Below, piece after piece: positions 1-35,127 of a stretch of 35,127 nt of DNA; position 1 is the stretch's first letter, and each line of letters begins with the position of its first letter. Source of the stretch: a bacterium (GTDB lineage Bacteria; Bacteroidota; Ignavibacteria; Kapaibacteriales; UBA2268); NCBI GenBank assembly GCA_030431515.1, contig JAUIIX010000034.1:1-35127 (forward strand). The letters run 5' to 3'. The notes under the pieces are model-generated. The model ran no database searches, was not told the origin of the DNA, and worked only from the letters and a program-made list of their open reading frames with translations. The translations under genes and the position numbers were made by a program.

Positions 1-902
1 CAACTTGTAAATGAACTGCTTGAATTTTCTATTAATAATCCACCATCATTATTATCTGCATCACCTGTTTTAATATATCCATTTGCTACATCTAATGCTT
101 GACTTGGTGAATCTGTTCCGATTCCTAAAAATGTTGATGAATTATCAACAACAATTCCATTAGAAGTTGTCATTGTTCCACTATTATTGAACAAAATACC
201 ACCTTGGGTGCCAGCAGTATTTATCGCATCTTGTGAAATTTCAGGAGAATCTGACCAAGATAAATTTCCTTGACCATCTGTAACTAATGAAAATCCAGTA
301 GTTCCATTATCAGGAGGAAAAGTAAAAATCACATCTTCTGTGCTATTGGGATTTGCTAATAAAATTGCTTGATAATCTGTTGGAATTTGATCTGAATTTA
401 ATATTATTGTACCACTTGTTGATGGTCCGCCTACTCGAGCTGCTCCATTAACATCTAAGGCAAATTGAGGATTTTCTGTTCCAATTCCTAAAAAAGTATT
501 GGACGGATTGTAAAATAACCCAGAATCTCCACTCAACGAAGTAGAATTATTACCACCAACGAAAAAAGCAACTTGATTTGAGTTACCTGTTCCACTTAAT
601 CCGTTCGGCACAATCGTTACCCAACCTGGTAAAGAATGTAGATAATATTGAAACTTTCCTTCATCAGTATTGAAGATTACTAATCCATTTTGAGTTGCAC
701 CAACAGTAATAGCATCTCGCTGAATAGTTGTAAGTCTCGGTATTAGAATACCTTTATCATTTGATATTAATTCTAATATTGCTGATTCGTTTATATCTGG
801 ATCGCCTCCAGTATCTGATATTATCAAACCGTTGGCTTGAGAATATAAGTTATACGAGCATAGTATTAAGAATATCAGTATGTATTTTTTCAATTTATTC
901 AC
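1..902 (-). CDS. Secreted surface protein with GIGT/ALDV repeats, 5' part only
   Basis: An open frame on the minus strand runs off the left edge of the window; about 300 residues are visible. It begins at GTG (902) or, four codons in, TTG (893); there is no early ATG, and the start is chosen because a clean signal peptide follows (KKYILIFLILCSYNLYSQ). The mature part is rich in Asn, Ser, Gly and Thr. A unit of the form TFLGIGT-x2-P-x3-ALDV occurs twice (around residues 140 and 250), each time followed by a further short strand. Such units are typical of the long beta-rich, tail-fibre-like secreted proteins of Bacteroidota that often end in an S74 endosialidase-chaperone domain or a T9SS sorting domain; the C-terminus lies outside the window, so neither can be confirmed. 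It is a plausible cargo for the secretion system encoded further along, but that link is inference. Confidence 0.8.
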   Translation of the reverse strand, partial: MNKLKKYILIFLILCSYNLYSQANGLIISDTGGDPDINESAILELISNDKGILIPRLTTIQRDAITVGATQNGLVIFNTDEGKFQYYLHSLPGWVTIVPNGLSGTGNSNQVAFFVGGNNSTSLSGDSGLFYNPSNTFLGIGTENPQFALDVNGAARVGGPSTSGTIILNSDQIPTDYQAILLANPNSTEDVIFTFPPDNGTTGFSLVTDGQGNLSWSDSPEISQDAINTAGTQGGILFNNSGTMTTSNGIVVDNSSTFLGIGTDSPSQALDVANGYIKTGDADNNDGGLLIENSSSSFTS

Positions 903-1148
903 CCAATTTTGAATAATATTTTGATTTTTATAGCTTTTAACAACTAAAATTAACAAATTTATTTTATTTATCAACAACTATCATGCAATTTTGTTGAAAA
1001 GTTTGTAATTTTATGAATATTTTTTCATAAATCTACCAACTATTTTATTTAATTAGTAATCACTTTTTCCAACATTCAAAATTAATACCATTTTTCCCAA
1101 TTTTAATAAGTAATTTTACTGAAATTTCATTTTAATTACTAAATGTTT

Positions 1149-1156
1149 TAATTTTG
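1149..1156 (+). promoter_or_regulatory. Candidate carA promoter (TAATTTTG, -7 element)
   Basis: TAATTTTG fits the Bacteroidota housekeeping -7 consensus TAnnTTTG. A TTTC (three of four to the -33 TTTG) lies 20 nt upstream at 1125-1128. The predicted transcript would start near 1163, leaving about 25 nt before the carA ATG. The rest of the 903-1188 gap is AT-rich with nothing else recognisable. Confidence 0.35.
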
Positions 1157-1188
1157 TAACCGATACACTACAATTAAATGGAAAATAA

Positions 1189-2292
1189 ATGAAAAAAGCT
1201 ATTATTGCATTGGAAAATGGGTATTTCGATTTTGGATATACTTTTGCTTCTGAAGGAACTTTTTTTGCTGAGTTTGTATTCAATACAGCAATGTCTGGAT
1301 ACGAAGAAATTCTTACTGATCCTTCATACAAAGGTCAAATTGTATTATTTACTTATCCTTTAATTGGAAATTACGGAATCACCAATGAAGATGCTCAATC
1401 AAATAATATTCATGCTGAAGGTGCTATCGTTCGTGAATATTCTAATCTTGTCAGCAATTTCAGATCTAAATCTTCTTTAAAAGATTTTCTTGAATCTCAA
1501 GGTAAAATTGGTATTCAAGGATTAGATACAAGAGCTTTAACAAAACAAATTAGAACTACAGGTGCTATGAAAGGAGGTATCTCTACCGAACACTTAGATC
1601 CTGAAGTATTTGTTGAAATGGTTAAAAATTCTAAATCGATTTCTGATGAGAATATGTACCAACAAGTTATTTCTGATAAAGTAGTTACTTATGATGGTAA
1701 CTCTGAATCGAACTTAAATATTCTAGCAATAGATTTTGGTATAAAAGCAAATATCATTAAAGATTTACAAAGATATTATAAAAAAGTATTTCTTGTTCCT
1801 TTCAATGATAATTTTGAAAAAAATATTAAAGATTTAGATTATGATGGAGTATTTATTTCAAATGGTCCTGGAGATCCAAGAATTGTAAAAGAAATTGAAA
1901 AATATATTCACCAATTCGTTGAAATGAAAAAACCTCTCATCGGAATTTGCTTTGGTCACCAGTTGATTGGTCAAAGTTTTGGATTAGATACTTACAAAAT
2001 GCCTTTTGGACATCACGGTGGAAATCATCCTGTTCTTTACTATCCTGATGGAAAAGTTTATATTACTTCTCAAAATCATAACTATGCCTTATCAAAAGAA
2101 AAAGTTTTAGCAAGTCCAGATTGGGAAATTACTTGGGAAAATTTATTTGACAATACTGTTGCAGGAATTAGACACAAAACTCTTCCTATCGCATCAGTTC
2201 AATATCACCCTGAAGCTTCTCCTGGTCCAAATGAATCAAATAGTAGAGTATTCCAAGATTTCTATGAAGTTGTAAAATCGGGAAAAGAGTAA
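1189..2292 (+). CDS. carA: Carbamoyl-phosphate synthase, small (glutaminase) subunit
   Basis: This subunit hydrolyses glutamine and channels ammonia to the large subunit CarB, supplying carbamoyl phosphate for arginine and pyrimidine synthesis in the cytoplasm. The 367-residue length is normal for the family. Residues 1-150 form the CPSase N-terminal domain (GYEEILTDPSY, GLDTRALTKQIR). Residues 175-360 form a class I glutamine amidotransferase domain: FISNGPGDP, the nucleophile Cys254 in GICFGHQ, the HHGGNHPV segment, and His340 and Glu342 in QYHPEA. The catalytic triad is complete. carB is not adjacent within the window; the gene stands alone, converging on a CHAT gene with only two bases between stop codons. 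The ATG at 1189 starts the conserved N-terminus directly. Confidence 0.97.
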   Translation: MKKAIIALENGYFDFGYTFASEGTFFAEFVFNTAMSGYEEILTDPSYKGQIVLFTYPLIGNYGITNEDAQSNNIHAEGAIVREYSNLVSNFRSKSSLKDFLESQGKIGIQGLDTRALTKQIRTTGAMKGGISTEHLDPEVFVEMVKNSKSISDENMYQQVISDKVVTYDGNSESNLNILAIDFGIKANIIKDLQRYYKKVFLVPFNDNFEKNIKDLDYDGVFISNGPGDPRIVKEIEKYIHQFVEMKKPLIGICFGHQLIGQSFGLDTYKMPFGHHGGNHPVLYYPDGKVYITSQNHNYALSKEKVLASPDWEITWENLFDNTVAGIRHKTLPIASVQYHPEASPGPNESNSRVFQDFYEVVKSGKE

Positions 2293-2306
2293 TTTTACTC
2301 TTTTCC
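2281..2306. terminator. Perfect palindrome shared by the ends of carA and the CHAT gene
   Basis: The arms GGAAAAGAGTAA (2281-2292) and TTACTCTTTTCC (2295-2306) are exact reverse complements around two T's. Each arm is the last three codons plus stop of one of the two convergent genes, so both proteins end Gly-Lys-Glu. As RNA it would fold on either strand into a stable hairpin with a very tight loop. It probably acts as a bidirectional transcript end, although neither strand has a long U-tract after it. Confidence 0.6.
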
Positions 2307-5051
2307 TAATAATTTAAAAGCACCCCAGAAGTAAGGTTCTTTATATCTATCTCTTATAACTAATCTTGCTTCTCTAAATGCTTGAATTTTGTCCATCCCA
2401 TTCAAATATCTTTGATAAAATTCTACCATTAATTCTTGTGTTGTTTTATCATCTACTGTCCATAAACTCATTATAATTGATTTCGCTCCTGCAACTTGGA
2501 AAGCTCTTTGTAAACCATAAACCCCTTCCCCATTCATTACTTCACCTAAACCAGTTTCACAAGCCGACATTACAACTAATTCTGTTCCACGTAAATCCAT
2601 ATTTTTAACTTCAAAAGCAGTTAATATTCCATTATCTTTAGTTTCTTTAGAACCATCATAATTCAAGAAGTTAGATGCCCCACTAAATAACAATCCTGAT
2701 CTTAACAAAGGATTTTGTACTGCTTTCTCTACATCTACTCCAAACACACTTTCACCTTCAACTTCAGATAAATCACTTAAAAAATATCCGTGTGTAGCTA
2801 TATGTAAAATATATGGAGATTTAGTAGTTTTGAAGTTAGCTTCACTTGCCTCATTTTCAGTTAATTTTAAAGCTTTTTGATTCCTTTCATTAAATATTTC
2901 TTCAATTTTATTAACCTCAATTCCAGTACCTGGTAAAGGCGAAATCAATATTTGATTCTTTTTATCAATTTTAGAAGCCATTTTATAAGTTTCTTCAGCA
3001 TTTTCTAATTCATAATTTGGATTCCCCATAAAAATAGATTTCCCATTTGTATTAGAAAACTTATTATCTATTAATATCTCTTTAGTATTATTCAAATTAA
3101 TAATAGTTTTATTATCTAAAACAAAATTTCCATCTGGCATTCTTAACGAAGAAATATTAATCAAATTATAAACTCCATCAGACGATAAGTAAATTCTTTT
3201 TTTGTCACCTAACTTCTCATCAATTTCTTTCCAATAAGCATTATATGAATTTTTATCGGGAAATTTAGCTTTAACAGTTTTCTTATATCTCATCAAAAAC
3301 TTACCATCCAGCTCATCAGCATTTTCCAATAAAATTAATCTTGGTCTATCTTTTGTTTCACTTGTTAATATCAATATTGCATAAAACATTGAATCAATTT
3401 TAGCTTTTGTATAAAAGTTAAATCTAATAATCTCAATAGCAACTTCATCTGCCTTCAATTTTGATTGAATATCTTTCCAAGTATAATCTTTATTCAAATC
3501 ATTGGAATATTTAGAAAGTTTAATAGAGATGTCTTTTTCTAAAGCATTTGTTTTATTCTCAAATTCTTCAATATCAATACCTAATCTTTCTATCTCAATT
3601 TGATTTTTACTATATAATTCAGATAATTGTTCTTTGAAAGCAACTAATTTTTTATACTCAATTAATAATTCTTCATCTCCAGAATTTTCAATATTAGTAG
3701 ATAAATTTTTAGAATAATCTAATAAAATACCCTTAGTCTTAATATGATAATCATACATTTTTCCTAAAATCATTGGATTATCTACATTCCTTGAAACAAC
3801 ATAAGAATTAAACATATCAAAACGTTCTTTTATCATTCGATAAAATTTAGTTTTTTCAGATTCACTAAAATATGGGAAGTAATTTTCTAATTGAAAAAAG
3901 TAAACTTCAAACGCTTCAAAATATTTTTTATCCGCCTCTTCATAATATTCTAATGCCTTCAAAAGACCTGCTACATTGTGTAATGCAGATGCATATTGAA
4001 TGTTCTTTTCTCCGTATAATTGTCTTGTAATCTCTAAATTTTCAATAAATAATTGATAAGCAGCTTCTAATTCATTATTAATCCATTTAGTAATCCCTAA
4101 TGCTTTCAACATCTTAGAATACAAAGGATGTCCCATTCCTAATGCCCCTTTCACTTTTGGTAAAGCACTTTCCAATACCTTACTTGCCAAATCATCTCTA
4201 CCTAATCTAATTTGTAATTGCGAATAATTATAAACAGTATTTGCTTTATCAACAGTCATTGGACCCTTATCATCCAAACTCGTATTCTTAGTCAATTCTT
4301 CAGCTTTTTTAGAATCTCCTGATAATACATATAGTGAAGCAAGTTGAAACTGAGTACTTACCCTATCTGGATGACCCTCTGGCAAAGACACCTTCATAAT
4401 AGCATAAGATTCTTCCAAATACTTCAAAGCCAAATCTCTATTACCTAATCCCTCATATAGCATTCCCAAATTCATCAAAGTCAATCCAGTAGATGGATCA
4501 TTCTTGCTTAACTTCTGTTTTTTAATTATCAAAGACTCACTCAACAACTTCTCGGCTTCCGGATAATTCCCTTTATTATAATAATACATACCCAAGTTAT
4601 TAATAGACTTAGCATAAGATGTATCCATATTACCCATCACACGCAACTTAATATCGATCGACTCCTTGAGCAATTCCTCAACCTTATCATTCTTACCAAT
4701 GCTTGCATAAACTACACTCAAATTATTCACAGCTCTGGCATAATACAAATCTTCTTTACTTCTGAACTTCAGAATCAAGAATTTTTCCATCTCATAATAT
4801 TCAATAGACTTGTCATAAAGCCCTTTATAAAAATAAATCTTACCTAAAGTACCATATTGATTAATATGAAACTTACTCGAGTCTCCATAAATCCTGGTAA
4901 CATCTTTAATAGCTTCATGAGTAAAATTTATTGCTGCATCAAAATCTCTCTTTTGGATAGACTCATTCGCCTTATCACTCATCTCTTTCCAGACTTGTGA
5001 ATTAAGTGTAGCAATCGAAAATAAAGTAAAAAGTAAAAATAATTTTAACAT
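2295..5051 (-). CDS. Secreted TPR-CHAT protein (caspase-like peptidase)
   Basis: A 918-residue protein with a signal peptide (MLKLFLLFTLFSIATLNS), so it acts outside the cytoplasm or is surface exposed. Residues about 30-410 are tandem tetratricopeptide repeats (segments such as NLGMYYYNKGNYPEAEKLL and NLGMLYEGLGNRDLALKYL). A charged, coiled-coil-like stretch covers about 440-520. The C-terminal 300 residues are a CHAT domain of the caspase/separase clan, with both catalytic motifs: HIATHGYF (His754) and MSACETGLGEV (Cys831), followed by GVYGLQRAFQVAGAKSIIMS. In characterised CHAT peptidases the TPRs sense a partner and the CHAT cleaves it; the substrate here is unknown. It follows the miaE-like gene by 12 nt and is probably cotranscribed. 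Cytoplasmic CHATs are often defence effectors, but the signal peptide argues against that role here. Confidence 0.92.
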   Translation of the reverse strand: MLKLFLLFTLFSIATLNSQVWKEMSDKANESIQKRDFDAAINFTHEAIKDVTRIYGDSSKFHINQYGTLGKIYFYKGLYDKSIEYYEMEKFLILKFRSKEDLYYARAVNNLSVVYASIGKNDKVEELLKESIDIKLRVMGNMDTSYAKSINNLGMYYYNKGNYPEAEKLLSESLIIKKQKLSKNDPSTGLTLMNLGMLYEGLGNRDLALKYLEESYAIMKVSLPEGHPDRVSTQFQLASLYVLSGDSKKAEELTKNTSLDDKGPMTVDKANTVYNYSQLQIRLGRDDLASKVLESALPKVKGALGMGHPLYSKMLKALGITKWINNELEAAYQLFIENLEITRQLYGEKNIQYASALHNVAGLLKALEYYEEADKKYFEAFEVYFFQLENYFPYFSESEKTKFYRMIKERFDMFNSYVVSRNVDNPMILGKMYDYHIKTKGILLDYSKNLSTNIENSGDEELLIEYKKLVAFKEQLSELYSKNQIEIERLGIDIEEFENKTNALEKDISIKLSKYSNDLNKDYTWKDIQSKLKADEVAIEIIRFNFYTKAKIDSMFYAILILTSETKDRPRLILLENADELDGKFLMRYKKTVKAKFPDKNSYNAYWKEIDEKLGDKKRIYLSSDGVYNLINISSLRMPDGNFVLDNKTIINLNNTKEILIDNKFSNTNGKSIFMGNPNYELENAEETYKMASKIDKKNQILISPLPGTGIEVNKIEEIFNERNQKALKLTENEASEANFKTTKSPYILHIATHGYFLSDLSEVEGESVFGVDVEKAVQNPLLRSGLLFSGASNFLNYDGSKETKDNGILTAFEVKNMDLRGTELVVMSACETGLGEVMNGEGVYGLQRAFQVAGAKSIIMSLWTVDDKTTQELMVEFYQRYLNGMDKIQAFREARLVIRDRYKEPYFWGAFKLLGKE

Positions 5052-5063
5052 AATAAATCCTAT

Positions 5064-5648
5064 TTAACCATGAATTAGTGGAGCATTACCATAATTTTTA
5101 ATTATATCTGCCTCAAAATTAAGAAATTCTTCCCAAATATTATCTACATCCATCAAATCAGCACCATATTTTTTAGCAAAATCCAAAAATAATTTATAGT
5201 GACCAGCTTCCGACTTAACCAGTTCATTATAAAAATCTGCCAATTTTTTATCTTTAACATTTACAGCCAAAACCCGAAATCTTTCACAACTTCTCGCTTC
5301 AATCATTGCAGAAAGCAATAATCGATTAATCAAATTAACTTTCTTATCACGAGTTTTAGTAAAAAACTTTCTCAAATCATTAACATACTCATCACGTCTT
5401 TCGCAATCCAACTCCCAACCCTTATCTAAAATAATATCGTGAACTCGTTTGAAATGATCCATTTCTTCCAAAACAACAACAGACATTGCACTAACAAGCT
5501 CAGAATAATCAGGATAAGTAACAATAAGAGACAAAGCCGAAGAAGCAGCTTTTTGTTCACAAAATGCATGATCAATAAGAGCTTCCTTCAAATTATTTTC
5601 AACCAAAAAAGCCCATCTTTTATCAGTAGCAAGTTTTAATCTTAACAT
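5064..5648 (-). CDS. miaE: MiaE-family tRNA 2-methylthio-N6-isopentenyladenosine hydroxylase
   Basis: A ferritin-like non-haem di-iron protein predicted to hydroxylate the isopentenyl group of ms2i6A37 in tRNA. I place the start at the ATG at 5648 (194 residues, MLRLKLATDKRW). An ATG 69 nt upstream would add a hydrophobic leader, MRFLLIFLLKNINFEF, that does not belong to this cytoplasmic fold. Two ExxH di-iron motifs are visible, E62-M-D-H65 and E147-A-G-H150, with Glu31 and Glu117 (IEARSCERF) as the remaining likely ligands. The length matches the short Bacteroidota form of the family rather than the longer enterobacterial one. It is followed 12 nt later by the CHAT gene. The family call is strong; the exact substrate is not proven by sequence. 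Confidence 0.85.
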   Translation of the reverse strand: MLRLKLATDKRWAFLVENNLKEALIDHAFCEQKAASSALSLIVTYPDYSELVSAMSVVVLEEMDHFKRVHDIILDKGWELDCERRDEYVNDLRKFFTKTRDKKVNLINRLLLSAMIEARSCERFRVLAVNVKDKKLADFYNELVKSEAGHYKLFLDFAKKYGADLMDVDNIWEEFLNFEADIIKNYGNAPLIHG

Positions 5649-6048
5649 TATAAATAATAAATAAACAATAAATTCAAAATTAATATTTTTTAATAAAAAT
5701 ATCAACAAAAACCTCATATTAATAAAAATAAATTACAAATATTTTAAAACAAAATACTTTATAAAAACTATTTAACTATTAATTTCGCAAAGAAATTCTG
5801 AGCGAAGCGTGGAATCCAATGTTTAAAATTCCCCTCGGTCATTGAGCGTAGTCGAAATGTAAAAAAGGGTGTCGCGTTATCGACGGGGTATTTCTTTTGT
5901 TTTCAACTCTATAAATACTCTAAACCCTACCTAAAATCCACCAGTCATTCTGAGGCGTAGCCGAAGAATCTTCCAGAAATTACCAACGTAATTCTGAAGA
6001 CAGTTCTTTGAAAAACTACAAATGCAGCAAAAATTAATGTAAACGTAA

Positions 6049-6068
6049 GGGAAATTCATGAATTTCCC
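6049..6068. repeat. Perfect 20-nt palindrome
   Basis: The half-site GGGAAATTCA is followed directly by its exact reverse complement, flanked by GTAA on the left and CTAC on the right. The form (GTA, G-run, palindrome, C-run, TAC) is that of dispersed palindromic repeats seen in many low-GC genomes. It could also be a protein-binding site. Confidence 0.6.
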
Positions 6069-6085
6069 CTACAAAAAACAAAAAT

Positions 6086-6205
6086 CACCCATTTTACTGC
6101 AAAAACTGCAGAAATCTTATAAAACAATAAATACTAACAATTTACAAAGGGTAAAAATGCTAAAAATAGTAAAATATACAAAAAATCACTGCAAAATACT
6201 GCAAA
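6086..6205 (+). repeat. 120-nt direct repeat, copy 1
   Basis: Starts CACCCATTTTACTGC and ends ATACTGCAAA. It differs from copy 2, 271 nt downstream, by about eight positions including one single-base indel. The unit contains four TGCA(A/G) motifs and an internal TACAAAGGGTAAAAATGC block that is identical in both copies. No open frame is conserved between the copies. Confidence 0.9.
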
Positions 6206-6356
6206 TTCTCCCGTATTTGTAGGGAACGGTTAGAAAACAACAAAACTTTAATTTGCAACAATTTTAAGATTAAAAGAGATGATATAAACTACCTTACTGC
6301 ACAAAACCGTTCCTAAATTATCTAATACTAAAAACTGTTCTTTGAAAAACAAAAAA

Positions 6357-6477
6357 CACCCATTTTACTGCAAAAACTGCAGGATTCATATAAAACAATA
6401 AATACTAATAATTTACAAAGGGTAAAAATGCTAAAAATAGTAAAATATACAAAATTATCGCTGCAAAATACTGCAAA
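6357..6477 (+). repeat. 120-nt direct repeat, copy 2
   Basis: Second copy of the repeat at 6086-6205. It is preceded by GTTCTTTGAAAAAC, a motif also found 84 nt before copy 1 (6003-6016). That motif plus the first third of the repeat recurs inverted at 23849-23895 in island 2, so the mobile or dispersed unit probably begins at GTTCTTTG. Confidence 0.9.
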
Positions 6478-6614
6478 AACTGCAACTTTTTTCATCCGAA
6501 GGACAACACAAAAAATACAGCATAACTAAATACTGAAAAATTTATAAGATTATTAAGATAGATATGGTATGATTGATTGGCTAAATATGTAGATTAACAT
6601 ATTGAGGAAAAAGA

Positions 6615-6638
6615 GAAACCGATTATAAAATCGGTTTC
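6615..6638 (-). terminator. Rho-independent terminator of the 127-residue gene
   Basis: The arms GAAACCGATT and AATCGGTTTC form a 10-bp stem with the loop ATAA. On the minus strand the hairpin is followed by CTCTTTTTCC. It lies 9 nt after the stop codon at 6647. Confidence 0.75.
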
Positions 6639-6646
6639 AATTAAAT

Positions 6647-7030
6647 TTATGCTAATGACTCAAATTGATCTTCAAATAAATATAGAATATCGCTCGGTGT
6701 TAAGTTTGCTTGAGCTTGTTTCATATATTCTTTATTGTTAGTATTGACTACTTTTCTAAGTTCAGCAATGGCTTCTTTGAAAGATTCAATAGGAGCATTT
6801 TCGAGTGAGAATAATGGATTAGTATTATCCATTTGTATATTATTCTCCAAATTTTCGATAGCACTTAGCAATACATTTTGTTGCCATTTGGCTTTATCAT
6901 TTGCTGTTGTACTATTTGTCTCAACAAAAGAATTTTTCTTTACTTCTTTGTTTTTGTTGATATTTAAAGCGTCAACTAAGAAAGAATCATAGTGAGCATT
7001 CGTGCTGTTTGTGATATTTTTAACATCCAT
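6647..7030 (-). CDS. Unknown 127-residue protein behind a sigma-54 promoter
   Basis: I do not recognise the family. The protein is soluble, without signal peptide, membrane segment or cysteine. Residues 1-45 are Asn/Thr/Ser-rich and look disordered. Residues 48-75 (KAKWQQNVLLSAIENLENNI) and 82-127 are predicted helices, ending in NLTPSDILYLFEDQFESLA. Gene reality is supported by its own promoter (TGGCAC-N5-TTGCA at 7066-7081) and terminator (6615-6638). It lies 130 nt downstream of ftsI but appears separately controlled. Sigma-54 often drives flagellar, nitrogen or envelope-stress genes, and a short helical protein of this kind could be a regulator or export partner; that is conjecture. Confidence 0.7.
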   Translation of the reverse strand: MDVKNITNSTNAHYDSFLVDALNINKNKEVKKNSFVETNSTTANDKAKWQQNVLLSAIENLENNIQMDNTNPLFSLENAPIESFKEAIAELRKVVNTNNKEYMKQAQANLTPSDILYLFEDQFESLA

Positions 7031-7065
7031 GTCTAAAACCCTTTTATTTAGAATACTAAATTAAG

Positions 7066-7081
7066 TGCAATTAAAGTGCCA
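7066..7081 (-). promoter_or_regulatory. Sigma-54 (RpoN) -24/-12 promoter
   Basis: Read on the minus strand the site is TGGCACTTTAATTGCA. It has the invariant GG and GC with exactly 10 nt between them and matches the consensus TGGCAC-N5-TTGCW at every conserved position. The transcript would start near 7055, about 25 nt before the start codon at 7030. A TAACTTTG element (7087 to 7080) overlaps its upstream edge and could be a second, housekeeping-type -7 element. Confidence 0.65.
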
Positions 7082-7160
7082 AAGTTATTTTTTATGGCAT
7101 TCTTTAACTTTACAAAGTTCTTAACTTTTTGTTAAATATAAAATAAGAAGAAATACTTAT

Positions 7161-9236
7161 TTATTTACAGGTAAGTGTGCATGTAATCTTATCTCCAATT
7201 TTAGACCACTTTTGGGATTTTACTACACCAGTACCAATTACTTTGGTTTTGACACCAGATGAATGAAGTAAATTTAATGCTCTACGAAGTGGCATTCCAG
7301 TTAAATCAAAGCTTACGAAATCTGAATCGTCTCTTTTTTTATTTATTAGATTAAGAGAAATCGTTGTATTTTTTTCTACGATTTCTCCTTCTTTTGGAGT
7401 TTGATAGAATACAATTCCTTCATCTTTATTTGTTTTAATATTTAATTTATAATAATCAACTACTTCTTCTAAGTCATTGAAATCCATACCAACAAGATAA
7501 GGAACTTTAATGCTATCTCCCCTACTTAAATATTCTACACCTTTGAGAGTATTAGCATTTAATTGCATCCATCTTCTAGCAATTTCTCTGAATATTGGAG
7601 CAGCATTAACACCACCATAAATACTTTTTGAAGGAGTATCTACAACTATTAAAAGTGCAACTTCTGGATTATCAGCAGGGAAAAATCCAGCAAAACTAGC
7701 ATAATATTCACTTTTACTATATTTACCGAATTGATTGATTTTTTGAGATGTTCCTGTTTTTCCAGCGATTTTCATTCCGTCAACTTTAGCTCTTTTTCCA
7801 GACCCGCTATCTACTACACCTACAAACAAATCTTTTACCCTTCGAGCTGTTTCTTCTTCATTATAAATTTGCTTTAGAAGATATGGTTGCATCATCACTC
7901 CATTATTAGCTACTACTGCGTAAGAGTTAGCTACTTGCAAAGGGGTTGCGGTTAAATCATAACCATGCCCCATATATCTTTTACTGCTTTTGTAAAATTT
8001 TTCTGGTTTTTTAACTTTTCCAGATATTTCACCAGGAAGGTCAATATCAAGTTGATTACCAAATCCAAAATTACGAACATAAGAGTAGAATTTTCCATCT
8101 TCAATTTGATCTGCAACACTTGACATCACAACGTTACTAGATTGCCAAACTGCTTCACGAAATGTTGCTTTTCCGAAGCCATGAACATCTCTGATTCTAC
8201 CCCAACTAAAGACAAGTTCTCCGTTAAATCCATTAACTGTATCTTCCTCACTTATTACACCTTCTTGCAATCCAGCTGCAGTAGTTACGATTTTAAAAGT
8301 CGAACCTGGTGCATATTCATCAGTAATAGCTTTTAATTTAGTATTTTCAAATTTAATTGTATTTCTGTTGTTTGGGTCAAAATATGGATAATTTGCGATT
8401 GCTAAAATTTCACCTGTTTGTGGTTTGATTGCTATTCCTATTCCACCTTTTGCATCTGACCACTTAATTCCTTCTGCAAGTTCGTGTTCAAGTACTCTTT
8501 GAAAATCTATATCTATAGTTAGTTTAATATTATAACCATTTTTAGGTTCAACTTTTGGTAACTCAGCTGATGCATAAACTCTTTGTTTTGCATCTCGTTG
8601 GAGCATAATAAAACCATCTTTACCTTTTAGTGAACTGTCATTTAAGTATTCAATTCCACTAATTCCTTTATTATCAATATTCGTATAACCTACTATTTGA
8701 CTTGCAACTTCACCATAAGGATAATATCTTCTCGGTTCGTCAACTAAGATTAAACCTTTGTCTTCAATATCATAAATATCTGAAATTTCGTCTGGGTTGA
8801 TACCTCGTGCAAGCCATACAAATCTACGATTTGAATTACATTTTTTTAGAAGTTCAGTTGCATTAAGATTTAGATTCTTACTTAAAATTGATACTATTTC
8901 ATTCTTTTTTCTTGATACTTTGGGGTCAATTGCGATTGATAAAGTCATTATGTTAGTTGCAAGAACATTTCCATGTCTATCTACTATTAATCCACGTTGT
9001 GAAGGTAATATTACTTTTTTTTCGTGTTGTTTTTTAGCAAGATTTGCGTATTTTTCTCCGTCAATTATTTGTACTATGAATAATCGAACTACAACAGCAA
9101 TCATTCCAAGTGCAACCATATAAACAACTAACTTGAACTTCCAATATTTATTTTTATTCCTTGGAAATTCATTTTCGTCAATCGAGTGGTCAGCACTCAA
9201 CATCTCGTTCAAATATTCAAATAACTTGCTATTCAT
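7161..9236 (-). CDS. ftsI: Septal peptidoglycan transpeptidase (PBP2x/FtsI type) with PASTA domains
   Basis: A class B penicillin-binding protein that cross-links septal peptidoglycan in the periplasm. Its order is: a short cytoplasmic tail, one membrane helix at about 35-56, a PBP dimerisation domain (ILPSQRGLIVDRHGNVLA, about 75-225), a transpeptidase domain (about 250-565), and two C-terminal PASTA-like repeats from about 585 (IKVPYLVGMDFNDLEE and FDLTGMPLRRALNLL). All active-site motifs are intact: S312-T-F-K315 (APGSTFK), S366-S-N368 and K493-T-G-T. At 691 residues it is longer than the proteobacterial enzyme because of the PASTA tail. Its start overlaps the end of ftsL by 8 nt, so the two are translationally coupled. 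The usual dcw neighbours (mraZ, rsmH upstream; murE downstream) are missing. Confidence 0.95.
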   Translation of the reverse strand: MNSKLFEYLNEMLSADHSIDENEFPRNKNKYWKFKLVVYMVALGMIAVVVRLFIVQIIDGEKYANLAKKQHEKKVILPSQRGLIVDRHGNVLATNIMTLSIAIDPKVSRKKNEIVSILSKNLNLNATELLKKCNSNRRFVWLARGINPDEISDIYDIEDKGLILVDEPRRYYPYGEVASQIVGYTNIDNKGISGIEYLNDSSLKGKDGFIMLQRDAKQRVYASAELPKVEPKNGYNIKLTIDIDFQRVLEHELAEGIKWSDAKGGIGIAIKPQTGEILAIANYPYFDPNNRNTIKFENTKLKAITDEYAPGSTFKIVTTAAGLQEGVISEEDTVNGFNGELVFSWGRIRDVHGFGKATFREAVWQSSNVVMSSVADQIEDGKFYSYVRNFGFGNQLDIDLPGEISGKVKKPEKFYKSSKRYMGHGYDLTATPLQVANSYAVVANNGVMMQPYLLKQIYNEEETARRVKDLFVGVVDSGSGKRAKVDGMKIAGKTGTSQKINQFGKYSKSEYYASFAGFFPADNPEVALLIVVDTPSKSIYGGVNAAPIFREIARRWMQLNANTLKGVEYLSRGDSIKVPYLVGMDFNDLEEVVDYYKLNIKTNKDEGIVFYQTPKEGEIVEKNTTISLNLINKKRDDSDFVSFDLTGMPLRRALNLLHSSGVKTKVIGTGVVKSQKWSKIGDKITCTLTCK

Positions 9237-9594
9237 TTATTTTCTTCAAAATATTAGGAAACTCATCACTTTTTACCATATTGAGTTTTTCTTCTGCAAT
9301 TTTACAAATTCTTTCGGCACTTTGGAGTTCAATAACTTCAGCTTCTACCATTCTTTTACGGTATTCGATTCGTTTTTCTTTTTTTTCTAAGACACGAATA
9401 TCTTCGGCAAGTTTATTAATAGCAAGTACATTACTAACATAAAAAATCATAAGTCCAGAAATCAAAATCAGAAATAGAAATACACTCCACCTATTTAACG
9501 AAAGCCAAGACTTCATAGCTGATTGTACTTCTTTATCGGAAACTAATTCGGATAATTCTTTAGTTTTAAACTTATTATTGATGAATGATAGCAA
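9229..9594 (-). CDS. ftsL: FtsL-like cell division protein
   Basis: A 121-residue bitopic membrane protein: a cytoplasmic N-terminus of about 35 residues, one membrane helix at about 36-56 (WSVFLFLILISGLMIFYVSN), then a charged, heptad-like coil (about 58-95) and a short tail containing AERICKIAEEKLNM. This is the FtsL/FtsB architecture; in E. coli FtsL forms a complex with FtsB and FtsQ and activates the FtsW-FtsI synthase. Primary sequence in the family is weakly conserved, so position matters: it immediately precedes and overlaps ftsI, as in most dcw clusters. A TAAATTTG -7-like element lies at 9633-9626, some 30 nt upstream. Confidence 0.78.
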   Translation of the reverse strand: MLSFINNKFKTKELSELVSDKEVQSAMKSWLSLNRWSVFLFLILISGLMIFYVSNVLAINKLAEDIRVLEKKEKRIEYRKRMVEAEVIELQSAERICKIAEEKLNMVKSDEFPNILKKINE

Positions 9595-9625
9595 GCACTT
9601 CCCCCCAAATGCAAAATCTATATTA

Positions 9626-9633
9626 CAAATTTA
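9626..9633 (-). promoter_or_regulatory. Candidate ftsL-ftsI promoter (TAAATTTG)
   Basis: TAAATTTG on the minus strand matches TAnnTTTG and lies about 32 nt before the ftsL start. No clear -33 TTTG is present. Further upstream, arms of 11 nt (ATTATCAAAAT at 9723-9733 and its complement at 9772-9782) form an inverted repeat in the same gap. Confidence 0.3.
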
Positions 9634-9805
9634 AGAAAAGATTTTAAAATATTAAGTTTCTATTTTTAAACATTGGATTTTTTGATGTATTAAAGAAAGG
9701 GAATTTTAGAGTTTAGAAAGCAATTATCAAAATAATTAATCTGTTAGTTTGCTTTATAATAATCTGAATTAATTTTGATAATTTTAATTTATAAAATATT
9801 TAGAT

Positions 9806-9836
9806 AAAAAAAAGGGACTTTATAGTCCCTTTTTTT
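9806..9836 (-). terminator. Strong terminator after porV
   Basis: GGGACT (9814-9819), loop TTAT, AGTCCC (9824-9829), extended by runs of A on one side and T on the other. On the minus strand the stem is followed by eight T's. It lies 11 nt after the porV stop and closes the porU-porV transcript; the symmetry also allows it to work in the other direction. Confidence 0.85.
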
Positions 9837-9846
9837 AATATTAATT

Positions 9847-10944
9847 TTATTCCCAATCGACGAGCAATGAAAATCGCATCGTATTGGCTAATGGGTGATT
9901 ATCACTTGTAGTTAAAATATAACCAAAGTCTAATTTGAATATATCGTATTTAATACCTGTTCCTAAAGTAAAGAACCTTCTATCACCTAAAGCTGCTGGC
10001 TCAGTAAAGTAACCACCTCTAAATGCGATGATGTCTTGATACCAGTATTCCATACCAAAAGAAAACTCTGCACCTGGGTTTTGCCAAGCAGTAACTAATG
10101 ATTGAGGTAAGGGATCAGATCCAAGGGAATCTCTATTTACTAATAATTTTCCAAAATCAGAAGTAATAGTAAATTTATTAAATTCATCTTCATATACTTT
10201 ATAAGCAACACCTAATTTTAACATAGTTGGTAATGGGTCTGCTTGACTGATATAGGTAATACGTGGCCCTAAGTTTTGTAGATTAAATCCAACAGCAAGT
10301 CTGTCTTCCATTGGACCTAAATCAACTGGTTTCCACATCAATCCAAGGTCGAAAGAAACTGATCTACCAACTCCAGCATCACCTGATATTTGACCACCAG
10401 TAGGGGTTAAATTCGACTGAATATATCTAATTTGAATACCAGCACCTAAATCAGGAGCAATGATAGTACCATAAGATAATCCGAATGAGAATTCATTTGA
10501 AATAAATGTTCCAAGTTGCCTTCCGTCAGACGCTGTTCTAATAAACTCACCTAAATTCATAAGAATAAAGTTTGCAGCAACTGTTCCATTTAAAGCATCA
10601 ACTCTCTGGCCATAAGTTGCATAAGCATAATATAAATCAGCATTGAATTGAGGTAACCATGGAGTAAATGACAATGCAAATTGTCTATATGGTTTTTTTT
10701 CTTGATTCTCGAATCCATAAGGTGCTTCAAAATAATCTAAAAATGCAAGACCACCAACATTCCAATAAATTGCGTTGATGTCGTCTGCCATCGCAGTACC
10801 TGCTTCGCCCATAGCACCAGCACGTGCATCAGGAGCAATTTGTAAGAATGGTACGGCTGCAGCACCTGCTTGAGATAGGGCTTTGCCTGTAAATGATAAT
10901 GTCAATAAAAGAATAATTGCAAAAAATTTCATTCCATTTTGCAT
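9847..10944 (-). CDS. porV: Type IX secretion outer-membrane protein PorV
   Basis: A PorV/LptO-type beta-barrel. In characterised systems PorV collects cargo from the SprA translocon and hands it to the PorU sortase at the outer membrane. The 365-residue protein has a signal peptide (MKFFAIILLLTLSFTGKALS) followed by the family hallmark AVPFLQIAPDARAGAMGEAGTAMADDINAIYWN, read here in two pieces: PFLQIAPDARAGAMGEAG and DINAIYWNVGGLAFL. The rest consists of alternating amphipathic strands and ends in the aromatic NTMRFSLLVDWE, as expected for an outer-membrane barrel. The initiator could be Met1 or Met5. It follows porU by 44 nt on the same strand, the arrangement also known from other T9SS bacteria, and is closed by a strong terminator. 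Confidence 0.93.
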   Translation of the reverse strand: MQNGMKFFAIILLLTLSFTGKALSQAGAAAVPFLQIAPDARAGAMGEAGTAMADDINAIYWNVGGLAFLDYFEAPYGFENQEKKPYRQFALSFTPWLPQFNADLYYAYATYGQRVDALNGTVAANFILMNLGEFIRTASDGRQLGTFISNEFSFGLSYGTIIAPDLGAGIQIRYIQSNLTPTGGQISGDAGVGRSVSFDLGLMWKPVDLGPMEDRLAVGFNLQNLGPRITYISQADPLPTMLKLGVAYKVYEDEFNKFTITSDFGKLLVNRDSLGSDPLPQSLVTAWQNPGAEFSFGMEYWYQDIIAFRGGYFTEPAALGDRRFFTLGTGIKYDIFKLDFGYILTTSDNHPLANTMRFSLLVDWE

Positions 10945-10988
10945 ACTTTCTCCAAAAAGTATTTAAAAAATTTCTAAATTTACGAAAA

Positions 10989-13900
10989 CTATTTAACTTT
11001 CAATGATAAAATTCCAGATTTTGTAACTTTTTTATTGTTACTGTCTGTTAGATTGACTTGTATATAATAAGATCCAGAGTTGATTGGCACACCTTCTGAA
11101 TTTCTTCCGTCCCATCTTACTTCATCAATATACTTGTTGTATTTAGTTTCAGATATAGAGTTAATTAAGTTACCATTAATATCATAGATATTAATATCAG
11201 CGTCAAAAGGTATTTCCAAATTATGTCTAAACGAAATAAATGTCTCAGATTCAAATGGATTTGGATAGTTTTTTATTCCTCCTAACCATAAATCTGATTC
11301 ATCTCCTTTGATATAGAAATACGCATTTTTTATAGAAAAGTTATTAAAAATATCCCACGCTCTTACAGTTACTTTATTTAAACCTGGTTTAACTTTCTCT
11401 AACTGTATTTGAGAAGTACCTAATCTTGAATTACCAATAGATGTTGTATAATTTCTTGATAAATCCATTGATTTAGGATCATCATTTAACCATGCTTCTA
11501 TTTTATGTCCTATACCATTACCTGTTGAATTGATACCATAAATATCTTCTAAATCAACAATTAAAAGTGGGTCATTACTTACTATATCGCCATTTTCAAA
11601 ACTACGTGAATCAACAAAAATAGATATTTCAGGACCTTGCATATCATTTTCGGCACCTTCGCCTACTCCACTTACAAAGAATCTATCAAAGTTACCTTTT
11701 GCTGTTTCAGTGTTTTCAGTATTAACTGCATAAGCAAACATCCTACCATTTCTTGCCGAATAGCTAATATCTTTAGGTAGAATAATAGTTGCTTCAAATT
11801 CACCATTTTCTACTACATAAGAGCTTTTATTTAAGATACCACCATATTTAGTGTAATTAAACTTCTTTACTCCATCTGTAATATTTATATCTTCGTCACC
11901 ATCAAATATTGAAAACAAGACATTTCCATTAAAAGAAGTTAACTTATTTTTATTAACGTCAGTAATAGAGCCATTAATTGTGATTTCAGTTAAGCCCTCC
12001 AAGTCTATCATATCATTATTATCAGATAATTTAATATTATTGATTTGGTGAAATTCAATATTATTTTCAGGAATCAATAATTTTAAAGTAGGATCACCAA
12101 TTAAGATATATTTTTCATCATTACTTGCTGTTCTTTCTTGCTTAAGTGCATAAAGTACATCTCCTAATGTTCTATATTGATTAGTCTGAGGGTTTTTATT
12201 CAATAAGATGTCAAAAAACAATTCATTTAATGCTGAGTTTGAAGAAGCATAAACTAACCGAGTTGCAGCAAATACAGCAATAGCTCCACCTTTTGGACTA
12301 AGTAGTAACTCTTCTGCTGTAGTTATTCCTGTAATTTGATCAAATCTACCATATTCACAAGTTGCAGCACAGAAAAAAGATAATTTATCTAAATTATTTA
12401 ATTCACGCATTGATCCACTTTGAGTAAACACTCCTTCGTGTGACCATACTGTTGGGTTACCATGTCCTGTCCAGTTAATTACGACAGAACCGTCTTCCCT
12501 AAGCGAATTAATTATTGCCTTATTAGCTTGAGGTTTAGTTCTTCCATTAGCTGTGAATACTGTTTGATATTCAGGTAGATAAATTTTATTAGTTGTAAAA
12601 TTACTCATTGCAGATAAATTTGCTAATTTTTCTGATGCTGCAACGTGATCCAAACTTTCTGTATCATTAGAAGTATAGCTATCATCAGCGACTAAAGTAA
12701 CTCGTTTTCTCCAATCATCAATTGAAGAATTATTTTCATAGTGGTCAATTTTATTAATTACGTTTAATCCTTCTTCGTTAGAATTAATTGTAATCCTACC
12801 TATCGAAATATCAATAGCAGTATCATCGCCATTTAATCTAACATAAAAATCATCAAAAGAAGTTGATTTTGTTTCGTCAAAATTTAATGTATCAATTGAC
12901 AAGAAAGGAGGAACATAATTTTTAACTTTATGAGCAATCTTTCTATGATCAGTATGCCCATCACCCCATAATATTACATATTTTGGTTGTGTATCCCAAT
13001 TAAAGAATGCATTAGAAATAAAATCTCTAATCGCAACTATATCACTTACACCAGACCCAAATTCATTGTAAATACTATTTGTAGTAAAAATTCCAACTGA
13101 ATAATCAGAATTTGCTTCTCTATATTTTTTATATTCTTGAGCTGATGGTAATAATTCATTATCAGTAATAAGAATTATATCATTATTTGCTTTAGTTTTT
13201 CTTAAATTAACAAAATCAATTTTTTCAAGAGTTGGCGCATTACTTAACTCACAAGTCATATAAAATCTACTTGGACTATTTGCAGTTAGATTTGGTCTAA
13301 TAATAATTTTATCCATATCAGATGCAAAATTTTTAAGTAATTTAGGATTAGTTAAATCACTTATATCATAAGCATATTTTGCAGAACTTGAAAAACCATT
13401 AACATTATATTCAGTAATTCCTTCATTTGTTGGATTGCTCCAAAACTCTAATTCATTATTGATAGCAACAAAGCTACGAGGATAGTGTATTTCATAATAA
13501 TCTAAAAAAGCATTACTGATATTATTACCTTGATATTCTAAATCAATTTTAGATCTATTATCATTAGAAATTTGAGCCGCATCTATTGTATAAGCTCCCC
13601 ACTCGTTACTTGCTACAGTATATCCACCAACTGGACTTAAATATATTCTTTGTTTAAAAGCATTTTTATTTTCAGATACTTTCACATAAGCAGACTCTGA
13701 AGATGTATGTGCAAGAGCAATTTTATAATTTACTTGACCATTTCTATCTAAATTATTTAATACATTAGTTAATGTAAGATTATTAAATGTTTTACCAAGG
13801 AATTGTCTTCCTCCTCCAGATGGATAAGGATTATATAAATCTTCTTCAAAAAACATTCTATGAGTATATGTTGTTGGTTTATTAACTACTTCACCATTAA

Positions 13901-14948
13901 TTTCTTCTTCTACAGCTCTAAGTCCTTCATCACCGCCCCAAGTAAATAAATAATAATTGTTATTAGAATACCAATTCAAATATCTTTCAAAATTTCCATT
14001 TTTATATTCAAATCCTTTTGTACCACTTGCAAAGAATATTATTTCACTCAAATTACCTGCATTATCTTTATTTACAATTATAGAATGTTCATTTAATTTA
14101 TTTTCTTTACCTACACTTTGAATTTCGCTCAATGGCTTACCACCATTACCAATAATTTTTATTGTGTTAATTTTATCTTTTGGAATATTTATACCATTAG
14201 CACTTAACTGTGCTGCAGTTATTTTATATACACCATTTTTTGATATTTTAAATTTAAACCAATCACCATCAGAATAATTTTTTTCATCTTCCAATAATTG
14301 ATTAGCATTTTTATTATTTGATTGCTCTATCCAATCAGAAGCAATATTACTATTTAAAACATTTAATTTATTACTATCTATTTTTCTTTTGCTATTAACA
14401 GCAGTTTTAGATTTATGATTATACTTAACTTTAACTAATACTTCTTTTGGTATTACTATACTTGCTAATTTTGTATCGTAGTATGCTGCGTTAATAATTA
14501 CTCTTATAAATTTAGTATTTCCACTAATACCAGCATAATGATAATCCATAAAAGAAATATCACTTTCATCAAAATATTTAGAGTTAATTCTATAATCTTT
14601 GTTTAAATTATCTTCACTTAATACATTAACATAAGGTGTCATTAGTGCATTTACTTGGTCATATTCAGGAGATGAGATTAATTCGACTGTAAATGTATTT
14701 TCATTTGGGATTGCAATTAATTCTGTGTGTTGTAAAACAATAGGTTGACCAGCAATACCATCTTTTTGATATGCTTTGTCAATTTTAGGTAAATATGTTA
14801 AAAATCCATCTGAAGTTTTAATTTCAGAAAACCCTTTAAAATCAGTTGAATATGAAAATATTATATAATCAGAGTTAGATTCAATTACTTTAGTTTTAGA
14901 AAACAAAGAAATTGATATAATTGTTAATATTAAAATGAGTTTAAACAT
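10989..14948 (-). CDS. porU: Type IX secretion sortase PorU (C25 gingipain-like)
   Basis: A 1319-residue outer-membrane sortase that cleaves the C-terminal signal of T9SS cargo and joins the cargo to surface lipopolysaccharide. It has a short signal peptide (MFKLILILTIISISLFS), a long N-terminal beta-rich region, and a C25 peptidase domain at about 600-985. That domain carries INWTGHGNP (His829) and FFCAATCEYGRFD, in which Cys864 of TCEYGRFD is the position matching the known PorU nucleophile. NYPNPFESETFISF and the following strands (about 1230-1319) form a CTD-like T9SS signal with a GSYYIQVNL strand; PorU is known to keep its own signal. The gene is first of the porU-porV pair. Its leader contains an inverted repeat that could mask the ribosome-binding site. 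Confidence 0.93.
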   Translation of the reverse strand: MFKLILILTIISISLFSKTKVIESNSDYIIFSYSTDFKGFSEIKTSDGFLTYLPKIDKAYQKDGIAGQPIVLQHTELIAIPNENTFTVELISSPEYDQVNALMTPYVNVLSEDNLNKDYRINSKYFDESDISFMDYHYAGISGNTKFIRVIINAAYYDTKLASIVIPKEVLVKVKYNHKSKTAVNSKRKIDSNKLNVLNSNIASDWIEQSNNKNANQLLEDEKNYSDGDWFKFKISKNGVYKITAAQLSANGINIPKDKINTIKIIGNGGKPLSEIQSVGKENKLNEHSIIVNKDNAGNLSEIIFFASGTKGFEYKNGNFERYLNWYSNNNYYLFTWGGDEGLRAVEEEINGEVVNKPTTYTHRMFFEEDLYNPYPSGGGRQFLGKTFNNLTLTNVLNNLDRNGQVNYKIALAHTSSESAYVKVSENKNAFKQRIYLSPVGGYTVASNEWGAYTIDAAQISNDNRSKIDLEYQGNNISNAFLDYYEIHYPRSFVAINNELEFWSNPTNEGITEYNVNGFSSSAKYAYDISDLTNPKLLKNFASDMDKIIIRPNLTANSPSRFYMTCELSNAPTLEKIDFVNLRKTKANNDIILITDNELLPSAQEYKKYREANSDYSVGIFTTNSIYNEFGSGVSDIVAIRDFISNAFFNWDTQPKYVILWGDGHTDHRKIAHKVKNYVPPFLSIDTLNFDETKSTSFDDFYVRLNGDDTAIDISIGRITINSNEEGLNVINKIDHYENNSSIDDWRKRVTLVADDSYTSNDTESLDHVAASEKLANLSAMSNFTTNKIYLPEYQTVFTANGRTKPQANKAIINSLREDGSVVINWTGHGNPTVWSHEGVFTQSGSMRELNNLDKLSFFCAATCEYGRFDQITGITTAEELLLSPKGGAIAVFAATRLVYASSNSALNELFFDILLNKNPQTNQYRTLGDVLYALKQERTASNDEKYILIGDPTLKLLIPENNIEFHQINNIKLSDNNDMIDLEGLTEITINGSITDVNKNKLTSFNGNVLFSIFDGDEDINITDGVKKFNYTKYGGILNKSSYVVENGEFEATIILPKDISYSARNGRMFAYAVNTENTETAKGNFDRFFVSGVGEGAENDMQGPEISIFVDSRSFENGDIVSNDPLLIVDLEDIYGINSTGNGIGHKIEAWLNDDPKSMDLSRNYTTSIGNSRLGTSQIQLEKVKPGLNKVTVRAWDIFNNFSIKNAYFYIKGDESDLWLGGIKNYPNPFESETFISFRHNLEIPFDADINIYDINGNLINSISETKYNKYIDEVRWDGRNSEGVPINSGSYYIQVNLTDSNNKKVTKSGILSLKVK

Positions 14949-14950
14949 AC

Positions 14951-15022
14951 TTATACCTTTATGTATTTTTGCATTTGTTAAGACTATTATAAAATAGTTT
15001 TATTGTTAGATAAAAGGTATAA
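14951..15022 (-). promoter_or_regulatory. porU leader with inverted repeat covering the Shine-Dalgarno
   Basis: TTATACCTTT (transcript sense; 15022-15013) is exactly complementary to AAAGGTATAA (14960-14951). The second arm contains the AAAGG that precedes the porU ATG by 8 nt. A smaller inverted repeat (ACTAT/ATAGT, 14983-14998) sits in the loop. If the leader is transcribed, the arms could pair and close the ribosome-binding site. The remainder of the 14949-15121 gap is AT-rich with nothing else visible. Confidence 0.35.
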
Positions 15023-15121
15023 AAACGTATAAGCTTTCCTGTATTTTTAATAAATAAATTGATGAGTCTTATTGTAATAACTAAATTTTTAAAAAAAAGT
15101 TACAATATGGTAAATAAAAAA

Positions 15122-15598
15122 TTAATTTATTTTTTTTTCAAGTTGGCAAATAGAAAGAACAACTATACCTTCTTCTCTACCAATAAAGCCACTTTTTTCA
15201 TTAGTTGTAGCTTTAATATTTACTTGATTTATTGATATATTACACAAATTAGCAAGACTCTCTTTCAAAATTTCTTTCAAGGGAGTTATCTTTGGTTTTT
15301 CTGTAACAATAGTTAAATCAATATTTATTATTTTATAATTTTCTTTTTCTAATAGAGAAATAATTTCTTTTGTCATCAATGCACTATCAGCATCTTTCCA
15401 TTTATCATCAGTATCTGGAAAATACTCACCGATATCACCTTTTCCAGCAGCACCAAGCAAAGCATCTATTACAGAATGAAGTAATACATCTCCATCGCTA
15501 TGGGCTACTGTTCCAAGTTCAGATTCAATTTTAACTCCTGCAAGATAAAGAGATTCTCCCTCCTTTAATCTATGCATATCATAGCCAATCCCAACCAA
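15122..15598 (-). CDS. ispF: 2-C-methyl-D-erythritol 2,4-cyclodiphosphate synthase
   Basis: Catalyses the fifth step of the MEP isoprenoid pathway, converting CDP-ME 2-phosphate to the cyclic diphosphate with release of CMP. The 158-residue length is standard for this trimeric enzyme. The zinc ligands are present: Asp7 and His9 in GIGYDMHRL and His41 in LLHSVIDALLGA. The HSDGDVLLH, GDIGEYFPDTD and ATTNEKSGFIGREEGI motifs are all intact. It begins 2 nt after the SPFH gene and is probably cotranscribed with it. The product feeds the isoprenoid precursors used by the prenyl diphosphate synthase encoded at 31245-32225. Confidence 0.97.
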   Translation of the reverse strand: MVGIGYDMHRLKEGESLYLAGVKIESELGTVAHSDGDVLLHSVIDALLGAAGKGDIGEYFPDTDDKWKDADSALMTKEIISLLEKENYKIINIDLTIVTEKPKITPLKEILKESLANLCNISINQVNIKATTNEKSGFIGREEGIVVLSICQLEKKIN

Positions 15599-15600
15599 GG

Positions 15601-16503
15601 TTATTTTCCTATAATAACTGAAGGAGAATTTTTACCATCACCCATTAAGATTACTTTAGCATTTTCAGATTTTACAAGTTCTTTTAAAACATTAATGCTT
15701 TCATATTTCAAAACTTGTTCTGACAATCCGGAGTTTAATATTTTTTGTGCATCAGCAACACCTTGTGCTTCTACTCTTTTTCTTTCTGCTTCTTGTTTTT
15801 CTTTAACAAGTACGAATTCCATTCTTTGTGCTTCTTGGTCAGCAGTCAATTTCCTCTCAATAGATTCTTTAACTGACTGAGGAAGATTGATTTTTCTAAT
15901 TAATAATTGTTCTAAGAAAAATCCTCTTTTATTGAAATCAGCTTCAATTTCATCTCTTAATGATGTTTCAAATTCTTCTCGTTTTAGAGAATATAATTGA
16001 ATTGCTTCATAAGCTGCGGCATTATTTCTTATTTTAGAACGTATGATTGGCCTTACAATTTTTGCTTCAAAACCAGTACCAATAGTTCTTATAACATTAG
16101 GTGCCTCAGAAGGAATTATTCTATATAAAGCAGTTAAATCTATAACAACTTGTAGTCCATCACTTGTTAATACAGGAATAGCATCATCAGCCATTGATGT
16201 TTCTTCAGTAGATGAAGTCATTGTATAATTTTGAGTTTTAATATCAACTTTAATTACTTCCACTAATGGATTAACAAAGTTTAAACCTTCTACTAATATA
16301 TTAGGTTGAATTTTTCCAAATAATTTTTGAATACCTATTTGACCTGTATCTATTTGACGTATTGATTGAGTTGCAATTCCAATAATCATTAGAATTACAC
16401 CAATAGCTGTTAAAATTCCTCTAAAACGTGAAAGTGGATTTTCTCCATTTCTAGAAATGAAAGCTAAAACTAATAGAATTACACCGAAAAATATGATACC
16501 CAT
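15601..16503 (-). CDS. SPFH/band-7 (prohibitin-like) membrane protein
   Basis: A 300-residue protein with two N-terminal hydrophobic segments (about 2-17 and 27-45). An SPFH domain follows (RQIDTGQIGIQKLFGKIQ, then VVIDLTALYRI and FEAKIVRPIIRSKIRNNAAAYEA). After it comes the typical long helical segment rich in Glu, Lys and Ala (about 205-255), and a hydrophobic end. Prohibitin-type proteins oligomerise into membrane rings that organise microdomains or restrain proteases such as FtsH; which applies here cannot be told from sequence. It is followed after 2 nt by ispF. No NfeD-like partner is present, which makes the prohibitin branch more likely than the QmcA/NfeD branch. Confidence 0.88.
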   Translation of the reverse strand: MGIIFFGVILLVLAFISRNGENPLSRFRGILTAIGVILMIIGIATQSIRQIDTGQIGIQKLFGKIQPNILVEGLNFVNPLVEVIKVDIKTQNYTMTSSTEETSMADDAIPVLTSDGLQVVIDLTALYRIIPSEAPNVIRTIGTGFEAKIVRPIIRSKIRNNAAAYEAIQLYSLKREEFETSLRDEIEADFNKRGFFLEQLLIRKINLPQSVKESIERKLTADQEAQRMEFVLVKEKQEAERKRVEAQGVADAQKILNSGLSEQVLKYESINVLKELVKSENAKVILMGDGKNSPSVIIGK

Positions 16504-16646
16504 AATTACCTTATATTTATATTAAACATTTATAACGATTTTACGTATATATTATTGTATTTCAAGTTGATTTGAGTAGATTGCATTATAATTTCTGAAA
16601 TTTGAAATTCAAATAATTAATTAGAAACAACTAAAAAGGTTCATTT

Positions 16647-17279
16647 TTGAATAAAAATTTGTGTCCTCTATGCGAAAGTAAGTCTGATTTATTCTATCAA
16701 AAAGGTAAAATATTTCATCTTTGTAGAAATTGTAAAGGTATTTTTCTTCACAGTGATTATTTTATAAAGCCAGAAAGTGAAAAACTAAGATATGAGTTAC
16801 ATCAAAATGATGTTAATGATCTTGGGTATCAAGAGTTTGTTAGTCCAATCACAAATTCTGTACTATCAGATTTTACTAAAGAAAATACTGGATTAGATTT
16901 CGGAGCTGGAACTGGACCCGTAATTTCTATGCTCTTAGAACAGAATGGCTATGATATTAAGCAATATGACCCTTTTTTCTTCGATTTACCTGAACTGCTA
17001 AAAAAGCAATATGATTACATCGTTTGTTGTGAAGTTGCAGAACATTTCCATAAACCTAAAAAAGAATTTGAATTACTATCTAATTTACTCAATAAAGATG
17101 GTAAACTCTATATAATGACAGAAATTTTTGATACAAGTATTAATTTTGAAAAATGGTATTATAAAAATGATCCAACTCACGTGTTTTTATATCAGAATAC
17201 AACTTTTGAATATATAAAAGAGAATTATAACTTTAAAGACTTGAAAATAAAAAATAGACTTGTAGTTTTAGAAAAGTAA
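16647..17279 (+). CDS. Class I SAM-dependent methyltransferase with zinc ribbon
   Basis: A 210-residue protein starting at TTG; there is no ATG in frame nearby and the zinc ribbon begins at once. Cys6-x2-Cys9 and Cys26-x2-Cys29 form an N-terminal zinc knuckle. The Rossmann methyltransferase core follows, with SAM motif I LDFGAGTGP (83-91), the acidic end of strand 2 in YDPFF, and CCEVAEHFHKPKKEFELL, the region after motif II typical of the Methyltransf_11/23 group. The late segment THVFLYQNTTFEYI is typical of the same group. The substrate is unknown; the zinc ribbon suggests a sugar, small-molecule or tailoring enzyme more than an rRNA enzyme. It diverges from the SPFH gene and converges on rsmD with 16 nt between. 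Confidence 0.85.
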   Translation: MNKNLCPLCESKSDLFYQKGKIFHLCRNCKGIFLHSDYFIKPESEKLRYELHQNDVNDLGYQEFVSPITNSVLSDFTKENTGLDFGAGTGPVISMLLEQNGYDIKQYDPFFFDLPELLKKQYDYIVCCEVAEHFHKPKKEFELLSNLLNKDGKLYIMTEIFDTSINFEKWYYKNDPTHVFLYQNTTFEYIKENYNFKDLKIKNRLVVLEK

Positions 17280-17295
17280 GATTTAAGTTGAATTA

Positions 17296-17832
17296 TTAAA
17301 TATTACTATAAAATCTAAAAACACTTGAGGAGATTTTTTTTTCTTTAATTAAATTAAAATCACAATCAATAAACTTAAATTCATCTGATTCAATAATTAG
17401 CAAAGAAATTTCATCTATTAATTCTAATTCTGAAATCAATTTGATCGTTTTTTCATATTCATCAGAATTGTATGGTGGGTCAATATAAATTATATCATAT
17501 TTCAATTCTAAATTTTTCAAAACACTTGAAGCATTTTGTTTAGATATCTTATAATTATCTACTTTTAAATCATTTAATATATTTTTAATATACTTTATAG
17601 AATTAATATTTTTATCATTGAAATGAACTAATTCTGCACCTCTTGAAAGGAATTCAATTCCAACACTACCAGACCCAGAGTATAAATCTAATACTTTTTT
17701 ACCTTCTATATCTATTATATTTTCAATTATATTGAAAATACTCTCTTTAGCCATATCAGTAGTAGGTCTAATTCCAGAAGGCAACTTATAATTGAATCTT
17801 CTTGATTTAAAATCTCCAGAGATTATTCTCAT
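17296..17832 (-). CDS. rsmD: 16S rRNA (guanine966-N2)-methyltransferase
   Basis: Methylates G966 of 16S rRNA in the small subunit. The 178-residue length is normal. Motifs in order are MRIISGDFKSRRF, GIRPTTDMAKESIFNII, SAM motif I VLDLYSGSGSVGIE (47-60), and the catalytic DPPY tetrad at 118-121 in YIDPPYNSDEY. Its ATG overlaps the stop of the preceding PilM-like gene by one base (TAATG), so it is translationally coupled and is the last gene of the run that begins at ric. coaD, a frequent neighbour elsewhere, is not present. Confidence 0.95.
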   Translation of the reverse strand: MRIISGDFKSRRFNYKLPSGIRPTTDMAKESIFNIIENIIDIEGKKVLDLYSGSGSVGIEFLSRGAELVHFNDKNINSIKYIKNILNDLKVDNYKISKQNASSVLKNLELKYDIIYIDPPYNSDEYEKTIKLISELELIDEISLLIIESDEFKFIDCDFNLIKEKKISSSVFRFYSNI

Positions 17833-18758
17833 TACATTAATCTTATTCTTTCATGATAGGCAGGTATAACAGCACCTATACAAGGAGGGAAAACATGCTG
17901 CATTATTTTGCAATAGTCTTTTTGTCTATCATCAACATTAGATTCAACCATTCTAAAAGCATTTAGTCTTCCTGATTCAATACCCAAAGATTCAGCCATT
18001 TCTAAAGCTTGTTTAGATAATCCCTTTGTTAGTCCTGTTCCAAAGAAATATACTCCGTCAATATGCTCAATAATATCTTCTTGTAAAGAAGTATATTGTT
18101 CCTTAATAATATCCCCAAGTTTTTCTTTATTAGAAAAAGATAAAAGATTATAATAAGCAGGACGTGAGTTTTTAATAATACTCAAATCTATAAATTGATC
18201 TTGTACTCCAAGTATCATTATATTTTTTTCAAATGATTCTGGGTAATTATATAAAAATGCAGTGTGAGCATTTAATTGAGAAACTTCAATATTAGTAACA
18301 GGTAAATAATCTTTAAAAATATCCTTACAAGTATCAATTATTTCTTTTTGCATAATTGATGCCAGCATCATAGAACTGCCTTTGATATTCTTTTCCATCG
18401 GGATAATATTAGATACAAATTCGTCAGTATTATATTGTGGATATGCCTGTTTAATCTCAAGGTTTACAAGTTTATTTAACTGTTCCTTAGTCATTCCTTT
18501 TTGACCAGGAAACTGTGAGACAAACACACTTTCCGCTGGAATAGTAACAGTTACTCTATTAATTTTATTTTGTACACTATCCATAAACTTATGCAATTCT
18601 TGAATTCCTGGATCGTTCTCAGGGTCAAAAACATTTTCTAAATCTATTAGATTTCGAGTGGCTTCTACATAATCAAGAGTTAACCCTTTCTTACTTGGAG
18701 AAAGAATTGCCATGTAAGTTCTATCTATGTTAAAAAATACCGATAGTGCTGATTTCAT
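17832..18758 (-). CDS. PilM-like actin-fold (ASKHA) protein
   Basis: A 308-residue soluble protein with the outline of PilM, the cytoplasmic actin-like component of type IV pilus and type II secretion platforms. It has an N-terminal beta stretch (ALSVFFNIDRTYMAIL) and VTVTIPAESVFVSQFPG, the position of the PilM 'P-x-x-x-V' strand. Next comes MTKEQLNKLVNLEIKQAYP, where PilM has its EAxxxIP helix, and then a second half with MILGVQDQFIDLSII and YFFGTGLTKGL. No pilN, pilO or pilQ is nearby, so a pilus role is not supported by context. It is the fourth gene in the ric run, 6 nt after the flavodoxin-fold gene and coupled to rsmD. Family assignment is by motif layout and is moderate. Confidence 0.6.
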   Translation of the reverse strand: MKSALSVFFNIDRTYMAILSPSKKGLTLDYVEATRNLIDLENVFDPENDPGIQELHKFMDSVQNKINRVTVTIPAESVFVSQFPGQKGMTKEQLNKLVNLEIKQAYPQYNTDEFVSNIIPMEKNIKGSSMMLASIMQKEIIDTCKDIFKDYLPVTNIEVSQLNAHTAFLYNYPESFEKNIMILGVQDQFIDLSIIKNSRPAYYNLLSFSNKEKLGDIIKEQYTSLQEDIIEHIDGVYFFGTGLTKGLSKQALEMAESLGIESGRLNAFRMVESNVDDRQKDYCKIMQHVFPPCIGAVIPAYHERIRLM

Positions 18759-18764
18759 AAGTTT

Positions 18765-19277
18765 TTAATTTTTTTCTAAAATTATTTTCACGAATTTATC
18801 AATTTTTGGTGAAAGTTCCGAAGAAAATTCTTCATTTCTTTTCCAAACATGTAAATGAGCTATAAAATTCATCCTCAAATATGCGGATGTTTCCTTAAAC
18901 GGAATGTCAAATGATAATGGCTCGACTTCAGATGCCGAACAAGATATTAGATAAATATTCTTATTATTTAACTTTCTTCCAAGGTCTTTTCTAATAGTAA
19001 TTAAATCAGTCAATCTATCAAAAAATGTTTTTAATTGAGCAGACATAGAATACCAATATACTGGAGTTGCAAATACAATTTGGTCATATTGCAACAACTT
19101 ATCTATAATTTCTATAAAGTCATCTTCCCGATTAGTGTCTTCATATTCATAATAATTTATAAGGTAATCTGATAAATTAATAAAATCAGCATTAGTTTTT
19201 CTTTTAACTAATTCAGCTATTTCTCTTGTGTTTCCATCATTTCTGGAACTACCCAGAATAATTAAAGTGCTTTTCAT
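18765..19277 (-). CDS. Flavodoxin-fold NAD(P)H-dependent FMN reductase family protein
   Basis: A 170-residue cytoplasmic protein. The N-terminal phosphate-binding loop LGSSRNDGNTREI (8-20) and the second FMN-contact segment FATPVYWYSMSAQLKTFFDR identify the FMN_red/flavodoxin-2 family. Such proteins reduce FMN, quinones or metals with NAD(P)H. The gene lies 35 nt after the 12-TM membrane protein and 6 nt before the PilM-like gene, in the same orientation. Position in the ric run suggests it may supply electrons for nitrosative-stress repair; this is inference. Confidence 0.85.
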   Translation of the reverse strand: MKSTLIILGSSRNDGNTREIAELVKRKTNADFINLSDYLINYYEYEDTNREDDFIEIIDKLLQYDQIVFATPVYWYSMSAQLKTFFDRLTDLITIRKDLGRKLNNKNIYLISCSASEVEPLSFDIPFKETSAYLRMNFIAHLHVWKRNEEFSSELSPKIDKFVKIILEKN

Positions 19278-19312
19278 ATAGTAATTATAGTCGAATATTA
19301 ACTATAATTATT

Positions 19313-20548
19313 TTAGATTTGTTTGTTATTTAACTGATTATTCCAAATACTTATTGATAGATTATATTTACTTTTTTCAAATAAGTTAATAATATTCAAA
19401 TTTAGAATTAATAAAAATAACAGTGCTGTTGATATAAAATTAGAATAATAAATTTCATATTGCTTGAAAATATTAAAATAACTCAATACCAATGATATTT
19501 CATTTAAAATAAAGGCAACAATGAATGCTAAAATAAAGTTTCTAAATATTACACTCCTAACAAAATAAACATCAATAAAATAAAGTAGCATCGGAGAAAT
19601 TATACCAAGAAAATTCAAATGTAAGAAAACAATAATCATATTTCTGTTTGAGCTAACACTATCAGGTATAAAAGGAGAGAATAATTGGGCTAATAGTTTT
19701 ATAATAAATAAAAATAGAACTAATTGAATAATAAATTTACTCTGAGAATCTTGGAATCTAATTTTCAAAGAATTTTTGTTTTTTATATAAATATCAAGGA
19801 ATAAATAGATTTGTAATAAAGAAGATAACACAGCAAGCAAAGAAATTATCCAACTAATTTTAGCAAATAACAATGATATTGAATAAGTTAGAATGATACT
19901 GAGTAAAAATAAGTTAATTTGATTTTTACTAATTACTATGTCAATGTTTATATTCTTACAAAAGTTGAGCAGTAATCCTACTACTGCAAGTAAGAAAAAA
20001 CCATTATATTGAAAGTGCATATAAAAGTATATAGCACTATTGTAATAATTACTACCTTTTAAGCCATTAGCAGATAATGGCCCTAAAGCAAGAGTGCCGA
20101 TATAAGACAATCCCATCAGAATTAAAGCTAACTTTAAAATATAAGTTCCTACTAAGTTCTTATCAGAATATTTGAAAAATTTGACAGCAAATATTATCGT
20201 GAATAGAGAGTGAATAGATAAGAAAGTAATTGCCAATACTTTATATCCCCAAATCATTAAGCCAATTGAAATAAATAAAATGCTAATTTGGAAGATAATG
20301 AAAAGTAAATCAAAACTTAATATCTTACTTTTTTTGAAAATATTAGGATACTGGTGTGCAATAAGTAAAAAAATACAATTAAAAACCCACCCTAAAAATG
20401 CTAAGTGCGAGTGGGTTTGTAATATATGTTGATAATTCCATTCTAAATCACCATCAGCAAGTGGTATATATCTTAGTATCAAACTAAATATAGAAGTAAT
20501 TAAGAACAGAATTAAAGTAACATTAATATATTTCTTAATGTTATTCAT
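19313..20548 (-). CDS. Polytopic membrane protein with repeated HxxFLG-type motifs, linked to ric
   Basis: A 411-residue protein with about 12 hydrophobic segments and little else. Histidines sit in or next to membrane segments in a repeated context: H46-x-H48-L-A-F-L-G-W, M-H178-F-Q-Y-N-G and L-H310-L-N-F-L-G. H113 lies in another helix. Histidine pairs placed like this recall NnrS and the subunit I of haem-copper oxidases, where they bind haem or metal, but I cannot align the full set of oxidase ligands. It starts 5 nt after the end of ric, which makes a role in nitric oxide handling or respiration under nitrosative stress plausible. It could also be a sensor or transporter. Confidence 0.7.
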   Translation of the reverse strand: MNNIKKYINVTLILFLITSIFSLILRYIPLADGDLEWNYQHILQTHSHLAFLGWVFNCIFLLIAHQYPNIFKKSKILSFDLLFIIFQISILFISIGLMIWGYKVLAITFLSIHSLFTIIFAVKFFKYSDKNLVGTYILKLALILMGLSYIGTLALGPLSANGLKGSNYYNSAIYFYMHFQYNGFFLLAVVGLLLNFCKNINIDIVISKNQINLFLLSIILTYSISLLFAKISWIISLLAVLSSLLQIYLFLDIYIKNKNSLKIRFQDSQSKFIIQLVLFLFIIKLLAQLFSPFIPDSVSSNRNMIIVFLHLNFLGIISPMLLYFIDVYFVRSVIFRNFILAFIVAFILNEISLVLSYFNIFKQYEIYYSNFISTALLFLLILNLNIINLFEKSKYNLSISIWNNQLNNKQI

Positions 20549-20553
20549 CTAAT

Positions 20554-21270
20554 TTAATTTAAAAAAGTTACCTTTTTTTCAAGTTCTGCTGCTCTTGGAA
20601 ACAGAATATTATTTTCTTTATGTATATGCTCGTGTAAATCTTTCTGAAATTCTTGTAATTTTGAATACACAAATCTATATGTATTACATGCACTTTCAGG
20701 TGGATTAAAATCATTGCTCAATTCTTGTATAGTTTCAAATCTTTCACCTTCATTTGAGTGTTCTTCCATCATTCTTGCAATTGGGTTATTCACAGTTGCA
20801 AAATGTGGTTTTTCAATAGCTACATTATCTTTAACAGCTAAAGTCAACACATTAATAAAAGGAAAAAGAACACCTTCTTCTCTGGCCATGTGGCTCTTTA
20901 ATTCTTCAGCACTTTCGAAGAACAACTCTTTAATTGTCAATAACTCTGGATGTTCTACTCCATGTACTCTGGCTACTTTGTTTACTAAAGGAGTTAGCAA
21001 CTCAATAGACTCTGTTACATATTTGTGATGTTTATTAACAATATCTTCAATCAAATCGTAGTTAGAATATGATTTAAAATCATCACTAACTTTTTCTTTT
21101 AATATTGATTCTAATTCTGAAATCAATAAACTAGCATCAATATTTTTTTTAGCTGCAACGTCTGCTACTTTTATATTACCTTTACAGCAAAAATCAATTT
21201 TGTGTTTGTAAAACACTTCTGCACTTTTGATATTTTGTGCTACTACTTCGCCGACTGTCATTTCTAACAT
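20554..21270 (-). CDS. ric: Iron-sulfur cluster repair di-iron protein (Ric/ScdA/YtfE)
   Basis: Repairs iron-sulfur clusters damaged by nitric oxide or peroxide. It has an N-terminal DUF542 domain (VGEVVAQNIKSAEVFYKHKI then DFCCKG with Cys28-Cys29) and a C-terminal hemerythrin-like four-helix bundle. The likely di-iron ligands lie in NKHHKYV, ELKSHMAREEGVLFPF, MMEEHSNEGERF and LHEHIHKENNILFPR. Length is 238 residues from the first ATG, within the normal range. The sequence AAAGGA stands only 2 nt before that ATG but about 9 nt before a second ATG at 21261, so the shorter start (235 residues) may be the real one. It heads a five-gene run and has the best promoter in the window. Confidence 0.95.
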   Translation of the reverse strand: MLEMTVGEVVAQNIKSAEVFYKHKIDFCCKGNIKVADVAAKKNIDASLLISELESILKEKVSDDFKSYSNYDLIEDIVNKHHKYVTESIELLTPLVNKVARVHGVEHPELLTIKELFFESAEELKSHMAREEGVLFPFINVLTLAVKDNVAIEKPHFATVNNPIARMMEEHSNEGERFETIQELSNDFNPPESACNTYRFVYSKLQEFQKDLHEHIHKENNILFPRAAELEKKVTFLN

Positions 21271-21581
21271 TACATTTCCTTTCTATGAAAATAATAAAAG
21301 ATTAATTACTCTTAAATATTATTACAAAATTAAGTAAAACTTTAATACAAAGCAAATCTACGGTATATATTTTAAAATCAGCATTCTCTTTTAAGATACT
21401 TTTATCCTTTATTACCTTTTTACAATAAAATTTTCTTTAATTTTTTCCTTTTCAAATATTCATAATATTAAAGGATTTACAATAAACATATTCACACAAA
21501 AAATAAGAAATTCTCTATATTCATTTTTTTTTCTTAATTTTAAATGTTTTAAATATATTTTTAAAAATAAATGGAAAATTT
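21271..21581. other. Divergent intergenic region between ric and the aldolase gene
   Basis: 311 nt, strongly AT-rich. The left part holds the ric promoter. The right part, upstream of the aldolase, has T-rich runs and no element I can support as a promoter. I see no gene, RNA or repeat in it. Confidence 0.6.
21325..21356 (-). promoter_or_regulatory. Promoter of the ric operon (TTTG-N20-TAATTTTG)
   Basis: Read on the minus strand, TTTG (21356-21353) is followed after 20 nt by TAATTTTG (21332-21325). This is a full match to the Bacteroidota housekeeping promoter consensus in both boxes. The start of transcription would fall near 21318, about 50 nt before the start codon. Confidence 0.6.
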
Positions 21582-22646
21582 ATGATAAATGAAATAGTAA
21601 ATCTTCTTGGAGATAAATCAGATTACCTTTTGAAATTTGATAATCCAAAAATTAATAAAGAAATGATTCATGTTCCAGGTTCAGATTTTGTTGATAGAAT
21701 TTTTATTAATTCAGATAGAAATAATAGAGTTTTATCAAATTTACAAAGAATATATGGAACTGGTCGATTAGCTAACACTGGTTATATGTCAATATTACCT
21801 GTGGACCAAGGAATTGAGCATTCCGGAGGAGCAAGTTTTGCTAAAAACCCAATGTACTTTGACTCTGAAAACATTGTCAAATTAGCAATCGAAGGTGGAT
21901 GTAATGCAGTTGCTTCTACTTATGGAGTACTTGGCTCAGTAGCACGTAAATATGCACACCAAATTCCTTTTATTGTAAAAATCAATCATAATCAATTACT
22001 TACATTACCTAATGAGTTCGACCAAGTAATGTTTGGTACAATAGACCAAGCTTATAATATGGGAGCTGTAGCAGTTGGAGCTACAATCTATTTTGGTAGT
22101 GATAACAGTAATAGACAAATAATTGAAGTAGCAGAAGCATTTGCTTACGCTCACGAATTAGGAATGGCTACAGTATTGTGGTGCTATCTAAGAAATTCAG
22201 AATTCAAACAAGATAAAGATTATCACACTGCAGCAGATTTAACTGGACAAGCTAATCATCTTGGAGTTACAATTCAAGCAGATATAATCAAACAAAAATT
22301 ACCAACAAACAATGGTGGATTTGAAGCATTAAATATGGGTAATTCATCTTATGGTAAATTTGATAAAAGAATATATACAGAACTATCTTCTGACCACCCA
22401 ATTGACTTAACTCGTTATCAAGTAGCAAATTGCTATATGGGTAGATTTGGATTAATTAACTCAGGTGGAGCTTCTGGTTCAAATGATTTTCAAGATGCAG
22501 TAGAAACAGCAGTAATTAATAAAAGAGCTGGTGGTACTGGATTAATCTCTGGTAGAAAAGCATTCCAACGTCCAATGGATGAAGGAGTTAAACTATTAAA
22601 TACTATACAAGACGTATATCTTTGTGATGATGTAACAGTAGCATAA
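21582..22646 (+). CDS. fbaB: Class I fructose-bisphosphate aldolase, DhnA/FbaB type
   Basis: A Schiff-base aldolase of the DhnA family that interconverts fructose 1,6-bisphosphate with glyceraldehyde 3-phosphate and dihydroxyacetone phosphate. The 354-residue length matches bacterial FbaB. Landmarks are [19 protein letters not shown] (the D-Q-G-x-E motif), the Schiff-base lysine Lys237 in ADIIKQKLP, the phosphate-binding [13 protein letters not shown] and the later [14 protein letters not shown]. The gene is monocistronic, diverges from ric and converges on rpmG across a UUCG hairpin. Confidence 0.93.
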
Positions 22647-22651
22647 GAGTA

Positions 22652-22678
22652 AAAAAAAAGCCAACTTCGGTTGGCTTT
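22652..22678. terminator. UUCG-loop terminator between fbaB and rpmG
   Basis: AAAGCCAAC (22657-22665), loop TTCG, GTTGGCTTT (22670-22678). The C(UUCG)G loop is exceptionally stable. The minus strand then reads nine T's, so termination after rpmG is strong; the plus strand has a weaker T-rich tail. The last base pairs use the rpmG stop codon (TAA, 22679-22677). Confidence 0.88.
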
Positions 22679-22856
22679 ATTTAATTTCTTTATGTACAGT
22701 ATGTCGTCTTAAAAAGGGATTATACTTTTTAATCTCCATACGTGTAGGAGAATTCTGTTTGTTTTTAGTTGTAGAGTAACGTGAAGCAGGTCTTCCTTCG
22801 CCTTTAGCTTCAGTGCATTCTAATATCACTTGTACTCTATGTCCTTTTTTAGCCAT
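22677..22856 (-). CDS. rpmG: 50S ribosomal protein L33
   Basis: A 59-codon gene: [19 protein letters not shown] at the start, then [31 protein letters not shown] and IK. It matches L33 along its whole length. There is only one cysteine (in LECTEA) in place of the four of the zinc-binding form, so this is the zinc-free C-minus type. A TAATTTTG promoter element lies just upstream. rpmB and rpmE are not adjacent. Confidence 0.95.
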
Positions 22857-22882
22857 TTTAATTTCCTCGTTTAATAAGATTA

Positions 22883-22890
22883 CAAAATTA
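22883..22890 (-). promoter_or_regulatory. Candidate rpmG promoter (TAATTTTG)
   Basis: TAATTTTG on the minus strand, 27 nt before the rpmG start codon, identical to the -7 box of ric. The -33 position reads TTTT and not TTTG. Confidence 0.4.
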
Positions 22891-22962
22891 AGAAGATTAT
22901 TTATAATAAAAAAATTATAATATAAATATTTTTCATTTTTTAAAACTAATAATCAAATAAAA

Positions 22963-23133
22963 TCAATCAAACTCCTTAATAATATATATTCTATAGATGT
23001 TGACTAAGATTTTTATAATATAAAAAGTAAAAAATCCTGCTAATACCATTAATAGTACAAGTGTATATTTTAGTAAAAGCAAGAAAAATATTAGTATAAT
23101 CAAAGTAATTATTGTTCCAACTGTTTTTTCCAT
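22963..23133 (-). CDS. Small membrane protein, 56 residues
   Basis: Starts MEKTVGTIITLIILIFFLLL and ends YRIYIIKEFD. It has two hydrophobic segments (about 6-22 and 24-41), a basic segment and an acidic tail. Support for its being a gene is an exact AAGGAG ribosome-binding site ending 6 nt before the ATG at 23133, rare in this window, and its position 9 nt after a second small membrane-protein gene on the same strand with an equally good site. I do not recognise a family. Confidence 0.6.
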   Translation of the reverse strand: MEKTVGTIITLIILIFFLLLLKYTLVLLMVLAGFFTFYIIKILVNIYRIYIIKEFD

Positions 23134-23142
23134 TTATACTCC

Positions 23143-23433
23143 TTATATGTGTTTCATTTTATTAATTTTATATTGATGATTATAATAGGATGGTGATCTA
23201 TAATCATTAATATCATAAATTATATTATTCTGACTTTTTAATTTCTTCTTCAATTTAATAAGGTTCTTATCCTTAGTATCATTGCTAGTCAATTTTAATA
23301 GAATTTTCTTTTCTTTAATATTTTCTAACTTTTCATTAATTTTGAATAGAATTAAAGTGATAAATAAAATTACCAATGAAACTAATGTTAGAAATACAAC
23401 TATAATAGCTATTATAAAAATTAGAAATTGCAT
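23143..23433 (-). CDS. Small bitopic membrane protein, 96 residues
   Basis: One long N-terminal hydrophobic stretch (FLIFIIAIIVVFLTLV and on to about residue 32) is followed by a very basic soluble tail with Lys runs (NEKLENIKEKKILLKL, NLIKLKKKLKSQNN) and an Asp/Tyr segment (YDINDYRSPSYYNH). A GTG at 23439 is possible, but AAGGAG lies 5 nt before the ATG at 23433, which decides the start. It probably forms an operon with the 56-residue gene downstream. It resembles in outline small accessory or phage-shock-like membrane proteins, but no family can be named. Confidence 0.6.
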   Translation of the reverse strand: MQFLIFIIAIIVVFLTLVSLVILFITLILFKINEKLENIKEKKILLKLTSNDTKDKNLIKLKKKLKSQNNIIYDINDYRSPSYYNHQYKINKMKHI

Positions 23434-23600
23434 ATTCACTCCTTTTTATTTGCAATTTATAAGGAATATCTTTAATATTTTACTACTAAAAACAGTAGTT
23501 TTTATATTCTCACAAACAATATATAATAGTTCTTGCTAAATATTGACGTTTCTAAAAATGAAATAATTTTTTGTTTAATTCAACATGATGTGTGATAAAT

Positions 23601-23622
23601 AGAATCACAGATTTTATGGATT
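23601..23622 (+). repeat. 22-nt direct repeat, copy 1
   Basis: AGAATCACAG followed by ATTTTATGGATT; identical to 23691-23712, 90 nt further on. Confidence 0.85.
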
Positions 23623-23690
23623 CTACGCTTCGCTCTGAATGACTATACATTAAGATTCTGAAACAAATTCAGAATGACGAGAGGAATTTC

Positions 23691-23712
23691 AGAATCACAG
23701 ATTTTATGGATT
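23691..23712 (+). repeat. 22-nt direct repeat, copy 2
   Basis: Exact second copy of 23601-23622. The 68 nt between them carry the GCTTCGCTCTGAATGAC element and the ATTCTGAA hairpin. Confidence 0.85.
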
Positions 23713-23848
23713 AGACAGATTGCACGATTTAAGATTATGCGAATATAAACATTTTGCATCTAAAGACACAATTTTCGATTAATGTAGAAGGTTGTTTGGT
23801 GATTCTGGGAGATTTTTCGGCTTTGCCTCAGAATGAGGTAGAGTTTTT

Positions 23849-23895
23849 TGCAGTTTTTTGCAGTAAAATCAGCTTTTTTTCGTTTTCAAAGAACT
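23849..23895 (-). repeat. Inverted partial copy of the island-1 TGCAG repeat
   Basis: On the minus strand it reads AGTTCTTTGAAAAC, a run of A's, then ATTTTACTGCAAAAA and CTGCA. This matches the segment from 6336 to about 6381 in island 1 with a few substitutions and indels. It shows that the repeat is dispersed and not only local. Confidence 0.7.
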
Positions 23896-24018
23896 GGATT
23901 CAACTTCTCCGAAGTTATGATAAACTATAGATTTATATTAACTATTAACATTATACTTCTCTGAAGTTTTAGGGAAGCCATGATAAATCGATGGCTCTAC
24001 AAAAACATTGAGATTTTA

Positions 24019-24108
24019 AGAAAATGGATTACAAGCTTCGCTATGAATGACAAGAGAGTTTCTCGACTACGCTCGAAATGACAATTGATGATGAAACAAG
24101 TTTTGAAT
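24019..24108 (+). repeat. 90-nt direct repeat, copy 1
   Basis: From AGAAAATGGATTACAAGC to AACAAGTTTTGAAT. It differs from the copy at 24284-24373 at only three of 90 positions. It contains the core TCGACTACGCTCGAAATGAC also present, inverted, in island 1 at 5840-5859. Confidence 0.92.
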
Positions 24109-24283
24109 AAAAGGGAGATTATGACAATAAATTGGCTAAAGCTTTTATTCTTTATACGTTTAAATGGCTGGGCGAAAGCCCCCCTATAAATAATATAATT
24201 TTTCACTTCGTTATAATAAAAGAAAGCAAGAAATACCCCGTCGGCAAGCCGACACCCCTTTTTAAAAAAAGGGGAATTTTGGG

Positions 24284-24373
24284 AGAAAATGGATTACAAG
24301 CTTCGCTCTGAATGACGAGAGTGTTTCTCGACTACGCTCGAAATGACAATTGATGATGAAACAAGTTTTGAAT
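24284..24373 (+). repeat. 90-nt direct repeat, copy 2
   Basis: Near-identical copy of 24019-24108, 265 nt downstream. The close identity implies recent duplication or gene conversion. The stretch between the copies carries a GAAA-loop hairpin and the GTCGGC/GCCGAC hairpin element. Confidence 0.92.
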
Positions 24374-24492
24374 GTGAATTAATGGATGGGTATTTTTTTT
24401 ATATGATGTTTTGATTTTAAGTTTAATATAATTTTATTATAATATGAAAAGAATTGTATATTTTTGTGAATTATTAAAAATATAATTGAAAA

Positions 24493-25086
24493 ATGATAAA
24501 AATACATAAAGCTGAATTTATTATGGGTACTAGTACTCCTACTACTTTCCCTGATCTTGACTTGCCCGAAATTGCTTTTGTTGGTAGAAGTAATGTTGGT
24601 AAGTCTTCTTTGATTAATTCGCTTGTTCATAGAAAAAACTTAGCTAAAATTAGCTCTACTCCTGGGAAAACTTCTGAGATTAATTTTTTTAATGTGGAAG
24701 ATACTTGGACTTTGGTAGATATGCCCGGTTTTGGTTTTACTAAAAAGGGTGTGAAAAAGCGTAAGGAATGGTTTAACCTTAACTTTGCCTATTTGGAAAA
24801 TAGAGATAATCTTAAAATGATTTGTCTTTTGATTGATTCGAGACATGACCCTATGGATACTGATTTATCTTTGATTGAGTATTTTGAAAATAATCACATG
24901 AATTATTTAATTGTATTAACTAAATGTGATAAAATTAAACCTAAACCAATTGTAGATAGAACTGAACAACTAAAAGGTTTAATCGTAAATTGTAGATACG
25001 CTATTGATGTCCTCCCCTATTCGTCTGTTAATGATTTAGGAAGAAAGGAATTGATGGGAATTATAAAAAAATATACTAATGATTAA
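24493..25086 (+). CDS. engB: Ribosome-biogenesis GTPase EngB (YsxC/YihA)
   Basis: A small TRAFAC GTPase needed for 50S subunit assembly. The 197-residue length is typical. G1 is GRSNVGKSS (31-39), G2 lies around the conserved Thr in SSTPGKTSEI, G3 is DMPGFGF (76-82) and G4 is TKCDK (143-147). The YsxC-type N-terminus (AEFIMGTSTP, then FPDLDLPEIAFV) starts directly at the chosen ATG. It opens a plus-strand run; doxX begins 2 nt after its stop. Confidence 0.96.
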   Translation: MIKIHKAEFIMGTSTPTTFPDLDLPEIAFVGRSNVGKSSLINSLVHRKNLAKISSTPGKTSEINFFNVEDTWTLVDMPGFGFTKKGVKKRKEWFNLNFAYLENRDNLKMICLLIDSRHDPMDTDLSLIEYFENNHMNYLIVLTKCDKIKPKPIVDRTEQLKGLIVNCRYAIDVLPYSSVNDLGRKELMGIIKKYTND

Positions 25087-25088
25087 AA

Positions 25089-25484
25089 ATGAAAAATGTA
25101 AATAAAATTGATTTTGGCTTGTTGCTACTTAGAGTTGGTATTGGTGTTATGTTTATTATCCACGGATGGGGCAAGTTAACTGGTGGTACTGAAAGATGGG
25201 AAGCTATTGGCTCTAATGTATCAAATTTAGGTATTGATTTTGGTCATACTATGTTTGGTTTTATGGCGGCTTTTTCTGAAGTTTTTGGTGGATTATTTTT
25301 GATATTAGGGATATTATGGATACCTGCAAACTTGTTACTTTTGATGACTATGATTGTGGCTACTCAATATCATTTTTCTAATGGTGATTCTTTTTCTGCT
25401 ATTTCTCACCCTATAGAAGCGGGAATTTTATTTTTAGCACTTATTTTTATTGGTCCCGGAAAGTATCGTTTGTTTAGCAGATAA
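25089..25484 (+). CDS. DoxX-family membrane protein
   Basis: 131 residues with four hydrophobic segments. The DoxX signature is visible: LLLRVGIGVMFIIHGWGKL at the N-terminus, FGFMAAFSEVFGGLFLILG in the middle and HPIEAGILFLALIFIGPGKY at the end. DoxX proteins are partners of redox enzymes and of thiosulfate or disulfide metabolism in several bacteria; the exact function is unsettled. Here it is 2 nt after engB and 26 nt before msrA, so a link with periplasmic redox repair is plausible. Confidence 0.9.
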   Translation: MKNVNKIDFGLLLLRVGIGVMFIIHGWGKLTGGTERWEAIGSNVSNLGIDFGHTMFGFMAAFSEVFGGLFLILGILWIPANLLLLMTMIVATQYHFSNGDSFSAISHPIEAGILFLALIFIGPGKYRLFSR

Positions 25485-25510
25485 ACATTTCTTTAACTAA
25501 TTCGTCATAG

Positions 25511-26158
25511 ATGAATATGAAAAGAAATATATCTAAATTAATAACAATACTAATTTTCTGCTTTACTATTTCGTGTAATGCAGATAGAAAGGAAATGGTA
25601 GAAATGTCGAAAGAAGAACTTTCTAATTATTCTCAGGTTACTCTTGGAGCGGGTTGTTTTTGGTGCGTTGAAGCGGTTTTTCAACGTATTGAGGGTGTTG
25701 TCTTTGTTGAGTCTGGATATTGCAATGGTCAAGTTGTTAATCCTACTTATGAGGAAGTTTGCACGGGAACTACTGGTCATGCTGAGGTTGCAAGATTATA
25801 TTACGATGAGTCTAAGGTAAAGTTTTCTGAAATACTTGAAGTATTTTTTAAAACACATGACCCTACTACTTTGAATCGTCAAGGTAATGATGTTGGTACT
25901 CAATATAGATCTGGAATTTACTATCATAATGAAAGCCAAAAGGAAATTGCTGAAGAAGTAATTACCGAAATTGAAAAATCAAAAATATTTGATAATAAAA
26001 TTGTTACAGAGATAGTTGCGGTTGAGAATTATTCTAAAGCTGAGAATTATCATCAAAATTATTACAATAATAATAAGAATCAAGCTTATTGTACTTTTGT
26101 AATTAATCCTAAACTTGAAAAATTAGAGAAATTATTTAAAGATAAGTTGAAGAAATAA
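25511..26158 (+). CDS. msrA: Peptide methionine (S)-S-oxide reductase MsrA, lipoprotein
   Basis: Reduces the S-epimer of oxidised methionine in proteins. The 215-residue protein begins with a lipoprotein signal, ITILIFCFTISC with the lipid-carrying Cys22, so it is anchored in the envelope and acts outside the cytoplasm. The catalytic Cys49 lies in LGAGCFWCVEAVF, followed by GYCNG, YEEVCTGTTGHAEVA, and HDPTTLNRQGNDVGTQYRSG, read in parts. A distal Cys194 in QAYCTFVINPKLEKL is the likely recycling cysteine. The motif GCFWC with a second Cys52 in place of the more usual Gly is a known variant. Exported MsrA needs an electron donor; doxX immediately upstream is a candidate. Confidence 0.96.
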   Translation: MNMKRNISKLITILIFCFTISCNADRKEMVEMSKEELSNYSQVTLGAGCFWCVEAVFQRIEGVVFVESGYCNGQVVNPTYEEVCTGTTGHAEVARLYYDESKVKFSEILEVFFKTHDPTTLNRQGNDVGTQYRSGIYYHNESQKEIAEEVITEIEKSKIFDNKIVTEIVAVENYSKAENYHQNYYNNNKNQAYCTFVINPKLEKLEKLFKDKLKK

Positions 26159-26177
26159 TTTATTTAATTGGATTATT

Positions 26178-26276
26178 TTGAACTACAAATAGCAATTAAT
26201 GTTATTATTACTTGTTGCCATATCAAATGTGAATTTTAATTTAGGCAAATTTGAGTAATGCAATAATTGAATTACT
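26178..26276 (+). pseudogene. Remnant of the 3' end of a histidine-kinase gene
   Basis: 26181-26210 matches 27481-27510, near the end of the intact kinase gene downstream, at 28 of 30 positions. The similarity then continues with small gaps to about 26275 (GGCAAATTTGAGTAAT against GGCAATTTGGAATAAT). In the kinase frame it would read ELQIAINVIIT, against ELQIGTNVIIS in the intact protein, and then degenerates. It is most simply the tail of a former tandem copy whose body has been deleted. The rest of the 26159-26321 gap shows nothing else. Confidence 0.6.
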
Positions 26277-26321
26277 AATACCTCTCTAAAGTTAGCAATA
26301 CTAAATAAATAAGTTTATAAT

Positions 26322-27557
26322 ATGATAAGTGCCCCTTTAGCTATTAATGAAAATGAAAGACTTAAAGAATTAGAATATTATAATATTTTAGATAGTGAAG
26401 TCGAAAATGATTATAATAAGTTAGTAGAATTAGCATCTGTAATATGCGATACTCCTATTTCTTTGGTTTCATTAGTCGATAATCACAGACAGTGGTTTAA
26501 AGCAAGTGTAGGTTTATCTGTAAGAGAAACACCAAAGGATATTGCGTTTTGCTCCCATGCACTTTTGCAAGATGAATTGTTTTTAATTAATGATGCTAGC
26601 AAAGATGAAAGATTTTATGATAATCCACTTGTAACTTCTAATCCTAATATTCGATTTTATGCAGGGATGCCATTAAAATCTCCGAAAGGATTTAATTTAG
26701 GTTCTTTGTGTGTGATTGATACTGTTCCTAGAGATTTAACAGAAAGTCAGATTATAGCACTTAAAGTTTTAAGTAAGCAAGTGATTAATCTTTTTGAATT
26801 GAGAAGAAAAAATATTGATTTAGAAAATACTCTTGCTAAATTAAAGAGAACTAATGAGTTGAAAAATAAATTATTTTCGATAATTAGTCATGATTTGAAA
26901 ACTCCAATGTCGAATATTGATATGTTTTTACAGATTTTGGAAGGCGATATGCTTAGCTTAGAAGAATCTAAAGAACATTTGAGTTCATTAAGGGTAAATT
27001 TAAAAATTACTGATGGCTTGATGAATAATTTGTTTAACTGGGCTAAAAGCCAGATGAATAATTTTGTTTTTAATCAAGAAAAGCATGATATTAAGTTAAT
27101 TATTGATGATGAAATTTCGAGGAATGAATTTAATATTAAGCAGAAGAATTTAAATGTAATTAATAATCTTAGTGAAAATACTTTTTTATATATTGAGAAA
27201 AATCAATTTTCTTATATAATTAGGAATTTACTTCATAATGCGATTAAATTCACAGAAAATGGTGTAATTGAATTTTCCTCAGAAATTAATGGTGATTTTT
27301 TAGACATATCTATCAAGGATAGTGGAATTGGTATGGCTGATGAAACTATAGAAAAGTTATTTTCTTGGGATAAAAAGAATTCTAAAAAAGGAACTAAGGG
27401 AGAGTCAGGAAGTGGCTTTGGTCTATTAGTTGTAAATGACTTTGTAAAAAACCATAATGGAAATATTTTAGTAAAATCTGAACTACAAATAGGAACTAAT
27501 GTTATTATTAGTTTTCCCATATTAAATGATAATTCTCATGAAGGCAATTTGGAATAA
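26322..27557 (+). CDS. GAF-domain sensor histidine kinase
   Basis: A 411-residue soluble kinase. Residues 25-160 form a GAF domain of the type found in cyanobacterial-style sensors (ISLVSLVDNHRQWFKASVGL, FCSHALL, FYAGMPLKSPKGFNLGSLCV). A coiled linker leads to the HisKA helix with the phosphorylated His190 in SIISHDLKTPMSNI. The HATPase_c domain has the N box RNLLHNAIKF (301-310), G1 DSGIGM (333-338) and G2 GESGSGFGLLV (360-370). No membrane segment and no receiver domain are present, and no response regulator is adjacent. It lies between msrA and the DUF427-msrB pair; its end overlaps the DUF427 start. Cys and Trp in the GAF pocket would suit a redox or small-ligand sensor, but this is speculation. 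Confidence 0.93.
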   Translation: MISAPLAINENERLKELEYYNILDSEVENDYNKLVELASVICDTPISLVSLVDNHRQWFKASVGLSVRETPKDIAFCSHALLQDELFLINDASKDERFYDNPLVTSNPNIRFYAGMPLKSPKGFNLGSLCVIDTVPRDLTESQIIALKVLSKQVINLFELRRKNIDLENTLAKLKRTNELKNKLFSIISHDLKTPMSNIDMFLQILEGDMLSLEESKEHLSSLRVNLKITDGLMNNLFNWAKSQMNNFVFNQEKHDIKLIIDDEISRNEFNIKQKNLNVINNLSENTFLYIEKNQFSYIIRNLLHNAIKFTENGVIEFSSEINGDFLDISIKDSGIGMADETIEKLFSWDKKNSKKGTKGESGSGFGLLVVNDFVKNHNGNILVKSELQIGTNVIISFPILNDNSHEGNLE

Positions 27558-27819
27558 TAAAATAATAGCTGATAGTACTAATACAATTATGATTGAAAAC
27601 AATCATTACTTCCCTAAAGAATCGCTTAATATTGATTTTATTAGACATAGTAGCACACAAACTGTTTGTCCTTGGAAAGGGACAGCGAGTTATTACAGTT
27701 TGGAAGTGGAAGGAAAAGAGAATAAAGACGCGGCTTGGTTTTACCCAGAACCAAAAAAAGCTGCGAAAGAAATCAAAGATTATGTTGCTTTTTGGAAAGG
27801 AGTTGAAATAGTTGAATAA
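27538..27819 (+). CDS. DUF427-domain protein
   Basis: A 93-residue protein beginning [13 protein letters not shown]. An in-frame ATG at 27526 would add four residues; the chosen start is where the family usually begins. The DUF427 hallmarks are [10 protein letters not shown], the [15 protein letters not shown] block and the late [20 protein letters not shown] followed by FW. The structural family is small and cytoplasmic with no settled activity. The start overlaps the kinase stop by 20 nt and the end overlaps msrB by 8 nt, so all three are translationally coupled. Confidence 0.9.
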
Positions 27820-28339
27820 ATATATTATTATATCATTGATTTTGATAAGTGTTTTAGCAGTATTTGCTTCGAGACAATATTTAATTTCGCAAGATAAAGC
27901 AAAGGATAATACAAAAATGGAAAGTAAAGTGAATAAAACTGAAAAAGAATGGAAGGAAATATTAAGTCCTGAAGAATATAATGTTTTAAGAGAAAAAGGA
28001 ACTGAACGACCGGGAACTGGTAAGTATAATTTACATTTTGAAGACGGAAATTATAATTGCAAGGGTTGCGGTAATTTACTTTTCACAGGTGACACTAAGT
28101 TTGAATCTCACTGTGGTTGGCCTTCATTTTACGATGTTGAAAGTAATGAAGCTATTAAATTGATTGAAGATAAATCTTTTGGAATGGTGAGAACAGAAGT
28201 TGTATGTGCTAATTGTGGTGGTCATTTAGGTCATGTATTTAATGACGGTCCTGCACCTACTGGACTTAGATATTGTATTAATTCTGTGTCAATTTCTTTT
28301 AAAAAGGATAGCACAAATTCAGAAATTAAAGAGAAATAA
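27812..28339 (+). CDS. msrB: Peptide methionine (R)-S-oxide reductase MsrB, membrane anchored
   Basis: Reduces the R-epimer of methionine sulfoxide. The 175-residue protein starts at TTG and carries an N-terminal anchor ([20 protein letters not shown]), placing the enzyme on the outer face of the membrane. The SelR domain covers about 45-165. The zinc cysteines are Cys83, Cys86, Cys132 and Cys135 ([10 protein letters not shown] and [12 protein letters not shown]). The catalytic Cys155 is in [10 protein letters not shown], and Cys101 in SHCGWPSF is the likely resolving residue. With the lipoprotein MsrA encoded three genes upstream, both sulfoxide epimers can be repaired in the envelope. The start codon overlaps the end of the DUF427 gene by 8 nt. 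Confidence 0.95.
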
Positions 28340-28343
28340 TAAA

Positions 28344-28997
28344 TTATACTTCTGATGATGGGCAGAGATGATTTATTGGACACTTAGCACATTTCGGACG
28401 ACGAGCTATGCAAGTTTCACGTCCAAGTGAAATGAAATAATGTGTAAATATAACCCATTTTTCTTTTGGAATTAATTTTTGTAATTCATATTCGATTTTT
28501 ACGGCATCGTCAGTATCAACCATTACAAGTTTATTAGATATACGCTTTACGTGAGTATCAACTACTACGCCTGGGGTATCGAAAGCATGCCCAAGAACCA
28601 CATTTGCAGTTTTTCGACCAACACCTGGAAGTTTTACTAAGTCATTAATATTATTAGGCACTTCGTTGTTGTAGTTATCTATTATTGACTTACAAGCACC
28701 TCTTATACTTTTAGCTTTAGCTTTATAAAAGCCAGTTGAGAAAATATCTTGTTCAAGTTCTTCAGCAGGAACTAATAAGTAATCTTGTGGGGTTTTGTAC
28801 TTTTGAAACAATGTTTGGGTAACTATATTTACTCTTGCATCGGTGCATTGAGCAGAAAGCATTGTCGCAATAAGTAATTCAAATGTATTAGAATGATTGA
28901 GTTGGATTTTTACATCAGGATATATTTTAGACAAAATATCCAAAACTTCTGCCATTCTTTCTTTTTTTGCTTTTAAACTTTTAGGGAATTTTTTCAT
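28344..28997 (-). CDS. nth: Endonuclease III
   Basis: A bifunctional DNA glycosylase/AP lyase for oxidised pyrimidines. 217 residues, standard length. The helix-hairpin-helix LPGVGRKTANVVL carries the catalytic Lys129, and VVDTHVKR holds Asp147. The C-terminal 4Fe-4S loop is complete with Cys196-x6-Cys203-x2-Cys206-x5-Cys212. The gene converges on msrB (4 nt apart) and diverges from folC. Confidence 0.97.
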   Translation of the reverse strand: MKKFPKSLKAKKERMAEVLDILSKIYPDVKIQLNHSNTFELLIATMLSAQCTDARVNIVTQTLFQKYKTPQDYLLVPAEELEQDIFSTGFYKAKAKSIRGACKSIIDNYNNEVPNNINDLVKLPGVGRKTANVVLGHAFDTPGVVVDTHVKRISNKLVMVDTDDAVKIEYELQKLIPKEKWVIFTHYFISLGRETCIARRPKCAKCPINHLCPSSEV

Positions 28998-29020
28998 ATT
29001 AATTGTGCTTTGTTTGAATA

Positions 29021-29028
29021 CAAAATTA
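29021..29028 (-). promoter_or_regulatory. Candidate nth promoter (TAATTTTG)
   Basis: TAATTTTG on the minus strand, 23 nt before the nth start. A TTG lies about 21 nt upstream of the box. Confidence 0.4.
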
Positions 29029-29081
29029 TCAATTATTTTTTAAATTATTCAACATCATATTTATTTTAATCTATTATTATT

Positions 29082-29089
29082 TAATTTTG
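29082..29089 (+). promoter_or_regulatory. Candidate folC promoter (TAATTTTG)
   Basis: The same octamer on the plus strand, 19 nt before the folC start, back-to-back with the nth box. No clear -33 TTTG is seen, and the leader would be very short. Confidence 0.35.
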
Positions 29090-29108
29090 AGAAATAATAA
29101 ATTAAAAT

Positions 29109-30407
29109 ATGAATATAGAATATAAAAAAATAATTAATGAACTCTTTGGCAGACAAAGGGCTGGTATAAAACCTGGATTAGAACGCACTTTGTTTTTGCT
29201 GGAATCACTTGCTAATCCACATTTAGATTTGCAATGCATACACATTGCAGGAACTAATGGTAAAGGTACTTGTTCTAGTTTGTTGGCTTCTTATTATATG
29301 GAATTGGGTAGGAAAGTAGGACTTTATACTTCGCCTCATTTGGTGGAGTTTAATGAAAGAATTAGAATAAATGGTGTTAAAATCCCAAGTAATTATATAG
29401 TAGATAAATATTTGGAATTAAAAGATAAAATTGATGAAATTGATGCTACTTTTTTTGAAATAACCACTGTAATTGCATTTAAATACTTTGCTGATAATAA
29501 TTGCGATATTTGTATAATTGAAACTGGTATGGGGGGTAGATTTGATTCCACTAATGTTATTAATCCTTTGATTTCAATAATAACTTCTATTTCGATTGAC
29601 CACAAAGAATTTTTAGGTGATAGTTTAGAACAAATTGCATTTGAAAAAGCGGGGATAATAAAAGAAAATACACCAGTTATTTTAGGAAATATAAATAGAA
29701 AATTAGAATATATTTTTGAAGATATTGCTAAAAATAAAAATGCTGAAATCTTAAAATTAAATGAACTAAATAATAAATTAAATAAAATAAAAGAGAAAGA
29801 TTTTAATTCAAATTTTGAAATCAATAATAATGAATTTAATTGTGAATTATTTGGAAAACATAATGAAATTAATTTGAATTTAATTGCAAATGTGTTAATT
29901 TATTTAAATGAATTTAATGAAGATATATTTATTAATTCAATAATTAAATTAAATATTAATACTGGGTATTTTGGAAGATTAAGTATATTAAAAAGAAATC
30001 CTTATCTTATTTTAGATACTGGACATAATAAAGAAGCATTAGCTTTTTTAGTTGAGACAATTAAATTAAATACTAAGGATAATTTTAATATTGTTTATAC
30101 TGGAATGTTTGATAAAAATAATAATGAAAATCTTGCTATTTTAAAAATATTAACTGATAAATTATATTTAACTAAAAGTTCAAATCCAAGAAATGCAAAA
30201 ATAAATGATTTGGAAAATATTGCTAAGGAATTAGGATACAATAATATAATTTCAATAGAGAATTTGGAAGAATGTATCGAAAGTGTTTTAAAAGAAAATA
30301 GCAACACATTAATTGTTGGTTCTTTCTTTTTAATTGGTGATGTAATTAAAATTTTAAAAAGTAAAAATTATGGAGCAATTGGGCTTGGATTTCTGGAAAC
30401 ATTGTAA
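29109..30407 (+). CDS. folC: Folylpolyglutamate/dihydrofolate synthase
   Basis: Adds glutamate to folates (and makes dihydrofolate where bifunctional) in the cytoplasm. 432 residues, normal for the Mur-ligase-like family. The P-loop is GTNGKGTCS (48-56), followed by LYTSPHLVEFNERIRINGV, then IIETGMGGRFDSTNVI, the carbamylated-lysine region AFEKAGIIKENTPV, and LILDTGHNKEAL in the C-terminal domain. The second half is unusually rich in Asn, Lys and Ile. The 3' end overlaps the convergent lipoprotein gene by 40 nt. No accD, its frequent partner, is present. Confidence 0.95.
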   Translation: MNIEYKKIINELFGRQRAGIKPGLERTLFLLESLANPHLDLQCIHIAGTNGKGTCSSLLASYYMELGRKVGLYTSPHLVEFNERIRINGVKIPSNYIVDKYLELKDKIDEIDATFFEITTVIAFKYFADNNCDICIIETGMGGRFDSTNVINPLISIITSISIDHKEFLGDSLEQIAFEKAGIIKENTPVILGNINRKLEYIFEDIAKNKNAEILKLNELNNKLNKIKEKDFNSNFEINNNEFNCELFGKHNEINLNLIANVLIYLNEFNEDIFINSIIKLNINTGYFGRLSILKRNPYLILDTGHNKEALAFLVETIKLNTKDNFNIVYTGMFDKNNNENLAILKILTDKLYLTKSSNPRNAKINDLENIAKELGYNNIISIENLEECIESVLKENSNTLIVGSFFLIGDVIKILKSKNYGAIGLGFLETL

Positions 30408-31117
30408 TCTTTAAGAACTAAATAGCCAATTACTTTTCCATCAAGCATTAATTCTTTTTTTACAAGTCCAACATTTGGCGAATACCAACTTGTTGAAGAT
30501 TCAAAAAATAGCATTTGTTGAGTAATATTTCTTGCGTTGGGATTTAAAATATTTTTATTAAGTATGAACTCTTTAAGTGGGTATAGATTTAAAGACCCAA
30601 GAGGAGAATCTTCTTTTATAGTTTCAAGCCACTCATATCTCGCTTTTGTAAGTCCATCCCAATAATGCACATCACCTTTTGGCTCATTTTTAATTAATAA
30701 TGAACCTGCTAATTCAAGATTTTCTCCATCATTAACTTCAACAATGGATGTGCCTTCGCTACATTTCATAAAATAAAGATATTTTGAAGTATCTCCATTT
30801 TGTATCATAAGGTTAACTTTTACTTTTGACATTTTCCCATTAACTTTAGCATTTATAAAAGTTTCACCTCCAACACTTAGAGTATATTTAATTGGTAATT
30901 TTGCTTTTTCTTTGCTTGATAATTTAGAAAAATATTCTTCATTATATTCATATTCATATTCCCAAGAATTCCCTTCTTCTACAGGCAGTAATATTGAGTG
31001 ATAATTTATATCATTATTTTCAGGCACACAATTATAAACATTTTTATCAGAGAAATATTTATTTGTACAAGAAAATAAAAGTAATTGAAATAAAATAATA
31101 ATAAGAGTAAATTTCAT
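30368..31117 (-). CDS. Lipoprotein of unknown function
   Basis: A 249-residue predicted lipoprotein: MKFTLIIILFQLLLFSC with Cys17 as the lipid-attachment site. The mature part contains LLPVEEGNSWEYEYEYN at its beginning, a pattern (P-x-x-x-G-x-x-W-x-Y) common in Bacteroidota lipoproteins of beta-sheet fold whose function is unknown. No enzymatic motif is visible. A TAATTTTG element lies about 90 nt upstream. Its last 13 codons lie on the opposite strand of the folC end, so the two genes share coding DNA tail to tail. Confidence 0.8.
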   Translation of the reverse strand: MKFTLIIILFQLLLFSCTNKYFSDKNVYNCVPENNDINYHSILLPVEEGNSWEYEYEYNEEYFSKLSSKEKAKLPIKYTLSVGGETFINAKVNGKMSKVKVNLMIQNGDTSKYLYFMKCSEGTSIVEVNDGENLELAGSLLIKNEPKGDVHYWDGLTKARYEWLETIKEDSPLGSLNLYPLKEFILNKNILNPNARNITQQMLFFESSTSWYSPNVGLVKKELMLDGKVIGYLVLKDYNVSRNPSPIAP

Positions 31118-31202
31118 ATTTGTAGTAAATTAATTTTATCAAAGAAATATTTGAAATAAACGAAATTAAGCTATTTTCATTTGATTTCATAAGTATTAAA
31201 TA

Positions 31203-31210
31203 CAAAATTA
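31203..31210 (-). promoter_or_regulatory. Candidate promoter of the lipoprotein gene (TAATTTTG)
   Basis: TAATTTTG on the minus strand, 86 nt before the lipoprotein start codon. CTTG lies 18 nt upstream (three of four to the -33 box). Confidence 0.35.
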
Positions 31211-31244
31211 AGAAAATAATTCATTTTACAAGTAAACTTTTTAT

Positions 31245-32225
31245 TTAGAATTTTCTATTTTTTGTCAGTTTTACAAGTTCTTTAATCATTGTAGTATATT
31301 CATTTTGTTTGAGTTTATTTATTGAGTCATAGGCATTTTGATAGTAAGATTCAAATTTATCTTTTGCTTCATCAAGAACTCCTAACTTTGTAATCAAATT
31401 CAACATATTTTGAATTTCATCTCTTTGAAGTCCGTTATTTTGATAAAATTTATTAATCAACTCTTTATCTTCTTTACTTTCAGCAAGTTCTTTACTTCGG
31501 ATAATCATAAAAGTCTTTTTACCTTCTACAATATCCTGACCAATAATTTTACCAGTGTCATCGCTTGTTAAGTCCAAATAATCATCTTGAATTTGGAAAG
31601 CAAGTCCTAAACTATAGGAAAATTCTTCTAATAATTTGATTTCTTTATCATTAGCATTACCAATATAACAGCCCATCAAGACTGATGCTTTGATTAAATT
31701 TCCGGTTTTTTTGCTAATCATATCAAGATAATCATCTACATTAATATCTTGTTTGATATTATATTCCACATCGAGGGCTTGACCTTTGCAAACTACTACT
31801 AAGCTATCATTAAATACTTCTTGTAAGTTAATGAAATTTTGATGCTTTGCATCTTGCATTAATAATTGAAGTGCAATACCAAGCATCAAATCGCCGAGTA
31901 AAATTGCAACAGAATTATCCCATTTAGTGTGAACAGTTTCTTTTCCCCGTCGCAAAGGAGAAGAATCCATTATATCATCATGTACAAGGGTAAAATTGTG
32001 CATAATTTCTAAACTTACGCCTGAGTTAATTGCTTCTAAAGGATTTCCGTTTACTGCACCAGCACTTAGCATTGTCAGAATAGGACGTAATCTTTTACCA
32101 CCATTTTCAATAAGATAGACGAATGGCTCTTTCATTGAATTTGGCTTTGTATTTTCTGCAATTTCAAATAATTTATTTTGTATTAAATCAAAATACTCTT
32201 TATATATATCTTTAAATTCTGGCAT
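31245..32225 (-). CDS. Trans-prenyl diphosphate synthase, probably short chain
   Basis: Condenses IPP units onto an allylic primer. I chose the ATG at 32225 (326 residues, MPEFKDIYKEYF). A GTG at 32267 would add 14 charged residues and overlap priA. GGKRLRPIL, the first Asp-rich motif D83-D-I-M-D87 in NFTLVHDDIMD, LRRGKETVH, KKTGNLIKAS and the second motif D214-D-Y-L-D218 are all intact. The residue five places before the first Asp is Phe78. Long-chain synthases usually have a small residue there; a bulky one suggests a C15-C20 product, in the manner of GGPP synthases. It follows priA by 31 nt. Confidence 0.9.
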   Translation of the reverse strand: MPEFKDIYKEYFDLIQNKLFEIAENTKPNSMKEPFVYLIENGGKRLRPILTMLSAGAVNGNPLEAINSGVSLEIMHNFTLVHDDIMDSSPLRRGKETVHTKWDNSVAILLGDLMLGIALQLLMQDAKHQNFINLQEVFNDSLVVVCKGQALDVEYNIKQDINVDDYLDMISKKTGNLIKASVLMGCYIGNANDKEIKLLEEFSYSLGLAFQIQDDYLDLTSDDTGKIIGQDIVEGKKTFMIIRSKELAESKEDKELINKFYQNNGLQRDEIQNMLNLITKLGVLDEAKDKFESYYQNAYDSINKLKQNEYTTMIKELVKLTKNRKF

Positions 32226-32256
32226 TATTTTCTTTTTTTGTTTAACATTTTCTTCT

Positions 32257-34746
32257 CTACCCCTCACTGTATGTATCTATATCAATGTCAATTCTGATAT
32301 TGCTTGATATGTTTGACTCTATGTTTTTTAAAAGGTCATACAGTATTCTAAGTGCGTTTCCACTTTTATCTTTTTCTTTATATGATTTGATAAAAATGTA
32401 TTGACGATACTTAGTGTTTAACATTGAAATTGAAGGCACAATTGGTTCGTATATTTTTATAATATTTGATTTGAAATAAATTTCATTGTAGATTAAACGT
32501 GCTGTTTTCTTAACTTGATATTCAGTCTGACCTGTGATTATTATTTTATTCATTCGCCAATACGGAGGATATTCTGAAGTCTTACGATATTCTAATTCCT
32601 CATTTGCAAATGATTTATAGTTATGCTCTCTTACATAGTTGATTGCATAGTTATCTGGTTTATATGTCTGAATAATCACTTCGCCAGGTAGTTCTTTTGT
32701 TCGTCCAGCACGCCCTGCAACTTGCTCTAATAGTTGAAAAGTTTTTTCATTTGCACGGAAATCAGCCCTGTATAATTCTAAATCTGAATTTACTATTCCC
32801 ACCAAAGTTACATTCTTGAAATTCAATCCTTTTGCTAAAATTTGCGTTCCAACTAATATTTGAAATTTATTATTCTGAAAATCATTTATTATTTTTTTAA
32901 TTTCATTTTCATTTTTAGCACTATCCGAATCTAATCTTTTTACTTTTACTTCCATTCCTACTGAGTTGAAGTATGTATTTATTTCTTCTTCGATTTGCTC
33001 TGTTCCTAAGCCCATACTGGATAAGGACTCACTGCCACATTCATTACAATTATGATTAACTTGAGTATTATATCCACAATAATGGCAGTATAATTGATTT
33101 TTCTTTTTGTGGTAAGTCAATGCAACATCGCAGTTTTTACATTTTCTAATATCTCCACAATCTCGGCACATTAGAAATGAAGAATAGCCACGACGATTTA
33201 AAAATAATATTACTTGTTCGCCTCGTGCAATTCTATCTAACATTTTATCAAATAGAATTCTCGACAAATTACCTTTAACGGCAGCTTTAATTTTAGCATC
33301 CATCATATCTACTACTCTTACCTTTGGCATGACTGCATTATCTGCTCTTTTCTTGATTTCTAAGCCAAGATATTGTCCTTTTTTTGCATTATAATAGGAT
33401 TCGAGAGAAGGTGTAGCAGATGCTAATAGTAAAGTGAAGTCCTCCATTTTAGAACGAACTACTGCAATATCTCTTGCATTGTAGCGTGGTTTTTTGTCGC
33501 TTTGTTTATAAGAATTATCATGTTCCTCGTCAATAATTATTAAATCTAAATCGCAAAAAGGAAGAAAAATTGCAGAGCGAGTTCCGATTACAAATTGCCC
33601 ACCTTCATTTTGAACTTTATGCCATAAATCGAATTTACTACCAGAGGACATTTTGCTATGATAAATAGAAACTTGGTTAGGAAATGCACTTTCAAATCTA
33701 TCAAATAAATTATTAGTTAAGGCAATTTCTGGCACAAGCAAAAGGCAAGATTTCCCTTTTTCTAATACTTCTCGTATTAAATACATATAAACTAAGGTTT
33801 TTCCTGCACCTGTTACTGCATTTAGTAAAATAGTTCCTTTTTCTCCATCAATTTTATCCATCACTTTTTCAAAAGCAATTTCTTGTTCCGAATTTAATTT
33901 ATAATTTAATTCATTTGTAACTTGATATTCATCTTTGTAAGTAATTAAAGATCTATCCCTTTTGATTTTTACAATTTCAATTAAGCCCTTGTCTTTTAAT
34001 CTTTTAATTCCAACTGAAGTAATTCCAGTAATTTCTTTAATCTTGCTATTAATAATTGGAGTATTAAATAAATTCTGATTTTCTCTAAAGTATTCTACTA
34101 CTTTTTTATCTTTTTCAGACCTTAATTTATATAATTTAAAAAAATGTTCGTTTTCAAAATCATCATCAAATAAATTATAATTAAATTGAATATAATCCTC
34201 ATACACAAAATTTGAATTTTCAATTTTACTAATTAATTGAATAAATCCTTTCTTTTCCAATTGCTCTAAACTTTGCTTTAAATTACTAATTTTAAGATTT
34301 TTCTTAATATAATTTACAGATATTCCATTTTTCTTTTTATCTAAAAAATCTAATATTTTAATATTATTTGGAGTTAATTTTACATCTCTATCATTAACAT
34401 CTAATTTATTAACTATCGTATTAGCTTGATTCATAAATGAACTTGGCAAAGCAGTAAAAATGACAATCCCAAGTTCAGAAATATAGTATTTACTTATCCA
34501 TTTACATAAATTAATAAGAGTTTTAGGCATTATTGCTTTCTTCTCAATTAATTTTATTATTGGACTAATCTCGAAACTATGATTTTCATTATCCGTATTT
34601 ATAATTATACCAGTTATTAATTTATTTTGAAGTTTTACCAAAACTCTACAGCCAATTAAATCATTAGGATTGCCTTCATAATTCATTGAATATGTAAGTT
34701 CTTGGCTTAGTTTTAATGGTAGTGCTATTTTAAAATTCTGTATCAA
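32257..34746 (-). CDS. priA: Primosomal replication-restart helicase PriA
   Basis: A superfamily 2 helicase that reloads the replisome at abandoned forks. The 829 residues begin at TTG: an in-frame stop lies only 9 nt upstream, and the conserved PriA N-terminus IALPLKLSQELTYSM follows at once. Order: the 3'-DNA-binding domain (GCRVLVKLQNKLITGII), a winged-helix region, Walker A AVTGAGKT with Lys316, the DEEH box in LIIIDEEHDNSYKQ, the zinc cluster starting at Cys527 (CRDCGDIRKCKNC ... CHYCGYN ... CNECGSES, eight cysteines), and the helicase C domain ending in LEQVAGRAGR. All parts are complete. It is divergent from htrA with only 15 nt between start codons. Confidence 0.96.
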   Translation of the reverse strand: MIQNFKIALPLKLSQELTYSMNYEGNPNDLIGCRVLVKLQNKLITGIIINTDNENHSFEISPIIKLIEKKAIMPKTLINLCKWISKYYISELGIVIFTALPSSFMNQANTIVNKLDVNDRDVKLTPNNIKILDFLDKKKNGISVNYIKKNLKISNLKQSLEQLEKKGFIQLISKIENSNFVYEDYIQFNYNLFDDDFENEHFFKLYKLRSEKDKKVVEYFRENQNLFNTPIINSKIKEITGITSVGIKRLKDKGLIEIVKIKRDRSLITYKDEYQVTNELNYKLNSEQEIAFEKVMDKIDGEKGTILLNAVTGAGKTLVYMYLIREVLEKGKSCLLLVPEIALTNNLFDRFESAFPNQVSIYHSKMSSGSKFDLWHKVQNEGGQFVIGTRSAIFLPFCDLDLIIIDEEHDNSYKQSDKKPRYNARDIAVVRSKMEDFTLLLASATPSLESYYNAKKGQYLGLEIKKRADNAVMPKVRVVDMMDAKIKAAVKGNLSRILFDKMLDRIARGEQVILFLNRRGYSSFLMCRDCGDIRKCKNCDVALTYHKKKNQLYCHYCGYNTQVNHNCNECGSESLSSMGLGTEQIEEEINTYFNSVGMEVKVKRLDSDSAKNENEIKKIINDFQNNKFQILVGTQILAKGLNFKNVTLVGIVNSDLELYRADFRANEKTFQLLEQVAGRAGRTKELPGEVIIQTYKPDNYAINYVREHNYKSFANEELEYRKTSEYPPYWRMNKIIITGQTEYQVKKTARLIYNEIYFKSNIIKIYEPIVPSISMLNTKYRQYIFIKSYKEKDKSGNALRILYDLLKNIESNISSNIRIDIDIDTYSEG

Positions 34747-34761
34747 TTTGGAGATTTATTT

Positions 34762-35127
34762 ATGTATTTAGTTTTAATAATTATTAATCTTTTTCTTTTA
34801 AGTAGTTGCAACTCACAAGAAAGCCCTAAAATAGAAATGTTGAATATTGCTGAAAATAAATCAACTACTCAGGATATTGCAAAATTAAATAATTTTAAGC
34901 AGATTGACGAAGAAAATGAAAAAATATATAATACTCGCCAAAATGCAATTACTCGAGCAGTAAGCCACGCATCAGATGCTGTTGTGGGTATTAATATAAC
35001 AGAAACTAAAAGAGTAGTGTATAGAAATTCTAATCCATTTGCAAATGATGAGTTTTTTGGTCGTTTTTTCCGTAGATACCGCTCTGCTCCACGTATTAGA
35101 GAATATGAGGTGAAAGGTCTTGGTACT
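34762..35127 (+). CDS. HtrA/DegP-type serine protease, lipoprotein, 5' part
   Basis: An open frame of 122 codons runs to the right edge. It begins with a lipoprotein signal (MYLVLIIINLFLLSSC, lipid Cys16), then NAITRAVSHASDAVVGINI, the usual start of the mature DegP protease domain, and a Phe/Arg-rich segment NPFANDEFFGRFFRRYRS matching the DegP LA-loop region. It stops at EYEVKGLGT, just before the G-S-G-V-I-I strand; the catalytic His, Asp and Ser lie beyond the window. GGAG stands 9 nt before the ATG. An inner-leaflet-facing or outer-membrane lipoprotein form is expected, with a role in folding stress of the envelope. Confidence 0.85.
   Translation, partial: MYLVLIIINLFLLSSCNSQESPKIEMLNIAENKSTTQDIAKLNNFKQIDEENEKIYNTRQNAITRAVSHASDAVVGINITETKRVVYRNSNPFANDEFFGRFFRRYRSAPRIREYEVKGLGT

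Follow-up and report, generated by a model that had tools for sequence, protein, structure and literature searches.

A conserved, unnamed membrane protein linked to ric in Bacteroidota denitrification clusters and predicted to adopt a haem-copper oxidase fold

What does a histidine-bearing membrane protein do when its gene directly follows that of an Fe-S cluster repair protein? The question is raised by a locus on a 35,127-nucleotide stretch of a Kapaibacteriales contig (JAUIIX010000034.1, positions 1-35,127), the whole of which is referred to here as the window. Five genes follow one another there on the minus strand. The first, ric (20554-21270), encodes a di-iron Fe-S cluster repair protein of the ScdA/YtfE/DnrN family, with ScdA_N and Hemerythrin domains and a TIGR03652 match above cut-off (E 5e-68). 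It is followed by the gene for a 411-aa polytopic membrane protein (MP, 19313-20548), for which AlphaFold2 models, structure searches, conservation and profile alignment point to a haem-copper oxidase (HCO) fold, and by those for an FMN_red/flavodoxin-fold NAD(P)H oxidoreductase (18765-19277; PF03358, E 8e-22), a PilM/DUF3822-like protein (17832-18758; PilM_2 and DUF3822 matches, both sub-threshold) and the 16S rRNA G966 methyltransferase RsmD (17296-17832; TIGR00095, E 4e-38). The last two genes (17296-18758) form a pair conserved across the order. From ric to rsmD the reading frames are separated by gaps of 5, 35 and 6 nt and then overlap by 1 nt, a single-strand layout in exact agreement with the original prediction. 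A Bacteroidetes-type promoter-like site (TTTG-N20-TAnnTTTG, a pattern match at 21356-21325 on the same strand) lies ~55 bp ahead of the ric ATG. It had been called the clearest promoter of the window, which is fair as a description, but the site is one among five equal matches across the window versus 3.8 expected by chance at 28% GC, and is not significant alone and suggestive only. A sigma-70 promoter scan of the window returned matches at chance level.

To judge which genes of the run belong together, we compared it with related genomes. The PilM-like gene is found in 26 of the 30 sampled genomes of the order and MP in just 4 of 60 relatives, the source genome being counted in both cases. 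In most relatives' loci examined rsmD adjoins the PilM-like gene, without an FMN reductase gene beside them, and the ric and FMN reductase genes of the window have no counterpart at the PilM-like/rsmD loci of related genomes. Since the PilM-like gene is near-universal in the order and MP is confined to so few relatives, the run consists of two units, an older PilM-rsmD housekeeping pair and, in front of it, ric-MP together with the FMN reductase. The FMN reductase is not among the recurrent neighbours of MP elsewhere; the conserved denitrification module is the ric-MP pair.

The distribution of this pair was assessed with a profile of eight MP homologues in 395 sampled Bacteroidota genomes, of which 79 encode MP. 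Homologues were also found in Verrucomicrobiota (Pelagicoccus) and on one Calditrichota contig, and none was found among viral contigs. Of the 79 MP genomes 73 also carry ric, a gene found in 177 of the 395 genomes as a whole (odds ratio 25; the Fisher p of 3e-23 overstates independence because the genomes are related), and six lack it; nosZ is present in 63 of the 79. Physical linkage is evidence separate from the co-occurrence p-values. For 71 of the MP genomes a ric gene was listed; in 23 of them the two genes lie at most 500 bp apart, always on the same strand and in 20 cases with ric preceding MP, and in 46 they lie at most 15 kb apart. The tendency of MP to neighbour ric, which the original prediction had proposed as a check, is thus borne out by both measures.

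The wider neighbourhoods place the pair among genes of nitrogen oxide reduction. Two operons recur, Rrf2-cupredoxin-norB-ric-MP beside SCO1 and nirK, and Rrf2-ric-MP-cytochrome c-nosZ-nosD-nosF-nosY, and across the loci MP has norB, nirK, nosZ, Rrf2, cytochrome c and truncated globin genes as neighbours; in Pelagicoccus, ric, nirK and norB all lie within 13 kb of it. In-frame fusions join MP to a lipoprotein-like cytochrome c domain in two related genomes (loci L098, 7055-8857, and L099, 7189-8970) and, in a single genome, to a truncated globin (L116, 6250-7878); at three further loci a truncated globin gene directly follows MP. Within the stretch seen, no denitrification gene lies near the MP copies of Bergeyella and of the Calditrichota contig.

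Two further features of these surroundings were recorded. On a Tunicatimonas plasmid (NZ_CP120684.1, 49683-68735), an island of Rrf2-ric-MP-cytochrome c-nosZ-nosDFY-Crp/Fnr lies between Tn3-type transposase genes, and this denitrification island may be mobile; its ric and MP genes overlap by 4 nt, and MP is annotated there as 'hypothetical protein'. In one Bacteroidota family (L070, L072, L073, L112, L113 and L116), paired 4-TM proteins of ~135-150 aa are encoded near MP; they resemble COX1 fragments (PF00115, E 1e-7 to 1e-8, just below cut-off) and carry an H-x-E...FGW motif.

Such surroundings bear on the idea that MP is a maturation factor, handling haem or copper in the assembly of NorB, cbb3/aa3 oxidase or NosZ. 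SCO1, CtaA, HemN, the NosDFY set and cupredoxin are indeed encoded near MP in many loci, but most of these neighbours are part of the surrounding nos/nor clusters anyway, and outside the nos set MP is most closely and most often linked to ric, whose product does not act in the maturation of these enzymes. Several MP genomes, moreover, are without nosZ. They include the source genome, which encodes a quinol-type NO reductase (qNOR, contig C159) and no nosZ above the family cut-off, so that MP is not dependent on N2O reduction. We consider a maturation role unlikely. In addition to the qNOR on C159, the same genome (G000) has two contig-end pieces, on C58 and C160, that jointly account for most of the COX1 profile; the piece on C58 resembles the cNOR subunit NorB.

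At the level of primary sequence MP has no Pfam, NCBIfam or PDB match, and its family is unnamed in the family libraries searched (Pfam, NCBIfam). The Pfam COX1 profile (PF00115) matched neither the window MP at E<=1 nor ten homologues at E<=0.5. A literature search, whose coverage took in few subscription journals, returned no paper identifiable as describing the family.

Predicted structures gave a much clearer signal. We modelled the window MP with AlphaFold2 from its own sequence and those of four homologues (pTM 0.66), and the Pelagicoccus homologue from the same five sequences (pTM 0.79), so the two models are not fully independent. The window model gave VIA Z 25.4 to the cbb3 subunit CcoN (3mk7_A) and 24.4 to cNOR (4xyd_A), and the Pelagicoccus model Z 33.9 to 4xyd_A with 395 of 406 residues aligned at rmsd 3.4, against a helical-bundle background with a best Z near 14. 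Foldseek matched the Pelagicoccus model to 3mk7_A at E 1e-6; for the window model its best match, at E 0.03, was again a cbb3 oxidase. The best 50 VIA matches of both models were solely HCO subunit I, and both predicted models show the 12-helix fold of that subunit, with Z 25-34 over ~360-400 residues. This predicted-fold match is the strongest evidence of the analysis, and the best explanation of it is that MP would be a divergent HCO-fold member, structurally nearest the NOR/cbb3 branch. That MP combines an HCO fold with a denitrification/NO context we regard as highly probable.

To place the histidines of MP within this fold, a profile of the close MP subfamily was aligned globally with a cbb3+NOR profile in cbb3- and NOR-anchored versions. 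The alignment reached P 3e-5, compared with P 1e-7 for cbb3 versus NOR in the same setting. In both anchorings H46 aligned to the helix II ligand of the low-spin haem, H178 to the helix VI ligand of CuB/FeB and H310 to the second His of the helix X H-x-H, so that H46 and H310 together supply the helix II and helix X residues expected to ligate a low-spin haem. H46, H48, H178 and H310 are all found where the original prediction had put them, and they are well conserved: all 82 homologues have H46, H48 and H310, as well as G101-Y102, and R26 and W54 each fail in a single sequence. Among 55 close homologues, 53 have H178, which is lost in a distant subfamily; most members of the latter have a His one turn earlier (Y174 in the window MP). 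The H44 position is His in 76 of 82 homologues and Gln in the window MP. Helix VI carries an 'H-FQY-NGW' stretch that matches the 'H-LWV-EGF' of NOR, and the distant subfamily has Glu at position 182 ('EGW'), matching the Glu-Gly of NOR helix VI.

Sequence-only support for homology between MP and HCO is modest. In a control, 2-3 of 200 random transmembrane orders reached the same global alignment score; when all 82 sequences were used, the NOR-anchored alignment slid to helix X, and some local alignments favoured MP helix II against HCO helix X. Because of these local pairings we considered a circular permutation in which MP helix II corresponds to HCO helix X, but doubled or cyclically shifted profiles scored no better than the sequential order, and the idea was rejected.

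The same comparison indicates what MP has lost. Position 308, equivalent to the first His of the oxidase H-x-H and thus to the high-spin haem ligand, is never His in the 82 homologues (F/Y in 79, otherwise L/W), and the helix VII His pair is not conserved among them, leaving the CuB/FeB ligand set incomplete. Since both are missing, MP lacks the canonical binuclear catalytic centre, and it keeps a predicted low-spin haem site.

Among enzymes of known structure, NorB (cNOR/qNOR; 4xyd, 3o0r, 6l3h) shares with MP the 12-helix core fold nearly throughout (Z 34), the helix II and helix X His ligands of the low-spin haem, the helix VI His with its (E/N)G motif and a gene neighbourhood of NO reduction. 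CcoN of cbb3 oxidase (3mk7, 8smr) likewise shares the fold (Z 33.6) and the His positions on helices II, VI and X, but MP has neither its CuB triad nor its high-spin haem ligand, and no CcoO/CcoP partner was seen. The likeness to NorB raises the question of whether MP could itself catalyse NO reduction at a remodelled active site, built from one His of helix VI (H178 or the one near it), one of helix II and a second haem or metal. The NOR-like predicted fold, the helix VI motif and the position of MP beside norB and ric would suit such an enzyme, and the fused or adjacent cytochrome c could donate electrons to it. However, unlike NorB, MP is without the helix VII His pair and the helix X ligand of the high-spin haem b3, the latter replaced by F/Y308, and the close subfamily is also without the helix VI Glu of NOR. 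MP further differs from NorB in an extra H-x-H on helix II, in its length of ~400 aa and in that no NorC subunit was seen alongside it, and an intact norB is often present in the same cluster. A reductase of this kind is therefore quite improbable.

The original prediction had likened MP both to oxidase haem sites and to NnrS. The first resemblance is upheld by the HCO fold predicted in two models; for the second no profile relationship emerged. In Proteobacteria NnrS, a membrane protein containing haem and copper, is regulated together with dnrN/ric (PMC1274295), and it reportedly shields iron from NO without removing NO (PMC9246220). MP resembles NnrS (PF05940) in its transmembrane count of about 12, in having His motifs, including an H-x-H followed by FG/LG, and in the association with ric/dnrN and nir/nor genes that is described for NnrS and its NO response (PMC1274295). 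Against the idea that MP is itself a divergent NnrS, there is no Pfam NnrS match, hhalign of the main MP family against eight NnrS proteins gave local P of 0.2-0.7, the NnrS invariants WHAH...GF and RxxxGHTG are missing from MP, which has different invariant motifs, and the NnrS profile does not match HCO either. Membership in that family is very improbable. An unrelated transporter with His motifs by chance, which the want of any sequence family match might suggest, is extremely improbable in view of Z values of 25-34 to HCO in two models, three His invariant in 82 of 82 sequences and a global alignment onto the HCO ligands.

NosB, another uncharacterised polytopic membrane protein of nos clusters, was also considered. 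It is encoded between nosZ and nosD in clade II clusters and carries LNHYIGM and YGHN motifs (PMC9697520); MP sits beside ric or at the end of the same clusters, and these motifs are absent from the window MP sequence and from the conserved motifs of its family. The missing motifs and the separate cluster position rule out that MP is NosB.

Taken together, these results suggest that MP is a non-oxidase HCO-fold haem b protein in NO handling, a statement to which, as a whole, we assign a probability of roughly 0.6. The suggestion that MP is an unrecognised NO or haem/copper protein working with Ric is accordingly supported at the level of these models, its homologues having kept the histidines and tending to lie near ric. 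The predicted bis-histidine haem b site would consist of H46 on helix II and H310 on helix X, with further His at H48 (helix II) and H178 (helix VI), and MP would act in the NO branch of denitrification. As the gene linkage implies, it would be co-expressed with Ric and NO reductase under NO. Its membrane haem b might then take up electrons or NO, and electrons might pass between MP and its neighbours or fusion partners, the periplasmic cytochrome c and the cytoplasmic truncated globin. NO would be intercepted by MP at the membrane, or haem and iron centres shielded, while Ric would mend cytoplasmic Fe-S clusters. A more specific arrangement, in which the low-spin site contains one bis-His haem and helices II (H48, H44) and VI (H178) hold between them a further haem or metal that binds or turns over NO, would make MP a functional class new to the HCO fold, but is doubtful; to our knowledge, the cavity between these helices is empty in known HCOs.

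For its function, the best reading is that MP is NnrS-like by role and not NnrS by sequence, and a protective role of the NnrS type is plausible, if somewhat short of an even chance. Among 148 Bacteroidota genomes a single one had an NnrS above cut-off, and MP is common in this phylum; since NnrS is almost missing from Bacteroidota, MP may fill its place there.

Among N2O reducers and partial denitrifiers Bacteroidota are abundant, and MP is a conserved, unnamed protein of their nor, nir and nos clusters. If the proposed reading is true, MP would have the HCO fold without the active site of an oxidase, and would be a candidate for the protection against NO that NnrS provides in Proteobacteria. 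MP is experimentally tractable, and it offers a concrete target for understanding how Bacteroidota handle NO toxicity and to what extent the oxidase fold lends itself to new uses.
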